Source: an uncultured Clostridia bacterium
GTDB taxonomy: Bacteria; Bacillota; Clostridia; Oscillospirales; Acutalibacteraceae
NCBI GenBank assembly: GCA_947627725.1
Contig: CANQXE010000008.1
Location: 1-64,000, forward strand
Direction of reading: 5' to 3'
DNA: 64,000 bases
In this document: positions 1 to 64,000 of the stretch, piece by piece
Position numbering within the stretch: the stretch's first letter is position 1
Layout: each line of letters begins with the position of its first letter
Translations under genes and position numbers: made by a program
The notes under the pieces: generated by a model
Seen by the model: the letters and a program-made list of their open reading frames with translations, nothing else
Database searches by the model: none
What the model was told of the DNA's origin: nothing

Positions 1-30
1 TGTCTCATTTTTTTATCTTTTTTCATAAAA

Positions 31-67
31 ATAAATGTTGAGGCTCTTCCGTTACCCCAACATTTAT
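31..67. terminator. Inverted repeat near the left window edge
   Basis: A 10-bp perfect stem (31-40 with 58-67) closes over a 17-nt loop. Read on the minus strand it is followed by an interrupted T-rich run. It may be a second terminator for the minus-strand operon, or belong to a gene left of the window. Confidence 0.4.
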
Positions 68-78
68 TATAGAACCAC

Positions 79-115
79 AAAAAACCACTGATGACGGCTC
101 ATCAGTGGTTTTTAA
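79..115 (-). terminator. Rho-independent terminator after yhhQ
   Basis: A 14-bp stem (81-94 with 99-112) has a four-base loop and, on the minus strand, a run of Ts. It would end the queL-yhhQ transcript. Its A/T flanks would also allow use from the plus strand. Confidence 0.75.
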
Positions 116-135
116 CAAATTATAATAACAGTATA

Positions 136-225
136 TTACCAAAGATGAACACAGCAAATATATCCCATACGTGCATAGCACATGGAATCAATTGCTCTGT
201 TCACTTTAATGCTGAAATTTGACAT
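136..225 (-). CDS. Possible 29-residue small protein downstream of yhhQ
   Basis: An ATG at 225 is preceded on the minus strand by an AGAGG ribosome-site-like element about ten bases upstream and runs 29 codons to TAA at 136-138. The product would contain three cysteines (a Cys-Tyr and a Cys-Cys near the C-terminus) and one Trp. It lies between yhhQ and the operon terminator, so it would be co-transcribed. I recognise no family, and so short a frame can arise by chance. Only the ribosome site and position support it. Confidence 0.2.
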   Translation of the reverse strand: MSNFSIKVNRAIDSMCYARMGYICCVHLW

Positions 226-259
226 AACGATATTACCTCTTTTGTGTATGGTAACATAA

Positions 260-982
260 TCATTTATCCGTGTCAATGTTCATTTGAGATGTTTTTTTAT
301 CGTGTATTCTTCTCGCAATGTAGACCGCCGGGGTGTCAAGCAGGCTTGTCGCAATGAAAATTACATAGCTTGAAAGGAAAATGGAAATAAGCGTTTTTGC
401 GTCGTACACTCCCCAGAATGCAAACAATGTGAACAGGAGTGTGTTGAGTATCTGGCTGATAAGCGTTGAGCCGTTATTTCTCAGCCAGAGAAATCTCCGT
501 TTATCGGAAAACCGTTTTTCGGTAAAAGCCCACCACTTATGATAAAGCCACACGTCGAAAAGCTGGCTGATTGCGTACACAACAAGCGATGAAATTATCA
601 TACGGGGCGTATTTGAAAACACATTCTTGATTGAACCGAAAATAAAATCATTTTCACTCGGCACATAGATGAGCCAGCTCTGCGAAAGAAAAAGGAAAAA
701 GAGCGTGGAGAATATGCCAAGCCATACCGCCTTGTTCGCCTCCTTCCTGCCCTCGCATTCGGACAGAATATCGGTTACTAAAAATGTTGAGGCGAAAAGC
801 ACGTTGCCGAGGGTCTGCTCCATTCCGAAGGCATTGATAAGTATCGCAACCTCAATATTCGCAAGGACTGTCGCGATTGCGGATATGCAGAACAGTCCTG
901 TCTTTCCGAAAAATTTATATGCCGCAACAACTGCCGCGAATATGAAAATTACCGAGCATATTAAAAGTAATTCATTAATCAT
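260..982 (-). CDS. yhhQ: Queuosine precursor transporter, YhhQ/VUT family
   Basis: Integral membrane protein of about 240 residues with roughly six hydrophobic segments. Members of this family import queuosine precursors (preQ0, preQ1 or queuine) for tRNA modification. Visible family signatures are DILSE at residues 71-75 and the RNNGSTLISQ segment near 168-177. The start is taken as ATG at 982, behind GGAG on the minus strand; a TTG at 1000 in the same frame is less likely. It follows the QueL-like radical SAM gene, ending just past its stop and almost overlapping it, so the two are probably translationally coupled. Substrate among the Q precursors cannot be read from sequence; the neighbour suggests the free base queuine. 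Confidence 0.85.
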   Translation of the reverse strand: MINELLLICSVIFIFAAVVAAYKFFGKTGLFCISAIATVLANIEVAILINAFGMEQTLGNVLFASTFLVTDILSECEGRKEANKAVWLGIFSTLFFLFLSQSWLIYVPSENDFIFGSIKNVFSNTPRMIISSLVVYAISQLFDVWLYHKWWAFTEKRFSDKRRFLWLRNNGSTLISQILNTLLFTLFAFWGVYDAKTLISIFLSSYVIFIATSLLDTPAVYIARRIHDKKTSQMNIDTDK

Positions 983-983
983 A

Positions 984-1679
984 TCAGTCACCCACTCCAA
1001 AATCTGTATTATTAATCAATATATCAATCCTGTTGTTATCCCTGTATTTAGGGTAAAGATAATTCATAAAGCTGTTTATGACATTTTTATCAGGCTTGAT
1101 ATCGGTTGTGTTCTTGCACATAATGTTCAGGCATATTCTCTCAAAATATCTCAGACCGAGAATTATGTCATTTTCCATTGACGGAACAGTTTGTCCGCAT
1201 ATGCCGAATAAGAAATTTGCCTCGTCAAAATTCCTTGATATAATCCCGGGACTGTGTTCATTAATGCCTTTATGAAGAAAATTTTCCCTGAAATCATAGT
1301 CAAAGGTTTCAAGACCTAATTTCATTTTAATAGTAAAATTCTTGAAATCCTCCCTGAGATTTTTTATTTGCCTGTCATAAAGGTAGTGGCTTTCAAAATG
1401 AATTGTTTTAATATGCTTATCATGGCATACGGATTTAATCAGATTTAAAGTGTTTTCATCAAGCTCAAAAACAGAGCCGCTGTTGATAACCTCCAAGTCG
1501 GAATATCTGCCCGTCACTTTTTCAAGCACAGACTTGTTGAGCAGGAAATTTTCCTTTTCATTATCATTTCTGTCAGTATGATAATCACAAAAGGCGCACT
1601 TTTTATAAATGCAGCCCTTACCGCGCAAAAGCACTATTTCACGCGGATTTTTTTCTTTAATTATACTGTATCTTTCCAT
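984..1679 (-). CDS. queL: Radical SAM enzyme, probable queuine lyase QueL
   Basis: Protein of 231 residues whose N-terminus carries three clustered cysteines at 23, 28 and 31, followed by Asp-Tyr-His, as expected for a 4Fe-4S radical SAM site. The first spacing is four residues instead of the canonical three. QueL enzymes of Clostridia cleave imported queuine to give preQ1 and are encoded beside YhhQ transporters. That context, the small size and the structured leader upstream support the assignment, which remains an inference. The stop codon lies almost against the yhhQ start. No strong ribosome site precedes ATG 1679, because the leader terminator hairpin occupies that region; translation may depend on its opening. 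Another small radical SAM enzyme of Q metabolism is the main alternative. Confidence 0.6.
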   Translation of the reverse strand: MERYSIIKEKNPREIVLLRGKGCIYKKCAFCDYHTDRNDNEKENFLLNKSVLEKVTGRYSDLEVINSGSVFELDENTLNLIKSVCHDKHIKTIHFESHYLYDRQIKNLREDFKNFTIKMKLGLETFDYDFRENFLHKGINEHSPGIISRNFDEANFLFGICGQTVPSMENDIILGLRYFERICLNIMCKNTTDIKPDKNVINSFMNYLYPKYRDNNRIDILINNTDFGVGD

Positions 1680-1800
1680 AAATTAAAAAAGCGTCCGCAG
1701 GATTATCCTAAGGACGCAATACGGCTACTGCCTTTCTCCCTTAGTTTTGATTGACGCATACCTATCGGCACCGTCAGGCAGGATGGTTTCGAACTGCCTT
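1680..1800 (-). ncRNA. Structured 5' leader of queL-yhhQ, candidate preQ1/queuine-responsive riboswitch
   Basis: About 120 transcribed bases separate a strong promoter from queL. The hexamer AGGCAG occurs twice on the minus strand (1799-1794 and 1733-1728). One CTGCCT (1781-1776) lies between them and can pair with either copy. A GACG/CGTC hairpin follows the first pairing. The leader ends in a GC-rich stem (1717-1712 with 1696-1691) plus six Ts directly before the start codon, so it is both a terminator and a likely block on the ribosome site. The operon function suggests a Q-precursor ligand. I could not match it to preQ1 class I, II or III from memory. Confidence 0.55.
1691..1717 (-). terminator. 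Leader terminator in front of queL
   Basis: Stem GCGTCC/GGACGC with an inner TAGGAT-ATCCTG-like extension, followed on the minus strand by TTTTTT and then the queL ATG twelve bases after the stem. The position fits attenuation control. Confidence 0.7.
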
Positions 1801-1806
1801 TTAAGT

Positions 1807-1834
1807 ATTATATCATTTAAAGCGCGTTTGTCAA
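1807..1834 (-). promoter_or_regulatory. Sigma-A promoter for queL-yhhQ
   Basis: On the minus strand TTGACA (1834-1829) and TATAAT (1812-1807) are both perfect consensus hexamers, separated by 16 bases. Transcription would begin near 1800, leaving the structured leader. Confidence 0.85.
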
Positions 1835-1845
1835 TTATTTGTTTA

Positions 1846-2865
1846 TCAGATTATTTTTTTCTTGGAGGATATATCCATAATAATCACAAAGCAGCCGATT
1901 ATCATTAATACTGAAAGAGCAATATTTACACTTGAAAATTGTACAACGCCTATGCTCGTATTTGAAAAAACCGTAACATCTATAGGAATTAACAGTAAAA
2001 GAAGCTTTGTTATACAGTAGGAAAGGAGTCCGCCTAAAATTCTGAAAAAAAGGAAATCATAATATTTCATTTTTGTCCTTGTTATGACGGAAAGGAGCTG
2101 AAAATGAATACAAAGTCCGCCAAAGGACAAATAAGCGCCGAGCTGTGCCAACGGATATGAGCTGTTGCCGCATACGCCGCCTGTTATTTCAATAAACGGC
2201 ATAAGCTCTTTGGGAATAGAAAAGATTTTGTTAATTGCTGAAAAAAGAATGATAAACGCAGTTATATTGAGAACCGATTTGATTGCACTGTCAGTGGCGG
2301 CGGTCAAAGCGTCGCCAAAGCCTGTTTCCTCCGTATAGGAATAATAGCTTTGCGGTTTTCTCTTTTCACTGAAGGACAGAATAAGTCCGATAATAACAGA
2401 AGAAATAACATTTGAGAGGAATAAAATCACCCCTGCCTTTGTACTGCCGAGAGTAGCCGCGCCGACTGCTGTTATTATAAATCCGCACCCTCCGCAAAAG
2501 TTGAATCTAAGGAGTCTTTGTGCCTGCTTTTCATCAATTTCGCCTTTAATAAAAAGCTCGTTTGTTAGCAGCGCACCTGTGGGATATCCTCCTATTAATC
2601 CGAAAAATATGGCCGGGAAGGTAACCTGTGGCAGATTGAAAACATATACGCTGATAAATCCGAAGGCTTTTGCTATTATGTCCTTAGCGCTTGTTTTCAT
2701 AATGATAAAAAAGATTATTAAAAGCGGGGTAAGGCTCGGTATAATCGTATTTTGCGAGAGTGTTAATCCCTCAAGAGCGCCTGCCCTCGCATCCTTGGAA
2801 AAAATTATTAATATGCCTGCAACCGCGATAAGAATTACAAGCGTTAGAACATTTTTCCTTTTCAT
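1846..2865 (-). CDS. ylbJ: Sporulation integral membrane protein, YlbJ family
   Basis: Protein of 339 residues with about eight hydrophobic segments and the nucleoside-recognition/gate fold signature GGYPTG at residues 92-97, followed by a Cys-Gly-Gly-Cys-Gly segment near 124. YlbJ proteins in Bacillus and Clostridia are membrane proteins needed for proper spore formation; the transported molecule, if any, is not established. ATG 2865 sits behind AGGTGG. It is the last gene of the dusB-nagA-trmL direction, with a 73-base gap after trmL, and ends just before the queL promoter. Its presence is the clearest sign that this organism belongs to a sporulating lineage. Confidence 0.75.
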   Translation of the reverse strand: MKRKNVLTLVILIAVAGILIIFSKDARAGALEGLTLSQNTIIPSLTPLLIIFFIIMKTSAKDIIAKAFGFISVYVFNLPQVTFPAIFFGLIGGYPTGALLTNELFIKGEIDEKQAQRLLRFNFCGGCGFIITAVGAATLGSTKAGVILFLSNVISSVIIGLILSFSEKRKPQSYYSYTEETGFGDALTAATDSAIKSVLNITAFIILFSAINKIFSIPKELMPFIEITGGVCGNSSYPLAQLGAYLSFGGLCIHFQLLSVITRTKMKYYDFLFFRILGGLLSYCITKLLLLLIPIDVTVFSNTSIGVVQFSSVNIALSVLMIIGCFVIIMDISSKKKII

Positions 2866-2938
2866 ATTACCACCTAAAAATAATATGAAAAAACGGCAGT
2901 TATAATAACCACCGCCAATTTATATATATTTAATTACC

Positions 2939-3439
2939 TCACCACTCGTATTTTGTCAGCTTCCCTTTTTGTGAAAGCGCGGGGTACCCCCACTGTCTCA
3001 GTACCTCATATGTACCGACGCACACGGCGTTTGACAAATTAAGACTTCTGATTATTCCCCTCATCGGAACTCTTACACAGGTGTCGTGATTTTTCTTGAG
3101 AAGTTCCTCGGGAAGTCCCTTAGTCTCCTTACCGAATACAAGATAAGCATTGTTTTCATACACCATATCGGAGTGGGCAATTTCCCCCTTAGTTGAGAAA
3201 TAATAAAACCTTCCGCCCTCGTTCTTTTTGAAAAATTCCTCTGTGCTGTCATAAAAAGTGATGTCAAGCTTGTCCCAGTAATCAAGACCTGCTCTTTTCA
3301 CCTGCTTGTCAGTAATCTGAAAACCCATAGGACCCACAAGGTGCAGCCTTGCTCCGGTTGCCGCACAGGTGCGTGCAATATTTCCCGTGTTCTGCGGAAT
3401 TTCAGGCTCTATGAGCACAATATTAAGCGAGTATTCCAT
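2939..3439 (-). CDS. trmL: tRNA (cytidine/uridine-2'-O-)-methyltransferase TrmL
   Basis: SPOUT-class methyltransferase of 166 residues, the usual length for TrmL/CspR. It methylates the ribose of the wobble nucleotide 34 in tRNA-Leu isoacceptors, using SAM bound in a C-terminal trefoil knot. The N-terminal EPEIPQNTGNIAR motif (residues 11-23), the FGKETKGLP segment in the middle and the RSLNLSNAV segment near the C-terminus are all intact. Its start lies 17 bases inside the end of nagA, so expression is probably coupled. It is one of several tRNA-modification genes in this window, with dusB directly upstream in the operon and the Q genes nearby. Confidence 0.93.
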   Translation of the reverse strand: MEYSLNIVLIEPEIPQNTGNIARTCAATGARLHLVGPMGFQITDKQVKRAGLDYWDKLDITFYDSTEEFFKKNEGGRFYYFSTKGEIAHSDMVYENNAYLVFGKETKGLPEELLKKNHDTCVRVPMRGIIRSLNLSNAVCVGTYEVLRQWGYPALSQKGKLTKYEW

Positions 3440-4538
3440 TTATATAAACCTCTTTGATATTTAAATTTTCGTCAAGGAAAACGAGGTCGGCACACTTTCC
3501 CGTCTGAATTGAGCCGATTTTGTTGTCCTCTTTTATTGCTCTTGCGGGATTGATTGTACAGGATTTCAGCGCTGTTTTAAAATCAATTCCGAAGCGTATG
3601 AGATTTTTAAATTCAGTATGTATATTTGTTATTGACGCGGCAATCGTACCGTCTGAAAGCACGGCGTATCCGCCGTTTTCTTTAACAAAAACCTGCTGAC
3701 CTCCAAGCTCAAACTCTCCTTCACCGAGACCGGCGCCACGCATAGAGTCGCTGACGACAATCGCTCTGTTCTCTCCGAGTATGTCAAACGCGTTTCTTAA
3801 AACAGCGGGGCAGATATGACCACCGTCGCAGATGAGCTCGCACATAACTCTCTCGTCATCAAGCGCGGTACCGACAACGCCTGCCTCACGGTGCGTCATA
3901 GGCGTCATTGCATTAAAAAGATGAGTAGCGTGCTTGATTCCACAGTCAACGGCTGTTTTACATTCTTCGGCATTTGCGGACGAATGACCTATTGAAACAG
4001 TGCATTTTTTGCTTGCGTATTTTATAAATTCATCACTTTCAAACGCTTCCGGAGCTACTGTTATCAGCTTGATTTTTTCATTGCTTACGGAATATAATTC
4101 ATTAAATTCATCAATAGAGCCTTTGCGGATGTAATTGCCGTTTTGCGCTCCTTTTTTGCTCATCGCGATATAAGGACCCTCGAGATTAATGCCTGCAATT
4201 TTCGCGCCATAGCTCTTATATTGGGCGATTACGCTCATAATCTCAATAAGCCTTTTCTGAGAAAGCGTCATTGTTGTAGGGCAAAAGGAGGTTATTCCGT
4301 GCCGTGCTAATTCTTTTGACATTATATCAAGGCTTTCTTCGCTCGCGTCGCTTGCATCACCGCCTCCGCAGCCGTGAATATGAATGTCGACAAGGCCGGG
4401 GATAAGCAAAAGCCCGCTCATATCTTTGCCCTCTTTGGCGAGTATTCCGATTTGCTTTATCATTCCGTTTTCAATTTCAATATCGCCGAATTCCTTTTCA
4501 AAAAGCTCATTGTAAAAGGTGCAGTTTTTAAAAATCAT
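3423..4538 (-). CDS. nagA: N-acetylglucosamine-6-phosphate deacetylase
   Basis: Amidohydrolase of 371 residues that removes acetate from N-acetylglucosamine-6-phosphate, feeding amino-sugar catabolism and wall recycling. Key features seen: the metal-site HIH at residues 53-55 followed by a GCGGG turn, the LEGPY glutamate near residue 124, the conserved HLFNAM histidine near residue 207, and the catalytic aspartate in the VSDSMRGAG segment near 266. Its ATG shares one base with the dusB stop (TAATG). No nagB or PTS gene is next to it. It sits between tRNA-modification genes, so substrate-specific regulation is not evident. Confidence 0.93.
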   Translation of the reverse strand: MIFKNCTFYNELFEKEFGDIEIENGMIKQIGILAKEGKDMSGLLLIPGLVDIHIHGCGGGDASDASEESLDIMSKELARHGITSFCPTTMTLSQKRLIEIMSVIAQYKSYGAKIAGINLEGPYIAMSKKGAQNGNYIRKGSIDEFNELYSVSNEKIKLITVAPEAFESDEFIKYASKKCTVSIGHSSANAEECKTAVDCGIKHATHLFNAMTPMTHREAGVVGTALDDERVMCELICDGGHICPAVLRNAFDILGENRAIVVSDSMRGAGLGEGEFELGGQQVFVKENGGYAVLSDGTIAASITNIHTEFKNLIRFGIDFKTALKSCTINPARAIKEDNKIGSIQTGKCADLVFLDENLNIKEVYINGILA

Positions 4539-5503
4539 TACTCATTTTCCTTCGCAATTCTGTATGCAAGCTCCTCAAGCTGTTCAAAGCGTTCAAGCTG
4601 ACCGATTTCACGTCTGAAAGCCGCGCTGCCCCGAAGTGCCTTTGTATAATATGCCGCATGGTGCCTTGCCTCACGCATAGCGGTATATTCTCCCTTATAG
4701 TCAATAATCTTTTTAATATGCCTGAGCATAACAATCATTTTTTCATTAACGCCGACTTCAGGCAAAACTCTGCATTCACCGAGATAGGCGTTAAGCCTCT
4801 TGAATAGCCAAGGATTGCCGAGAGCGCCTCTGCCTATCATAATTGCGTCGCAGTTGGTCTTTTCAAGCATTAATGCTGCCGACTGCTCGTCTCTTATGTC
4901 GCCGTTTCCGATAACTGGGATGGAAACCGATTGCTTAACCTTCGCAATAATGTCGTAGTCAACATTACCGGAATACATCTGCATTCTCGTTCTGCCGTGA
5001 ACGGTAATTGCCGACGCACCGTTTTTTTCGGCGAGCCGGGCAAGCTCAACGGCGTTTATATTATCATTGTCCCAGCCCTTTCGTATTTTAACTGTGACAG
5101 GAATTGAAACCGCCTGCGAGACCGCTTTGACGATTTCACCCGCAAGCTCAGGCTTTTTCATAAGGCTTGCTCCGCCGCCGTTCATAGCGATTTTCGGAGC
5201 GGGGCAGCCCATATTTATATCAATAATCTGCGGCTTATACTCAAGACATTTTACAGCCGCTTTTGCCATGATTTCTGGGTCATCGCCGAAAATTTGCGCG
5301 CCTGCGGGATTTTCGGTTTCACCGAGGATTAAAAGCTCACGGCTTTTTTTGTCCCCCATTGTAAAGCCCTTTGCCGATACCATTTCGGTAACCGTATAGC
5401 CTGCCCCGTAGCTTATGCACAGCTCACGGAAGGCTCTGTCGGCAATTCCTGCCATAGGGGCAAGGCATATTCCGTTTTTAATTTCAACGTCTTTTATTTT
5501 CAT
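4538..5503 (-). CDS. dusB: tRNA-dihydrouridine synthase, DusB type
   Basis: FMN-dependent reductase of 321 residues that converts uridines in the tRNA D-loop to dihydrouridine. The N-terminal TIM barrel carries APMAGI (15-20), the catalytic-cysteine motif INMGCPAPK with Cys100, the TVKIRKGW strand and the VHGRTR motif that contacts flavin and tRNA. The small helical C-terminal domain follows. It is the promoter-proximal gene of a minus-strand operon with nagA and trmL. A -10 hexamer TATAAT lies at 5539-5534. It is divergent from obg. Confidence 0.92.
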   Translation of the reverse strand: MKIKDVEIKNGICLAPMAGIADRAFRELCISYGAGYTVTEMVSAKGFTMGDKKSRELLILGETENPAGAQIFGDDPEIMAKAAVKCLEYKPQIIDINMGCPAPKIAMNGGGASLMKKPELAGEIVKAVSQAVSIPVTVKIRKGWDNDNINAVELARLAEKNGASAITVHGRTRMQMYSGNVDYDIIAKVKQSVSIPVIGNGDIRDEQSAALMLEKTNCDAIMIGRGALGNPWLFKRLNAYLGECRVLPEVGVNEKMIVMLRHIKKIIDYKGEYTAMREARHHAAYYTKALRGSAAFRREIGQLERFEQLEELAYRIAKENE

Positions 5504-5533
5504 ACTTAAAATATAATTCCTTAGAATGTTATG

Positions 5534-5539
5534 ATTATA
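5534..5539 (-). promoter_or_regulatory. Probable -10 element for dusB operon
   Basis: Perfect TATAAT on the minus strand, 31 bases upstream of the dusB ATG. No clear -35 hexamer is visible at the right distance. Confidence 0.5.
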
Positions 5540-5664
5540 CTATCACAATTTATATATAAAAGCAATTAAAGAACAGGAATATATAATTTAAGATTTCCTG
5601 CATATTGCATTTTTTGCTTAATTTTGTTAATATTCATATTAAGAAATCAAAAGGAATGTTACTT

Positions 5665-6936
5665 ATGTTTGTCGATATTGCGAGAATAAAAATAAAAGCG
5701 GGCGACGGCGGAGCGGGCGCGGTTGCCTTTCACCGTGAAAAATATGTTGCGGCAGGCGGACCCGACGGCGGAGACGGCGGTAAGGGCGGAGATATCGTTT
5801 TTGTCGTCGACGATAATCTGACAACTCTTGCCGATTTTCGATATAAAAGGAAATATTCAGCAAAAAACGGAGAAAACGGACGGGGCTCTCGCCAGTACGG
5901 GAAAAAAGCACCCGACCTTGAAATAAAGGTGCCGAGAGGTACTGTTATACGCGAGGTGAATTCAGGCGCTGTTATGGCGGATATGAGTAAAACAGAGCGG
6001 TTTGTCGCCGCAAAGGGCGGCAAGGGAGGCTGGGGGAATATCCATTTTGCAACTCCGACCCGCCAGGTGCCGCGCTTTGCGAAGCCCGGTATGCCAGGCG
6101 AGGAGTGGGAGGTTTCCCTTGAGCTTAAGCTCCTTGCCGATGTGGGACTTCTGGGATATCCGAGCGTTGGTAAATCAAGCCTTATTTCTGTCGTAAGCCA
6201 GGCAAAGCCGAAAATTGCCGACTACCATTTCACTACGCTTGTGCCTAATTTGGGCGTCGTTTCAATGGGGGAGGGCAATTCGTTTGTTATTGCCGATATT
6301 CCGGGACTTATTGAAGGCGCGAGCGAGGGAATAGGTTTAGGTCACGAGTTTTTGCGCCACGTTGAGCGGTGCAGACTTCTTGTTCACATTGTTGATGTCA
6401 GCGGACACGAGGGCAGAAATCCCGTTGAGGATTTTGAACAAATAAACGAAGAGCTTGTGAAGTTTAATCCCGAGCTTGCAAAGAAGCCCCAGATTGTTGC
6501 GGGCAACAAAATTGATATGGCGGAGCCTGAGCAGATTGAGAAATTTAAGAATTATGTTGAGACAAAGGGCTATGAGTATTATTCAATCTGCGCACCGATT
6601 ATGGAGGGAACACAGGAGCTTATGAACGCTGTGTGGAACAAGCTCAAAACACTACCCCCGATTAAGGAATATGCGACTGAGGAAATTCCTTTTGAGTCGC
6701 TCATAAAGGACGATAAAGGCTTTAAAATCACGGTTGAGGACGGCAATTATTATATTGTCGAGGCAAGCTGGTTCCCGAAGGTACTCAAAGGAATAGATGT
6801 TGAGGATTATGAGGCGCTTCAGTATATGCAGCGTGTTCTTGAAAAAAGCGGTGTGTTTGACGCGCTTAAGGAAAAGGGAATACAGGAGGGCGACATAGTT
6901 TCAATCTACGATATTGAGTTTGAATATATACCTTAA
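5665..6936 (+). CDS. obg: Obg family GTPase (CgtA)
   Basis: Essential ribosome-associated GTPase involved in 50S maturation and stress signalling. From ATG 5665 the protein has 423 residues, the size of Gram-positive Obg with its C-terminal OCT domain. It has a glycine-rich Obg fold (1-158), Walker A GYPSVGKSS (164-172), DIPGLIEGA switch region near 211, a GNKID guanine motif, and the OCT domain from about 345. ATG 5665 is chosen because AAAGG lies 11 bases upstream and MFVD is the usual Obg N-terminus; ATG 5656 in the same frame cannot be excluded. It is transcribed alone. Confidence 0.96.
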   Translation: MFVDIARIKIKAGDGGAGAVAFHREKYVAAGGPDGGDGGKGGDIVFVVDDNLTTLADFRYKRKYSAKNGENGRGSRQYGKKAPDLEIKVPRGTVIREVNSGAVMADMSKTERFVAAKGGKGGWGNIHFATPTRQVPRFAKPGMPGEEWEVSLELKLLADVGLLGYPSVGKSSLISVVSQAKPKIADYHFTTLVPNLGVVSMGEGNSFVIADIPGLIEGASEGIGLGHEFLRHVERCRLLVHIVDVSGHEGRNPVEDFEQINEELVKFNPELAKKPQIVAGNKIDMAEPEQIEKFKNYVETKGYEYYSICAPIMEGTQELMNAVWNKLKTLPPIKEYATEEIPFESLIKDDKGFKITVEDGNYYIVEASWFPKVLKGIDVEDYEALQYMQRVLEKSGVFDALKEKGIQEGDIVSIYDIEFEYIP

Positions 6937-6969
6937 CAAGATAAAGAGAAATATAATATATTTGTTAAG

Positions 6970-7012
6970 AAAAGCAGCATCTGTAATTATGAAATGAACA
7001 GTGCTGCTTTTA
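6970..7012. terminator. Bidirectional terminator between obg and the XRE gene
   Basis: A 10-bp stem AAAAGCAGCA/TGCTGCTTTT with additional CTGT/ACAG pairing inside serves the convergent obg and XRE transcripts. Confidence 0.7.
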
Positions 7013-7029
7013 ACTATGCTATTAAAATA

Positions 7030-7308
7030 TTAATGCTTTTTTAAATCCCGGATAATTTGTTCAATGTGTGCAATTTCTGTTGTTGATAATCCATCGACAT
7101 TGATTGAAATTTTATTTTCCCTGTCAAGCAGATAATCTGTTGTAACAGAAAAGCAATCAGCAATTTTAACAAGCATATCAACAGATGGTTGAATATTGTT
7201 GTTTTCCCAGTTGGATATTGTTTGCTTGGTAACAGAAAGTCTCTGTGCCAATTCGACCTGATTTAAGCTATGGGAAAGGCGTAACTCTTTAATTCGTAAA
7301 CCTAACAA
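7030..7308 (-). CDS. XRE-family helix-turn-helix regulator
   Basis: Small regulator of 92 residues. An HTH_3 domain occupies about residues 4-60, with the recognition region around SVTKQTISNWENN, and is followed by a short helical tail that may dimerise. The start is TTG at 7308 behind AAAGGAG six bases upstream. It is divergent from the zinc-ribbon membrane protein. The 109-base intergenic region contains a perfect 17-bp palindrome and a second half-related site overlapping the neighbour's promoter. This suggests it represses both itself and the neighbour. The inducing signal is unknown. Confidence 0.85.
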   Translation of the reverse strand: MLGLRIKELRLSHSLNQVELAQRLSVTKQTISNWENNNIQPSVDMLVKIADCFSVTTDYLLDRENKISINVDGLSTTEIAHIEQIIRDLKKH

Positions 7309-7330
7309 TTTAATCTCCTTTCGACAATTA

Positions 7331-7347
7331 TTACAATACTATTGTAA
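7331..7347. promoter_or_regulatory. Palindromic operator O1
   Basis: Perfect palindrome TTACAATA-C-TATTGTAA, located 23 bases upstream of the XRE start codon and therefore likely over its own promoter. The same TTACAATAC core recurs inverted at 7379-7387. Confidence 0.65.
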
Positions 7348-7356
7348 TAAAAAGTA

Positions 7357-7387
7357 TTGACTTTATAAAAATACTATGGTATTGTAA
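7357..7387 (+). promoter_or_regulatory. Promoter and operator O2 for the zinc-ribbon protein
   Basis: TTGACT (7357-7362), a 17-base spacer and TATTGT (7380-7385) form a promoter. The -10 lies inside GTATTGTAA, the inverse complement of the O1 half-site TTACAATAC, so a repressor bound there would block RNA polymerase. Confidence 0.55.
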
Positions 7388-7417
7388 TAATTGACTTAAC
7401 AAAGAAGGAGAATTAAA

Positions 7418-7960
7418 ATGTATTGTAAAAATTGTGGAAAAGAAGTCAATGAAAATCAGGCAATCTGTCTGAATTGCGGAGTTAAAAACGGAGTGGGCGA
7501 CAAATATTGCCGCCATTGCGGTTCTGAGGTTAATCCACAGGCAGAAATTTGTCTTAACTGCGGTATGGCAATAAAGAATAATGTTTCTATTCATCAGTCT
7601 TCGATTAAAGCCGGGACCCGTGAAGAAGCTTATGCAAAACTTGCTCATTATGAAAAAATTTCCGCAATAGTCTGGTTTGTGATTGCCGGATTGCAAATTA
7701 TAATCGGTATTTTTTCATATTACGCGCCGATACTTATAGGTTTATGGAATATTTATGCAGGATTAAGCAGATTAAAATACAGCAAATTACTTGAGGGAAC
7801 TCCGGAAGGTGTATATGAATATTTCAAAAAGCAAGGCACATCAAATATTGTCTTTTTGGTGCTGAATATTTTTTTAGGCGGACTGATAGGCGGTATAGCA
7901 GCAGGATTTGATATTTATATCAGAAAATATGTTATGGATAACGAAGAATTTTTTAATTGA
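7418..7960 (+). CDS. Double zinc-ribbon membrane protein of unknown function
   Basis: Protein of 180 residues. The N-terminus contains two tandem zinc ribbons, each with two CxxC knuckles: Cys3/6/17/20 and Cys31/34/45/48. A short linker leads to hydrophobic segments around residues 86-118 and 143-166, so the ribbons are probably cytoplasmic and tethered to the membrane. Many Firmicutes encode such proteins without an assigned function. It is divergent from an XRE regulator with shared operator sequences, which implies inducible expression. A strong AGAAGGAGA ribosome site precedes the ATG. I do not assign a role. Confidence 0.8.
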   Translation: MYCKNCGKEVNENQAICLNCGVKNGVGDKYCRHCGSEVNPQAEICLNCGMAIKNNVSIHQSSIKAGTREEAYAKLAHYEKISAIVWFVIAGLQIIIGIFSYYAPILIGLWNIYAGLSRLKYSKLLEGTPEGVYEYFKKQGTSNIVFLVLNIFLGGLIGGIAAGFDIYIRKYVMDNEEFFN

Positions 7961-8073
7961 CGTGTATAAGGGCGGAATTTACTTTCCGCTCTTTTTTATT
8001 GTTTCAATAAATTTATTTGCATTATTGCCGATTATTTGATAGTATTTATTCAGAAATTTTCGGAAGTGATGAT

Positions 8074-8460
8074 ATGAAATTTGTTGATAAAAATATTAAT
8101 CCAAAGCAGTTAAGTCCTCTTAATCTTGCATTTATCGGGGACTGCATATACGAGCTTCTTGTGAGAGAAACATTAGTCTGTAATGCAAACCGCCCTGTCA
8201 ATGATTTGCATAAGGAAAGCGTCAGATTTGTTTGCGCCAAGGCGCAGACAAGCGCCTTTGAAAGAATCAGAGATATTCTGAACGAGGAAGAAATGGCTGT
8301 TTATAAAAGGGGAAGAAATGCCAAGGTCGGTCACTCTCCAAAGAGTGCAACGGAAAGCGAATACCATTGCGCCACAGGAGTGGAGGCTCTTTTCGGATAT
8401 CTTTATCTCACAGAGCAGACCGACAGAATAAAGGAATTGTTTTCGGTAATAAATGCTTGA
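8074..8460 (+). CDS. mrnC: Mini-ribonuclease III
   Basis: RNase III catalytic domain without a dsRNA-binding domain, 128 residues from ATG 8074. Mini-III matures 23S rRNA ends in Firmicutes. Visible motifs: LAFIGDCIYELLVRE, which contains the metal-binding Asp; the RGRNAKVGHSPKSA segment; and the C-terminal TGVEALFGYLYL motif supplying the catalytic Glu. A GGAAG ribosome site lies eight bases before ATG 8074. The frame stays open upstream without a better start. It is followed closely by tRNA-Val. In many Clostridia it sits next to cysS; here it is not. Confidence 0.92.
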   Translation: MKFVDKNINPKQLSPLNLAFIGDCIYELLVRETLVCNANRPVNDLHKESVRFVCAKAQTSAFERIRDILNEEEMAVYKRGRNAKVGHSPKSATESEYHCATGVEALFGYLYLTEQTDRIKELFSVINA

Positions 8461-8498
8461 CAAATAAATTTCGTTATTATATAATAAGTCACGCTGAC

Positions 8499-8574
8499 GG
8501 GAGCATAGCTCAGCTGGGAGAGCATCTGCCTTACAAGCAGAGGGTCACAGGTTCGAGCCCTGTTGTTCCCACCA
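8499..8574 (+). tRNA. tRNA-Val (UAC)
   Basis: Cloverleaf with acceptor GGGAGCA/TGTTCCC containing one G-T pair, a D-arm, anticodon loop TTACAAG giving UAC, and T-arm GGTTCGAGCCC. The 3' CCA is encoded. Confidence 0.96.
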
Positions 8575-8577
8575 TAA

Positions 8578-8612
8578 AAACGCAGTAACATTTTTGTTAT
8601 TGCGTTTTTATA
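8578..8612 (+). terminator. Terminator after tRNA-Val
   Basis: An 11-bp stem ACGCAGTAACA/TGTTATTGCGT with one G-T wobble, followed by five Ts. Confidence 0.8.
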
Positions 8613-8694
8613 TTTATATAAAGGGCTCGAACCTTGTGGAGGTTTTTGCTTTTTTATATTTTTTATATTTGTATAAACGGCTCAAGTTTGTGCC
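8605..8694. repeat. Degenerate tandem repeat with inverted tRNA T-arm copy
   Basis: Two imperfect copies of a roughly 35-base unit (8605-8639 and 8660-8694) share TTTTTATATTT, TATAAA and GGCTC. The first contains the 13-mer AGGGCTCGAACCT at 8622-8634, the exact reverse complement of the tRNA-Val T-arm at 8549-8561. The rest of the stretch up to gap is A/T-rich and holds only its promoter. Confidence 0.6.
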
Positions 8695-8774
8695 TGAAAA
8701 CAATGCGGAAAAATTACTATAAGAAAATGTCTTATTTACCATCTTTTTGTATAAAGTGTAAAATTTACATTTTT

Positions 8775-8804
8775 TTCTTGATTAATACAAATAAAGGGTA
8801 TAAA
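8775..8804 (+). promoter_or_regulatory. Candidate gap promoter
   Basis: TTCTTG (8775-8780), an 18-base spacer and TATAAA (8799-8804), about 55 bases upstream of the gap start. A TTGATT overlapping the -35 offers a shorter spacing, so the exact hexamer is uncertain. Confidence 0.4.
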
Positions 8805-8858
8805 ATAAAAACATAAAAAAGCAATAATAAATTTTATATTTTTCGGAGGTAAATTCCA

Positions 8859-9872
8859 ATGGTAAAAGTTGCTATTAATGGTTTCGGCCGTATCGGTCGT
8901 CTTGCTTTCCGCCAGATGTTCGGCGCTGAAGGCTACGAAGTAGTCGCAATCAATGACCTTACAAGCCCGAAGATGCTTGCTCATCTTCTTAAGTATGATT
9001 CATCACAGGGCAAGTACGCTCTTGCTGATACCGTATCAGCTACAGATGATTCCATCATCGTAGACGGTAAGGAAATCAAGATTTATGCTAAGGCAGACGC
9101 TTCTGAACTTCCTTGGGGCGAGCTCGGCGTTGACGTTGTTCTTGAGTGTACAGGCTTTTACTGCTCAAAGGAGAAGGCTTCAGCTCACGTTAAGGCAGGC
9201 GCGCGCAAGGTAGTTATTTCCGCTCCCGCAGGCAACGACCTTCCAACAATCGTTTATAATGTAAACCACGACACACTTAAGGCTGACGATACAGTTATTT
9301 CCGCTGCATCATGCACAACAAACTGTCTTGCTCCTATGGCTAAGGCTCTTAATGACTATGCAGAAATCCAGAGCGGTATTATGTGTACAATCCACGCTTA
9401 TACAGGCGATCAGATGACGCTTGACGGTCCTCAGAGAAAGGGCGACCTTCGCCGTTCAAGAGCTGCTGCCGTTAATATCGTTCCTAACTCAACAGGCGCT
9501 GCTAAGGCAATCGGTCTTGTTATTCCCGAGCTTAACGGCAAGCTTATCGGTTCTGCACAGAGAGTTCCTACTCCTACAGGCTCAACAACAATTCTTACTG
9601 CTGTTGTTAAGGGCAAGGATATCACAGTTGACGGTATCAACGCTGCTATGAAGGCTGCCGCTACTGAGTCATTCGGCTACAATACAGACGAAATCGTTTC
9701 ATCAGATATCGTTGGTATGAGATACGGCTCACTCTTTGACGCCACACAGACCATGGTTCTTCCTATCGGTGAAGATCTCTATGAGGTTCAGGTTGTTTCA
9801 TGGTATGACAACGAGAACTCTTACACATCACAGATGGTTAGAACAATCAAGTATTTCTCAGAGCTTGGTTAA
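8859..9872 (+). CDS. gap: Glyceraldehyde-3-phosphate dehydrogenase
   Basis: Glycolytic enzyme of 337 residues that oxidises glyceraldehyde-3-phosphate to 1,3-bisphosphoglycerate with NAD. Rossmann motif NGFGRIGR occupies residues 7-14; Asp33 in the AINDL segment favours NAD over NADP. The catalytic motif [12 protein letters not shown] places the nucleophile at Cys152. A strong CGGAGGTAA ribosome site precedes the ATG, and codon use is biased towards GCT, AAG and CTT compared with neighbours, as expected for a very highly expressed gene. It is transcribed singly and ends at a strong terminator shared with convergent galM. Confidence 0.97.
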
Positions 9873-9888
9873 TAGAAAAACTACAAAA

Positions 9889-9919
9889 CAAAAGGCTTGG
9901 ATTTTCCAAGCCTTTTTTG
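9889..9919. terminator. Terminator between gap and galM
   Basis: A 10-bp stem AAAGGCTTGG/CCAAGCCTTT with an ATTTT loop and a T-run. It ends gap. The A-run on the other side could also serve galM. Confidence 0.85.
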
Positions 9920-9938
9920 TATGTTTGAAGTCAGTGAT

Positions 9939-10994
9939 TTATAGTATTGAAAATCTGAATTCCGTTGTTGTCTTAAATTCCTTATTTGGTTCAACATATT
10001 TAAACGGAAAATCGGAATGGTTTACCGAATCGGGATAAAACTGTGTTTCAAGCGCAACGCCTCGTCTGTATGTGACAAAAGAGCCGTTCTTACCGGCAGT
10101 TTTTGATTTTTTCAGCCAGCCGCCACAGTAAAGCTGAATTCCCGGCAGGTCGGTCCAAACCTCCATTTTTCTGCCGGAGGCTTCGTCCGCAAGGATAGCC
10201 GCCTGTGCCATTTTACCTATCTCTCTGTTATTCAGGCAGTAGTTATTATCATATCCCACTCCATTAATAATTGCCCTGAACGGCTCGTCAATTCTGTCGC
10301 CGATTTTATGCATTTGTGAAAAGTCCATCATAGTGCCTTTAAGCGCACCAAGCTCTCCCGTTGGAAGCTGGTCGCCGTCTGTTTCCGTAAAGCGGTCGGC
10401 ATTGATTTTCAGTAAGTGCTCCTCAATTGTTTTTGAAGTATCGCAGGACAGATTGAAATATGCGTGGTTAGTAGGATTTGCAACTGTTTTTTTATCTGAA
10501 AGAACAGTATATTCAAGCCTTAAAATGTTATCGTCTGTGAAAGTGTATTTTACGGTCAATTTAAAATTACCGGGGAATCCATCCTGCATATCGGGAGAGA
10601 AGAATGAAAAGGTAACGGAATGATCGGTTGTATCTTCTGCTTTCCAAATATTAAAGCTGAAGCGTCCTCCGCCGTGGAGCGTCCATGTTCCCTGATTTTT
10701 AGGTGTATTGTATTCTACACCGTCAATTGAAAATTTAGCGTCCCTTATTCTGTTCGCGAATCTTCCCACTAAAAGTCCCTGATAACCGAAATCGGGGTCA
10801 ATATAATATTTCGGCTCGTCAAAGCCGAGAACAACGTCACCGAGTACGCCGTTTTTATCGGGAATATTGAGCGACTGAATACCTCCGCCCAAGGTCATCA
10901 GTGATACCGACGCGCCGTTTTTATTTGTAATTTTATATAAATCAACAATTTCTCCGCTTTCAAGAGTTCCGAAAACAGACCTGCTTATACCCAT
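9939..10994 (-). CDS. galM: Aldose 1-epimerase (mutarotase)
   Basis: Galactose mutarotase family protein of 351 residues, interconverting alpha and beta anomers of hexoses. Visible signatures: GRFANRI near residues 78-83, the substrate histidine in the LHGGG turn at residue 107, the catalytic histidine of NPTNHAYFNL at 177, and the catalytic-base glutamate in the C-terminal ALETQFYPDS segment. An AGGAAGG ribosome site lies nine bases before the ATG. It is a single gene, divergent from the FHA operon. No other Leloir gene is nearby, so it may serve glucose as well as galactose. Confidence 0.92.
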   Translation of the reverse strand: MGISRSVFGTLESGEIVDLYKITNKNGASVSLMTLGGGIQSLNIPDKNGVLGDVVLGFDEPKYYIDPDFGYQGLLVGRFANRIRDAKFSIDGVEYNTPKNQGTWTLHGGGRFSFNIWKAEDTTDHSVTFSFFSPDMQDGFPGNFKLTVKYTFTDDNILRLEYTVLSDKKTVANPTNHAYFNLSCDTSKTIEEHLLKINADRFTETDGDQLPTGELGALKGTMMDFSQMHKIGDRIDEPFRAIINGVGYDNNYCLNNREIGKMAQAAILADEASGRKMEVWTDLPGIQLYCGGWLKKSKTAGKNGSFVTYRRGVALETQFYPDSVNHSDFPFKYVEPNKEFKTTTEFRFSIL

Positions 10995-11066
10995 TTTTTA
11001 CAACCTTCCTATTGTGAAATTCTAATTTTAAGTATAAGATAAAATGTAAATAAATTCAATACTTTC

Positions 11067-11095
11067 TTGACTTTTATCGGTAATATAAGTATTTT
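11067..11095 (+). promoter_or_regulatory. Candidate promoter of the FHA-ftsW-pbp operon
   Basis: TTGACT (11067-11072), a 17-base spacer and TATTTT (11090-11095). The -10 is imperfect, and a TATAAT at 11097-11102 is out of register with this -35. Confidence 0.4.
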
Positions 11096-11131
11096 ATATA
11101 ATATATGAGTTTAATTTAAGGAGTGACAGGC

Positions 11132-11890
11132 TTGGAAAGCATAAATACTATATTGGTCGGCGCACTCAGATACGCTCTGCCCGTGCTGGCTGTGATAATC
11201 CTCTCGACCTGTATTATATCTTTATTCAGAAACAGACCGAGACTGCATAAGCTTGCGCAGCTTGTTGACCAGAACAACGGCTCAATTATTGACATTGACA
11301 GATGGGAAACCTCAATAGGAAAAAGTAAATCAAATGATATTATACTGCCTATGCCCGATATCTCACGTTTTCACGCTGTTATCGCAAAGAAACGCAGGGA
11401 CTGGGTGATTACGGACACGTTTTCAAAAACGGGAGTAGAGGTAAACGGTGAAAAAATTGACGGCAAAAAGGTTATTACGGACGGCGATATCATAACAATC
11501 GGCTCAATACCGCTTAAATTTTTATGTGCGGAGGCTCTTTCAAACGAGTCAAAAACACAAATGAGAACTGCCGCAACAGAGCTTTCACAGAAAAACAATA
11601 ATGTTGCCTATGCGGTTTTGGTGGATGTTAAAACACATAGACCTGTATATCTTCGCAAAAAAGATGTGCTTATCGGCAGGGGAAACGACTGTGATATTCA
11701 AATCAATATAGACACGGTAAGCAGTGAGCACGCGAGAATACACTTAACCTCACACGGCTGGGCATTATCGGACCTTAACAGCCATAACGGCACGAAATTA
11801 AACGGCAGATTTATTTCACAGCCTCAGCTTATTTTTGATGAGGATTTGATTACCTTCGGTGAGCGTGTGTTTATATTCTATGATAAGTAA
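11132..11890 (+). CDS. Membrane-anchored protein with two FHA domains
   Basis: Protein of about 252 residues. An N-terminal hydrophobic segment (about 7-30) is followed by two forkhead-associated domains, near 45-120 and 170-245. Each has the phosphothreonine-binding pattern: a Gly-Lys or Gly-Arg turn, then Ser-Arg-Phe-His in the first and Ser-Ser-Glu-His in the second. FHA domains recognise phosphothreonine peptides. The TTG at 11132 is preferred because the AAGGAG lies eight bases upstream, whereas the GTG at 11123 overlaps it. It leads an operon with a SEDS protein and a transpeptidase, so it probably links Ser/Thr kinase signalling to wall synthesis. The kinase is not in this window. Confidence 0.85.
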   Translation: MESINTILVGALRYALPVLAVIILSTCIISLFRNRPRLHKLAQLVDQNNGSIIDIDRWETSIGKSKSNDIILPMPDISRFHAVIAKKRRDWVITDTFSKTGVEVNGEKIDGKKVITDGDIITIGSIPLKFLCAEALSNESKTQMRTAATELSQKNNNVAYAVLVDVKTHRPVYLRKKDVLIGRGNDCDIQINIDTVSSEHARIHLTSHGWALSDLNSHNGTKLNGRFISQPQLIFDEDLITFGERVFIFYDK

Positions 11891-11903
11891 GGAGTGAGGG
11901 CAA

Positions 11904-13169
11904 ATGGCAAACAAAGCAAAAAAAGTTCCCCATATCAAGCCGATAAATAACTTTGCTATGCTTTTCCTGCTGTCTGTTTTTCAGATTCTTACAGGATACA
12001 GCGCTGCCGCCGCGGGAGATAAGCTGTCTTTAAAAATGCTTATTTCAATGGGCATCTTTATTATTCTTGAATGGGTGTATGTAACGATTTTCTACACAGT
12101 TCTTCACAGACGTAATTTTGAGCTGGAGCTCATAGCGTTTTTCCTGACGGGAGTAGGCTTGGCGGTTATCGGGTCAGTTGATCCCGACGCCTGCTTTAAA
12201 CAGCTTTTAATTTCTGTGGCAGGTGTTGTGGGATACACAATTTTAGTCTTTATTTTAGGCGACGTTGATCTTTGTATGAAGCTGAGACTTCCTGTGGCAA
12301 TCGGCGCGTTAATTCTTTTGCTGATAAACCTGATTATCGGCAAGGTAAAATACGGGGCGCAGAACTGGATTGAAATCGGCGGAATAACCGTTCAGCCGTC
12401 TGAATTTGTCAAGGTTGCGTTTATCTTTGTCGGTGCCGCGACGCTTGAAAAAATACAGACGTCAAAGAATATTATCAAATTTATCGCATTTTCAATTGCG
12501 TGCGTCGGAGCGCTTATTCTTATCAGGGATTTCGGTACCGCACTTATTTTCTTTATAACATTTCTCTTAATCGCGTTTATGAATTCGGGAGATTTCAAAA
12601 CGGTAGGTCTTGCGGTTTCGGCGGCGGGACTCGGCGGTGCAATCGTAATTAAATACAGGTCATATGTAACGGACCGTTTTTCCGTTTACCGCCACATATG
12701 GGAAGACCCTTACGGAAAGGGTTACCAGCAGACGCATATTTTAACGGGTATCGCTTCGGGCGGACTGCTCGGAATGGGAATAGGAAACGGTAATATAAGA
12801 AATTATTTTGATAATTATCTGACAACCACAGACGATGTGTTCGGTATTATATGTGAGGAATGGGGATTTTTATTCGGTATTATAGTTGTGCTTTCCTTTG
12901 TTGCGATTGCCGTTTCGGCGCTTGTTAATTCAATCGCCGCACGCTCTGCCTTTTATTCAATTTCGGCGGTAGCAGGCGCGGGAATGCTTCTTTTCCAGAC
13001 GGCGCTCAATATTTTCGGTATCACCGATGTACTCCCTCTCACGGGCGTAACGCTTCCGTTCGTAAGCCAGGGCGGCAGCTCAATGCTTAGCTGTTGGGCG
13101 GTACTCGCGTTTATTAAGGCGTCTGATGTGCGCACCTATAACTATCTGGGAGGTGCAAAGAAAAAATGA
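11904..13169 (+). CDS. SEDS-family peptidoglycan polymerase, FtsW/RodA type
   Basis: Polytopic membrane protein of 421 residues with about ten to twelve hydrophobic segments. SEDS proteins polymerise lipid II into glycan strands together with a cognate class B penicillin-binding protein. Conserved regions seen: the KYGAQNW motif near residue 150, the QPSEFVK motif near 165, the GxGNG loop preceding the TTDDVFGIICEEWGF segment, and the C-terminal LPFVSQGGSS motif. The stop overlaps the downstream transpeptidase start by four bases, so the two are co-translated. Whether it serves division, elongation or sporulation cannot be decided from sequence. Confidence 0.92.
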   Translation: MANKAKKVPHIKPINNFAMLFLLSVFQILTGYSAAAAGDKLSLKMLISMGIFIILEWVYVTIFYTVLHRRNFELELIAFFLTGVGLAVIGSVDPDACFKQLLISVAGVVGYTILVFILGDVDLCMKLRLPVAIGALILLLINLIIGKVKYGAQNWIEIGGITVQPSEFVKVAFIFVGAATLEKIQTSKNIIKFIAFSIACVGALILIRDFGTALIFFITFLLIAFMNSGDFKTVGLAVSAAGLGGAIVIKYRSYVTDRFSVYRHIWEDPYGKGYQQTHILTGIASGGLLGMGIGNGNIRNYFDNYLTTTDDVFGIICEEWGFLFGIIVVLSFVAIAVSALVNSIAARSAFYSISAVAGAGMLLFQTALNIFGITDVLPLTGVTLPFVSQGGSSMLSCWAVLAFIKASDVRTYNYLGGAKKK

Positions 13170-14551
13170 AAATGATTACAAGAAGAGGTCTTTTTCTCCT
13201 TGTTTTAGTTGTTGCGTTCTTAGGCGGCTTAGGATTTCTGACTTACAGCCTTGTGTCAGACGGTCACAAATGGGTTATGAAGCCTTATAACAGCTACGTG
13301 TATTATGACGGAGAGCTTATAGGAGCAGGTAAAATTACGGACAGCAACGGCAGAAGCCTTGCGGAAACCGTTGACGGAAAAAGAGAATACAACGATTCCC
13401 GGACCACAAGAAAGGCAACCTTGCACGCTGTGGGCGATACCAAGGGCTTTATTTCAACGGGTGTGCAGAATGTTTATGAGGCAAAGCTGACAGGATATAA
13501 TATTGTCACAGGCATTTACAGCGCCGCAAACGGCAGGTCAAACGATATGGAGCTGACCATTGACGCGGATGTCTGTGACGTTGCGTATGACGCTCTGTCC
13601 GATTACAAGGCAGGCTGTGTCGGCGTTGTGAATTATAAGACGGGCGATATTGTATGTATGGTATCCACGCCGAGCTATGATGTTCAGAACAAGCCGTCCG
13701 ATATTGATGAAAACCCTTATTACGAGGGCGTATATATCAACCGCTTTCTTACGGGACTTTACACTCCCGGCTCAACTTTTAAGATAGTTACAGCAATCTG
13801 CGCGATTGAAAATATACCTGATATTTACGAAAGAACCTTTAACTGTGTCGGAGAGTATGACCCGGGCAGCGGTACGCCGATAGAATGTAACGCTTACCAC
13901 GGTAAGATTAATTTCAATGACGCTCTCGCGAAATCCTGCAACTCCGCGTTTGCACAGATTGCAATAGAGCTTGGACCCGAAAAGCTTGCAAAGACCGCTC
14001 AGCAGTTGGGACTGACCTCTGACGTTACGGTGAGCGGTGACATTGTTTCTGAAACCGGAAGATTTTTCCTTGAAAAAGGTGATGCCGATGATTATATCGG
14101 CTGGACAGGTATAGGACAGGGTGATACGTTATTGCCTCCGATTTCAATGCTCAGACTTGCAGGCGCTATCGCGAATGACGGCAAAACAGTTTCCTATAAC
14201 CTTGTAAATTCCTTTGCAAATAAGGCGGGAAAGGCGCTTGACCTTGATTTTACCAAGCGTGAGACACAGCTTATCAGCACGGATACGGCAGCTAAAATGA
14301 AGAAAATGCTCAGGTATAATGTTGAGGAGCAGTACGGAGACTATAACTATGAGGGCTTAAATCTCTGCGCAAAGTCGGGAACAGCACAGATTGACGCGAA
14401 TGACAGCCACAATACGGCATGGTTTGTCGGCTTTATGGACGATGAAAAAAATCCATATGCATTTGTGGTCCTTGTGGAATACGGAAATTCAGGCTCACAG
14501 ACGGCAGGACCGATTGCGAACAGGGTTTTACAGGCTCTTGTTAATAAATAA
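13166..14551 (+). CDS. Class B-like penicillin-binding protein (transpeptidase)
   Basis: Membrane-anchored transpeptidase of 461 residues. One N-terminal transmembrane helix (about 8-30) is followed by a short pedestal and the penicillin-binding domain. The three active-site motifs are intact: STFK with nucleophile Ser203, SCN at 257-259, and KSG at 403-405 in place of the commoner KTG. It cross-links glycan strands made by the adjacent SEDS partner. A GGGAGGTG site lies ten bases upstream of ATG. The N-terminal part is shorter than in PBP2/PBP3 and resembles PbpA-type proteins found in FHA-RodA-PbpA clusters of Actinobacteria and Clostridia. Confidence 0.92.
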   Translation: MKMITRRGLFLLVLVVAFLGGLGFLTYSLVSDGHKWVMKPYNSYVYYDGELIGAGKITDSNGRSLAETVDGKREYNDSRTTRKATLHAVGDTKGFISTGVQNVYEAKLTGYNIVTGIYSAANGRSNDMELTIDADVCDVAYDALSDYKAGCVGVVNYKTGDIVCMVSTPSYDVQNKPSDIDENPYYEGVYINRFLTGLYTPGSTFKIVTAICAIENIPDIYERTFNCVGEYDPGSGTPIECNAYHGKINFNDALAKSCNSAFAQIAIELGPEKLAKTAQQLGLTSDVTVSGDIVSETGRFFLEKGDADDYIGWTGIGQGDTLLPPISMLRLAGAIANDGKTVSYNLVNSFANKAGKALDLDFTKRETQLISTDTAAKMKKMLRYNVEEQYGDYNYEGLNLCAKSGTAQIDANDSHNTAWFVGFMDDEKNPYAFVVLVEYGNSGSQTAGPIANRVLQALVNK

Positions 14552-14566
14552 TTTTTGAGTGATTTT

Positions 14567-15835
14567 ATGCCATTTGATTTAATGAATGAAGAAAAGCAGG
14601 AAACCGCGCTTTTGATTTCAGTTGATACAGGAGAATTTGACTCGGATGTGTCAATGCGTGAGCTTTGTGAGCTTGCGGAAACGGCAGGAGCGAGGGTTGC
14701 CGCACAGATGATACAAAAGCGTGATACTGTTGAAAGCGCGACATATGTCGGTAAGGGCAGGCTTTCCGAAATTGCTGAGTTCTGTAAAAATAATGAGGTT
14801 GACGTTATTATTGCCGACGGCGAGCTTTCTCCCGTTCAGGTGCGTAATATTGAGGACGAGGCAGATACAAGGGTTATAGACAGAACAACTCTTATACTTG
14901 ATATATTTGCGGGCAGGGCGCAGTCAAAGGAGGGTAAGCTCCAGGTTGAGCTTGCACAGCTTAAATACGCTCTTCCAAGGCTTACGGGCAAAGGCGCAAG
15001 TCTTTCGCGTCTCGGCGGCGGTATAGGAACAAGAGGTCCCGGTGAAACGAAGCTTGAGACTGACAGACGCCACATAAGGCGGAGGATTCAGTATATCAGG
15101 GAGGAGCTTGACGACGTTGAACGCAGGCGGAATATGCAACACAAAAGGAGGAAGAAAAACGGTGTGCAGGTTGCGGCGATAGTCGGTTATACAAATGCGG
15201 GCAAATCAACGCTGATGAATCAGCTGACTGACGCCGGAGTTTTGCAGGAGGATAAGCTCTTTGCCACTCTTGACCCGACCGCAAGAAAGCTGTATCTGCC
15301 AAACGGGCAGCAGATAATGATTGTCGATACGGTAGGATTTATAAGCAGACTTCCCCATCAGCTTGTTGACGCTTTCCGCTCAACGCTTGAAGAGGCAACA
15401 TATGCGGATGTTATATTAAATGTGTGTGACGCGTCAAGCGAGGAATGTCATAACCACATCAAAACGACTAATGATATTTTAGCCTCTCTGTTTGACGGCG
15501 GAGTGGTTGACGTCCCTGTTATCCATGTGTTTAATAAGTGCGATATAGCGAAAAATCTTCCGGATATAACTTATCCTTATAATGATAATCAATATGTTAA
15601 AATCAGCGCGAAAACAGGGATGGGACTTGACAATCTTATGTTAGCGGTTGAAAAGGCGCTTCCACAGACAAGAAAAAGAGTCAATCTGCTTTTGCCGTTT
15701 GATAAGGTCAATATTGCTGCAAAAATCAGAAATGACGGAGTAATCCACAGTGAGGAATACGTGCCGCAGGGACTGTTTCTTGACTGTACTGCCGAAATTT
15801 CATTTTTAGATACAATAAAAGATTATATTGTGTGA
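14567..15835 (+). CDS. hflX: Ribosome-associated GTPase HflX
   Basis: GTPase of 422 residues that splits stalled or stressed 70S ribosomes. An N-terminal HflX domain contains the VGKGRLSEI-type motif; a coiled linker carries the GPGETKLE and RRHIRRRI segments. The G domain has Walker A GYTNAGKST, DTVGFI and NKCD motifs. ATG 14567 behind GAGTGAT is chosen over the TTG four codons upstream, which has no ribosome site. It starts 15 bases after the transpeptidase stop and may be in the same transcript. Confidence 0.95.
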   Translation: MPFDLMNEEKQETALLISVDTGEFDSDVSMRELCELAETAGARVAAQMIQKRDTVESATYVGKGRLSEIAEFCKNNEVDVIIADGELSPVQVRNIEDEADTRVIDRTTLILDIFAGRAQSKEGKLQVELAQLKYALPRLTGKGASLSRLGGGIGTRGPGETKLETDRRHIRRRIQYIREELDDVERRRNMQHKRRKKNGVQVAAIVGYTNAGKSTLMNQLTDAGVLQEDKLFATLDPTARKLYLPNGQQIMIVDTVGFISRLPHQLVDAFRSTLEEATYADVILNVCDASSEECHNHIKTTNDILASLFDGGVVDVPVIHVFNKCDIAKNLPDITYPYNDNQYVKISAKTGMGLDNLMLAVEKALPQTRKRVNLLLPFDKVNIAAKIRNDGVIHSEEYVPQGLFLDCTAEISFLDTIKDYIV

Positions 15836-15866
15836 AAATAATTCATAAAATTACTTAGGTGATTTT

Positions 15867-16331
15867 ATGAAAATGTTAACATTAAAGCTGAGACCGAAAA
15901 TGATTTTCGGAATTATTTTAACACTGACAGGTGTAATTGTTGTAATTCTTACCTTTGTTTCTAATCATATGGTTGAGAGTAAAAGCGTTTCCGCAGTGAT
16001 TAGTGCGTCGACTGATGAGGAAAGGCGCAATTATCTTGCCACTTTCGGTTGGGAGACAGACGCGGAGTTTGAGGAAAAAGAACTGACTATCCCTCAAAGC
16101 TGGAATCAGGTATATACGGATTACAATGAGGTTCAGGTAAATCAGGGCTTTGATTTAACTGAATATAAAGGCAAAAAAGTAACGCTTTATACCTATACGG
16201 TAAATAATTATAAGGATTCCCAGCAGGGAATAGTTGCGGATATGCTTGTGTGTGACGGTATGCTTATCGGCGGTGATATCTGCAATACCTCTGCGGAAAA
16301 CGGATTTTTAGTTGGATTCAGCGGTGAGTAA
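15867..16331 (+). CDS. DUF4830 protein, membrane-anchored
   Basis: Protein of 154 residues with one N-terminal transmembrane segment (about 13-31) and an extracytoplasmic DUF4830 domain. The recognised pattern is the ATFGWE motif, followed by a TIPQ-W-VY segment, a QGFDLTEYKGKKV motif, and a C-terminal VCDGMLIGGDI strand. The family is widespread in Clostridia and has no assigned function. An AGGTGAT site precedes the ATG, and the stop overlaps the downstream pseudouridine synthase start by one base. The operon association with rsuA-type and hflX genes says nothing specific about its role. Confidence 0.8.
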   Translation: MKMLTLKLRPKMIFGIILTLTGVIVVILTFVSNHMVESKSVSAVISASTDEERRNYLATFGWETDAEFEEKELTIPQSWNQVYTDYNEVQVNQGFDLTEYKGKKVTLYTYTVNNYKDSQQGIVADMLVCDGMLIGGDICNTSAENGFLVGFSGE

Positions 16332-17047
16332 TGGAAAGATTGGATAAGGTCATAGCGTCGGCGCTCAATGTGTCGAGAAATGACGCAAGGAATTTTATAA
16401 AAAAAGGGCTTGTCACGGTCAACTCACAAACAGTGCGTGATATCGGCGCTAAGGTCGACGAAGAACGTGATGAGCTTTTTTACAACGGTAAAAAAATAAG
16501 TTACAGCAAATTTGTTTATATTATGATGAATAAGCCAAAGGGTGTGATATCCGCATCAGAGGGCAGAGGAGAGAAAACAGTAATTGATATTTTACCGCAG
16601 GATATGAAAAGGAAAAATCTTTTTCCCGCAGGCAGACTTGACAAGGACACAACAGGCTTTATGCTAATAACCGACGACGGCGGCTTTGCCCACAGAATTT
16701 TAAACCCGAAGAATCATATACCTAAAACGTATATTGCACTTCTGGACAAGCCGTTTAATGATGAAATTATCGAAGAATTTGAAAGGGGAATTGAGCTTAA
16801 AAACGACAGCCTTATGCCTGCGAAAATCAAACCGCTTGACAGTGAATATCTGACTGCGCGGGTAACAATCAACCAGGGTATGTATCATCAGATTAAAAGA
16901 ATGTTTGCTAAATTTTCAATAACCGTTCTGGAGCTTAAAAGAATAAGTATGGGCGTTTTAAACCTTGATGATTCTCTTGGTGAAGGTGAGTGCAGATACA
17001 TCACCCCAAATGAGTTATATTTAATAGAAAACGGTAAATTACTATAA
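16331..17047 (+). CDS. rsuA: 16S rRNA pseudouridine synthase, RsuA family
   Basis: Pseudouridine synthase of 238 residues. An S4 RNA-binding domain (about 1-60) precedes the catalytic domain. The motif GRLDKDTTGF (101-110) contains the catalytic Asp104, and the MMNKPKGVISA segment precedes it. RsuA isomerises a single uridine in 16S rRNA; the closely related RluB/E/F group acts on 23S rRNA, and the two cannot be separated with certainty here. The ATG overlaps the previous stop by one base and uses the GGTGAG inside that gene as its ribosome site. Confidence 0.88.
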   Translation: MERLDKVIASALNVSRNDARNFIKKGLVTVNSQTVRDIGAKVDEERDELFYNGKKISYSKFVYIMMNKPKGVISASEGRGEKTVIDILPQDMKRKNLFPAGRLDKDTTGFMLITDDGGFAHRILNPKNHIPKTYIALLDKPFNDEIIEEFERGIELKNDSLMPAKIKPLDSEYLTARVTINQGMYHQIKRMFAKFSITVLELKRISMGVLNLDDSLGEGECRYITPNELYLIENGKLL

Positions 17048-17104
17048 ATATGACCTTTAAACGACTTGTAAACAAGATATTGTATATTTGAGGCTTGTTT
17101 ATGC

Positions 17105-17172
17105 AAGAGTAACAAAAAAATATATATTATTTTGTTAAAATAGTTGCAATATGATTAATTGTCTTGTATAAT
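17105..17172 (+). promoter_or_regulatory. Promoter of the CdaR-like gene with upstream motif
   Basis: TTGCAA (17144-17149), a 17-base spacer and TATAAT (17167-17172). Upstream lies AAGAGTAACAAAAAA (17105-17119), repeated exactly before ftsE at 18411-18425. A shared regulator is possible. Confidence 0.6.
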
Positions 17173-17249
17173 ATCAACAAGAGAAACTAATCTTTTTTGT
17201 GCATTTTTATGATATAAAGAACAATTTATAGTTAAGAGAGGTGGATGAA

Positions 17250-18335
17250 ATGCCAAACAGATTATTTCAGGGTATAATTAATCAGATGTGCGACGCAGTC
17301 GACCGTACAATCGGTGTTGTTGATGATACAGGTACTGTAATAGCGTGCAGTGAGTTAGGAATTATAGGAGAGGTGCGTAAGGGGGTTATTACCGCAGGTG
17401 TGTTCAACAGCACACAGACCTGTGTCGATGATTCAACTTATACTACATTTGATGTTTTAGTCCGTCCCGAGTATGCCGTATTTGTTGACGGCGTTGATGA
17501 GTTCAGCCGTAAGTATTCACAGATTATTGCTATTGCGCTTGACCAGATTAAAAAGAATAATGATGAAAAATTTGACCGCTCAAATTTTGTTAAAAATGTT
17601 GTTCTTGACAATATTCTTCCGGGTGATATTTATATTAAAGCGAGAGAGCTTCATTTTAACAACGATGCCACAAGAGTTGTATTTTTAATCCGCACCACAC
17701 AGGAAACCGAAATTTCCGTATTTGAAATTATTCAGAATTTTTTCCCCGACAAAACAAAGGACTTTGTCATAAATATTAATGAAAGCGATATAGCTCTTGT
17801 CAAAGAGGTAAGACCTAATGTTGACAGCAAGGATTTGGAAAAGCTTGCGCGTTCAATTAACGACGCGCTTCTTTCAGAATTTTATTTTAATGCCGTTATC
17901 GGTATCGGCACATGCGTTACAGGAGTTAAGGAGCTTGCGCATTCCTTTAAAGAAGCGCAGGTTGCTCTGGAGGTAGGAAAGGTTTTTGATACGGAGAAAA
18001 CAATTATCAGCTATGAAAATCTCGGTATCGCGCGTCTTATCTACCAGCTTCCGACGACACTCTGTGATATGTTTCTCAAGGAGGTATTTAAGCGCGGTTC
18101 AATTGAGTCTCTTGATCAGGAAACTCTTTTTACGATTCAAAAGTTCTTTGAGAATAATCTTAATGTTTCCGAAACCTCACGTAAGCTTTTTGTCCACAGA
18201 AACACGCTTGTTTACAGACTTGAGAAGATTAAAAAGCTGACAGGTCTTGACCTCAGGGAATTTGATGACGCAATTGTTTTTAAGGTAGCTCTTATGGTAA
18301 ACAAATATCTTGCGTCAAGTCCAATTAAATATTAG
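17250..18335 (+). CDS. CdaR/PucR-type transcriptional regulator
   Basis: Protein of about 361 residues. The N-terminal region (about 1-125) resembles a sugar-diacid recognition domain, with an EYAVFV strand and long helix. A GGDEF-like central region leads to a C-terminal PucR helix-turn-helix (about 300-355) with the characteristic FFENNLNVSETSRKLFVHRN pattern. Members respond to small molecules such as carbohydrate diacids or purine catabolites. ATG 17250 is preferred because GAGAGGTGG sits just upstream. It is monocistronic and ends at its own terminator. No diacid or purine catabolic genes are adjacent, so its regulon is unclear; ftsEX lies directly downstream but has its own promoter. 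Confidence 0.8.
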   Translation: MPNRLFQGIINQMCDAVDRTIGVVDDTGTVIACSELGIIGEVRKGVITAGVFNSTQTCVDDSTYTTFDVLVRPEYAVFVDGVDEFSRKYSQIIAIALDQIKKNNDEKFDRSNFVKNVVLDNILPGDIYIKARELHFNNDATRVVFLIRTTQETEISVFEIIQNFFPDKTKDFVININESDIALVKEVRPNVDSKDLEKLARSINDALLSEFYFNAVIGIGTCVTGVKELAHSFKEAQVALEVGKVFDTEKTIISYENLGIARLIYQLPTTLCDMFLKEVFKRGSIESLDQETLFTIQKFFENNLNVSETSRKLFVHRNTLVYRLEKIKKLTGLDLREFDDAIVFKVALMVNKYLASSPIKY

Positions 18336-18345
18336 GGTAAATTAT

Positions 18346-18375
18346 GCCACGGTATGCGAAAATACCGTGGCTTTT
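18346..18375 (+). terminator. Terminator after the CdaR-like gene
   Basis: A 10-bp stem GCCACGGTAT/ATACCGTGGC closes on a GCGAAA loop and is followed by TTTT. Confidence 0.85.
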
Positions 18376-18410
18376 GCATTTTATAGCTGAATTTTTGTAT
18401 TTGTTTACAA

Positions 18411-18457
18411 AAGAGTAACAAAAAAGTCTTGATTTATTATATAAGTTGATATATTAT
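18411..18457 (+). promoter_or_regulatory. ftsE promoter region
   Basis: TTGATT (18429-18434), a 17-base spacer and TATTAT (18452-18457). The 15-mer AAGAGTAACAAAAAA (18411-18425) abuts the -35 and matches the copy upstream of the CdaR-like gene. Confidence 0.55.
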
Positions 18458-18537
18458 ATATAAAGCAGTAAATAGAATTGCATAATTATGATTATAAAAC
18501 TTTAGTAAAATCTTAGTAAAATTAAGAGGTAAAAAAC

Positions 18538-19380
18538 GTGATTGAATTCAGAAACGTATCAAAAGTGTATGACAGCAACGGAACGCACGCTCTCTCAAAT
18601 GTCAATATTAAGATTGAGGACGGCGAGTTCGTTTTTGTTGTAGGTGCTTCGGGCGCCGGCAAGAGTACATTCTTAAAGCTAATTATGCACGAGGAAAAGC
18701 CGACTGAGGGAGAGATTATTTTTAATGAGTATTCCTCAGCAACGCTGAAAAAAAGAAAGGTTCCGTATTACAGACGTGATATGGGAATTGTATTTCAGGA
18801 TTTCCGTCTTATTCAGAAAATGACTGTTTATGACAATGTTGCGTTTGCGATGCGTGTTATCGGCGCAAAGGAAAAGGAAATCAGAAAAAGAGTTCCTTAT
18901 ATTCTCCAGCTTGTTGGACTTTCCCAGAAGGCGAGGTCAATGCCCAATGAGCTTTCGGGCGGCGAACAGCAGAGAGTTTCTCTTGCAAGAGCGCTTGTAA
19001 ATAATCCGAAGGTTATTATTGCGGACGAGCCTACAGGTAATGTTGACCCTGAAATGAGTCACGAGATTGTTGAGCTTCTTACAAAGATAAATAATGCGGG
19101 CACGACCGTTATTATGGTAACTCACGAGCACGACCTTGTACGTTCTTTCCAAAGAAGAGTTATAGTTATTAAAAACGGGGAGGTTGTATCCGACACACCT
19201 GACCCGACTCATGCCCAGTTTGAGAGCAGCACCCCTAAGGAGGACACGGATATGTTCTTCTTCGAGGAGAATGTGACTATAGATAAGGTTGAGCTTGACG
19301 ATATTTTTGACAATCTTGAGGATGTAGTAGCTGCTGACGGCGATAAAGACAGCAGCGAAAATGCAGGAGGTGAGGAATAA
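18538..19380 (+). CDS. ftsE: Cell-division ABC transporter ATPase FtsE
   Basis: ABC ATPase of 280 residues that, with FtsX, transmits ATP hydrolysis across the membrane to activate peptidoglycan hydrolases at division or elongation sites. Walker A GASGAGKST (36-44), the signature LSGGEQQRV, Walker B VIIADEPTGN and the switch histidine (VTHEH) are intact. The start is GTG at 18538 behind AAGAGGT. About 55 acidic residues extend beyond the usual FtsE end near residue 225; this tail is rich in Asp and Glu and its role is unknown. It ends one base into ftsX. Confidence 0.95.
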   Translation: MIEFRNVSKVYDSNGTHALSNVNIKIEDGEFVFVVGASGAGKSTFLKLIMHEEKPTEGEIIFNEYSSATLKKRKVPYYRRDMGIVFQDFRLIQKMTVYDNVAFAMRVIGAKEKEIRKRVPYILQLVGLSQKARSMPNELSGGEQQRVSLARALVNNPKVIIADEPTGNVDPEMSHEIVELLTKINNAGTTVIMVTHEHDLVRSFQRRVIVIKNGEVVSDTPDPTHAQFESSTPKEDTDMFFFEENVTIDKVELDDIFDNLEDVVAADGDKDSSENAGGEE

Positions 19381-20300
19381 TGACAGGTTCAAGCTTGAGA
19401 TACCTCACCAAAGAGGGCTTTCGTAATGTGTGGACAAACAGAATGATGTCACTGGCGTCAATCTGTGTACTGATGAGCTGTCTTGTGCTTATCGGCTCGG
19501 CGGCAATGGTTTTTTTAAATATTGACTCGCTTCTTGCAAGGATTGAAGAAGAAAATGTTGTAATGGTTTACGTTCAGAATGAAACCACGGATGAACAGCT
19601 TGAGGAAATGAAGGAGCAGATAAATGCTCTGAGCAATATTAAGGATGTTGAGTTCGTATCAAAGGAAGAGGCATGGCAGGAGCAGCTTGATACAATGGGA
19701 GAGGCTGAGGCGGAATTTTTCACGGATGTCAGTTCGGATATTCCTCTTCCCGACGCATATAAGGTAACGGTTGACAATCTCGATTTGTTTGACAAAACGG
19801 TTGATGAGCTTAACGGCTTAGACCATGTTGATGTTATCCGAGAAAACAGGGATTTAGCTCAAAGGCTTGTTTCAATTCGTCAGGGTATTTCAATCATTGC
19901 AATCGTTGTTGTTGCGGTGCTTCTGTTAATTTCATTATTCATTATTTCAAATACAATCAGACTTACGGTTTACAGCAGAAGACTTGAAATCAGTATTATG
20001 AAATCAGTCGGTGCTACAAATAATTTTGTAAGATTTCCGTTTGTGATTGAGGGTATAATACTCGGCGTATTTTCAGGTGCAATCGGTCTCGGGCTTGTTT
20101 GGGGACTGTATGAGCTTGCGGTCAACCAGTTCAGAGACCTGTTAGCCTCTTTAAATTTAACTGCAATTCCGTTTAAAGATTATGCGCTTGCAATGCTTGG
20201 ACTGTTCATTATTATCGGCGTTCTATGCGGCGTCGGCGGTTCACTGGTTACAATGAGAAAATATCTTAACAAAGAAGGTAGTGAGATTAGCGATGTTTAA
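19380..20300 (+). CDS. ftsX: Cell-division membrane protein FtsX
   Basis: Permease-like partner of FtsE, 306 residues. One transmembrane helix (about 22-45), a large extracellular loop (about 50-165) that binds hydrolase coiled coils, then three helices near 178-200, 225-250 and 275-297. The cytoplasmic TVYSRRLEISIMKSVGATNNF segment is the coupling helix to FtsE and is the most conserved part. The extracellular loop is acidic. The gene overlaps the next M23 hydrolase gene, so transporter and effector are translated together. Confidence 0.95.
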   Translation: MTGSSLRYLTKEGFRNVWTNRMMSLASICVLMSCLVLIGSAAMVFLNIDSLLARIEEENVVMVYVQNETTDEQLEEMKEQINALSNIKDVEFVSKEEAWQEQLDTMGEAEAEFFTDVSSDIPLPDAYKVTVDNLDLFDKTVDELNGLDHVDVIRENRDLAQRLVSIRQGISIIAIVVVAVLLLISLFIISNTIRLTVYSRRLEISIMKSVGATNNFVRFPFVIEGIILGVFSGAIGLGLVWGLYELAVNQFRDLLASLNLTAIPFKDYALAMLGLFIIIGVLCGVGGSLVTMRKYLNKEGSEISDV

Positions 20301-21534
20301 GTCAGAATATAAATTTATTTCATTGCTTATGAGCTTAGTGCTTGTGATTACCTCATTTTCTTTCGGGATGACAGCACAGGCTGACGATACATCTGAATTA
20401 AGAAGCAAAAGAGAAAAAATACAGGATGAGCTTGAAGACGCTCAAAGTCAGCTTGATAAGCTTTCCGCTCAAAAAAGCAAAACAGAGGAATATTTGAGTA
20501 CTTTAAGGTCAAAAATAAATTTGCTGCAGGATAAGATTGATAATCTTGAAGATGATAAAAGTGCAATTCAGGCTGAAATTGATGCGATTCAGAGTAAAAT
20601 AACCGAAACTAAAACGGAAATAAACAATGTACAAAAGGAAATAGATAAAAAGCAGGCTGAATTTGATAAAAGCTACGATGAGTATTGCCAGAGACTCAGG
20701 GCTATGTATGTCTCAGGCTCTGCCTCAACCCTGGAGGTTTTGCTTACCTGTTCTGACATGAGCGCGATGCTTACACGCTCCCAGATGATTAAATCCGTAT
20801 CGGAGCAGGACAGCAAAACTCTTGACGACCTTATGAAAAAGATGGAGGAGATTGAGGCTAAAAAGCAAGAGCTTGAAGTCAAGATTAACGAGCTTAACGA
20901 GGATAACGCAAATCTTGAAAGCGACAAGAAGACACTTCAGGACAGAATTGATGAAATTGATGTGTCAAAAAGCGAGCTTGACAAAGAGGCTGAAGAATGT
21001 AATGAGCTTATGAGAGAGCTTGCAAGCCAGTCGTCAGAATATCTGGAGCTTATTGAAACTGACAGTGAAAAGCTTCAGGAGGTTGAGAATGAAATCCGTG
21101 CGGCGGCAGCAAGGGCGTCAAGCGGAGGAGGCTCAATCAGCGGCTCATACGGCTCAGGTTCAGGCGTTCTCGGCTATCCTACAGACTCACGTTCAATATC
21201 AGCGGGTTATCCGTACTATTCATCGGGCGGTTATCACGGCGGTATAGATTTCCCTGTGCCGACAGGTTCAAATGTTTACGCTGCCGCAAGCGGAACAGTT
21301 ATTCTTGTTAAGTATTTAAATTACAGCTACGGCTATCACGTTATGATTGACCACGGCGACGGATTATCAACTCTTTACGCGCATAACAGTGAGATTCTCG
21401 TCAGCGTCGGTCAGAGTGTTTCGGCGGGTCAGGTAATAGCACACAGCGGCTCTACGGGAAATTCAACAGGTCCTCACTGCCACTTTGAGGTGCGTGTAAA
21501 CGGAAACCAGGTTAATCCGCTTAGTTATCTGTAA
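20293..21534 (+). CDS. FtsEX-linked murein hydrolase, coiled coil plus M23 domain (copy A)
   Basis: Secreted protein of about 413 residues. A signal peptide (cleavage expected near residue 30, after AQA) is followed by a long two-part coiled coil (about 35-270), a Ser/Gly linker, and a LytM/M23 metallopeptidase domain (about 300-413). Zinc ligands are seen in YHGGIDF and the final HCHFE motif, with the LYAHN histidine between. EnvC and PcsB are the Gram-negative and Gram-positive analogues activated by FtsEX; here the peptidase motifs are intact, unlike EnvC. ATG 20293 overlaps the end of ftsX. It is the first of three related genes. Confidence 0.92.
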   Translation: MFKSEYKFISLLMSLVLVITSFSFGMTAQADDTSELRSKREKIQDELEDAQSQLDKLSAQKSKTEEYLSTLRSKINLLQDKIDNLEDDKSAIQAEIDAIQSKITETKTEINNVQKEIDKKQAEFDKSYDEYCQRLRAMYVSGSASTLEVLLTCSDMSAMLTRSQMIKSVSEQDSKTLDDLMKKMEEIEAKKQELEVKINELNEDNANLESDKKTLQDRIDEIDVSKSELDKEAEECNELMRELASQSSEYLELIETDSEKLQEVENEIRAAAARASSGGGSISGSYGSGSGVLGYPTDSRSISAGYPYYSSGGYHGGIDFPVPTGSNVYAAASGTVILVKYLNYSYGYHVMIDHGDGLSTLYAHNSEILVSVGQSVSAGQVIAHSGSTGNSTGPHCHFEVRVNGNQVNPLSYL

Positions 21535-21593
21535 TTGCGTGAATAAATATATAGATTAATAATAATTAGATGAAATCGGGGGGGGAAAAGTCA

Positions 21594-23054
21594 ATGAAAC
21601 AGTCAGGACTTATATTAAAGCTTTTATCTGTTTTATTGGCTTTCTGCCTTTTTTTAAGCGCTTCTCTGTCTCAGACAGTTATTACAGTAAAAGGTGAAGA
21701 ATATAATAATTACGATAATCTTTCAACTGAGGAAAAGCAGGCATACCTTGAACAGCAGATAAAGGAGCTTAATGAAAAGCTTGACTCTTTGAAGCATCAG
21801 TCAAAGGACACCGAGGAATATATAAATGCCCTTGACGAGAAAATTAAGTATATGAAAAATCAGCTTAATCTCGCTAAGGAGGAAATGGAAAGCTCCAAGG
21901 ATAAAATCACGACTCTTGAGAGACAGTATTCCGAAAACAAAGATAATATTGCGTCGCTTCAGGTTGAGATAGACGAGCTTTCTGAGCAGAATGTTATACT
22001 TAAGGAAAAATTTGACGTTTACTATGAGGAATACGCTCAAAGAGCAAGGGCAATGTATATAAGCGGAAATATGGGTGTTCTTGATGCTCTGCTTTCAAGT
22101 GATGATGTCTCAACTCTTCTGACGAGACTTGAAATGATCAGGCGTGTGTCGAGGTATGATAAGACGCTTTTGAAAAATCTTCAGGATCGCGGAAACGCTC
22201 TTATTGTTTCACAAAAGAAATTAAGTGATAAAAAAGACAGTCTTTCAAACAACCAAAAAACGCTTCTTAAAACACAGGAAACGCTGAATGTTACTGTTAA
22301 AAACTTAGAAGAGCAGCAAGTGGAATTCGCTGACAAGCAAAAGGATTACGAAAGCGAAAAATCCGAGGCGGACAGTCTGCTTCTGAAAATTCAGGAGGAT
22401 ACGAAAACCTACAGCGAATACAGGCATCAGAATCAGGATGAGCTTGACGAAATCAACCGTGAGATTGAGGCTGCCGCCGAAAAGTATTTACAGCAGCTTG
22501 AAGAGCAAACCACTACAACGACTACTACAACTCATGCTCAGTCAGACGCGGCGGACGACGGCAAAGACGAAAATAAACCTACATCCAAGCCTACCACAAC
22601 AAAGCGTAAAACAACAAAACCGTCTGGCGTTTTAAGTATGACATATCCGGTTCCGAGCCAGACGAGAATCACAACAGACTACGGAAGCGCAGGATATTCC
22701 GGACATACGGGTGTTGACTTTGCGTGTGACAGCGGTTCAAAGGTTGTAGCGGCAGAATCGGGAATAGTTATTATTTCTAAGGATTTAACGAACAGTGACG
22801 GAAGTTACAGAAGCTACGGCAGATATATTGTTATAGCCCACGACAAGAAAAATTCTGCAGGCAACCAAGTGTATACTCTGTATGCGCATAACTCATCAAG
22901 AGTTGTGTCAGAGGGACAGAGTGTTAAAAAAGGACAGCTTATAGCGTACAGCGGCTCCACAGGAAATTCAACAGGCCCGCATTGCCACTTTGAGGTCAGA
23001 ACACCGACAGCAAGCTATGATGACTGCGTGAATCCGAGAAATTATTTACCTTAA
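21594..23054 (+). CDS. Coiled-coil M23 peptidase (copy B)
   Basis: Second paralogue, about 486 residues from ATG 21594, chosen because a G-rich ribosome site (a run of eight Gs) lies just before it. Signal peptide, long coiled coil (about 35-300), then a Thr-rich linker with runs of threonine and Lys-Pro-Thr repeats, then the M23 domain. Zinc ligands lie in GHTGVDF and HCHFE, with LYAHN between. The threonine-rich spacer suggests a longer reach into the wall than copy A. Its coiled-coil hinge shares the RAMYISGNMGVLDALLSSDD pattern with the other two copies, the region expected to touch FtsX. It is 59 bases downstream of copy A and likely co-transcribed. Confidence 0.9.
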   Translation: MKQSGLILKLLSVLLAFCLFLSASLSQTVITVKGEEYNNYDNLSTEEKQAYLEQQIKELNEKLDSLKHQSKDTEEYINALDEKIKYMKNQLNLAKEEMESSKDKITTLERQYSENKDNIASLQVEIDELSEQNVILKEKFDVYYEEYAQRARAMYISGNMGVLDALLSSDDVSTLLTRLEMIRRVSRYDKTLLKNLQDRGNALIVSQKKLSDKKDSLSNNQKTLLKTQETLNVTVKNLEEQQVEFADKQKDYESEKSEADSLLLKIQEDTKTYSEYRHQNQDELDEINREIEAAAEKYLQQLEEQTTTTTTTTHAQSDAADDGKDENKPTSKPTTTKRKTTKPSGVLSMTYPVPSQTRITTDYGSAGYSGHTGVDFACDSGSKVVAAESGIVIISKDLTNSDGSYRSYGRYIVIAHDKKNSAGNQVYTLYAHNSSRVVSEGQSVKKGQLIAYSGSTGNSTGPHCHFEVRTPTASYDDCVNPRNYLP

Positions 23055-23089
23055 CAAAAACAGCTTTACAGCGAAAGGAGTTTTGAAAA

Positions 23090-24544
23090 TTGAAGATTAG
23101 ATTTCTTTCGCTGATCATGGCGTTTACGTTTTTGCTTTGCGCAATAGGGCAGACAGTTGTTTTTGCCGAGGAAGGAAAGAAATCCGCAACGACCGAAACA
23201 ACGACGGAAACGACAGCTTCGGCAAACGAAAGCACAACTAAAAAGGGCGAAAGCAAGAGGACAAAGGAAGAGGCTCAGAAAACGCTCCGAAAACAGCAGG
23301 AGGAGCTTAAAAAGAATCTTGAGGCGACTGAAAAAAAGCTTGCTGAGCTTGAGAAATCCTCTAAAGGTACGGCGGAGTATATTGATACGCTTGACTGGAA
23401 AATCGGTTATATCAATGAGCAACTGACTGTACTTGAAAATCAGAATGTTTCAATCCAGGCGGAAATTGATAAACTGATTCCCTCAATTGAGAAAAACGAA
23501 AAGGAGCTTAAAGCTCTCTCAAAAGAGGTCGACAAGACCAAGAAAGAAATTGAGCGTCTTGAAGATAAATTCCAAAGCGTTTATGAGGCATATTGTATAA
23601 GGCTCAGGGTTATGTACATAAGCGGTGATTATAATATTCTTTCGGCACTTCTGACCTGCAATGATATTTCGAGCCTACTGACAAGATATGAAATGATTAA
23701 GTCGGTATCAAAAAGCGATACGGAGCTTTTGAAGGAAGTTCAGGAAAGAACGGCTGAAATCACAACAAAGCAAAACGGACTTAATGAAAAGGTTGCGAAA
23801 TACGAAAAGGCAAAGGCTGCTCTTGATGCTCAGAAAAAGTCACTTGAAACGAAACAGAAGACAATAGAAAGCAACAGCGAAATTATTGCGGCTAACAAAG
23901 TAACTCTTGCAACCGACAGAGCGGAGAGCGACAGACTTTTAGCCGAGCTTACCGCACAGAATAAGCAGTACACGGAATTCAGAAATGAGGACAGCGAGCT
24001 TATCGCCGCTGTTGAAAATGAAATTCAGGCGCTTATAGCGGGACTGAAAACGCCTGATGAGGTTACGACGGCGGTAGCGTCCGATAAGCCGAAGGGTAAA
24101 TCTGAGGCTGTTACAACAAAATCAGACGTTTATTCAAATTCAGACGCCGTACTTAATATGGTATATCCTGTTCCCGGATATAGAAGCATATCAGCCGGAT
24201 ATCCGAATTATTCTTCAGGCAGATATCACGGCGGTATAGATTTTCCGTGTCCGACAGGCTCAAGGGTTGTGGCGGCTCAGGACGGTATCGTTATCACAGT
24301 TAAGCGTCTTAATTACAGCTACGGATATTATGTAATGATTTATCACGGTACTGATTCAAGAGGACGTTCAGTAGTTACACTTTACGCGCACAATTCATCA
24401 ATACTTGTTTCAAACGGACAGAGCGTAAAAAAGGGAGAGCAGATTGCAAAGAGCGGCTCGACAGGAAACTCAACAGGTCCGCACTCACATTTTGAAGTCC
24501 GCTTTAACGGTGTGCGTGCCAATCCAAGGAATTATTTAAGCTGA
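23090..24544 (+). CDS. Coiled-coil M23 peptidase (copy C)
   Basis: Third paralogue, 484 residues. TTG 23090 is the start, with AAAGGAG nine bases upstream. A signal peptide ends near residue 25; a Thr/Glu/Lys-rich segment follows, then a coiled coil (about 60-320), a short linker and the M23 domain. The domain motifs are YHGGIDF, LYAHN and HSHFE, the last with Ser replacing the Cys found in copies A and B; both zinc histidines are retained. The peptidase domain is closer to copy A (shared NYSSGRYHGG and LNYSYGY stretches) than to copy B. The TGA overlaps the queH ATG. Confidence 0.9.
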   Translation: MKIRFLSLIMAFTFLLCAIGQTVVFAEEGKKSATTETTTETTASANESTTKKGESKRTKEEAQKTLRKQQEELKKNLEATEKKLAELEKSSKGTAEYIDTLDWKIGYINEQLTVLENQNVSIQAEIDKLIPSIEKNEKELKALSKEVDKTKKEIERLEDKFQSVYEAYCIRLRVMYISGDYNILSALLTCNDISSLLTRYEMIKSVSKSDTELLKEVQERTAEITTKQNGLNEKVAKYEKAKAALDAQKKSLETKQKTIESNSEIIAANKVTLATDRAESDRLLAELTAQNKQYTEFRNEDSELIAAVENEIQALIAGLKTPDEVTTAVASDKPKGKSEAVTTKSDVYSNSDAVLNMVYPVPGYRSISAGYPNYSSGRYHGGIDFPCPTGSRVVAAQDGIVITVKRLNYSYGYYVMIYHGTDSRGRSVVTLYAHNSSILVSNGQSVKKGEQIAKSGSTGNSTGPHSHFEVRFNGVRANPRNYLS

Positions 24545-25185
24545 TGAATAAGATTAATTATCAAAAAGAGCTGGATAAAATAATTGAGCAAATTGAAAGA
24601 GAGGACATTACGCCCTCTCTTTTACTGCATAGCTGCTGTGCTCCGTGTTCAAGCTATGTAATTGAGTATTTGTCTGATTATTTTAATATTACGGTATTAT
24701 ATTATAATCCTAATATTTCCGACCGCGACGAGTACGAAAAAAGAAAGGCTGAGCAGATAAGGCTCATAAACAGCGTTAAAACAAAAAACAAAGTCAGCTT
24801 TCTTGACTGCGGATATGACAGCAATGAGTTTTTCAGTATTGCAAGGGGCTATGAGCATTACCGTGAAAACGGAGAAAGATGCCTGAGATGCTACCGCCTA
24901 AGACTTGAAAGAACTGCGTCGCTTGCAGCGGAAAAGGGCTTTGATTATTTTTGCACAACGCTGTCGATAAGTCCGCTTAAAAATGCACAAGCCATAAACG
25001 AAACAGGGCAGAGGGCTGCTTTGAAATATTCGGTTTCGTGGCTGCCGTCCGATTTTAAAAAGCGCAACGGATATAAGCGTTCCGTTGAGCTTTCAAAGGA
25101 GTTTAGTCTGTACAGACAAAGCTATTGCGGCTGTATATATTCAAAAAGAGAACGTAAGTTTGATGGGGAGAAAAGCAATGAATAA
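24544..25185 (+). CDS. queH: Epoxyqueuosine reductase QueH
   Basis: Iron-sulfur enzyme of 213 residues (formerly DUF208) that reduces epoxyqueuosine to queuosine in tRNA and replaces the cobalamin-dependent QueG. The conserved cysteines are all present: SCCAPC (Cys31, 32, 35), CLRC (Cys113, 116) and the C-terminal CGC (195, 197). The ATG overlaps the stop of the third M23 gene by one base, and its end overlaps the rarA start. Together with the QueL-like enzyme and YhhQ about 23 kb away it indicates that this organism makes queuosine, but the insertion enzymes Tgt and QueA are not in this window. Confidence 0.93.
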   Translation: MNKINYQKELDKIIEQIEREDITPSLLLHSCCAPCSSYVIEYLSDYFNITVLYYNPNISDRDEYEKRKAEQIRLINSVKTKNKVSFLDCGYDSNEFFSIARGYEHYRENGERCLRCYRLRLERTASLAAEKGFDYFCTTLSISPLKNAQAINETGQRAALKYSVSWLPSDFKKRNGYKRSVELSKEFSLYRQSYCGCIYSKRERKFDGEKSNE

Positions 25186-26452
25186 ACCGCTTGCAGACAG
25201 AATCCGCCCGACCTCGCTCGACGAGGTGGTCGGTCAAAAGCATTTGCTTTCAAAGGGCAAGGCTCTTTATAATCTGATTTCGTCGGGAGATATTCCCAAT
25301 TTAATATTTTACGGTCCGAGCGGCGTCGGCAAAACAACAGTCGCATCAATCATCGCAGGTGCTACAAAAAGAAGTCTTCGCAGGCTTAACGGCACTACTG
25401 CCTCAACTCAGGATATTAAGGATATCGTTGCGGAGCTTGATACTTTTACCGCACCTAACGGTATACTCCTTTATCTTGATGAGATACAGTATTTTAACAA
25501 GAGACAGCAGCAAAGCCTTTTGGAGTTCATTGAAAACGGAAAAATAACGCTGATTGCGTCCACTACGGAAAACCCTTATTTCTATATATATCCTGCTATT
25601 CTTTCACGTTCAACCGTTTTTGAATTCAAGTCAATAGAAAGCGAGGAGGTTATACCCGCGATTGAAAGGGGTTTCAGACTTCTGGCTGAGGAATATAACC
25701 TTGAGCTTGATATTGAAAACGGAGTGAATGAAAAGATTGCAAGGGGCTGCGGCGGAGATGTAAGGAAAGCGCTCAACTGCGTCGAAAACTGCTTTTTCGC
25801 AACGGTAACGCAGAACAACAAAAAGCATATTACTCTTGAAATTACAGATGAGCTTGTTCAGAAAAGCTCTGTCAGATATGACCGTGACGGCGATGAGCAT
25901 TACGATATAATTTCAGCCTATCAAAAAAGTATGCGTGGCTCCGACCCTGACGCCGCGCTTCATTACCTTGCAAGACTTTTGGAGGCGGGAGATTTGCCGT
26001 CGGCTTGCAGGAGGCTGGTGGTCTGCGCGTGTGAGGATGTAGGACTTGCATATCCTCAGATTATTCCGATAGTAAAATCGGCAGTGGATATAGCGATGAT
26101 GGTAGGTCTTCCGGAGGCGAGAATACCGCTTGCGGACGCAGTCGTGCTTGTAGCAACCGCTCCTAAGAGCAATTCGGTATATATGGGAATAAATGAAGCA
26201 ATGTCGGACGTACAAAAGGGCAACTACGGACCTATACCGAGACAGCTTCAGAATAAGCATTATGACGGTGAGGACGCAGAGATTAAAGGACAGTTTTATC
26301 TGTATCCGCATGATTTTGAAAATCACTGGACGGCTCAGCAATATCTGCCTGATGTTTTAAAGGATAAGCATTATTATTCCTTCGGGCAGAATAAAAACGA
26401 GCAGGCATTCAAAGCCTACTGGGAAAAAATAAAAGGTAAAAAGCAGTCTTAA
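25178..26452 (+). CDS. rarA: Replication-associated recombination AAA+ ATPase RarA
   Basis: Clamp-loader-like ATPase of 424 residues, the normal MgsA/RarA length, acting at stalled replication forks. Walker A GPSGVGKTT, Walker B LYLDEIQYFN and the sensor region STTENP are visible in the first 170 residues; the tetramerisation domain carries the DEHYDIISAYQKSMRGSDPD signature. ATG 25178 is chosen because GGGGAG lies nine bases upstream; earlier in-frame starts lie deep inside queH. Overlaps queH by eight bases. Confidence 0.95.
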   Translation: MNKPLADRIRPTSLDEVVGQKHLLSKGKALYNLISSGDIPNLIFYGPSGVGKTTVASIIAGATKRSLRRLNGTTASTQDIKDIVAELDTFTAPNGILLYLDEIQYFNKRQQQSLLEFIENGKITLIASTTENPYFYIYPAILSRSTVFEFKSIESEEVIPAIERGFRLLAEEYNLELDIENGVNEKIARGCGGDVRKALNCVENCFFATVTQNNKKHITLEITDELVQKSSVRYDRDGDEHYDIISAYQKSMRGSDPDAALHYLARLLEAGDLPSACRRLVVCACEDVGLAYPQIIPIVKSAVDIAMMVGLPEARIPLADAVVLVATAPKSNSVYMGINEAMSDVQKGNYGPIPRQLQNKHYDGEDAEIKGQFYLYPHDFENHWTAQQYLPDVLKDKHYYSFGQNKNEQAFKAYWEKIKGKKQS

Positions 26453-26475
26453 TGTGAAGAATAAGAGGGAAAACG

Positions 26476-27111
26476 ATGACAAAAAAAGAGAGAGCGTTAA
26501 AAGCAATTCAAATACTTAAAGAGCGTTATCCGGAGGCGGTATGCTCGCTGACTGCGTCAAATCCGTTTGAGCTTTTGGTTGCCGTCAGGCTTTCCGCTCA
26601 GTGTACAGACGCCAGAGTCAATCTTGTTACCCCCGCGCTTTTTGAAAGGTATAAAACGCTTGACGATTACTGTAATGCCGATATCAGGGACATAGAAAGA
26701 CTTATACATAGCTGCGGCTTTTACAAAAGCAAGGCGGAATCCATTATCGGAATGGCGCGGATGATAAGAGATAAATTTGACGGCAGAGTGCCTGATAATA
26801 TCGAGGACTTGATTACTCTCCCCGGCGTAGGAAGAAAAACGGCAAATCTGATTGTGGGCGATATATACGGCAAGGAGAGCATAGTTGTTGATACTCATAT
26901 GATAAGAATTTCAAACCGTATAGGTCTTGTAACTGATAAGGACCCGAAGAAAATTGAGTTTGCGCTGAAAAAAATTGTTCCCGCTGAAGAAGGCTCTGAC
27001 TTCTGTCACAGGATTGTTTTATTCGGCAGGGATATCTGTTCTGCGAGAAAGCCGCTTTGTGAAAAATGCGAAATGGCGGAGATATGCAAAAAGGTCGGTG
27101 TAAAAAAGTGA
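26476..27111 (+). CDS. nth: Endonuclease III
   Basis: Base-excision DNA glycosylase/AP lyase of 211 residues acting on oxidised pyrimidines. The helix-hairpin-helix LPGVGRKTAN carries the catalytic lysine, with the catalytic aspartate in VVDTHMIRISNR. The C-terminal 4Fe-4S cluster motif has exact C-x6-C-x2-C-x5-C spacing. It starts 24 bases after rarA behind AGAGGGAA; its stop overlaps the GTG of the downstream kinase gene. The grouping with rarA makes a small DNA-maintenance unit. Confidence 0.95.
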   Translation: MTKKERALKAIQILKERYPEAVCSLTASNPFELLVAVRLSAQCTDARVNLVTPALFERYKTLDDYCNADIRDIERLIHSCGFYKSKAESIIGMARMIRDKFDGRVPDNIEDLITLPGVGRKTANLIVGDIYGKESIVVDTHMIRISNRIGLVTDKDPKKIEFALKKIVPAEEGSDFCHRIVLFGRDICSARKPLCEKCEMAEICKKVGVKK

Positions 27112-27608
27112 GGTCAAATATTGTACTGATAGGTATGCCCGGCAGCGGTAAATCCACCTGCGGAGTAGTTGCCGCGAAGCTTCTTTTAAAGAACTTTTTT
27201 GATACCGATTTGCTTATTCAGAACCTTGAGGGCAGCAGTCTGCAAAATATTATTGATAATAAAGGGAATGATTATTTTGAAAGAGCGGAGGAAAATGCTG
27301 TTCTTGATTTGGATATTCAGGGTACGGTCATTGCAACCGGCGGCTCTGTAATTTATTCTGACAAATCAATGGAGCATTTAAAAAAACTCGGAAGAATCAT
27401 TTATCTTCATCTTGACTATGAGCATATGTGCAAAAGAATAAGTGATCTTTCTACACGAGGTGTGCTTTTGAAAAAAGGAGAGACCTTGAAGGATATGTAT
27501 GACGAGCGTCTGCCGCTATACAGAAAATGGGCGGATATTACTATTGACTGCGGCAATAACACAATTGAACAGACAGCACAGGCGATTGCCGCCGCGGCAG
27601 AAAATTAA
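27108..27608 (+). CDS. Shikimate kinase-like P-loop kinase
   Basis: P-loop kinase of about 166 residues. GMPGSGKST Walker A is near residue 9, the FFDTDLLI segment supplies the shikimate-type aspartates, ATGGSV follows, and the RLPLYRKWAD motif closes the protein. The usual substrate arginine position after Phe is Glu here (YFERAEE), and the lid reads STRGVLL rather than TRPLL, so substrate specificity may differ. GTG 27108 overlaps the nth stop; an ATG at 27084 inside nth is the alternative. If it is AroK, it phosphorylates shikimate at C3 for aromatic amino acid synthesis; no other aro gene is nearby. Confidence 0.65.
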   Translation: MRSNIVLIGMPGSGKSTCGVVAAKLLLKNFFDTDLLIQNLEGSSLQNIIDNKGNDYFERAEENAVLDLDIQGTVIATGGSVIYSDKSMEHLKKLGRIIYLHLDYEHMCKRISDLSTRGVLLKKGETLKDMYDERLPLYRKWADITIDCGNNTIEQTAQAIAAAAEN

Positions 27609-27620
27609 GGCAATTAGTAC

Positions 27621-27649
27621 TTGAACTTATATATAAAAAGTGTTATCAT
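27621..27649 (+). promoter_or_regulatory. guaB promoter
   Basis: TTGAAC (27621-27626), a 17-base spacer and TATCAT (27644-27649). The short leader contains AAAAAGG/CCTTTTT (27663-27686) around an eight-base loop, a weak hairpin. No purine riboswitch core is visible. Confidence 0.6.
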
Positions 27650-27697
27650 AGTAAAAATATACAAAAAAGGTGTATTAGCCTTTTTATAATAATGTAA

Positions 27698-29194
<1,497 letters not shown>

Positions 29195-29202
29195 TAATTA
29201 TG

Positions 29203-29240
29203 GGGCAGTAAAGATACTGCCCCTAAATCATTTTTAGGTT
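29203..29240 (+). terminator. Hairpin after guaB
   Basis: GGGGCAGTA/TACTGCCCC stem with AAGA loop, followed by a T-rich but interrupted tract (TAAATCATTTTTA). Likely a leaky terminator before the GDPD gene, for which no other obvious promoter is seen. Confidence 0.6.
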
Positions 29241-29251
29241 GTGAATAGCGT

Positions 29252-30088
29252 ATGGCTGAAAAAGTGTCAAAATGGGTTAAATTCAAAAAATTCCTAAAAA
29301 GAAATATGACTCCGACTTGGGCAAAGCACATATCCTATCAAATCTTTGCCTTTATTGTTTCTGTTGCTATGGTAATAGGTGTTGCCGATTATGCAGTAAC
29401 AAAAACATATGATGAAAGGAAGCTGACTTTTGTGGATGGTTTTACCATAACGGCGCATACAGGCGCTTTTAATACGGTAATGAATACTGTTGAATCGGTA
29501 CAGGCTGCCGTTGAAAACAAAGTAAGTATACTTGAGGTCGATATCCGCCTGCGTCCCGATCATACTGTTGTTATGAGCCACGATATAGTCGTGACTAATA
29601 ACGACGGCGTTCCGCTTGAGGATGCGCTTGTGCTTTTAGAGGGTACGGATATTCAGCTTAATCTTGATATTAAGGAAACAAGAGCGCTTAATTATCTGTA
29701 TGAGCTTTTAGTAGAGCATAATCTTGTTGAGCAGTCCTTTTTAACAGGGATTGAAACAATCAATGTTAAGGCGGTTAAAGAGTCAGACTGCGCCAATATG
29801 GACTATTATCTTAATTATAAGCCGTCAAGGGCAAAGGTATTCTTTGATGAGTACAGAACAAAGCTTATAGATCTCCTTGAGGAAACAGGGGCTATCGGTA
29901 TTAACTGTAATTATAAGTTTGCAGGTTCTCAGCTTTCAAGCCTTCTTCACAAAAAAGGATATAAGCTGTCAGTCTGGACAATAGACAAGGAAAGAACGGC
30001 AAAAAAAATGCTCGTCATAAAACCTGACAATATTACAACAAAGGATCCTCAAATGATTGAAAATGTAATTGAAAACTGGGGGAAATAA
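29252..30088 (+). CDS. Glycerophosphodiester phosphodiesterase-family membrane protein
   Basis: Protein of 278 residues. A basic N-terminus and one transmembrane segment (about 29-50) are followed by a GDPD TIM barrel. The metal-site ExD (LEVDIR) and downstream His (MSHD) are present. The first motif reads HTG where the family has HRG, and the usual PENT signature is changed to MNTVE. GDPDs split glycerophosphodiesters into glycerol-3-phosphate and alcohols; loss of the Arg makes activity uncertain. It could be a divergent enzyme or a binding derivative. It sits between guaB and a tRNA cluster with no functional link visible. Confidence 0.75.
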   Translation: MAEKVSKWVKFKKFLKRNMTPTWAKHISYQIFAFIVSVAMVIGVADYAVTKTYDERKLTFVDGFTITAHTGAFNTVMNTVESVQAAVENKVSILEVDIRLRPDHTVVMSHDIVVTNNDGVPLEDALVLLEGTDIQLNLDIKETRALNYLYELLVEHNLVEQSFLTGIETINVKAVKESDCANMDYYLNYKPSRAKVFFDEYRTKLIDLLEETGAIGINCNYKFAGSQLSSLLHKKGYKLSVWTIDKERTAKKMLVIKPDNITTKDPQMIENVIENWGK

Positions 30089-30151
30089 TTTTAAAAAAAT
30101 ACTTGACTTATATATTGAACTTATGATATAGTATTAAAGCATTGGAGATAA

Positions 30152-30227
30152 GCTGGTGTAGCTCAGTTGGTAGAGCAGCTGATTTGTAATCAGCAGGTCA
30201 GGGGTTCAAGTCCGTTCACCAGCTCCA
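30152..30227 (+). tRNA. tRNA-Thr (UGU)
   Basis: Acceptor GCTGGTG/CACCAGC, anticodon stem CTGAT/ATCAG with loop TTTGTAA giving UGU, encoded CCA. First of three tRNAs. A promoter-like TTGACT (30112-30117) followed by TATAGT lies upstream. A perfect hairpin (CTACCGTA/TACGGTAG, 30233-30256) separates it from tRNA-Tyr. Confidence 0.96.
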
Positions 30228-30265
30228 ATAAGCTACCGTATCATATGGTACGGTAGTTTGAATAT

Positions 30266-30350
30266 GGAGGAGTTCCCGAGCGGCCAAAGGGAACAGACTG
30301 TAAATCTGTCGTCAGTGACTTCGGTGGTTCGAATCCACCCTCCTCCACCA
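30266..30350 (+). tRNA. tRNA-Tyr (GUA)
   Basis: A class II tRNA with a long variable arm (GTCAGTGACTTC region), acceptor GGAGGAG/CTCCTCC, anticodon loop CTGTAAA giving GUA, and encoded CCA. The hairpin CGAGTACC-like stem at 30357-30379 follows. Confidence 0.96.
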
Positions 30351-30389
30351 CGTTAGCGAGTATCCTTTTCGGGTACTCGTTAATGATAT

Positions 30390-30467
30390 CGAGGTGTAAC
30401 TCAGTTTGGCTAGAGTGCCTGCTTTGGGAGCAGGATGCCGCAGGTTCAAGTCCTGTCACCTCGACCA
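30390..30467 (+). tRNA. tRNA-Pro (UGG)
   Basis: Acceptor CGAGGTG/CACCTCG, anticodon stem CCTGC/GCAGG with loop TTTGGGA giving UGG, encoded CCA. Last of the cluster, followed by a terminator and a recombinase relic. Confidence 0.96.
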
Positions 30468-30469
30468 TT

Positions 30470-30508
30470 ATCCGCATAAGTCTTAACGGATTTATGCGGA
30501 TATTTTAT
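30470..30508 (+). terminator. Terminator after the tRNA cluster
   Basis: Stem ATCCGCATAA/TTATGCGGAT, 10 bp, then ATTTTAT. Confidence 0.8.
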
Positions 30509-30540
30509 ACTCGAAAAACCTTTTAAATAAAGGAAAAATA

Positions 30541-30570
30541 AATACCACTCTGTTTTTTGAGAGTGGTATT
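30541..30570. terminator. Perfect inverted repeat at the end of the recombinase relic
   Basis: An 11-bp perfect stem AATACCACTCT/AGAGTGGTATT with an eight-base loop, placed directly at the stop of the minus-strand recombinase remnant. It could be that gene's terminator or an element-end hairpin. Confidence 0.55.
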
Positions 30571-30835
30571 AAATGGTTTTTGTTCCTGCGTCGGTTTTCG
30601 GTCTGCCGTTTAAAATGGGCTTATCATATTTGTCTTTTGTTATAGTTCTGCGAATACGAATTGTTTTAAAATTAAGGCTTACATCATTAAAAGATAAAGC
30701 GTTGATCTCTCCCATTCGCATTCCTGTATATAGCATAAGAAGCATTTAATAACGATATTTGTTACTTTTCTCTTGGTTATTTAAAATGTGAATGAAAGCT
30801 AATTCCTCATTAACAGTAAAGTATGTCAAAAAGAG
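30569..30835 (-). pseudogene. Remnant of a tyrosine recombinase/integrase
   Basis: Translation of the minus strand from 30835 gives a segment resembling the core-binding-to-catalytic junction of phage-type integrases: FTVNEELAFI, then after an in-frame TAA (30748-30746) MLLMLYTGMRMGEINALSF, then RIRRTITKDKYDKP and PKTDAGTKTI before a stop at 30569. The TGMRMGE segment contains the first catalytic arginine. The N-terminal half and the HxxR/Tyr end are missing. It lies about 100 bases past tRNA-Pro, a classic integration position, so it is probably the fossil of a lost element. No direct repeat of the tRNA 3' end was found nearby. Confidence 0.7.
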
Positions 30836-31013
30836 CATGCATTTTTATCAAAGAAAAAATACATACCTATATTGGTTGTTATAAAGTTTACTTCTCATTT
30901 TTAATAGATCATTTACAAAAAAATAAGTCAATATTCAAATTATATGTAAGGAAATAGAAACGCGTTGTAAATTTACGGGAAATAGCAGTAATTTTTTATG
31001 CTTTTAAAACCGA
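30836..31013. other. A/T-rich stretch without recognisable genes
   Basis: Between the recombinase remnant and the metallophosphoesterase promoter both strands are broken by many stops in all frames I read. It is probably decayed mobile-element DNA; no repeat or RNA structure stood out. Confidence 0.5.
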
Positions 31014-31043
31014 TTGACAGGGGAAATCGCTGTATGCTACAAT
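31014..31043 (+). promoter_or_regulatory. Promoter of the metallophosphoesterase gene
   Basis: Perfect TTGACA (31014-31019), an 18-base spacer and TACAAT (31038-31043). Confidence 0.65.
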
Positions 31044-31120
31044 AAAAATACAGACGGGATATATTGCAACTGTTAAATAATTCCCGTAAATCCTTTTGTT
31101 TATTGCACAGGAGAGAGACA

Positions 31121-32242
31121 ATGCGATTTAATAAGGACGGCAGTTTTAAAATAATGCAGATTACGGATATTCAGGAGATACCGAATATTTCTCCTGATAC
31201 GCTTGCGCTGCTTGAAGCGGCAGCGGAGGAGGAAAAGCCCGATTTGGTCGTCTACACGGGAGATCAGATTAAAGGCTACGGCGTTACCTATCGGGGGAAG
31301 GGCAAGGAACTCGAAAATGCTGTGGCAAAAACTATTTTCAAATTACTAAAGCCAGTGACCGATAGGAAAATACCCTTTGCCGTTACGTTCGGAAATCATG
31401 ACAGGCAGGTAGGTATCTCAAACAAAGCGCAGTTTGAAAATATATACAAGGCGATTCCAAACTGCATAGGGGAGCAGGCGGAAAGTATAGACGGCGGCGG
31501 AACGTGCAATATTCCCATTAAAGCTTCAGACGGCTCCGAAAGAGATGTTTTTAACCTCTATTTATTTGACAGCGGAACTGATAAAAAGGGCGGAGGATAT
31601 GAGCCGTTTAATAAAGAGATTATAGAATGGTATAAAAAAACGAGGGACAGGCTGAAGGAGAAAAATAATGAATATATTCCGTCAATTGTTTTTCAGCACA
31701 TTCCGCTTCCCGAATATTACAATGTGCTCAAAAGAGTGGACAAAAAGGAAAAAGGCGCAATCAGAGCTTACAGAACGCATAAAAATGAATACTATAAGTT
31801 AGGCGAAACCTGCCGGAGGGGAGATATGCTTGAGGAGCCTCCTTCAATCCCGGATATTAACACGGGCGAGTTTGACGCAATAGCCGAAAAGGGAGACGTG
31901 CTTGCTGTTTTTGTAGGACACGACCATAAAAACAGCTTTATAGGAACATATAAAAATGTTGATTTGGGATTTACTCAGAGCGCGGGCTTTAACGAATACG
32001 GAAACCGTACAAAGCGTGGAGTACGCTGTATCGTTCTTGACGAAAAAAATCCTCATACATATAAAACCTACACGCGAACGTATGAAGAGCTTGTCGGCAA
32101 AAAGGTAAGCCGTCCTGTATATGATTATCTTTCAAGCAAGGCTCCGGCAACTCTTGACGCGGCAAAACCGCTTATCGCAAAGGCGGTGATACTGCTCGCG
32201 GCTGCCGCGGCAGTAATAATAACTTTAATAAAATTGCTTTGA
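31121..32242 (+). CDS. Calcineurin-like metallophosphoesterase with C-terminal membrane anchor
   Basis: Protein of 373 residues from ATG 31121, chosen for the GGAGAG six bases upstream. Metal-site motifs in order: ITDIQE (DxQ instead of the usual DxH), YTGDQ, FGNHDRQ, FQHIPLPEY, and GHDHKN. This set is typical of Clostridial phosphoesterases whose substrates are unknown. There is no signal peptide, and a single hydrophobic helix occupies about the last 25 residues, so the enzyme is probably tail-anchored, facing the cytoplasm. It leads a possible operon with a GtrA protein and a DNA glycosylase. Confidence 0.85.
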   Translation: MRFNKDGSFKIMQITDIQEIPNISPDTLALLEAAAEEEKPDLVVYTGDQIKGYGVTYRGKGKELENAVAKTIFKLLKPVTDRKIPFAVTFGNHDRQVGISNKAQFENIYKAIPNCIGEQAESIDGGGTCNIPIKASDGSERDVFNLYLFDSGTDKKGGGYEPFNKEIIEWYKKTRDRLKEKNNEYIPSIVFQHIPLPEYYNVLKRVDKKEKGAIRAYRTHKNEYYKLGETCRRGDMLEEPPSIPDINTGEFDAIAEKGDVLAVFVGHDHKNSFIGTYKNVDLGFTQSAGFNEYGNRTKRGVRCIVLDEKNPHTYKTYTRTYEELVGKKVSRPVYDYLSSKAPATLDAAKPLIAKAVILLAAAAAVIITLIKLL

Positions 32243-32254
32243 CGGAGAATAACT

Positions 32255-32776
32255 ATGAGTAACGATAAGAATAAAAACGCATTTAAAAAATGGACTGACA
32301 AGCACGCTGAAATTTGGAAATTCATTAAATTTATGATTGCAGGCGGCGGCTCTTCAGTCGTTGAATTAGTGGTACATATGATACTGCTTAACACAGTATT
32401 CAGCTCGCTTACAAGTGAGCCTGTAACGAGCGGTGCGCTTAATATGATAGGCATAAGCTCAAAGGGCTATTTATATACTTATCTGATTTCCACAACGGTG
32501 GGATACGCTATCGCATTTATTTTAAACAGAAAAATTACGTTCAAGGCTGATGTAAATCCTACTTTGAGTATGATTCTTTATGCTGTTATGGTAGTGTTTA
32601 CAATATTCGCGAACGGCTGGATAGGCTCCGCTATGACGACTTTTGCGCAGGCGCATAATCTGACGGGTAATGTATGGGATTTACTGATTAAGCTGATAGG
32701 AATGGCGATTCCGTTCGTGTGGACTTATCCCTGCAACCGTTTCATAATCCACCGTAAAAAGAAAACGACGGTTTAA
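32255..32776 (+). CDS. GtrA-family membrane protein
   Basis: Protein of 173 residues with four hydrophobic helices and the GtrA pattern: KFIKFMIAGGGSS at the start, GYAIAFILNRKITF in the middle, and a closing FVWTYPCNRFII helix. GtrA proteins are thought to assist flipping of polyprenyl-linked sugars used in surface glycosylation. No glycosyltransferase is next to it. It starts 12 bases after the phosphoesterase stop behind ACGGAGA and ends just before the DNA glycosylase gene, so the three may share a transcript. Confidence 0.85.
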   Translation: MSNDKNKNAFKKWTDKHAEIWKFIKFMIAGGGSSVVELVVHMILLNTVFSSLTSEPVTSGALNMIGISSKGYLYTYLISTTVGYAIAFILNRKITFKADVNPTLSMILYAVMVVFTIFANGWIGSAMTTFAQAHNLTGNVWDLLIKLIGMAIPFVWTYPCNRFIIHRKKKTTV

Positions 32777-32790
32777 TTCTTTTGGAAAAT

Positions 32791-33270
32791 ATGATTGTTC
32801 ACCCGATTAATCCGATATATGATGAAAAGTCACAGATACTGATACTCGGCTCATTCCCGTCAGTTAAGTCGAGGGAGGAAGGCTTTTTCTACGGTCATCC
32901 GCAAAACCGTTTCTGGCGTGTTATGGCAAAAATATGTGACGAGCCTGTGCCTGAAAGCATTGAAGATAAGACAAGGCTTTTGCTTAATAATCACATTGCA
33001 CTGTGGGACGTTATCCATTCCTGCGAAATAACGGGCTCGGCAGACAGCACCATTAAAAATGTTGTGCCGAATGATATAGGTATAATAACCGAAAAAGCAA
33101 TGATAAAAAGAATTTTTGTCAATGGCAGAAAGGCAGAGAGCCTGTATAAAAGGTATATTGAAAAGAAAATCGGAATAAAGGCAGTCTGCCTGCCCTCAAC
33201 AAGTCCGGCTAATGCAAGCTGGAGCGAGGGGAGACTTTATGAATACTGGAAAAGCAAAATAGAAGAATGA
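32791..33270 (+). CDS. DNA-deoxyinosine glycosylase, UDG superfamily
   Basis: Protein of about 159 residues of the family 6 uracil-DNA glycosylase group, whose characterised members remove hypoxanthine. Signatures seen: LGSFPSVKSREEGFFYGHPQNRFW near the N-terminus and the C-terminal LPSTSPANASWS motif. The family is small and lacks the iron-sulfur cluster of family 4. The start is uncertain between ATG 32791 and TTG 32782; the only ribosome-site-like bases (TTGGA) lie between them. It ends at a strong terminator facing the kinase gene. Confidence 0.85.
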   Translation: MIVHPINPIYDEKSQILILGSFPSVKSREEGFFYGHPQNRFWRVMAKICDEPVPESIEDKTRLLLNNHIALWDVIHSCEITGSADSTIKNVVPNDIGIITEKAMIKRIFVNGRKAESLYKRYIEKKIGIKAVCLPSTSPANASWSEGRLYEYWKSKIEE

Positions 33271-33274
33271 GAAT

Positions 33275-33322
33275 AGAAAACCGCCCGTCTGTACGGATAA
33301 CGCACAGGCAGGCGGTTTTGAT
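33275..33322. terminator. Bidirectional terminator
   Basis: AAAACCGCC/GGCGGTTTT stem with further GTCTGT/ACAGGC pairing inside, between convergent transcripts. Confidence 0.8.
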
Positions 33323-33331
33323 TTGTCTATT

Positions 33332-34243
33332 TTATTTTAGATATTCGCTTTCAAGCAATTTATATATTTCATCTTTTGTTGCAAGTGATTCGGAAAACGC
33401 TGTTGCGTTTGAGCAGGCAGAGGCGAGCCTCAGTGCGTAAGAATAATCCCTGCTTTTTTCACAGCCCGCAAGAAAGCCTGCTACCATAGAGTCACCGCAG
33501 CCGACAGTTCTTTTTATCTTTCCCGGTACAACTCCTATGGTATGAAAATGTCCGTTTTCGTCAAGCAGAACGGCGCCGTCCTTACCTCGTGACACAAGCA
33601 CGTTTCCTGCACCCATATCCTGAAGCATTTTTGAATATATTTTTATATTTTCAATTGTTTTGATTTCAACCGAGAATATATCGCCAAGTTCCAAATGATT
33701 CGGCTTTATAAGAAATGGCTTATATTTTAGCACATTCATAAGCAGGTCGCCCGTAGCGTCAACCGCAAATTCAATGCCTTTATTATTTAATTTTTTTAAA
33801 ATTCTTTCATAAATATCGTTTGGCAGAGCCCGCGATACGGAGCCCGCAAGGACGAGAGTGTCGCCTGATTTTAATTTGTCAAGCTTTTTGAAAAGAGCAT
33901 CAATATCCCGTTGACTTATTTCAGGTCCTTTAGCGTTAATATCAAATTCCTGTTGTGACCGTATTTTTACATTAATCCGTGTATACCCGCTTTCAAGATA
34001 AACAAAATCTGTTTTGATATTATCCTTTTTCAGCAATTCCTCAATGTATTTTCCCGTAAAGCCCGCAAGAAATCCGAGAGCTTTGTTTTCAATACCGAGT
34101 CTTGAGAGAATTACGGAGACATTTATCCCCTTACCGCCGTAATAAAGCTGTTCGCTTTCGGTTCTGTTAATATCCTTTGTCTGAAGATTGCTTACGTTCA
34201 TAACATAATCAAGCGCGGGATTGAAAGTAACTGTATAAATCAT
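33332..34243 (-). CDS. PfkB-family 1-phosphofructokinase (or tagatose-6-phosphate kinase)
   Basis: Sugar kinase of 303 residues. The N-terminus TFNPALDYVM, the GGKGINVS glycine motif and the C-terminal TVGCGDSMVAGFLAG motif with the catalytic Asp place it in the FruK/LacC branch. FruK phosphorylates fructose-1-phosphate to the 1,6-bisphosphate. No fructose PTS or regulator gene is adjacent, which is unusual. It has a perfect-spacing promoter flanked by two copies of a CGTGTTTATTAT element, one inside a palindrome, so expression is clearly repressor-controlled. An AAAGAGGTG ribosome site precedes ATG. Confidence 0.85.
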   Translation of the reverse strand: MIYTVTFNPALDYVMNVSNLQTKDINRTESEQLYYGGKGINVSVILSRLGIENKALGFLAGFTGKYIEELLKKDNIKTDFVYLESGYTRINVKIRSQQEFDINAKGPEISQRDIDALFKKLDKLKSGDTLVLAGSVSRALPNDIYERILKKLNNKGIEFAVDATGDLLMNVLKYKPFLIKPNHLELGDIFSVEIKTIENIKIYSKMLQDMGAGNVLVSRGKDGAVLLDENGHFHTIGVVPGKIKRTVGCGDSMVAGFLAGCEKSRDYSYALRLASACSNATAFSESLATKDEIYKLLESEYLK

Positions 34244-34259
34244 TACAACACCTCTTTAG

Positions 34260-34323
34260 TAAACACGTGTTTATTATATCGAAAAGTTTAAAGACAGTCA
34301 ATTTTATTTATCGTGTTTATTAT
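34260..34323 (-). promoter_or_regulatory. Promoter and twin operators of the pfkB-type kinase
   Basis: On the minus strand TTGACT (34301-34296), a 17-base spacer and TATAAT (34278-34273). The perfect 14-bp palindrome TAAACACGTGTTTA (34260-34273) begins at the -10. The 12-mer CGTGTTTATTAT recurs as an exact direct repeat at 34266-34277 and 34312-34323, so a second site sits upstream of the -35. Confidence 0.8.
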
Positions 34324-34418
34324 GACCGAAATTGATTATGTTAATATTACTGATTTTATATTTTTACAAATCTGCTTATAATACTGTATTTTAAAGAAAA
34401 AATATTTTAGGTGATTCT

Positions 34419-35354
34419 ATGTTTTATCAATTTGATGATGATGTAGTAAGCGTGGGTACAGATGACCTGAACGACAATATTCTTACTCTCGGTTACGTAA
34501 GCGTAAATGAGCTTGAAAATATTTACAGGCAATTTGATTTTTCAATGCAGACGGTTGAAAAGTGCAAGGAGAAAAGCAGCTTTTTTTCATCTGATATTGA
34601 GGTTTACGACAGGTACTGCTTTGTTAAGGTGAATGTTGTGAACGCCGAAAAATTAAACGGCGGGAGAAACTGTTTTGCTCTTTTTATTAAAAAAAACATT
34701 CTGCTTGTTGTAAACGTGGCGGACAGCAACTGTTCCAACAGGGATATTTTTTTAAAGGTGTTGTCCAAAATTTCCTGTGAAAATATAACTCTTGAAAAGC
34801 TTGTATGCTCTTTTTTTGAGGGGCTGATAGCAGGTGATAACAAGGCTCTTGAAAACGCGGAGCTTGAGATAAATACTCTTGAGGAAACCGTGCTGAAAAA
34901 TAAGGCTGACAGGAATTTTAATATGAAGCTTCTCAATATGAAAAAGGAGCTTTTGCTTTTGAGAGGGTATTACGAACAGCTTATTGATGTAAGCGAGGCG
35001 CTCAGGGAAAACAAAAATGAAATATTTGACAGAGAAAGCCTGAAAGTTTTTCAGATATTCACAGATAAAACCGTAAGGCTTAAGGAGAATGTTGATTTGC
35101 TGAGGGATAGCGTTGTTCACCTGTGGGACGCATATCAAGCCTATCTTGATATGAGACTTAATCATACAATGAAAGTATTTACCTTAGTGACGACAATATT
35201 TTTTCCCATTACGGTAATAGTAGGGTGGTATGGTATGAATTTTGAATTTATGCCTGAGCTTCACTGGAGGTACGGCTATCTTTATGTAGTGATTCTCTGT
35301 GCTGTTGTTGTACTCTGTCTTTACCTTTGGTTTAAAAAGAAAAAGTGGTTTTAA
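34419..35354 (+). CDS. corA: CorA-family magnesium transporter
   Basis: Pentameric divalent-cation channel subunit of 311 residues. A soluble N-terminal alpha/beta domain and long stalk helix (about 130-245) precede two C-terminal transmembrane helices. The selectivity motif appears as YGMNF between them, followed by a positively charged C-terminus (KKKKWF). The periplasmic loop FEFMPELHWRYG is typical of Gram-positive CorA proteins. An AGGTGATT ribosome site precedes ATG. No M-box or other magnesium riboswitch is visible in the upstream 170 bases, which also hold the divergent kinase promoter. Confidence 0.93.
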   Translation: MFYQFDDDVVSVGTDDLNDNILTLGYVSVNELENIYRQFDFSMQTVEKCKEKSSFFSSDIEVYDRYCFVKVNVVNAEKLNGGRNCFALFIKKNILLVVNVADSNCSNRDIFLKVLSKISCENITLEKLVCSFFEGLIAGDNKALENAELEINTLEETVLKNKADRNFNMKLLNMKKELLLLRGYYEQLIDVSEALRENKNEIFDRESLKVFQIFTDKTVRLKENVDLLRDSVVHLWDAYQAYLDMRLNHTMKVFTLVTTIFFPITVIVGWYGMNFEFMPELHWRYGYLYVVILCAVVVLCLYLWFKKKKWF

Positions 35355-35399
35355 ATAAAAATCTTATATGTTAAAATATTGTCAAAAGGGGATGTTTGT

Positions 35400-35897
35400 T
35401 TGGATTATGTGGCTGAGTACGTCTCGCCGGTCGGCAAAATTCTTTTGTCCTCAGACGGCGAAAATTTAACGGGATTATGGATAGAAAATCAAAAATATTT
35501 TAAAAGCACGCTGGGTGACGAATATGAGGAAAGAAAAATTCCCGTTATAGAAAAAGCGATTCTGTGGCTTGAAAAATATTTCAGTGGTGAAAATCCTGAG
35601 ATTGATTTTAATATAAAGCCGAATGGGAGTGAATTCAGGCAGACGGTCTGGAAAATTCTTTTCCGGATTCCTTACGGTGAAACAATAACCTATGGAGAGA
35701 TTGCAAAGAGGATAGAAAAGGAGACGGGAAAAAGAGTGTCCGCGCAGGCTGTCGGCGGAGCTGTGGGGCATAATCCCATAAGCATCATTATTCCGTGTCA
35801 CCGGGTAGTCGGCGCTGACGGCGGGCTGACAGGCTACGCAGGCGGTATTGACAAAAAGGAATATCTGCTGAATATTGAAAGACAGGATAAGAATTAA
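35400..35897 (+). CDS. ogt: Methylated-DNA--protein-cysteine methyltransferase
   Basis: Suicide repair protein of about 165 residues that takes alkyl groups from O6-alkylguanine. The acceptor motif IIPCHRV is intact and is followed by GADGGLTGYAGG; the winged-helix part has YGEIAKR. TTG 35400 is preferred because AGGGGA lies eight bases upstream; the TTG 21 bases earlier has none. It follows corA by 45 bases, apparently in the same transcript, and ends at a terminator shared with the glycogen operon. Confidence 0.92.
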   Translation: MDYVAEYVSPVGKILLSSDGENLTGLWIENQKYFKSTLGDEYEERKIPVIEKAILWLEKYFSGENPEIDFNIKPNGSEFRQTVWKILFRIPYGETITYGEIAKRIEKETGKRVSAQAVGGAVGHNPISIIIPCHRVVGADGGLTGYAGGIDKKEYLLNIERQDKN

Positions 35898-35923
35898 CGG
35901 GAGACTTAATCGTCTCCCGTTTT
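35896..35923. terminator. Terminator between ogt and glgA
   Basis: Stem AACGGGAGAC/GTCTCCCGTT with TTAATC loop; the following TTTT serves ogt. Confidence 0.8.
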
Positions 35924-35937
35924 GCATAATTAAGTAT

Positions 35938-37356
35938 TTACTTAAGAAGTGCGCGGTACATTTTAATATACTCGTTTGCGCTCTTGCCCCAGCTCATATC
36001 GCAGTCGAGTGCGCGCTTAACGAGTGTGTTCCAGCCATCCGAATGATAAGCGTCGTCGGCACGGTAAATTGCGCCGAGCATATCGTACGCGTCATATGTT
36101 TTGAATGTAAAGCCGTTGCCCTCTCCGTCGCCGCAGTCGGTTATTGAATCCTTAAGTCCGCCTGTTTCTCGTACAATGGGAAGTGTGCCGTATCTGAGCG
36201 CAACCATTTGTGAAAGGCCGCACGGCTCCGACTTACTCGGCATCAGGAACATATCCGCGCCCGCGTAAATCTTTCTCGCAAGGTCGGGAACAAAGCCGAT
36301 GGTAACGCCCACCTTATCCGGATATTTATCGTGCAGATAGCGGAAGAAATTTTCATACTGCCACTCTCCGCTGCCGAGTACAACGTACTGGAGATTACGC
36401 TCACAGAGACTCTTTTCAAGCACCTCTTTCATAAGGTCGACGCCCTTATGACCTACAAGACGTGTAACGATACCTATAACAGGAACATTCGGGTCAACAT
36501 TAAGACCCATCCTTTTTTGGAGCTCTTCCTTATTTTTAGCTTTGTTTGTAAAATCCTCAGAGCTGTAATTTGCCCATATATCCTTGTCGGTTGCCGGATT
36601 ATATCCGTCAACGTCAATACCGTTCAATATTCCGCAAAGCTTCCAACTGCGCTGGTTGAGAATAGGGTCAAGACCGTGGCTGAACCAAGGGTCAAGAATT
36701 TCCTTTGCATAAGTCGGAGACACGGTTGTAACCTTATTTGCGCACTCAATGCCCGCCTTCATAAAATTAACAAGACCGTCATAGAGAATAAGATTGCTGT
36801 TTTCGGGAGCAATGCCTAATACGTCATTCAGAAGCTCATCGCCGTACTTGCCCTGATACTGAATATTGTGAATAGTGAATACGGTTTTAATATTTTCAAA
36901 GCCCATTCTGTTTGCATAATAGCAGGTGTAATAAAGCGGTGTCAGCGCGCTCTGCCAGTCATTACAGTGAATGATATCGGGTTTCCAGTCAATAGCGGGA
37001 ATAATTTCAAGCACCGCTCTTGCGAAAAACGCAAAGCGCTCTGCATCGTCATAATGTCCGTAAATTCCGTCACGCTTGAAGTAATACTGATTGTCAAGGA
37101 AGTAGTAAATTACTCCGTTTGCCTTTGCCTCAAAGATTCCGCAATACTGTCGCCTCCAGGAAACAGGAACGGAAATGGAAGTGATGAATTTCATCTTATC
37201 CTTATATTCCTGCTTAATGCTGTCATAAAGCGGCATAACAACACGGCAGCCTATAAGCCTTTTTCTGAGCGCGACAGGCAGAGAGCCGGCAACGTCGCCA
37301 AGTCCGCCAGATGCCATAAACGGAAGCGCCTCAGATGCAACATACAATACTTTCAT
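35938..37356 (-). CDS. glgA: Glycogen synthase (ADP-glucose)
   Basis: GT5 glycosyltransferase of 472 residues that elongates alpha-1,4-glucan from ADP-glucose. The N-terminal KVLYVASEALPFMASGGLGDV segment contains the conserved KxGGL-like site in the form ASGGLGDV, where Ser replaces the usual Lys of KTGGLGDV. The C-terminal PSKSEPCGLSQMVALRYGT motif with the E-x7-E pattern is intact. It is the last gene of the glgB-glgC-glgD-glgA operon, 10 bases after glgD, with AGGAGG ahead of ATG. Confidence 0.94.
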   Translation of the reverse strand: MKVLYVASEALPFMASGGLGDVAGSLPVALRKRLIGCRVVMPLYDSIKQEYKDKMKFITSISVPVSWRRQYCGIFEAKANGVIYYFLDNQYYFKRDGIYGHYDDAERFAFFARAVLEIIPAIDWKPDIIHCNDWQSALTPLYYTCYYANRMGFENIKTVFTIHNIQYQGKYGDELLNDVLGIAPENSNLILYDGLVNFMKAGIECANKVTTVSPTYAKEILDPWFSHGLDPILNQRSWKLCGILNGIDVDGYNPATDKDIWANYSSEDFTNKAKNKEELQKRMGLNVDPNVPVIGIVTRLVGHKGVDLMKEVLEKSLCERNLQYVVLGSGEWQYENFFRYLHDKYPDKVGVTIGFVPDLARKIYAGADMFLMPSKSEPCGLSQMVALRYGTLPIVRETGGLKDSITDCGDGEGNGFTFKTYDAYDMLGAIYRADDAYHSDGWNTLVKRALDCDMSWGKSANEYIKMYRALLK

Positions 37357-37366
37357 ATTTTACCTC

Positions 37367-38485
37367 CTATATTCTTGTATCCTTAATTAAGCATATAGGG
37401 AAGGTGTCTGCGCCGGAAAGCTCGGCACCGTCCTTAATATTTACATTTTTATCAGCTATTACACAGCTTATTTTGGCATTGTTTCCTACGACTGTGTCCT
37501 GCATAAGGATTGAATTTTTAACCTCGGTATCCTTACCGATTTTAACTCCCTTGAAAATAATGCAGTTCTCCACCTTACCTTCAATAATACATCCGTCAGC
37601 GACAAGAGAATTTTTAAGAGATGAATCCGGTCCGTAAATGGTAGGCATATCATCACGCTCTTTAGTTGAGATGGGAAGGCTGAACAGCTTTTTTCTGTTC
37701 TCCTTTTCAAGCAGAGACATTGAAATATCATAGTAGCTCTTCACTGAATCAACCGTGCCTACAAAGCTGTCGGTTGCGTCAAAGGCGTGTATTTTGAGAT
37801 TATTGATATTAGACATTATGATATTTCTCTGATAGGAGATTTCATTTTTTGAATGAGCGTTTGTAACAAGAGTTTCAAGAAGATATTTTTTCATAATCAT
37901 TATGTTGCAGGAATAAAAAACGTCTTCATCTGTTTTTTTGTCAAGGCTCATTTCGGTAATTCTGCCGTTTTTCTCAATCTTGTCAAAGGTGAGGACAGAG
38001 CCGATATTTTCGGGCATTTTACCCTTAACACCGAGAATCGTTATATCTGCTCCGCTTTCCTCGTGGGCATTAAACATCTTAGTGTAATCAACCGATAAAA
38101 TATGGTTGCAGTCAGACATAAGAACATAGGTCTGGTTTGACTGGTGCAGAAAATTCAGGTTTCCGTAGATTGCGTCAATTCTGTTTCCCCACATATTTGC
38201 GCTTCCTATTGAGAAAGGAGGCAGGAGATAAAGACCGTCCGTTTTTCTGCTTAAATCCCAAGGCTTTCCCGTACCCACGTGGTCCATAAGCGACTGGAAA
38301 TTGGCGTTAGTGACAACACCGATTTTTGCAACGCCGCTTTCCACCATATTTGACAGAGGAAAGTCAATCAGACGATATCGCGAGCAGAAGGGGACTGAGC
38401 CCATTGTTCTCGTAGCTGTCAGGGAGTCCAAAGCCTCCTCGTGAATGTTGGCAAATACTATTCCCAAAACCTTTTTACCGTTCAT
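37367..38485 (-). CDS. glgD: Glucose-1-phosphate adenylyltransferase subunit GlgD
   Basis: Paralogue of GlgC, 372 residues. It forms a hetero-oligomer with GlgC and modulates activity in Firmicutes. The nucleotidyltransferase core is present, but the N-terminal pyrophosphorylase loop differs: GlgC has GGQGSRLG where GlgD has ANIHEEALDS, so the subunit is expected to be regulatory rather than catalytic. A left-handed beta-helix domain forms the C-terminus, with hexapeptide repeats. Overlaps nothing; four bases separate it from glgC. Confidence 0.93.
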   Translation of the reverse strand: MNGKKVLGIVFANIHEEALDSLTATRTMGSVPFCSRYRLIDFPLSNMVESGVAKIGVVTNANFQSLMDHVGTGKPWDLSRKTDGLYLLPPFSIGSANMWGNRIDAIYGNLNFLHQSNQTYVLMSDCNHILSVDYTKMFNAHEESGADITILGVKGKMPENIGSVLTFDKIEKNGRITEMSLDKKTDEDVFYSCNIMIMKKYLLETLVTNAHSKNEISYQRNIIMSNINNLKIHAFDATDSFVGTVDSVKSYYDISMSLLEKENRKKLFSLPISTKERDDMPTIYGPDSSLKNSLVADGCIIEGKVENCIIFKGVKIGKDTEVKNSILMQDTVVGNNAKISCVIADKNVNIKDGAELSGADTFPICLIKDTRI

Positions 38486-38489
38486 TGAC

Positions 38490-39698
38490 TTATACCTCCT
38501 CTCCTGATTTAATCATTACGCCGGGTTCAATATATTTACCCTTTGTTATTTTAGCGCCGGCTCCGATTACGGGGATACCCCATTCCTCAGGATTTTCAAG
38601 CTGTTCGGGAATTTCTCCAATCTTTGCGTCTTCTTCTATAACGGCGTTTTCGGCAACAATTGAATAGTAAACCTTAGCGCCTTTTTTAATAACCGCGCCA
38701 GGCATAATAACGCTGTATCTTACATCGGCGTTTTCTTCAATAGTTACGTTTGAAGATATTACGCTGTAATCAACATTACCCTCTATTTCACAGCCTTCGC
38801 TGATAGATGAATTTTCAACAACAGCGTTTTTGCCTATATAGTGAGGCGGCGCCATCGGATTTCTTGAATAAATCCTCCAGCTTGTGTCACTCAAATCAAG
38901 ATCGACATTTGGATTGATAATATCAAGGTTTGCCTCCCAGAGCGAATCAATGGTTCCGACATCCTTCCAGTAGCCTTTAAACGGAAACGCAAACATTCTC
39001 TCACCCGCGTTAAGCATAGTCGGAATGATATTTTTACCGAAGTCATTTGACGAGCCTTCAGTATTTTCATCCTGAATAAGGTACTGCTTTAATTTATCCC
39101 AACTGAAAACGTAAACGCCCATTGAGGCTTTGTTGCTTTTAGGCTCTGCCGGTTTTTCGGCAAATTCATAGATTTCGTCATTATCCTTAGTTGCAAGAAT
39201 GCCGAAACGTGACGCCTCCTCCCAAGGGACTTCAAGCACGGCAATTGTGCAGGCGGCATTATTCTTTTTATGAAAATCAACCATCTTTGCATAATTCATT
39301 TTGTAAATATGGTCGCCTGAAAGTATAACAACATATTCGGGATCGTATTTTTCAATAAAATTAATATTTTGATAGATTGCGTTTGCAGTACCCTTGTACC
39401 ATTCAGCGCCGCCGATTGCCTCATAAGGTGACAGAACGTGGATACCGCCGTTCTGGCGGTCAAGGTCCCACGGCTGACCGTTACCCAGATAATCATTCAG
39501 TTCAAGGGGCTGATACTGTGTTAAAACACCTACGGTGTAGATACCGCTGTTCACACAGTTTGACAGGGGAAAGTCAATAATTCTGTAGTTGCCGCCGTAC
39601 GGTACCGCAGGCTTGGCAATGTTTTTTGTCAATACGCCCAGACGGCTTCCCTGTCCGCCGGCAAGCAGCATTGCAACAACGTTTGATTTGTATGCCAT
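38490..39698 (-). CDS. glgC: Glucose-1-phosphate adenylyltransferase
   Basis: Catalytic ADP-glucose pyrophosphorylase subunit of 402 residues, forming ADP-glucose from ATP and glucose-1-phosphate, the first committed step of glycogen synthesis. The [11 protein letters not shown] loop (14-24) and the [12 protein letters not shown] motif with the metal-binding Asp are intact; FAEKP and the C-terminal beta-helix repeats follow. An AAGGAGATA ribosome site precedes ATG. It lies between glgB and glgD in the operon. Confidence 0.95.
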
Positions 39699-39716
39699 TT
39701 TTTATCTCCTTAATCA

Positions 39717-41609
39717 TTATTTCTTTTTTGGTTGCTTCTTTTCAAGATATATAGCCGAAAGTCCGTTAAGCCTTACTCCTATGCTGTAATCTAAATTATG
39801 CATAGGAACTTTTTTAGCTTTATATGTTCCGGACATACGGGTCTTTGTTCCGCCGTACCTTTCAAGAGAGGTATCCATTATAACTTTATATGTTTCATTT
39901 TCGGGAACGCCGATTCTGTATTCGTTAAAGCTGTTGGGCGTGAAATTAAATACAGCAATTATTTCATTGCCCTTTTTGTCGATTCTTCTGAACGCGATAA
40001 TGGAATTCGCGTTATCATCACTTGAAATCCACTGGAAGCCTTCCCAGCTGTAATCAATTTCCCAAAGCGCAGGAGTGTTTTTATAAAAGAAATTCAGCTC
40101 TCTTGTAAAGCTCTGAAGCTGTCTGTGTTTTTCGTAATCCAGAAGCAGCCAGTCAAGCCCCTGCTTGTAATTCCATTCAATGAACTGACCGAATTCGCTT
40201 CCCATAAATAACAGCTTTTTGCCCGGGTGTGCAAACATATACGCGAGGAAAAGACGCATACCGTCAAATTTCATATCATAGTCGCCCGGCATTTTATTGA
40301 TAAGGCTTGCCTTACCGTGTACGACCTCGTCATGACTGATAGGCAAAATGAAATTTTCGCTGAAAGCATAGAAAAAGCTGAAGGTTATGCAGCTGTGGTT
40401 TCCTTTTCTGAAAAGCGGGTCCATAGACGTATAGCGAAGCATATCGTTCATCCAGCCCATATTCCATTTGAAATTAAAGCCGAGACCTCCGATATCCGGA
40501 GGCATCGTTATCATCGGCCACGCCGTCGATTCCTCCGCAATCATCATTACATCGGGATGCTCCGTGAACATTGCGCTGTTAAGCTCCCTGAAAAACTCAA
40601 CTGCTTCAAGATTTTCACGTCCGCCGTATTTATTCGGTGTCCATTCTCCGTCATTTCTGCCGTAATCAAGGTAGAGCATTGATGCAACAGCGTCAACACG
40701 GATTCCGTCAAAATGGAATTTATCGACCCAGTACATCGCCGATGAAATGAGAAATGATTTTACCTCATTTTTACCGTAGTCGAAAACTCGTGTACCCCAT
40801 TCCTTATGCTCTCCCTTTTTTAAATCGGAATACTCATAGGTGCATTCACCGTCAAATTCATAAAGTCCGTATGCGTCCTTAGGAAAGTGGGCAGGAACCC
40901 AGTCGAGGATTACGCCGATACCTGCCTTGTGGCAAGTTTCTACAAAATACATTAAATCCTCAGGAGTTCCGTAACGTGAAGTCGGGGAAAAGTAGCCTGT
41001 TACCTGGTAACCCCACGAGCCGTCAAACGGATATTCCATAATCGGCATCATTTCTATGTGGGTGTATCCCATATTACTGACATAAGGTACAAGCTCCTCA
41101 GCCATCTGTCTGTAGGAAAGGAAATCTCCGTTTTCGTGCTGTTTCCAGGAGCCGAAATGGATTTCATAAATGTTCACAGGCTTTTCAAGTATGCTGCCTG
41201 TTTTTGTTTTTTCGTACCAGCTTTTGTCGCTCCACCTGTAATTAATGTCGCCGTAAACCTTTGACGCCGTTCCCGGTCTTGTTTCAGAGTGAAAGGCATA
41301 CGGGTCTGCTTTCATATTTGTATTACCGCTTTTAGTCTGAATTGCATATTTATAGCAATCGAAAACGTGGGCATTGTCAATTTCAGCCTCCCAGACGCCG
41401 GGCGATATTTGCGCCATAACATTTTCACTTTCATTCCAGCCGTTGAAATCTCCGACAACCGAAACGCTGACAGCGTGGGGAGCCCAAACTCTGAAAATAT
41501 ATCTGTCATCCTTTATTTTATGACAGCCAAAGAATTCATATGCTTTATAATTCTTGCCGCTGTGAAAAAGATAAAGCGGAAACTCGTATTCGTGTTTTAG
41601 CTTAGACAT
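39717..41609 (-). CDS. glgB: 1,4-alpha-glucan branching enzyme
   Basis: GH13 branching enzyme of 630 residues, introducing alpha-1,6 branches into glycogen. An N-terminal CBM48 ([20 protein letters not shown]) precedes the catalytic barrel: the nucleophile Asp in [15 protein letters not shown], the acid/base Glu in [10 protein letters not shown], and the third Asp in [14 protein letters not shown]-terminal all-beta domain follows. ATG 41609 is chosen because AGAGGAG lies 8-14 bases upstream; the frame stays open for 27 further codons. It is the promoter-proximal gene of the glycogen operon. Confidence 0.95.
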
Positions 41610-41661
41610 TTTATATCTCCTCTGAGAATGTTTATTTTTACCAAATTCCATATACACCATA

Positions 41662-41690
41662 ATAATAACACCTTTGTATAGATTAATCAA
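41662..41690 (-). promoter_or_regulatory. Promoter of the glycogen operon
   Basis: On the minus strand TTGATT (41690-41685), a 17-base spacer and TATTAT (41667-41662), about 50 bases upstream of glgB. Confidence 0.6.
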
Positions 41691-41799
41691 GCCGTTTTTG
41701 GTTAGTTTGTTACAAAAAAATAAAATTTATTCCTGTTTTATGTACAATTTGTTGCAATATTGTCTAATTGAAAACAGTAAAATTAAGGATATTTTGGTA

Positions 41800-41829
41800 T
41801 TGAATACATTGATATACATATGATATAAT
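41800..41829 (+). promoter_or_regulatory. Promoter of the ANTAR gene
   Basis: TTGAAT (41800-41805), an 18-base spacer and a perfect TATAAT (41824-41829). It is divergent from the glgB promoter, with about 110 bases between them. Confidence 0.65.
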
Positions 41830-41855
41830 AAGCATATTAATGAGGTGGGGAGATT

Positions 41856-42374
41856 ATGAAGGATATAATTATTGCGTATCCAAGTAAAGATGTGGCATTG
41901 CAAATGCGCTCCCTTCTTGAAAGCGAGGGCTTTCACGTCTCCTTTATATGCGCGACAGGATCAAGTGTTTTGAGAATTGTACATAATCTGCGTGAGGGTG
42001 TTATAATTTGCGCGTCTATTCTCAGCGATATGGGCGCAGGCGTCCTTGCGGAAAACCTGCCTGTCGGATTTGATGTTGTGGCTTTGTCAAAAAACGGCAG
42101 GGAAGAATATCTGGGAAATCTTATTAATATGCCTTTACCCGTACACAGGGATGAATTTCTTCAGACAGTATCAGTTCTTGTAAGCACACGCAGTGCTTTT
42201 ACTCAGCGAAATAAAGATGACGACGAAATCATTTCAAACGCGAAGCTTATTTTGATGAACAGCGGAGATATTACAGAGAGCCAGGCGCACAAGTACCTTC
42301 AGAAAGAAAGTATGCGTACAGGGAAAAAATTGGCGGATCTGGCGAAAGAGATTGTTAATGATTTTGCCGATTAA
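41856..42374 (+). CDS. ANTAR-domain RNA-binding antiterminator with degenerate receiver
   Basis: Protein of 172 residues. An N-terminal receiver-like fold (about 1-110) precedes a C-terminal ANTAR domain (about 120-168), recognisable from the ITESQAHKYLQKESMRTGKKLADLAKEI pattern of three helices. ANTAR proteins bind paired hexanucleotide hairpins in leaders and prevent termination. The strand where the phosphoacceptor Asp should sit reads VIICASILSDMGAG, with no Asp in place, so control is probably not by phosphorylation. AGGTGGGGA precedes ATG. No histidine kinase is nearby. It is followed by dapF 18 bases later. Its RNA target is unknown. Confidence 0.85.
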   Translation: MKDIIIAYPSKDVALQMRSLLESEGFHVSFICATGSSVLRIVHNLREGVIICASILSDMGAGVLAENLPVGFDVVALSKNGREEYLGNLINMPLPVHRDEFLQTVSVLVSTRSAFTQRNKDDDEIISNAKLILMNSGDITESQAHKYLQKESMRTGKKLADLAKEIVNDFAD

Positions 42375-42392
42375 ATATTAAGGTGATGAGTT

Positions 42393-43235
42393 ATGAATTT
42401 TACAAAAATGCACGGCTGCGGCAATGACTATATATATATTGACTGCACCGAAGAAAATATAAAGGACGAAAAAGCCGCCGCCCGATTTTTATCCGACCGC
42501 CATTTCGGCGTGGGAGGAGACGGTATCATTCTTATCAAAAAAGGTGATAAGGCTGATTTTGAAATGGTTATGTACAATCCCGACGGAAGTCGAGGAGCCA
42601 TGTGCGGCAACGGTATACGCTGTGTGGCAAAATATGTTTATGATAATAAGCTGACTGACAAGACCTCAATTTCGATTGAGTCAATGGGCGCGGTTAAATA
42701 TATTGACATTACGGTTGAAAACGGTAAGGCAGTAAGCGCAAGAGTTGATATGGGCAAGCCTGTTCTTGATGCAAAGCTTATCCCTGTTATCTGTTCCGGT
42801 GAAAGAGCGGTAAATGAAAAGGTCAATGTCGGCGGCAGAGAATTCGCAATGACCTGCGTATCAATGGGTAATCCCCACGCGGTGATGTTTATTGATGAAA
42901 GTTTGAAGGATTTTGATTTGAATTATTACGGCTCCCTGTTTGAGAGCAATACCGAAATATTCCCTGACAGAGTAAACGCTGAATTTGCAAGGATTATTGA
43001 CAGAAAGAATATTGAAATGCGTGTTTACGAGAGGGGAACAGGGGAAACTCTTGCCTGCGGCACGGGAACCTGCGCAACGGTTGTAGCGGCTTTATTAAAC
43101 GGGCTTGTTGATCATGATGTAACCGTTCATCTTCCGGGCGGTGACCTTGATATAAGCTGGAGCGGAAACGAGGATGACAGCGTCTTTATGACCGGTCCCG
43201 CAACATATGTTTTCACAGGCGAGATTGATATTTAA
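42393..43235 (+). CDS. dapF: Diaminopimelate epimerase
   Basis: PLP-independent racemase of 280 residues converting LL- to meso-diaminopimelate for peptidoglycan and lysine. The catalytic cysteine pair is intact: MCGNGIRC (first Cys) and ACGTGTCAT (second). The N-terminal MHGCGNDY motif is also clear. AAGGTGATGA precedes ATG. It is followed immediately by dapL, which provides its substrate. Confidence 0.96.
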   Translation: MNFTKMHGCGNDYIYIDCTEENIKDEKAAARFLSDRHFGVGGDGIILIKKGDKADFEMVMYNPDGSRGAMCGNGIRCVAKYVYDNKLTDKTSISIESMGAVKYIDITVENGKAVSARVDMGKPVLDAKLIPVICSGERAVNEKVNVGGREFAMTCVSMGNPHAVMFIDESLKDFDLNYYGSLFESNTEIFPDRVNAEFARIIDRKNIEMRVYERGTGETLACGTGTCATVVAALLNGLVDHDVTVHLPGGDLDISWSGNEDDSVFMTGPATYVFTGEIDI

Positions 43236-43258
43236 GAATAAATGGAGGTTTAAAATAT

Positions 43259-44476
43259 ATGAAGATTAACGAAAACTTTTTAAAGATTGAGTCAAGCTAT
43301 CTTTTCTCAACCGTTGCCAAAAAGCAGAGGGAGTATCAGGCTGCTCATCCAGAGGCAGATGTAATCCGCCTTTCTATCGGTGATGTAACAAAGCCGCTTG
43401 CCCCTGTTGTTATTGAGGCAATGCACAAGGCTGTTGACGAAATGGCAAATGAGGACACATTCAGAGGATATCCGCCTGAATACGGCTATGACTTTATCCT
43501 TGAGGCTATTCAGAAGCACGATTATGCGGACAGGGGAATTGATATTTCAAAGGACGAAATTTTCCTTTCTGACGGCGCTAAGTCCGACTGCGGTAATATC
43601 GGAGATATTTTTTCCGTAGACAACAAGGTAGCTATATGCGACCCTGTTTATCCCGTATATGTTGATACAAATGTTATGGCGGGCAGGAGCGGTGAGAAAA
43701 ACGCCGACGGTTTATGGTCAAATATTATCTATATGCCGTGTACCGCTGAAAATAACTTTACTCCGGATATACCATCGGAAATTCCCGACGTCATTTATCT
43801 CTGTTTCCCCAACAATCCCACCGGAATGGTTGCTGACAGGGAGCAGTTGAAGAAATGGGTTGATTTTGCGAACGAGCATAATTCCCTTATTCTTTTTGAC
43901 TCGGCTTACGAGGCTTTTGTTGTGGAGGAAGATATTCCGAGGTCAATTTATGAAATTGAAGGAGCTAAAACCTGTGCGATTGAATTTCGCTCCTTTTCAA
44001 AGACAGCGGGCTTTACGGGTATGCGTTGCGGTTATACCGTAGTTCCTAAGGACTTAAAATTTAACGGTGCGAGCCTGAATTCTATGTGGGCGCGCCGTCA
44101 GGCAACTAAATTTAACGGCGTATCTTATATTACTCAGAGAGCCGCTGAGGCTATATACACTGAAGAGGGACAAAAGCAGATTAAAGAAATCCTGTCATAT
44201 TATCAGAAAAACGCGAGAGTTATTTATGACGGGCTTTGCGATGCGGGCTTTGAATGTTACGGAGGTGTAAATTCACCTTATGTATGGTTAAGAGTTCCGC
44301 AGGGTTATACCTCATGGGAGTTCTTTGATGAGCTGCTTGAGAAGTGCCAGGTTGTAGGCACACCGGGCTCAGGCTTCGGTCCCGCAGGCGAGGGCTACTT
44401 CCGCCTGACTTCTTTTGGTAATGCCGAAAAGACGGTTGAGGCAATTGAAAGAATTAAAAAAGAATATAAAAAATAA
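43259..44476 (+). CDS. dapL: LL-diaminopimelate aminotransferase
   Basis: PLP-dependent class I/II aminotransferase of 405 residues that makes LL-diaminopimelate directly from tetrahydrodipicolinate, bypassing acylated intermediates. The N-terminal [14 protein letters not shown] and IGDVTKPL segments are characteristic. The Schiff-base lysine lies in the [17 protein letters not shown] segment, and the FPNNPTG motif is intact. It follows dapF by 23 bases and has AATGGAGG ahead of ATG. With dapF it forms the late DAP branch. Confidence 0.95.
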
Positions 44477-44496
44477 AGATAAAAGGAGATTTAAAA

Positions 44497-45207
44497 ATGG
44501 AAAAGACTGCGCAGCTTTATGAGGGCAAGGCAAAAAAGGTTTGGGCAACGGATGACCCTGACGTTGTAATCGTTGATTACAAGGATGACGCAACCGCGTT
44601 TAACGGTCTTAAAAAGGGTACAATAGTCGGCAAGGGTGTTGTGAACAATAAAATGTCAAATTACCTTATGCAGCTTATTGAAAAAAAAGGTGTTCCCACT
44701 CATTTCATCAAGGAGCTTTCTGACAGAGAAACTGCCGTAAAAAAAGTAACAATCGTACCGCTTGAGGTTATTATCCGCAACCGTGCGGCAGGCTCAATCT
44801 GCAAGAGATTGGGTCTTGAGGAGGGTATGGATTTTATCTGCCCGTCCATTGAGTTTTCATACAAGGACGACGATCTCGGCGATCCGCTTATTAACGGCTA
44901 TCACGCTGTATCCTGCGGCTTTGCTACGCAGGAGGAGGTTGACACGATTAAAAAGATGGCTTTTACAGTCAATGACGTTTTAAAGGAATATTTTGCATCT
45001 ATCGGTGTTGAACTGATTGATTTCAAGCTTGAATTCGGCAAAACCTCAGACGGTCAGATTGTTCTTGCTGATGAAATCAGTCCCGATACCTGCCGTTTCT
45101 GGGATATTAAAACGCATGAAAAGCTTGACAAGGACCGTTTCCGCAGGGATATGGGCGGTGTAGAAGAAGCGTATGCCGAAATGATGAAGAGAGTAGGTCT
45201 TGACTGA
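44497..45207 (+). CDS. purC: Phosphoribosylaminoimidazole-succinocarboxamide synthase
   Basis: SAICAR synthetase of 236 residues, the usual bacterial size, joining CAIR and aspartate in purine synthesis. Seen: [12 protein letters not shown] loop at the N-terminus, [10 protein letters not shown], and the conserved [12 protein letters not shown] segment near the C-terminus. AAAAGGAGAT precedes ATG. It starts 20 bases after dapL, and its stop shares a base with the purB ATG. Confidence 0.96.
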
Positions 45208-46640
45208 TGCCGAACGATACATATAATTCACCGTTTAACGCTCGTTATGCCTCAAAGGAAATGCAATACATCTATTCTCCGGATTTTAAATTTAAAACGT
45301 GGAGAAAGCTGTGGATTGCACTTGCGGAGGCTGAAAATGAGCTTGGACTTAATGTTACAAGAGAGCAGATAGAGGAGCTTAAGGCGCATGCTGATGATAT
45401 AAATTATGAGGTTGCGCAGGAATATGAAAAAAAATTCCGGCACGACGTAATGAGCCATGTTCACGCATACGGTGAGCAGTGCCCTAATGCGAAGCCTATT
45501 ATCCACCTCGGAGCAACAAGCTGTTATGTGGGGGACAATACGGATGTTATTACAATGCGTGAGGCATTGCTTCTTATCAAGAAAAAGCTTGTAAACGCAA
45601 TCGCGTCTGTTGCTGAATTTGCCGATAAATACAAGGATATGCCTTGTCTCGGATTCACCCATTTTCAGCCCGCCCAGCCGACGACAGTAGGCAAGAGGGC
45701 AACACTATGGCTTATGGATTTGGTAATGGACTATGAGGAAATCTGCCATGTAATTGATAATCTTATGCTTTTAGGCTCTAAGGGTACGACAGGCACGCAG
45801 GCGTCATTTCTTGAGCTGTTTGACGGCGACCACGAAAAATGCAAGGAGCTTGACAGGAAGATTGCCGAAAAAATGGGCTTTAAGGCTTGTTTTCCCGTAA
45901 GCGGACAAACCTATGCGAGAAAGCTTGATACAATCGTCTGCAACTGCTTGGCGTTAATTGCGCAGTCCTGCTGTAAATTCTCAAATGATTTAAGGCTTCT
46001 CCAAAATCTAAAGGAGATTGAGGAGCCGTTTGAGAAAAATCAAATCGGTTCATCGGCAATGGCGTATAAGCGCAATCCTATGAGAAGCGAGCGTATTGCA
46101 TCGCTTTCACGTTATGTTATGATTGACGCGCTTAATCCCGCGTGGACCGCATCCGCGCAGTGGTTTGAGAGAACGCTTGACGATTCCGCTAACAAAAGAG
46201 TTTCTGTTGCGGAGGCTTTTCTCGCAACCGACGGTATTCTTGATTTATATATCAATGTTACTTCCGGTCTTGTTGTTTATCCGAAGGTAATTGAATCGCG
46301 TCTTATGAGCGAGCTTCCGTTTATGGCAACGGAAAATATTATGATGGACGCTGTAAAGAAGGGCGGAGACAGACAGGAGCTTCACGAGAAAATTCGTCAG
46401 CACTCAATGGCGGCAGGCGCCGTCGTTAAGATTGAGGGAGGAAAGAATGACCTTGTTGACCGTATAGCCGCGGATGAAGCATTTATGACAACAAAGGAGG
46501 AAATCCTCGCAATTCTCAAGCCTGAAAACTTTGTCGGCAGAGCGCCGCAGCAGACAGCGGATTTTCTGAATGAAGTTGTCAATCCTATTCTTGAAAAGGA
46601 AAGGGATTTGCTTGGCGTAAGCGTTGAAATTAATGTATAA
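45207..46640 (+). CDS. purB: Adenylosuccinate lyase
   Basis: Fumarase-superfamily lyase of 477 residues acting twice in purine synthesis (SAICAR and adenylosuccinate cleavage). The superfamily signature is SSAMAYKRNPMRSE, with the catalytic Ser loop. Earlier motifs are the HLGATSCYVGDNTD and TGTQASF segments. The ATG overlaps the purC TGA, so the two consecutive purine enzymes are translationally coupled. The operon then ends in a long perfect hairpin. Confidence 0.95.
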   Translation: MPNDTYNSPFNARYASKEMQYIYSPDFKFKTWRKLWIALAEAENELGLNVTREQIEELKAHADDINYEVAQEYEKKFRHDVMSHVHAYGEQCPNAKPIIHLGATSCYVGDNTDVITMREALLLIKKKLVNAIASVAEFADKYKDMPCLGFTHFQPAQPTTVGKRATLWLMDLVMDYEEICHVIDNLMLLGSKGTTGTQASFLELFDGDHEKCKELDRKIAEKMGFKACFPVSGQTYARKLDTIVCNCLALIAQSCCKFSNDLRLLQNLKEIEEPFEKNQIGSSAMAYKRNPMRSERIASLSRYVMIDALNPAWTASAQWFERTLDDSANKRVSVAEAFLATDGILDLYINVTSGLVVYPKVIESRLMSELPFMATENIMMDAVKKGGDRQELHEKIRQHSMAAGAVVKIEGGKNDLVDRIAADEAFMTTKEEILAILKPENFVGRAPQQTADFLNEVVNPILEKERDLLGVSVEINV

Positions 46641-46654
46641 ATATAATTGTATAC

Positions 46655-46694
46655 AACAGTAAAAGGGATAGCTACGGCTATCCCTTTTACTGTT
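46655..46694 (+). terminator. Long perfect hairpin after purB
   Basis: An 18-bp perfect stem (46655-46672 with 46677-46694) closed by a TACG tetraloop of the UNCG type. No T-run follows outside the stem; the 3' arm itself contains TTTT. Confidence 0.75.
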
Positions 46695-46753
46695 GAAGAA
46701 ATTTTGTAATGGATTAAAGAAGTAATGACCTGAATTATAAAAATGTTAACTTA

Positions 46754-46808
46754 GTGTTAAATAAAAGTTAAAATAAATATTGTTTTATTAACACAACGGT
46801 GGTATAAT
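46754..46808 (+). promoter_or_regulatory. Promoter and inverted repeat upstream of the first GPH symporter
   Basis: TTGTTT (46780-46785), a 17-base spacer and TATAAT (46803-46808). GTGTTAAATAAAA (46754-46766) and TTTTATTAACAC (46783-46794) form an inverted repeat with one bulged base overlapping the -35, a likely operator. Confidence 0.55.
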
Positions 46809-46847
46809 TAACTGTATCATATTTTATATTGGAAAAGGGGTTTTGTT

Positions 46848-48374
46848 ATGGCAAAAACGAAAGCCGCGGGCGCTGACGCAAAAAGCAAAGCACCTGCGGA
46901 AAAGAAGTATATGAAGCCATCGGAGATTGTTACCTTTGGTATCGGTCTTTTCGGCGTTGCCCTGCTTACAGGCTGGATGCCGGACTATACCACAACCTTC
47001 TTTGCTGACTTCGCGTTCAAGGGTAAGGGATTTGATTCCGCTTCATTTGCAAGCACTGTATCGCTTGTATTCGGTGTTGCCGGATTTGTCGGCGCTGTAT
47101 GTGAGCTTGTAATAGGTATCCTTGTTGACAGAACAAAAACAAGGCTTGGCAAGGTTAAGCCGTGGATAGGCTTTGGAGCAATTCCGCTCGCAATTGTATC
47201 ACTGCTTGTTTTTGTTGCTCCGAACACAACAAGTCTCGGTATTGCATCTGTCTGGATGTTTGTTATTTATGCGCTTTATACGGCAGTATCCTGCGCGGTC
47301 GAATCTCCCGCGAACTGCTTTGGCGCACTCTGTTCTCCTAATCCGAGTGAAAGAGGAGACGCGATTTCAATCGCCTCGTTCCTACGTTCAGTAGGTCAGT
47401 CGGGCGGTCAGGTTGTAATTATTGTTGTTGGAGCCGTTATGAAGCTGCTTATGGGACAGCAGCAGTTCAAGAACGCGGAGGGTCAGGGTCTTGACCTTAT
47501 TATTTCAACCGCTATCTGCGCTTTGGGTATGGTTATTTTTGTAATGATTTTCTTTGCGAATAACAAAGAGCGTGTACCATATACAACAGAGAAGGTTTCA
47601 CTCGCCGAATCCATAAAGCTTGTTTTCACAAACAAGAATCTTCTGATGGTTTCTCTTACGAAGCTTGCAGGCTTCGGAAGAGGTGTTTACGGTACAGTAT
47701 CGCTTTACATAGCAATCTATCTTTTAGGTTCAAAGGGACTTAAGCTTGCGCTGATGCTTCCTATGGGTATCGGTACGGCAGTAGGTATGCTTTTGGTAAA
47801 GGCTGTTCTTAAAAAGTTTTCTACAAAGAAAACATACATTATATTCTGTATCTACGGTGCATCGGCACTTGCTATATTGTTCCTGGTTTCAAAGGGTATC
47901 GGATTTAACAGCAATCTCGTTGTTCCGTTCCTCATTCTCAATTTCTTCTGCGGTTTACAGCACGGTAACACAAATGTTACTCCTAACATTATGATTGCCG
48001 ACTGTGTAGATGAAATGGAATATAAAACGGGTAAGCGCCAGGAAGGTCTTGCATACGCGGGCTTCGGTCTTTTCTCAAAAATCGCGTCCGCATTTACAAA
48101 ATATTTTGGTCCTTTCCTTGTTTACACATGGTCGGGTTACCAGTTTTCACAGGATCCGAATGTTGCATATTCCGCACAGGCAGACGGTACGCTTTCAAGA
48201 TTCCTTGCAATTTACACAATCATTCCCGCGATATTCGTAATTCTTCAGGGTGTACCAATCCTGTTCTACGATATGGTCGGAGAGAAGAAGGAAAGAATTA
48301 CGGCTGCTCTTGCTGAAAAGAGAGCGGCTCAGAAAAATGTGTCAGGCGACGCTCCTGATGAAATCGCAGAGTAA
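46848..48374 (+). CDS. MFS transporter, glycoside-pentoside-hexuronide:cation symporter family (copy 1)
   Basis: Membrane protein of 508 residues with about twelve transmembrane segments. Family features: the first-loop LVDRTKTRLGKVKPWI, the SPNPSERGD motif after segment 5, and the DCVDEMEYKTGKRQEG motif in the second half, seen in GPH symporters such as MelB and UidB. A Lys/Ala-rich N-terminal tail of about 25 residues precedes the first segment. Substrate is probably a glycoside or sugar acid but cannot be told. AAAAGGGG precedes ATG. The next gene follows after 12 bases. Confidence 0.85.
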   Translation: MAKTKAAGADAKSKAPAEKKYMKPSEIVTFGIGLFGVALLTGWMPDYTTTFFADFAFKGKGFDSASFASTVSLVFGVAGFVGAVCELVIGILVDRTKTRLGKVKPWIGFGAIPLAIVSLLVFVAPNTTSLGIASVWMFVIYALYTAVSCAVESPANCFGALCSPNPSERGDAISIASFLRSVGQSGGQVVIIVVGAVMKLLMGQQQFKNAEGQGLDLIISTAICALGMVIFVMIFFANNKERVPYTTEKVSLAESIKLVFTNKNLLMVSLTKLAGFGRGVYGTVSLYIAIYLLGSKGLKLALMLPMGIGTAVGMLLVKAVLKKFSTKKTYIIFCIYGASALAILFLVSKGIGFNSNLVVPFLILNFFCGLQHGNTNVTPNIMIADCVDEMEYKTGKRQEGLAYAGFGLFSKIASAFTKYFGPFLVYTWSGYQFSQDPNVAYSAQADGTLSRFLAIYTIIPAIFVILQGVPILFYDMVGEKKERITAALAEKRAAQKNVSGDAPDEIAE

Positions 48375-48386
48375 GGAGGGGTAGAA

Positions 48387-49475
48387 ATGGCTGAAACAAC
48401 AGAAGAGAAAAAAGGCTTCAGAGCCGGTGCGTACGCAGTAATTGCTGGTATTGCGGTTGCGGCTGTATTGGTTATAATTACAATTTTTGCTTTCACAACA
48501 AGATATACTGCATTCTCCCCTGAAAAGGTAGCACAATCGTATGTTGATACTATTGTTCAGACAGGCGACGGCTATAACGCTTACAAGAATACGCTTGTAT
48601 CGAAGAACGCAAAATTCGGCGACTTTATCAGAAATGCGTATATGAAGCCCTATGTTAATGACGGTGATGATGTTAAGCAGGCTGATTTTGTAGGCACAGG
48701 TTCAGATGAGGAGGCTGCCGCGCTCAATCAGGTTTACTCAACGATGTATGATTATTACGTTGAGCTTTTGGAAGAATATGGCCTTGACGATTATGATTCC
48801 GTATTTTCAAAATATTTCGCTAAGCTTTCTGAAGTAAGGAAGAACGTATACGGCGACGATTATATGGATACTGATTATATGTTCGGCGCGTTTGAGTCAA
48901 ATGTTTCAACTTACGGAATGTCCCTTACAGGCACCAAGAGAGTATTTGCGTCCGATAATAAAACGATAACTCAGGAGCAGACAACAGGTCTTTACCAGAC
49001 AATGTTCGGTAAAGAGCAGGATGTTGAGGTCGACGCTCTTGTTGACGGTAAGAAGCAGACTGTCACGGAAAAACAGCTTGTATATAAATTTACAACAACG
49101 GTAAAGGATTGTACAGAGCTTTCCGGTGAGGAGCTTGAAACTTATATTGCCGATTATTCGGCAAGAATTAAGCCTGTGGCTGAATCCGGCGAGGCTAAGG
49201 CTGATGCGTTTGGAATTACCGACACAACAAAAGAAAAGAAAATACTTTTTATCACTAAGACAGAAAATATAAATAACAAAACGGATATGGTCAACGCATT
49301 TAAGGGGCTTGATTGCTCAGAGGATATAAGCGCTGTTGCAAAATGCACTGTTGAAGTTACGCTTGATGACGGTACTGTGGTTGCAACACAGGAGCTTTAT
49401 GTTACGCAGATCGGTAACAGCTGGTATGTTGACAACACTAATGTTGACACATCGGGACTTTATTTGGCAAAATAA
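48387..49475 (+). CDS. Membrane-anchored extracytoplasmic protein of unknown function
   Basis: Protein of 362 residues. One hydrophobic segment near residues 16-40 follows a charged N-terminus, leaving about 320 residues outside the membrane. The mature part is acidic and Tyr-rich (many Asp-Tyr and Asp-Asp pairs) and ends in a beta-rich domain with DDGTVVATQELYVTQIGNSWYVD, resembling DUF4878/NTF2-like or lipoprotein folds. There is no lipobox and no catalytic motif I can name. It sits 12 bases after the GPH symporter with an AAGGAGGGG ribosome site, so it is made with it and may be an accessory or substrate-capturing partner. Function unknown. Confidence 0.75.
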   Translation: MAETTEEKKGFRAGAYAVIAGIAVAAVLVIITIFAFTTRYTAFSPEKVAQSYVDTIVQTGDGYNAYKNTLVSKNAKFGDFIRNAYMKPYVNDGDDVKQADFVGTGSDEEAAALNQVYSTMYDYYVELLEEYGLDDYDSVFSKYFAKLSEVRKNVYGDDYMDTDYMFGAFESNVSTYGMSLTGTKRVFASDNKTITQEQTTGLYQTMFGKEQDVEVDALVDGKKQTVTEKQLVYKFTTTVKDCTELSGEELETYIADYSARIKPVAESGEAKADAFGITDTTKEKKILFITKTENINNKTDMVNAFKGLDCSEDISAVAKCTVEVTLDDGTVVATQELYVTQIGNSWYVDNTNVDTSGLYLAK

Positions 49476-49485
49476 AATAAAAATG

Positions 49486-49516
49486 AAAATCGGTAGGCGG
49501 TGCCTACCGATTTTTT
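49486..49516. terminator. Bidirectional terminator
   Basis: AAAATCGGTAGGC/GCCTACCGATTTT stem with a short GGT loop and TT(T) run, between convergent transcripts. Confidence 0.85.
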
Positions 49517-49525
49517 ATAGGATTT

Positions 49526-50080
49526 TTATGACATTTTATTAGTCGTCATACTTCGTGACCTTATCATATCGCATATAACTCTTAAAAGCTCATCCTTTTT
49601 AAATACGGGCAGAGTTTCTATAACCGCGTCAATACAGCCCGCGACAGCAAAGGTTATCGAGGCGACTTCATAATAATTATCTTCAAGTGTAAACCCGTTG
49701 TTTTCAACAATACTGTCTACAAGATTTTTCTTAAGAACTTTTATGGCGGAGCCGCAGATACTGCTTGATTTAAATTTGTACAGGTAATCAATCTTTTTTT
49801 CAACCTCATCAAGCAAACCTATTATAACCTCTTCCGGTTTATATCTGCTGTCGTTATAGCTTATGCGCTTTGAGATTTCAATGATTCCGTCCATCACTGT
49901 CTGAAAGCAGAACTGGAGACAATCGTCTATGCTTTTAAAATGCAGATAAAAGGTACTTTTATTGATATCGGCTTTTTTGCAAAGCTCCAAAACTGTTATT
50001 TTGCTCATATCCTTTTCGACCAAAAGGTCAAGCAGGGCATTGAATACCGCGGTGCGTGTTCTTTTAATTCTCCTATCCAT
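49526..50080 (-). CDS. TetR/AcrR-family regulator
   Basis: Regulator of 184 residues. The N-terminal TetR helix-turn-helix is clear: TRTAVFNALLDLL, then KITVLELCKKADINKSTFYLHF. A C-terminal ligand-binding helical domain follows (TetR_C type found in Firmicutes dihydroxyacetone-operon-like regulators). It is divergent from the SDR-symporter pair, with 264 bases between; by position it probably represses that pair and itself. A TTGGAGTG ribosome site precedes ATG. Confidence 0.88.
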   Translation of the reverse strand: MDRRIKRTRTAVFNALLDLLVEKDMSKITVLELCKKADINKSTFYLHFKSIDDCLQFCFQTVMDGIIEISKRISYNDSRYKPEEVIIGLLDEVEKKIDYLYKFKSSSICGSAIKVLKKNLVDSIVENNGFTLEDNYYEVASITFAVAGCIDAVIETLPVFKKDELLRVICDMIRSRSMTTNKMS

Positions 50081-50272
50081 AGATTTTCACTCCAAATAAT
50101 TAATTAATATAACTATTCATAGGTATTTTAACATTATTACTGTTTTAAATCAATAAAGCAAAAAATATTTGGTGAAATGTCCAAAAACATATGATTTGAT
50201 TTGTACAAAAAAGCAACAAAAGGTAAGCTGAATTCACAAAATGTTTTTTTAGAAATAATTGACGGAAAAATA

Positions 50273-50301
50273 TTGTAAAGTTAAAATTTGTATTGTATAA
50301 T
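50273..50301 (+). promoter_or_regulatory. Promoter of the SDR gene
   Basis: TTGTAA (50273-50278), a 17-base spacer and TATAAT (50296-50301). The remaining intergenic region (50081-50272) is A/T-rich; no convincing TetR palindrome was found by eye. Confidence 0.55.
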
Positions 50302-50344
50302 ATCTTACGAAAAAAATGAATGCGTATTATAGGGGGATATAAAG

Positions 50345-51202
50345 ATGAGTGATAATAAAGTATGCTTTGGCGGCGACTGGCTCAGCGGCAAAACCGTAGT
50401 TGTTACAGGCGCGTCGGGCGGTATGGGAGCGGGTATTGCCGCAATTCTGATAAAAAAGCACGGCTGTAATGTTATCGGTGTTGCGAGAAGCGAGTCTAAA
50501 ATGCTCAAATTTATTGACGAGCTTGGTCCTACATATGCCGAGCAGTTTTCATATAAACTGTTTGATGTTTCCGTTAAAGAGAATTGGGAGAGCTTTGCGC
50601 AGGAGCTTTTGGACAATGATATACATCCGTCTGTTCTTATAAATAACGCGGGCATTCTTCCTAAGTTTAAGAGATTTGACAGATATTCATATGAAGAAAT
50701 TGAAAGAGCGATGAACATTAATTTTTACTCCTGCGTATACGGAGTTAAGACATTTCTGCCCATCCTTCTGGATGAAGAGGATCCCGCAATTATTAATATT
50801 GACTCATCAGCGGCTTTGATGACGCTTGCGGGTACATCAATGTACAGCGCGTCTAAGGCTGCCCTTAAGGGATTTACAGAGGCGCTCAGAGTTGAATTTA
50901 AAGGAAAATGCTATGTCGGTCTTGTTTGCCCCGGATTTACAAAGACTGATATTTTCCGTGACCAGCAGAATGAAGGCGGCAAGGGTCAGAAGGTTATGGA
51001 TATGATTTCAACCGATTGTGACCGTATGGTTAAAATGATAATGTTTGGCATTGAACATAAGAGACCGCTTATGATTCACGGATTTGACGCTCACGCAATG
51101 TCGGCGTTTAACAGAATTCTTCCGGTAAAAGGTTCGGAGCTTTTCTCGTTAGTAATGAAGCTTGCTGATATTGAATTGTTCAGCGAGGTATTCAGGGATT
51201 AG
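50345..51202 (+). CDS. Short-chain dehydrogenase/reductase
   Basis: NAD(P)-dependent oxidoreductase of 285 residues. The cofactor motif is TGASGGMGAGI, NNAG follows (INNAGIL), and the catalytic Ser-Tyr-Lys set is DSSAALM with YSASK. The C-terminal portion resembles membrane-associated SDRs of the 3-ketosphinganine reductase/DltE group, but the substrate is not evident. AGGGGGAT precedes ATG. The next gene begins about 75 bases later and encodes a symporter, so the pair likely takes up and converts one compound under TetR control. Confidence 0.85.
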   Translation: MSDNKVCFGGDWLSGKTVVVTGASGGMGAGIAAILIKKHGCNVIGVARSESKMLKFIDELGPTYAEQFSYKLFDVSVKENWESFAQELLDNDIHPSVLINNAGILPKFKRFDRYSYEEIERAMNINFYSCVYGVKTFLPILLDEEDPAIINIDSSAALMTLAGTSMYSASKAALKGFTEALRVEFKGKCYVGLVCPGFTKTDIFRDQQNEGGKGQKVMDMISTDCDRMVKMIMFGIEHKRPLMIHGFDAHAMSAFNRILPVKGSELFSLVMKLADIELFSEVFRD

Positions 51203-51277
51203 TTGGAAAAAACAGGACGAGGCTGTCAAAGGCGGCAGCTTCGCCCTTTTACGTTTTTATTTAGGAGGACAATTATT

Positions 51278-52729
51278 ATGACAGAAGATGTAACCAAACA
51301 AAAACATTTGAATTTTAAAGAGATAGCCGCTTATTCTTTAGGACTTTTCGGCTTTCAGGCAATTGTCGGTCTGCTCAACTCCTATCAGGCAGAATTTGAC
51401 GCGTCAATTTTAGGAGCTGATATTGCCGTTGTGGGTATTCTTATACTCATTGCTAAAATCGTATCGGCGGTTTTTGACCCTGTTGTCGGCAATCTGATTG
51501 ACCGTTCAAAAAGTAAACACGGCAAATTCAGGTCAATGATTATGTATTCAATTATACCTCTGCTTGTTATGACGGCAATTGTTTTCTTAAAGGTACCTTT
51601 TTCCGGAGCAGGTCTTTATGTTTGGATTTTTGTTACATATCTTATCTGGTCTCTCGCAATGACGCTCGGCGACGTTCCGTCACAGGGTATCGCGTCTGTT
51701 CTCACGCCTAATCCTACGGAGAGAACGAATGTAGTTTCAATCTCAAACACATTTAAACAAATCGGATTTTCCGCATGTGTTGTAATAGTACCGATTGTTT
51801 GCCTGATTATCCCAAACGGTTCAAAGGTATTTGTCGCAAGCGGGGAAACGGACACTCCGATGATTAGTTCGGAATATTTCTGGACGGCTGTTTTAACCGC
51901 GGTTTTAGGCTGTATTTTATTTGCGCTTATACCTATGCTCAACAAAGAGCGTGTGGCGTATGTTGCGGGTGAAAAGACAACATTTAAGGATATGGTAAAC
52001 GCTCTGAAAAATAATAAGCCCTTTATGCTTGTTATTCTTTCATATTTTCTCGGCTTCGGCAGACAAATGGCAATGGGCATTCAGGTCCAGGCGGCTAATG
52101 TTATTCTCGGCTCGCAGAATCTTGTCGCTGTTTTAGGTATTGTCACCGCTGTCGGCTCGATGATAAGCATGGCTCTCTGCCCTGTACTAATTAAGAAAAT
52201 GGGCGAAAAAAAGGTTTACCTTCTCCTTTCCATATACGGATTTGTCGTATCGGTGGTTTCATTTATAGTCGGTCATTTTTATTTTCTCCATCCTTCAAAT
52301 ATTGTTTTGACGGTACTGTTTTATCTGTTCTTATTCCTTATCGGTTTACAGTTCGGCGCCGTAACCCTTATGCCTATGATTATGACGGCGGACTGCGTCG
52401 ATTACTATGAGTATGAAACAGGAAAACGTATGGAGGGCGCGGCATACTCAATCCTTACGCTTACTATTAAGGTATGCCTTGCATTAGGAACCGCCCTCGG
52501 TCTTGTATTTGTTCAGATTTCAGGTTATTCGGATACAGTAGCACAGATTTCGAGCGGTGCCGAAACAGGATTTGATTTGCATACAAAGGATCTTGTATTC
52601 TTCGCTTATACCGTTGTTCCGGGTATTCTTGCTCTCCTTTCAACAATACCTATGTTCAAGTATGATATTGTCGGTGAAAAGAAAGCCAAGATTGCTTCCG
52701 AGCTTGCAAAAAGAAGAGAAAACGCTTAA
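51278..52729 (+). CDS. MFS transporter, GPH symporter family (copy 2)
   Basis: Membrane protein of 483 residues with about twelve transmembrane segments, related to the 46.8-kb transporter. Shared motifs: LIDRSKSKHGKFRS in the first loop, TPNPTERTN, and the DCVDYYEYETGKRMEGAAYS segment. ATG 51278 is chosen for the TTAGGAGGAC nine bases upstream; the frame extends 25 codons further towards the SDR stop with no site. Its pairing with SDR and TetR suggests a different substrate from copy 1. Confidence 0.87.
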   Translation: MTEDVTKQKHLNFKEIAAYSLGLFGFQAIVGLLNSYQAEFDASILGADIAVVGILILIAKIVSAVFDPVVGNLIDRSKSKHGKFRSMIMYSIIPLLVMTAIVFLKVPFSGAGLYVWIFVTYLIWSLAMTLGDVPSQGIASVLTPNPTERTNVVSISNTFKQIGFSACVVIVPIVCLIIPNGSKVFVASGETDTPMISSEYFWTAVLTAVLGCILFALIPMLNKERVAYVAGEKTTFKDMVNALKNNKPFMLVILSYFLGFGRQMAMGIQVQAANVILGSQNLVAVLGIVTAVGSMISMALCPVLIKKMGEKKVYLLLSIYGFVVSVVSFIVGHFYFLHPSNIVLTVLFYLFLFLIGLQFGAVTLMPMIMTADCVDYYEYETGKRMEGAAYSILTLTIKVCLALGTALGLVFVQISGYSDTVAQISSGAETGFDLHTKDLVFFAYTVVPGILALLSTIPMFKYDIVGEKKAKIASELAKRRENA

Positions 52730-52832
52730 AAATGAAAGCAATATGAACTAAATGTAAAAAATCCGGGAGAGTATTGTTCTCTCGGATTTTTTTTGCTATA
52801 ATTGATGTAGAATAATCGTGGGAGTGATAATT

Positions 52833-54677
52833 TTGAAACGGATATCTTCATTTTTACTGGCAATGGTTATGATGCTTTCTGTTCTCGGAAGCGTCAGTGT
52901 TGTGCAGGCACAGGAATGGAAAGCAGGCGATAATGTTACTGTTTCAAAGAACGGAAACGTTATTACCGTTAAGGGTAACGGTGATATGAAAAATTACAGC
53001 TTAAACGACCTGCCTGCCTGGACTAACGATATTGACACAACAAAAATTATTATTGATGATGGCGTTACAAGTATCGGTGATTTCGCGTTTTCCAACTTTA
53101 TGAGCGTTAAAGATGTTACTATTGCGGATACGGTGAAATATATCGGACAAAGAGCATTTTCGGGATGCTTTATGCTCAAAACAATTAATATTCCCGCCTC
53201 TGTTGAAGTAATAGGAGATTATGCTCTGAGTACAACGGTCGGAGATGCGTCTAATCTTGAAAAAATTACTGTATCGGACGGTAATAAAAATTTTACTATT
53301 GAAAATGATATTTTATATAACATTACAAAAACAATACTCTATAAGGTTCCGTCTAAATTGAATATTGAAAAATTAGACGTCATTTCGAGTGTAGTCAGCA
53401 TTAAGCCCGAGGCGGTCATAAGCTGCAAAAGCTTAAAAGAGGTTAACCTGCCCGTTAATGTAATCAGTGTAGGAGCAAATGCTTTTACTGATTGTAAAAA
53501 TCTTCAAAAGGTTGTTGTTCAAAACGGTGAGTGTGATCTTGCCCTTGCATCAATTCCTGACAATAAAGGCTTAGAGCTTTACGGTTACAAAGATACGAAT
53601 GTAGAGCTTTATGCACAGAGAAACGGATGTTCAAACATTACCTTTGTGCCGCTTGATGAATGTACTACGCATAAATGGGACGGCGGTCAGGTAACAAAAC
53701 CCGCAACCTGTACATCAACGGGTATAAAAACATATACCTGCACTGTGTGTAAGGCTACAAAGACTGAAGAAATTGCAAAAACCGCACACAAAGTTGTGAT
53801 AGATGAGGCAGTTGAAGCAACGTGTACAAAGACCGGACTTACAGAGGGAAAACACTGCTCGGTTTGTGAAACAGTAATTGAAAAACAAGAGGTTATTCCT
53901 AAAACAGCGCATAAGTATGACGACGGTCAGGTAACAAAATCCGCAACCTGTACATCAACAGGCGTAAAGACCTATACCTGCACTGTGTGCAAAGCCACAA
54001 AGACGGAAACTATCGCTAAAAAAGCCCACAGTTATAAGAATTATGTAACAAAAGCTACAACAAGCAAAAACGGAAGTATAGTTAATAAATGTTCCATATG
54101 CGGAGCCAAGAAGTCAACGTCAACTGTATACAAGATTAAGAGCGTTATCCTTACTACATCTACAGGCTCAGTTTTTACTTCAACATATTATAACGGCAAG
54201 GTAAAGACGCCGGGTGTTACCGTTAAAGACAGTAATGGAAAGACGCTTAAAAAGGGTACGGACTACACGGTATCGTATGAAAGCGGAAGAAAGAACGTGG
54301 GCAGATATGCGGTAAAGGTAACCTTTAAGGGCAACTACAGCGGGTCAAAGACGTTATATTTCAATGTAATACCGAAAAACGTATCGGGTATTAAAAAACT
54401 GACGGCAAGGTCAAAAGGCTTTACAGTTAGCTGGAATCCGCAGAAAACCCAGGTAACGGGATACCAGATACAGTACAGCACGGCAAGCAATTTCAAAAAC
54501 GCAAAGACGATTACAATGGGCAAGTCCTCATATTCCGCCAAAAAGGTTACGGGGCGCATGGCGAAAAAGAGATATTATGTACGTATCAGAACATACAAAA
54601 CCGTAAAGTTCAACGGAAAGAATTACAATATCTATTCACCGTGGTGCGCTAAGAAGTCTGTTGTTACAAAAAAATAA
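52833..54677 (+). CDS. Secreted BspA-type leucine-rich-repeat protein with C-terminal modules
   Basis: Protein of about 614 residues. A signal peptide (about 1-26) is followed by LRR_5/BspA repeats (about 40-270) with the GVTSIGDFAF and VKYIGQRAFSGC patterns. Three Cys-rich repeats follow, with HKWDGGQVTKPATCTSTG and YTCTVCKATKTE, each carrying CxxC. The C-terminus has a beta-rich module: YYNGKVKTPGVTVKDSNGKTL, then a fibronectin-III-like part ending in IYSPWCAKKSVVTKK. That module recurs in the GH25 lysozyme at 60.8 kb. TTG 52833 is chosen for GGGAGTGA upstream. Likely surface adhesion or wall binding; no LPXTG or SLH anchor is seen. Confidence 0.85.
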   Translation: MKRISSFLLAMVMMLSVLGSVSVVQAQEWKAGDNVTVSKNGNVITVKGNGDMKNYSLNDLPAWTNDIDTTKIIIDDGVTSIGDFAFSNFMSVKDVTIADTVKYIGQRAFSGCFMLKTINIPASVEVIGDYALSTTVGDASNLEKITVSDGNKNFTIENDILYNITKTILYKVPSKLNIEKLDVISSVVSIKPEAVISCKSLKEVNLPVNVISVGANAFTDCKNLQKVVVQNGECDLALASIPDNKGLELYGYKDTNVELYAQRNGCSNITFVPLDECTTHKWDGGQVTKPATCTSTGIKTYTCTVCKATKTEEIAKTAHKVVIDEAVEATCTKTGLTEGKHCSVCETVIEKQEVIPKTAHKYDDGQVTKSATCTSTGVKTYTCTVCKATKTETIAKKAHSYKNYVTKATTSKNGSIVNKCSICGAKKSTSTVYKIKSVILTTSTGSVFTSTYYNGKVKTPGVTVKDSNGKTLKKGTDYTVSYESGRKNVGRYAVKVTFKGNYSGSKTLYFNVIPKNVSGIKKLTARSKGFTVSWNPQKTQVTGYQIQYSTASNFKNAKTITMGKSSYSAKKVTGRMAKKRYYVRIRTYKTVKFNGKNYNIYSPWCAKKSVVTKK

Positions 54678-54682
54678 AGAGA

Positions 54683-54717
54683 TAAAAAATCCTTTTCGCG
54701 AGAAAAGGATTTTTTAT
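54683..54717 (+). terminator. Terminator after the LRR gene
   Basis: AAAAAATCCTTTTC/GAAAAGGATTTTTT stem with a GCGA loop. Confidence 0.85.
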
Positions 54718-54840
54718 TATAAAGATTAAGCTATTAATCTTGCATTTTAGCGCTTTTGTGGTATCATACTAATGAAAATAAAATCATAAGGGAAATTGCG
54801 GACAGCTTTTATGATTTAACGAAACACTATGGAGAATCCT

Positions 54841-56280
54841 ATGAAAAAAATCGCAAGAAAAACGAAAATAATCTGTACGCTCGGTCCCGCGACAGATGAG
54901 CCGATAGTGCTTGAAAATATGATACTTGCAGGGCTTGATGTTGCGAGATTCAATTTCAGCCACGGTACTTATGACGACCATACAAAAAGGCTTGAAGAGC
55001 TTGTTTCACTCAGAGAAAAGCTCGGCAGACCTATTGCTGCTCTTCTTGACACAAAGGGACCCGAAATACGTCTCGGTAATTTTGAAAATCCCGAAGGTGT
55101 TTTTATAAAAAGCGGTGACAAATATACGCTCACGACCAAGGAATGTCCGGGTACGGATGAAAAGTGCTATATCAATTATGACGGACTTACAAATGATGTT
55201 AAAAGAGGTACTAAAATACTTATAAACGACGGTCTTGTTTCAATGACGGTTGACAGCGTGAACGGTTCGGATATTAAATGCACTGTTGTTGACGGAGGTC
55301 TTTTGACTGACCATAAGGGAGTTAATGTTCCGGGCGTTGAGCTTAAAATGCCATATCTGTCCGCAAGGGATATGGCTGACTTAAGGTATGGTAAGGAGCA
55401 CGATTTTGATTTTATTGCCGCCTCGTTTGTACGAAGTGCAACAGATATTACAATTTTAAGAAATTACACCGACGCAATCGGATGGAAAGATGTTAAAATA
55501 ATTGCGAAGATTGAAAATGCGCAGGGCGTGGAAAATATTGATGATATCATTGAAGTATCAGACGGTATTATGGTCGCGCGCGGCGATATGGGTGTGGAAA
55601 TTCATTTTGAGCGTATCCCCGCAATTCAAAAAATGATTATAAAGAAAGTATACGAGGCAGGCAAAATTGTTGTAACCGCAACGCAGATGCTTGAGTCAAT
55701 GATTAATAATCCGCGCCCGACAAGAGCGGAAATCACAGATGTTGCAAATGCAATTTACGACGGCACAAGCGCAATTATGCTGTCGGGTGAATCGGCAGTG
55801 GGAAAGCATCCCGTTGAGGCTGTTGAGACGATGGCGTCAATTGCGGAAACAACGGAGCAGGATATTGATTACAAAAAGCGGTTTAACAAGTTTTATTCAA
55901 GCAGCTCAGCAAAGGGAATAACGTCCGCTATCAGTCACGCTACCGTAACGACTTCTCACGACATTAATGCGTCTGCTATCATTACTGTTACAAAGAGCGG
56001 AACCACCGCGCGTATGATTTCAAAATACAGACCGTACACAGGTATTATAGGCGCAACTATTGACGATAAGGTTTGGCGCCAGCTTAATCTCAGCTGGGGA
56101 GTTACACCCGTTAAGTGTGAAATTAAGGAGAATACTGACGAGCTTTTCAATCATGCGGTAGAGGTTTCACTTAAGGCAGGCATTATCAAATCAGGTGAAA
56201 CGGTTGTTATTACGGCAGGCATACCGCTTGGTATATCGGGTACGACAAATATGCTGAAGGTGCAAGAGGTAAATGGTTAA
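54841..56280 (+). CDS. pyk: Pyruvate kinase
   Basis: Glycolytic enzyme of about 479 residues, making pyruvate and ATP from phosphoenolpyruvate. Motifs in order: TKIICTLGPATD, LDTKGPEIRLG, the IIAKIENAQG segment with the catalytic Lys, MVARGDMGVE, and TATQMLESM. It ends after the C domain, with no PEP-utiliser extension such as Bacillus PK has. ATG 54841 has GGAG six bases upstream; ATG 54829 precedes that site and is less likely. Its last eight bases overlap the start of a GNAT gene. Confidence 0.95.
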   Translation: MKKIARKTKIICTLGPATDEPIVLENMILAGLDVARFNFSHGTYDDHTKRLEELVSLREKLGRPIAALLDTKGPEIRLGNFENPEGVFIKSGDKYTLTTKECPGTDEKCYINYDGLTNDVKRGTKILINDGLVSMTVDSVNGSDIKCTVVDGGLLTDHKGVNVPGVELKMPYLSARDMADLRYGKEHDFDFIAASFVRSATDITILRNYTDAIGWKDVKIIAKIENAQGVENIDDIIEVSDGIMVARGDMGVEIHFERIPAIQKMIIKKVYEAGKIVVTATQMLESMINNPRPTRAEITDVANAIYDGTSAIMLSGESAVGKHPVEAVETMASIAETTEQDIDYKKRFNKFYSSSSAKGITSAISHATVTTSHDINASAIITVTKSGTTARMISKYRPYTGIIGATIDDKVWRQLNLSWGVTPVKCEIKENTDELFNHAVEVSLKAGIIKSGETVVITAGIPLGISGTTNMLKVQEVNG

Positions 56281-56728
56281 TATTAAATTTATTACGGCGA
56301 AAGACGACGATTTTAAATTTGTTAAAAATATTCGTACTGCCGTGTTTACTGATGAGCAGGGCGCTGATGCCGATAAGGAGTTTGACAGTCTTGACAGCAT
56401 TTCTGATTTTGCGTTGCTTTACGAAAATGAAAACGCTGTTGCCACCGCCCGTTTGGTTAAGACGGCAGGTGGTCATAAAATCGGCAGGATAGCTGTTTTA
56501 AAACAGTACAGGGGCAGGGGTTACGGCGATACCGTTGTCCGTGCCGTAACGCAAAGAGCTTTTGATTACGGAGCGGACACGGTGTATGTTGACGCGCAGA
56601 ACTATGCTGTGCCTTTTTATGAAAAAATAGGATTTAAGGCAGTGGGAAGAGAGCTTATGGACAGGGGACTTCCTCACATACCTATGTCTGTCAGCCGGGA
56701 GGAATATTATGGCAAAGAAAAAGATTAA
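56273..56728 (+). CDS. GNAT-family N-acetyltransferase
   Basis: Acetyl-CoA-dependent acetyltransferase of 151 residues. The acetyl-CoA loop appears as RIAVLKQYRGRGYGDTVVRAV, the Q/RxxGxG/A motif. The C-terminal FYEKIGFKAVG motif is also typical. The acceptor substrate is not identifiable. It starts inside the pyk 3' end and overlaps mltG by 20 bases, so all three are probably on one transcript. Confidence 0.85.
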   Translation: MVNIKFITAKDDDFKFVKNIRTAVFTDEQGADADKEFDSLDSISDFALLYENENAVATARLVKTAGGHKIGRIAVLKQYRGRGYGDTVVRAVTQRAFDYGADTVYVDAQNYAVPFYEKIGFKAVGRELMDRGLPHIPMSVSREEYYGKEKD

Positions 56729-57761
56729 CAGCGGTATCAGGGCAGTAATTGCGGTGCTTATCATTATACTGATTGCGGTGGTCGGTTACTTCGGATATAC
56801 TTATGTGAATAATGATATTAAGGGTAATGAGGAATACAAGACGGATTACACCTTAAATATTATTGATGGTATGTCACAGTATGATATTTCTCAAAGGCTT
56901 TACCAGAACGGTATCGTTGTAAGCGACAGCCTTTGGAGCAGATGGATGGACAAGCATTATCCGTCTGTTAGCTATATTCCCGGCGAATATACGCTGACAA
57001 ATGATATGAGCTATGAGAATATTGCAAAGGCACTTGAGGCTCCTGATATTTCTCACAGGACGGTATCGGTATGTATTCCCGAGGGCTATAATATTTTTGA
57101 TATAGCTGAAACGATGGAGGAAAACGGAATATGTCCGCGTCAGGATTTTCTTGATGCCTGCAAATCAAAGGATGGATATGACTATTCCTTCATCAGTGAT
57201 ATTCCGCAGTCCGATACAATCGCGTATGCGCTTGAGGGGTTTCTTTTCCCCGCAACATATGATTTGAGTGAGAATATGAAGGCGAACGAGGTTGTTGACG
57301 AAATGCTCAGAGCGTTTGCAAACCGTATTAAAGAGGAGTGGAGAACATATTGTTATGAAAATAATATGACTATGTATGAGCTTGTGACGCTTTCATCGGT
57401 AGTTGAAAAGGAGACCTTGGGCGAAGGCGTAGCCGAAGATATCGCATCTGTGTTTATTAACCGTCTTGGTGAGGGGCAGAAGCTGCAGTCCGATGTTACT
57501 ATTGATTACGGGAATGCACTTCGCGAAAACGGATTTGACGATAATGTCGTAGAATCTTATAACACATATAAGTGTAACGCTCTCCCGAGCGGACCGATTT
57601 GCAATCCCGGTACGGCAAATATTGACGCGGTTGTTAATCACAATGATACGGATTATTACTATTTCTTCTCCTATAACAACGGCGCAAATTTCTACTTTAC
57701 CGATAATTACACGGATTTTTCCGAAAAATGGGAACAGGTTAAGGATACGAATACAAATTAA
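56709..57761 (+). CDS. mltG: Endolytic murein transglycosylase MltG
   Basis: YceG-family protein of 350 residues. A short basic N-terminus and one transmembrane helix (about 10-31) lead to a LysM-like region and the catalytic domain. The catalytic Glu is in LVTLSSVVEKET, followed by FINRL and QSDVTIDYG; the LPSGPICNPGTANIDAV motif closes the active site. MltG cleaves nascent glycan strands and sets their length. In this genome it works alongside the SEDS/PBP and FtsEX-M23 genes, though it is located with pyk. Confidence 0.94.
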   Translation: MAKKKINSGIRAVIAVLIIILIAVVGYFGYTYVNNDIKGNEEYKTDYTLNIIDGMSQYDISQRLYQNGIVVSDSLWSRWMDKHYPSVSYIPGEYTLTNDMSYENIAKALEAPDISHRTVSVCIPEGYNIFDIAETMEENGICPRQDFLDACKSKDGYDYSFISDIPQSDTIAYALEGFLFPATYDLSENMKANEVVDEMLRAFANRIKEEWRTYCYENNMTMYELVTLSSVVEKETLGEGVAEDIASVFINRLGEGQKLQSDVTIDYGNALRENGFDDNVVESYNTYKCNALPSGPICNPGTANIDAVVNHNDTDYYYFFSYNNGANFYFTDNYTDFSEKWEQVKDTNTN

Positions 57762-57799
57762 GCAATATGTTATTTAAATTATAACAGAATAAAACACAG

Positions 57800-57833
57800 A
57801 AAAGGACACATCAATAAGATGTGTCCTTTTTGT
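57800..57833. terminator. Terminator after mltG
   Basis: Stem AAAAGGACACATC/GATGTGTCCTTTT with AATAA loop and T-run; the A-run on the other strand could end the convergent ribbon-helix-helix gene. Confidence 0.85.
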
Positions 57834-57871
57834 ATAACTTGCTTATAGATAAATACATACAATTAAGGCGT

Positions 57872-58063
57872 TTATTTTTTTAAGCTTTTAATATCCTCTT
57901 CTGTAATTTTCCCGTGCTCTTTTTCAAATTTAGTAATATGAATTTTAATAAGCTGTTCAAGCTCCCTGTTGCATGAGCGCGCATTATATTCTGCAACATA
58001 TCTGAATTTGTCCATTTGCTCCTGAGGTATTCTTAATGTGAATTGCGGCAGCTTTGACGCCAT
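57872..58063 (-). CDS. Arc/ribbon-helix-helix-type DNA-binding protein
   Basis: Protein of 63 residues with the Arc pattern: a PQFTLRIPQEQMDKF beta-strand and first helix, then EYNARSCNRELEQLI, and a charged tail. Arc-type proteins bind DNA as dimers through the N-terminal strand. AGAGGTGA precedes ATG on the minus strand. It is divergent from the acyltransferase gene, about 100 bases away. No toxin partner adjoins it, so a stand-alone regulator is more likely than an antitoxin. Confidence 0.75.
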   Translation of the reverse strand: MASKLPQFTLRIPQEQMDKFRYVAEYNARSCNRELEQLIKIHITKFEKEHGKITEEDIKSLKK

Positions 58064-58168
58064 ATTATCACCTCTGTTTTATTTTATCAAAAATATTTAC
58101 AATAAAACATCTTGACATCAAAGTGACATCACCATATAATATATTTAAAGTAAAAGCAGGAGGCATAT

Positions 58169-59227
58169 ATGACATCTCTGAAAAACGGAAAAGTAGAAAT
58201 GCTGCGGTTTATTTTTTGCATTTGTGTTGTGCTTTTTCACGCGGGAGCTGATGTTTTCGGCAAGGACAGGAGCATAGGTGCGTATTTCACCTTTTTTGGA
58301 CATGGGAGAACGGGAGTTGAATTTTTCTTTTTGCTGTCCGGATTTCTTGCAGCTAAAAGTGCATATAATTTAAAAAATAACAGTTCACTCGGTGAAAATA
58401 CCTTTAATTTTATTTTAAAAAAGATGAAAACTATTTTTCCTTACCATATTTTTGCAATTGCGCTTACCGTTATTCTTCTGATGAGATACAGTAATAATTT
58501 TATTGCTGATTTGGCTAAAAGACTGCCAAGCATATTTTTTCTGCAGAGAACAGGGATAAGCGGCGTCGATTTCATATCGGTTGAATGGTATATCTGTTCA
58601 ATGCTTCTTGCGCTTGCAATTATTTATCCGATGCTTTTAAAAAATTTTGACTTAACAGCAAAGGTTATCGCACCCGTATTGTCATCGCTCCTTATCGGTT
58701 ATCTTGCAAAAACCTACGGAGCAATGCCTCCCTCAAATGAATTCGTTACATTTACTTATTCCTGTAATATCAGGGGTTTTGCCATAGTTCTTTTGGGTTG
58801 CTTTTGTTTTGTTATAGCTCAAAAAATCAGGAAGTACGAGTTTTCATTTATTCAAAAATTATTTTTAGTATTTTTAGAAAATCTATGCTGGATTGTTTCG
58901 GTATTTTATTTAGTTTCCGGCTTAAACAGGAAATGCGAGGCATATGTTATTTACATTCTTGCTTTAGGAATAACGCTTGTTTTTTGCAGAGATTTCAGCA
59001 GAGGATTATATAATAATAAGATTGTGTTTTATTTGGGAAAGCTGAGTCTGCCGATTTATATTTGCCAGAATATAGGAAGGGATATTATCAAAAACGAGCT
59101 TGATTTTTTGTCAAGACCATTGAAAATTATGCTGATACTTCTGTTCGCGGTTATAATCGGATTTATATCTAATCTGGTATGCGGCAAAATAAGGCGGATG
59201 AGGTTAAATAATTATGTTTCCAAATAA
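58169..59227 (+). CDS. Acyltransferase 3 family membrane protein
   Basis: Membrane protein of 352 residues with about ten hydrophobic segments. The family start appears as KNGKVEMLRFIFCICVVLFHAG, with the catalytic His at its end. HGRTGVEFFFLLSGFLAA follows, another signature. Such enzymes O-acetylate or otherwise acylate surface sugars, peptidoglycan or lipids; the target cannot be stated. GCAGGAGG precedes ATG. It is monocistronic, followed at once by the infC promoter. Confidence 0.85.
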   Translation: MTSLKNGKVEMLRFIFCICVVLFHAGADVFGKDRSIGAYFTFFGHGRTGVEFFFLLSGFLAAKSAYNLKNNSSLGENTFNFILKKMKTIFPYHIFAIALTVILLMRYSNNFIADLAKRLPSIFFLQRTGISGVDFISVEWYICSMLLALAIIYPMLLKNFDLTAKVIAPVLSSLLIGYLAKTYGAMPPSNEFVTFTYSCNIRGFAIVLLGCFCFVIAQKIRKYEFSFIQKLFLVFLENLCWIVSVFYLVSGLNRKCEAYVIYILALGITLVFCRDFSRGLYNNKIVFYLGKLSLPIYICQNIGRDIIKNELDFLSRPLKIMLILLFAVIIGFISNLVCGKIRRMRLNNYVSK

Positions 59228-59230
59228 TGC

Positions 59231-59259
59231 TTGACAAACGCTTATGGGTGTGTTAATAT
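59231..59259 (+). promoter_or_regulatory. Promoter of infC-rpmI-rplT
   Basis: Perfect TTGACA (59231-59236), a 17-base spacer and TAATAT (59254-59259). It lies directly after the acyltransferase stop. Confidence 0.75.
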
Positions 59260-59265
59260 ACATTC

Positions 59266-59396
59266 ACAACAAAGAAGAACGCAGCCGTTCTCCCCATAAG
59301 CTTTTGTAAAATGGGCAATAATTATTTCAGCTAATTATTGAAGTGCGGGCGTTTTGCGTTCGCACTTTATTTATTAATTTTCAAGAGGTGTTTTTT
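59266..59396 (+). ncRNA. Structured infC leader, candidate L20 leader
   Basis: About 130 bases upstream of infC contain four successive hairpins: AGAACG/CGTTCT (59276-59291), CCCAT/ATGGG (59293-59315), CAATAATTA/TAATTATTG (59316-59340) and AAGTGCG/CGCACTT (59341-59367), the last followed by a T-rich run. In Firmicutes, L20 binds such leaders and causes premature termination. The position supports this; I could not align it with the known L20 leader consensus. Confidence 0.6.
59341..59374 (+). terminator. Attenuator terminator in the infC leader
   Basis: AAGTGCG/CGCACTT stem with partial inner GCG pairing and a TTTATTTATT tail, ahead of the infC ribosome site. Confidence 0.65.
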
Positions 59397-59918
59397 ATCA
59401 GCAAGGAAGCTCAGCAAATTAATAGTGAAATCAAGGATAAGGAACTGCGTATAATTTCCGCCGACGGCGAACAGCTCGGAATTATGAGCGCTAAAGAAGC
59501 GCTTAAAATTGCGGAGGATAACGATCTTGATTTAGTTAAGATTGCGCCTCAGGCTAAGCCGCCTGTATGTAAAATTATGGACTATTCCAAGTACCGTTAT
59601 GAGCAGGCTAAGCGTGAAAAGGAAAACCGCAAAAACCAAAAGCAGATTGAAACAAAGGAGATTCGTCTTTCCGTTACAATTGATGTCGGCGATTTCAACA
59701 CTAAGGTTAATCAGGCTAAAAAGTTTCTTGCATCAGGTCATAAGCTTAAGGTTTCCATCAGGCTTAAGGGAAGAATGATGGTTCATTCCGATTTAGGCGT
59801 TGACAATATGAACCGCTTTGCAGAATCGCTTGCAGAGGAAGCTAATGTAGATAAAGCACCAAAGCTTGAGGGCAGACAGATTCTTATGTTCCTGTCACCT
59901 AAAAAGGCAAGTAATTAA
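59397..59918 (+). CDS. infC: Translation initiation factor IF-3
   Basis: IF3 of about 173 residues, which keeps 30S free and checks start codons. The start is assigned to ATC 59397: AAGAGGTG lies seven bases upstream, the frame is IF3-like from the next codons ([13 protein letters not shown]), and no ATG, GTG or TTG occurs in frame nearby. The upstream GTG at 59343 lies inside the leader terminator. Non-standard AUU/AUC starts in infC are known and underlie IF3 autoregulation. N-domain, lysine-rich linker and C-domain (SIRLKGRMM) are all present. Confidence 0.92.
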
Positions 59919-59937
59919 AACAGACGGAGGAATAATT

Positions 59938-60135
59938 ATGCCAAAGATTAAAACACACAGCGGCGCAAAAAAGCGCTTCAAGACAACAAAAAGCGGCAAG
60001 GTTAAGCGTGCCCACGCTTATACCTCACACATTCTTACAAAGAAGTCAACAAAGCGTAAGAGAAATCTTCGCAAAACCGCGGTTGCCGATGTAACGAACC
60101 AGAAGCAGTGTAAGAGACTTATTCCATATAAATAA
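59938..60135 (+). CDS. rpmI: 50S ribosomal protein L35
   Basis: Basic protein of 65 residues. ATG 59938 follows [21 protein letters not shown] at the N-terminus and NLRKTAVAD near the middle are the L35 signatures. It lies 19 bases after infC. Confidence 0.96.
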
Positions 60136-60243
60136 GAATCCTGCCTGTTTTGACAGGTCAGAACATTGTTTTCTTATAACTTAAGACAATAAGAATTATT
60201 CGCTTGTTTTATAAGCTAAACTATAACACGGAGGTATATTATC

Positions 60244-60597
60244 ATGGCAAGAATTAAGGGCGCTATGGCAACCCGCAAAAGAAGAAAGAAAGTATTAAAA
60301 GCAGCTAAGGGCTATTATGGCGGAAAGCACCGCCTCTTTAAAACAGCCAAGCAGGCTGTAATGAAGAGCGGTCAGTACGCTTATATCGGCAGAAAGCAGA
60401 AGAAGAGAGATTTCAGAAGAATCTGGATTACTCGTATATCCGCTGCCTGCAAATTAAACGGTACAAACTATTCAACATTTATGAATGGTCTTAAAAAGGC
60501 AGGTATTGACCTCAACAGGAAGATGCTTTCGGAAATTGCGATTTCCGACCCGGCGGCATTTACTTCACTTGTTGAAACAGCAAAGGCGGCATTATAA
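60244..60597 (+). CDS. rplT: 50S ribosomal protein L20
   Basis: RNA-binding ribosomal protein of 117 residues needed early in 50S assembly and a repressor of its own operon. The N-terminal extension [30 protein letters not shown] and the globular [13 protein letters not shown] part are intact. ACGGAGGTA precedes ATG. The 108-base gap after rpmI contains no clear terminator. Confidence 0.97.
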
Positions 60598-60740
60598 CTT
60601 AGGCAAGAGGTCCCCGCCTCTAAATCGGCGGGTTCCTCAGTGCAGCTAACGCCGCACCTTGCCACGTTGCATGACGGGGCAAGCTTCTTATTGCATAACG
60701 AAAATGTAAGGACTCGGTAAAACCGAGTCCTTTATTATTT
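60598..60740 (+). ncRNA. Structured element after rplT, followed by a terminator
   Basis: A three-way-junction-like fold is visible. GGCAAG (60602-60607) pairs with CTTGCC (60658-60663). Inside are a long GC hairpin (CCCGCC 60613-60618 with GGCGGG 60627-60632, flanked by GAGG/CCTC) and GTGC/GCAC (60640-60657). A second GGCAAG (60678-60683) can instead pair with CTTGCC, around a CGT/ACG inner stem. It could be a 3' regulatory RNA of the ribosomal operon or the relic of a mobile-element end. No function assigned. Confidence 0.5.
60708..60740 (+). terminator. Terminator of the infC operon
   Basis: A 10-bp stem AAGGACTCGG/CCGAGTCCTT with a TAAAA loop and TTATTATTT tail. Confidence 0.85.
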
Positions 60741-60767
60741 ATTAATTTTTAATTAATAAAAATTTTA

Positions 60768-60796
60768 TTGACATAGTCCGCCAATTCTAATATACT
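60768..60796 (+). promoter_or_regulatory. Promoter of the GH25 lysozyme gene
   Basis: Perfect TTGACA (60768-60773), a 17-base spacer and TATACT (60791-60796), then AAGGAG before ATG. Confidence 0.75.
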
Positions 60797-60830
60797 TTAC
60801 GTATAGTAATAATTAAAAAGGAGTATCATT

Positions 60831-62705
60831 ATGAAAAGATTTTTCAGCTTAATGCTTTCAGTCATTATGATTGTAAGCGCCGCTTTAGGTACATTCAGCG
60901 CCTATGCGGGCGAAACAATATTCGGTGTCGATGTTTCCGAGTGGAATGATGTAATTAATTTTAACGCGGCTGAGAATAAAGACAAAAAATTTGTAATGAT
61001 AAGGCTTGGTTATTACAACCACCTTGATAAAAAATTCTGGCAGAATGTTGAGAACGCTCACAAAGCAAAGAAAGATTTCGGCGTTTATCTTTACAGTTAT
61101 GCGTATAATGTCGCAGAGGCACAGATTGAGGCGGAGTTTGTTATAAAAACTCTTTCTGAGCTTTCCCAAAAGGGCTACGGCGAGTACTTTACGCTCCCCG
61201 TTGCATATGATCTTGAGGACGAGCAGCTTTCAGGATTCAGTAAGACGCAGATTACGAATCAGATGACGACCTTCTGTGACACAATTAAAAATGCAGGATA
61301 TGTACCTATGGTATACGCTAACCTGAATTGGTTTACAAATCATATTAATCTTAACACTGCCGTGTCTAAGAAGTATAAGCTGTGGTATGCTTACTGGCAG
61401 AGCGGAAAGCCCGATGTATCAAAGCCGAAAGAAATAGGAACGACAGGCGTTAAGGCTGATATGTGGCAGTATATAGACAACGATAATAAATCCAATAATT
61501 ATGACAAAAATGTGATTTTTGATTCGGATTCTCTTGTTCAACCGCTTAGCTGCTGTCATAATTACAGCGTTAAAACAACTCCTGCAACTACTTCGGCAGC
61601 GGGAGCAAAGACCTACACCTGCGATGAGTGCGGTAACAGCTTTAAAACTGCCATAGCAAAGATATCCTCATCAACACTCAGTATAACATCAACGAATTAT
61701 ACAGGATCCGTAGTAACACCGAAGGTAACGGTAAAGGACAGCAATGGAACAGTTCTTTCAGATAAAAATGATTATACCGTAACACTGCCTTCCGGCAGAA
61801 AAAATGTAGGCAGATATTCTGTAAAGATAACCTACAAGGGAAATTACAGCGGAACACAGACGCTTTATTTCAATATAATTCCAAAGAACATAACGGGTAT
61901 ATCAAAATTAACAGGGAAGACAAACGGCTTTACAGTCCAGTGGCCGATGCAGAAAACCCAGACAACAGGTTATCAGATACAATACAGTACTAATAAAAAT
62001 TTCAGCAGTTCCAAAACAATTACAATGTCTAAGAACACTTATTACGCCAAGAGCGTAATGGGACTTACAGCAAACAAGACCTACTATGTAAGAATAAGAA
62101 CATACACGGCAACAACCTTTAATGGTTCAAGCTATAATCTGTACTCATCTTGGTGTACGGTAAAGTCGGTAAAAACCTCAGCGCCGAAAGCAACACTGTC
62201 AACTACGGCAACCTACTATAACGGTAAGGTAAAGACGCCGGGAGTTACTGTAAAAGACAGCGCAGGTAAGACTCTTAAAAAGGGTACGGATTATACCGTA
62301 TCGTTTGCAAGCGGAAGAAAGAATGTTGGAAGATACGCGGTAAAGATAACCTACAAGGGAAATTATGTTGGAACTCAAACACTGTATTTTAATATAATTC
62401 CGAAAAATGTATCGGGTATCAAAAAGCTGACGGCAGGCTCAAAGAGATTTACAGTAAGCTGGAATCCACAGAAAACACAGGTAACGGGATACCAGATACA
62501 GTACAGCACCGCAAGCAATTTTAAAAACGCAAAGACAATAACAATGGGCAAGTCCTCGTATTCCGCAAAAAAGGTTACGGGACGTATGGCGAACAAGAGA
62601 TATTATGTAAGGATAAGAACATACAAGACAACAAAGTTCAACGGCAAGAATTACAATATCTATTCACCGTGGTGCGCAAAGAAGTCTGTTGTTACTAAAA
62701 GGTAA
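60831..62705 (+). CDS. Secreted GH25 lysozyme with duplicated C-terminal modules
   Basis: Protein of 624 residues. A signal peptide (about 1-26, cleavage after AYA) precedes a GH25 muramidase (about 30-235): FGVDVSEW and the YDLEDE acid pair form the catalytic site, and WYAYWQSG and MWQYID match the family end. A short CxxC segment (YTCDECGNSF) follows, then two tandem copies of a beta-rich/fibronectin-III-like module ending in YSSWC and YSPWC. The second copy is nearly identical to the C-terminus of the LRR protein at 52.8 kb. It hydrolyses peptidoglycan outside the cell; the modules probably bind the wall. Confidence 0.9.
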   Translation: MKRFFSLMLSVIMIVSAALGTFSAYAGETIFGVDVSEWNDVINFNAAENKDKKFVMIRLGYYNHLDKKFWQNVENAHKAKKDFGVYLYSYAYNVAEAQIEAEFVIKTLSELSQKGYGEYFTLPVAYDLEDEQLSGFSKTQITNQMTTFCDTIKNAGYVPMVYANLNWFTNHINLNTAVSKKYKLWYAYWQSGKPDVSKPKEIGTTGVKADMWQYIDNDNKSNNYDKNVIFDSDSLVQPLSCCHNYSVKTTPATTSAAGAKTYTCDECGNSFKTAIAKISSSTLSITSTNYTGSVVTPKVTVKDSNGTVLSDKNDYTVTLPSGRKNVGRYSVKITYKGNYSGTQTLYFNIIPKNITGISKLTGKTNGFTVQWPMQKTQTTGYQIQYSTNKNFSSSKTITMSKNTYYAKSVMGLTANKTYYVRIRTYTATTFNGSSYNLYSSWCTVKSVKTSAPKATLSTTATYYNGKVKTPGVTVKDSAGKTLKKGTDYTVSFASGRKNVGRYAVKITYKGNYVGTQTLYFNIIPKNVSGIKKLTAGSKRFTVSWNPQKTQVTGYQIQYSTASNFKNAKTITMGKSSYSAKKVTGRMANKRYYVRIRTYKTTKFNGKNYNIYSPWCAKKSVVTKR

Positions 62706-62706
62706 T

Positions 62707-62743
62707 AAAAAAGTGTGAGGATATTTGTCCTCACACTTTTTTA
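62707..62743 (+). terminator. Terminator after the GH25 gene
   Basis: AAAAAGTGTGAGGA/TCCTCACACTTTTT stem with a six-base loop and T-run. Confidence 0.9.
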
Positions 62744-62763
62744 TATATAATATTGAAAAAAAT

Positions 62764-62802
62764 ACAGCACAGTGATAAATGCCACTGTGCTGTTCATTTT
62801 TT
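62764..62802. terminator. Terminator after pnp
   Basis: An 11-bp stem ACAGCACAGTG/CACTGTGCTGT. On the minus strand it is followed by ATTTTTTT and ends pnp; the plus strand has TTCATTTTTT. Confidence 0.85.
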
Positions 62803-62803
62803 A

Positions 62804-64000
62804 TCATCTTCTTGAGCGGTTATCTCTTCTCGGCTTTCTCGGAGAATCGTCAATATTGTTTTCGGGCATCATACCCTCAAGCTCAATGAGAGCGTCTCTT
62901 CTTGAAAGATTAATTCTGCCCTGATCATCAATTTCAATGCACTTAACGATTATTGAATCGCCGACATTTACAACGTCCTCAACCTTTTCCGTTCTCTTGA
63001 CGTCAAGTCTTGAAATGTGAACAAGTCCCTCTTTGCCGGGAGCAATCTCAACGAATGCGCCGAAATTCATAATTCTTGTAACAATACCGTTATAGAAAGA
63101 GCCAACCTCCGGGTCGGTAGCTATAAGATTAATGATGTTGACAGCGCCCTCGCACTTTTCTGTGTCAACACCGCTTACAAATACTCTGCCGTCCTCTTCA
63201 ATGTTAATCTTAACATCATATTCAGTCTGAATTTCCTGAATTACCTTTCCGCCCTTGCCGATAACGTCGCCGATTTTTTCAGGATTAATTGTAAGAGTAA
63301 ACATTTTAGGAGCGTATTTTGAAAGCTCTTTTCTCGGCTCGCTGATAACAGGGAGCATAATTTCATCAAGAATATAATTTCTTGCTTTATGGGTTTTGGC
63401 AAAAGCCTCTTTGATAATTTCTGGAGTAAGACCGTGTACCTTGAGGTCCATCTGAATTGCCGTTATACCTTTTTTGGTGCCCGCAACCTTAAAGTCCATA
63501 TCGCCGTAGAAATCCTCAAGACCCTGAATGTCAACCATTGTCATAAAATCGCCGTAAACGCCGTCATCGCCTGTAATAAGACCGCAGCTTATACCTGCAA
63601 CAGGCGCTTTAATCGGAACACCCGCAGCCATAAGCGAAAGCGTTGAGCCGCAGATTGAACCCTGTGATGTTGAGCCGTTTGAGGAAAGAACCTCAGATAC
63701 AACACGGATAGCGTAAGGAAATTCATCAACTGACGGAAGCACGGGAACAAGCGCCTTTTCAGCGAGCGCGCCGTGACCGATTTCACGTCTGCCCGGACCT
63801 CTTGAAGGCTTTGTTTCGCCGACAGAGTATGACGGAAAGTTATAGTGATGAATATATCTCTTTTCAGTCTGTTCATCAAGACCGTCAAGAAGCTGTACGT
63901 CGCTTATAGGACCGAGAGTAGTTACGGAAAGCACCTGCGTCTGACCTCTTGTAAAGAGACCTGAACCATGCGCTCTTGAAAGTAAATCAATCTCGGCGTT
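62804..64000 (-). CDS. pnp: Polyribonucleotide nucleotidyltransferase, 3' part
   Basis: The C-terminal 398 residues of PNPase; the start lies beyond the right edge. The frame continues through 64000 with [17 protein letters not shown], the start of the second RNase PH domain. That domain's [15 protein letters not shown] and [10 protein letters not shown] motifs are intact. A KH domain ([11 protein letters not shown]) and an S1 domain ([15 protein letters not shown]) follow, then a short Arg/Asp-rich tail. PNPase degrades RNA from the 3' end using phosphate. It is convergent with the GH25 gene. Confidence 0.96.

Follow-up and report, generated by a model that had tools for sequence, protein, structure and literature searches.

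A predicted preQ1 class I, type I riboswitch split by an extra hairpin ahead of queL-yhhQ in an uncultured Clostridia bacterium

Introduction

The closest described counterpart of the leader analysed here is the preQ1 class I, type I riboswitch of Carnobacterium antarcticum (Can; Rfam family RF00522), which acts by translational control and for which a structure is available (PDB 8FB3). The accessible text of a review (PMC11625349) gives UU, UC and a tail C as the marks of type I and describes the base 10-34 pair as not needed in Can. The type I pocket of Can, in the accessible part of PMC8752633, consists of U6, U7, U16, C17, A30 and C31, with G5, C8, A12, A28 and U32. In the type II riboswitch of Bacillus subtilis, as far as the text of the same review extends, control is by transcription termination, L3 of the aptamer is common to the antiterminator, AC stands before the P1 3' strand, and no P3 is mentioned. 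The type III riboswitch of Escherichia coli yhhQ is described in the available text of PMC10622847 as having a variable 8-nt linker between P1 and L3 that is treated as flexible, an AAUC end before the A tract, a type III pocket and occlusion of the Shine-Dalgarno (SD) sequence. For preQ1 class II, the accessible text of the review describes a side hairpin, P4, that lies off the ligand and whose deletion alters kinetics more than affinity, and preQ1-I control of a queL operon, queK-qrtT-queL of Clostridioides difficile, is described in the accessible part of PMC11477304.

We analysed the leader of a queL-yhhQ operon in a stretch of 64,000 nucleotides (the window) from an uncultured Clostridia bacterium of the Acutalibacteraceae (contig CANQXE010000008.1, assembly GCA_947627725.1). 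The leader shares with Can P1, the UU/UC marks, the A-rich L3, the CUA tail, the pocket bases and the downstream Q-salvage genes; unlike Can, it carries an extra hairpin (P3) and a predicted transcriptional antiterminator and terminator, and it is not detected by RF00522. It resembles the B. subtilis riboswitch in its predicted transcription termination and in the sharing of L3 with the antiterminator, but lacks its AC and has P3. With E. coli type III it has in common the interrupted P1-L3 site and the AAUC end, but neither the pocket nor the SD occlusion; with class II it has in common a side hairpin, but neither fold nor pocket. The C. difficile operon, which has another gene set, resembles it in the preQ1-I control described for queL.

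Results

The queL-yhhQ operon and its leader

The operon lies on the minus strand. queL (1679-984, with ATG at 1679) encodes a protein of 231 residues to which the solved queuine lyase 6P78 was matched end to end (E = 3e-51), and it is followed by the Q-precursor transporter gene yhhQ/QPTR (260-982; TIGR00697, E = 7e-50; PF02592, E = 1.8e-45). Both matches bear out a preliminary description of the locus, which had named a QueL-like enzyme and a Q-precursor transporter from the sequence alone. The listed open reading frame of yhhQ begins with TTG at 1000 (1000-260); the products of relatives suggest ATG at 982, immediately after the queL stop. The gene adjoining upstream (1846-2865, minus strand) gave a sub-cut-off match to the model of the sporulation membrane protein YlbJ (142.6 of 304.65 bits).

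For comparison, a QueL protein search matched 37 of 198 related genomes, 30 of which were fetched; with 41 loci in named genome contigs and the window, this gave 72 queL loci, many of them duplicates, with 60 distinct leaders. A strict pattern, in which GUUCG-N-AAC-CAUCC flanks a short stem and is followed by a variable stretch and CAAAACUA, was present in 51 of the 60 (in L043 with one extra C).

The consensus sigma-A type promoter of the preliminary description, TTGACA-16-TATAAT at 1834-1807 on the minus strand, was found to match at 12 of 12 positions, and the leader RNA, whose start is expected near 1800, extends from about 1800 to 1680 on the same strand. A promoter-like pair stands ahead of 38 of the 51 leaders, with the -10 box 5-9 nt 5' of P1 in 27 of the 38 (by eye). 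The leader looks like a real regulatory RNA; 1 of 200 shuffled leaders folded as well (z = -3.29).

Aptamer and pocket bases

By its sequence the leader looks like a preQ1 class I, type I aptamer. P1, identified by folding and covariation, is formed by AGGCAG (1799-1794) and CUGCCU (1781-1776), both on the minus strand, as are all leader features below. The loop between them, UUCGAAACCAUC (1793-1782), supplies U6 U7 C8 G9 A10 A11 A12 and U16 C17 in Can numbering and is kept in relatives; it contains both the UU after the P1 5' strand and the UC before the P1 3' strand. The A-rich strand L3, AAUCAAAA (1752-1745), is conserved in alignments and places A28-A30 at 1747-1745. It runs into CUAAGGG (1744-1738), which comprises C31 U32 A33 and the P2 3' strand and is also the 5' strand of an antiterminator.

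The pocket bases G5, U6, U7, C8, A12, U16, C17, A28-A30, C31 and U32 are all present in the window and conserved in relatives, a result at odds with the earlier suggestion of a new aptamer, perhaps for queuine. With R1, a covariance model built from 26 P3-bearing leaders (23 of them from the 198 related genomes), G5 U6 U7 C8 G9 A12 U16 C17 were found in 88 of 94 matches and A11 in 84 of these 88, the remaining 6 lying outside the search pattern, in which U16, C17 and AAACUA were preset. Among 39 compact aptamers, A12-U32 was invariant, and bases 10 and 34 paired in 23 and covaried; in the window these two P2 bases are A and A, unpaired, and they are likewise so in 7 of the 88 relatives.

P1 was paired in 99.6% of the cells of the 39 compact aptamers, with two-sided changes at 4 of 6 pairs, and showed such changes at 3 of 6 pairs in the 50 distinct rows of a model-fitted alignment (A3) that has the window among its leaders. 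Covariation in related leaders, proposed earlier as a check on the AGGCAG/CTGCCT pairs, supports the pairing of the first AGGCAG; a second one occurs downstream in 1 of the 51 leaders. On both strands of the 64-kb window AGGCAG occurs 49 times, against 21 copies expected.

A hairpin between P1 and L3

L3 is not directly continuous with P1 in the window. Exactly between them lies a 23-nt hairpin, P3 (GACGGUGCCGAUAGGUAUGCGUC, 1775-1753, loop GAUA at 1766-1763), and it is this insertion, with the other aptamer parts in place, that makes the window aptamer a variant. Extra sequence at exactly this position was found in 46 of the 51 leaders, the window included; the remaining 5 are short. In a fold test of 45 of the 46 inserts, L043 being excluded, 32 gave more stable folds than shuffled sequences (p < 0.05; mean z = -2.65). 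The gap between P1 and P3 was at most 1 nt in 40 of the 45, and the distance from P3 to CAAAACUA was 2-5 nt in every one. With so short a gap and so constant a distance, P3 could stack under P1 while the length of L3 is kept.

Cells of P1 and P3 changed on both sides were more numerous than in shuffles in each of three alignments. The MAFFT alignment A1, which mis-registers P3 across insert lengths, gave 49 against 21; the counts were redone on the model-fitted alignments A3 (126 against 37) and A4 (89 against 25), which are biased towards their structure. In 25 of the 45 inserts, in the queL branch and including the window (1768-1761), a C-G or U-G pair closes a P3 loop that reads AAUA or GAUA, and this is more conservation than a mere spacer would need.

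Detection by covariance models

The preliminary description had proposed a search for a clear Rfam match to preQ1 class I, II or III. No preQ1 class was found at the leader, the only matches at gathering score being four tRNAs. Over positions 1500-2000, preQ1-II (RF01054) and preQ1-III (RF02680) were both absent from the 6 weak matches up to E = 10, which look like chance. RF00522 gave no match at the window; the 13 weak matches that it gave in the rest of the genome were all below its cut-off. Among the 198 relatives, this cut-off of 39 bits was passed in 1, and E <= 0.05 was reached in 28. When 12 sources were searched with RF00522, five aligned over the full length below the cut-off (L067 at 27.4 bits; L028, L030 and L065 at 25.6 bits; L029 at 22.8 bits), and no match was obtained in compact L063 or in six insert-bearing sources. 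Compact relatives likewise score below the cut-off, and the full-length alignment to compact L123 reached 30.0 bits, again sub-cut-off.

RF00522 most likely misses the window leader because the hairpin splits the aptamer. R2, a covariance model built from the 39 compact aptamers without P3, matched the window aptamer in two pieces flanking P3, at 28.8 bits (model positions 1-24, 1799-1776) and 16 bits (1767-1734). These pieces were the top two in the 2.46-Mb genome, the next reaching 13.8 bits, among the 150 of 1483 first-look candidates that were scored.

Terminator and antiterminator

Folding placed an intrinsic terminator at 1717-1685, with a GC stem (1717-1691) and T6 (1690-1685). The preliminary description had recognized both elements but had the two together end 12 bases before queL; it is the stem that ends there, 12 bases before the ATG. 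A consensus terminator scan lists no terminator at the leader, probably because its stem contains an internal mismatch. A script identified a stem with a T run behind it in 46 of the 51 leaders and in none of L043, L053, L060, L061 and L062, L053 having one by eye. These data support the earlier view of a Q-base-linked, riboswitch-like leader with a terminator before queL-yhhQ.

The 5' half of the terminator contains UCCUUAG (1714-1708), the 3' strand of the antiterminator. CUAAGGG can thus pair either into the aptamer, as P2, or with UCCUUAG, and this, rather than the AGGCAG/CTGCCT pair that had been taken for the switch, is the exclusive pairing that is conserved. At least 5 contiguous Watson-Crick antiterminator pairs were possible in 39 of the 46 terminator-bearing leaders, compared with 13.9% of letter shuffles, and at least 6 in 23 of the 46, compared with 3.4%, counts that are inflated by relatedness and plain conservation. 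Covarying cases include CUAUGGA/UCCGUAG (L006) and CUAGG/CCUAG (L010). The 5 compact queL leaders offer 3-5 antiterminator pairs, and the 5 pairs available in L063 do not involve CUA.

When the transcript was folded as it grows, the antiterminator was optimal at lengths of 91-105 nt, by 2 to 6.5 kcal/mol over the fold in which the tail CAAAACUAAG is blocked; from 107 nt on, the terminator fold prevailed whether the tail was blocked or free. Since the terminator is favoured either way from this length, switching must be kinetic. In the mechanism that we propose, an H-type pseudoknot made of P1, the loop and the A-rich tail L3-CUA would bind preQ1, two molecules of which would stack in it as in type I. 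Binding would hold CUAAGGG in the aptamer and leave UCCUUAG free, so that the terminator would be built and queL-yhhQ turned off; without preQ1, CUAAGGG would pair with UCCUUAG once this is transcribed, the terminator would be delayed and RNA polymerase would pass. As CUAAGGG is shared by aptamer and antiterminator and the choice is kinetic, preQ1 should shut the operon, and a preQ1 OFF switch for queL-yhhQ is the most likely reading of the leader.

We also considered a preQ1-I aptamer with mainly translational control, in which the terminator-like stem would hide the start region and termination would be secondary. This stem does abut the queL start codon, and in related queT leaders the P2 3' strand serves as the SD sequence (AAGGAG 7 nt before the start in L125 and 10 nt in L117). 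However, 46 of the 51 leaders have a T run after the stem, the antiterminator complementarity is conserved, and in the window this SD-like strand is about 60 nt away from the queL ATG; we therefore judge mainly translational control improbable. The queL start codon of the window lies 5 nt past the T run, and no SD sequence was found for it. An SD-like sequence stood in position at 9 of 51 queL starts, compared with 43 of 56 window ORFs, the latter by a laxer test. In 32 of the 46 leaders the T run starts at most 16 nt 5' of the queL ATG (by eye), and an SD-like sequence occurs in 3 of these 32.

Distribution among relatives

R1 matched 53 of 60 sources searched, L067 on the other strand, ahead of a yhhQ-like gene; L064, L066 and L068-L072 were unmatched. 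At E <= 0.01 it matched 92 of the 198 relatives, with 93 matches, 24 of them compact and 69 with a P3-sized insert (span of at least 52 nt), the latter including the doubtful L128 and L130, and a few weak matches being doubtful. L128 and a second match in L123 look false, and L130 is uncertain as an R1 match. In a class-wide sample, R1 matched 110 of 391 genomes, and 17 of 119 matches spanned at least 52 nt (by eye).

Among 20 loci of the same genus, 13 carried the insert ahead of a QueT gene, and in 12 of these the tail of the aptamer contained AAGGAG just upstream of the start; L112, L115, L116 and L123 were compact, L126 stood ahead of yhhQ, and L128 and L130 were doubtful. Across 68 further loci, the downstream ORF was a Q gene in 62 (QueT in 50, YhhQ/QPTR in 8, QueL in 3 and QueC in 1), and the ORFs picked by script in the other 6 had no Q-gene resemblance; Pfam names were obtained for seven full downstream products and one fragment. 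The insert/compact label, with L130 counted as insert-bearing, changes 10 times on a quickly built tree of 48 QueT proteins, and at least 5 of these changes are forced by well-supported branches. On this tree, gain of the insert is indistinguishable from loss. A search of viral contigs by the loop pattern returned 8 stretches, none followed by P1 and tail, which look like one conserved coding stretch; by that one pattern, no phage copy was found.

In L126 (G021, 1674-1414, minus strand), the same split riboswitch and terminator precede a queL reduced to an in-frame ORF of 43 codons (by eye), which retains the first residues and the C-terminal end of QueL before yhhQ and is matched in the QueL search over residues 205-231 only; the enzyme has been lost, and the start and the yhhQ junction have been kept. 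The queT leader L130 (606-681, plus strand) differs in P1 and loop, has AC ahead of the P1 3' strand and the tail AAAACAAAACUAAGGAG with a hairpin-like insert, and is possibly a type II aptamer that also bears P3; it scored 26.6 bits with R1 and 18.5 bits with RF00522. In L112 (708-2371, plus strand), the gene after a compact preQ1-I aptamer is not a Q gene but one of the phage integrase family (PF00589, E = 1.2e-17), as if an element had inserted directly behind the riboswitch.

Queuosine metabolism and alternative readings

In the genome of the window, tgt and queA adjoin, and no QueT match was found. The sole QueC-family match covers residues 4-64 of 210 within a 397-residue frame, clears the family cut-off together with its neighbours (29.2 bits) and is probably another enzyme. 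De novo synthesis has likely been lost, and the organism is likely a salvager that needs to make preQ1 from queuine, for which preQ1 feedback makes sense.

The gene content could also be read as pointing to queuine, the substrate of QueL, as a shifted ligand that would govern the operon in place of preQ1. QueL consumes queuine, the partner transporter may import it (QPTR of Chlamydia trachomatis is described as a queuine importer in the accessible part of the source), and in this clade P3-split aptamers precede queL. Against this, the window has the same pocket bases as the preQ1 type I aptamer, queT and yhhQ genes too are preceded by P3-split aptamers, and queL of C. difficile is already under a preQ1-I riboswitch in the accessible text of PMC11477304. 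As QueL makes preQ1, preQ1 is the natural feedback signal, and we consider a queuine-responsive leader very improbable.

The two mutually exclusive hexamer pairings of the preliminary description, in which both AGGCAG copies (1799-1794 and 1733-1728) would compete for the single CUGCCU between them (CTGCCT, 1781-1776) as a new switch geometry, are indeed offered by the window but can be given almost no weight, since the first copy belongs to P1 of a known aptamer, the P1 5' strand is repeated downstream in 1 of the 51 distinct leaders, the window's own, and this repeat overlaps a small hairpin (GGC-AGUA-GCC, 1732-1723) that recurs at this site in many relatives (by eye) with varying sequence and without the hexamer.

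Discussion

With high confidence we read the leader as a preQ1 class I, type I riboswitch that carries an extra hairpin, P3, at the P1/L3 boundary and would act as a transcription-terminating OFF switch for queL-yhhQ. Its computed support comprises homology, pocket identity, covariation in P1 and P3, the alternative pairing with its conservation, and gene context; we infer the ligand, its stoichiometry, the direction of regulation and the role of P3.

The class, the ligand and the gene context are known, and the split aptamer and its spread are, to the extent covered here, new. A hairpin between P1 and L3 of preQ1-I is not described in the accessible texts of PMC11625349, PMC8752633, PMC10622847 and PMC2258182; the comparison covers these four, and an earlier description is possible in the defining comparative study (McCown 2014), which lies outside it. 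The nearest precedents are the variable linker of E. coli type III, at the same site, and the P4 hairpin of class II.

P3 probably stacks below P1, away from the ligand, and would close what would otherwise be a floppy linker. More speculatively, P3 could be a functional module whose capped loop, in the queL branch, takes part in a conserved contact, or is a binding site for a protein or a second signal, and in this way tunes or gates preQ1 sensing; we regard this as rather unlikely.

One of the smallest riboswitch folds seems able to take up a hairpin at a single fixed position, repeatedly gained or lost, so that compactness would not be a defining trait. P3-interrupted preQ1-I aptamers are common among the relatives, yet hidden from the standard RNA-family search, and the difference between 92 of 198 genomes matched by R1 and 1 of 198 by RF00522 explains how annotation can miss preQ1 control in this group. 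The natural series without P3, with a short P3 and with a long P3 offers a means to ask how a side hairpin affects folding speed and ligand response. If P3 is indeed a functional module, P3-split type I aptamers would constitute a distinct and largely unannotated preQ1 subgroup of Clostridia.
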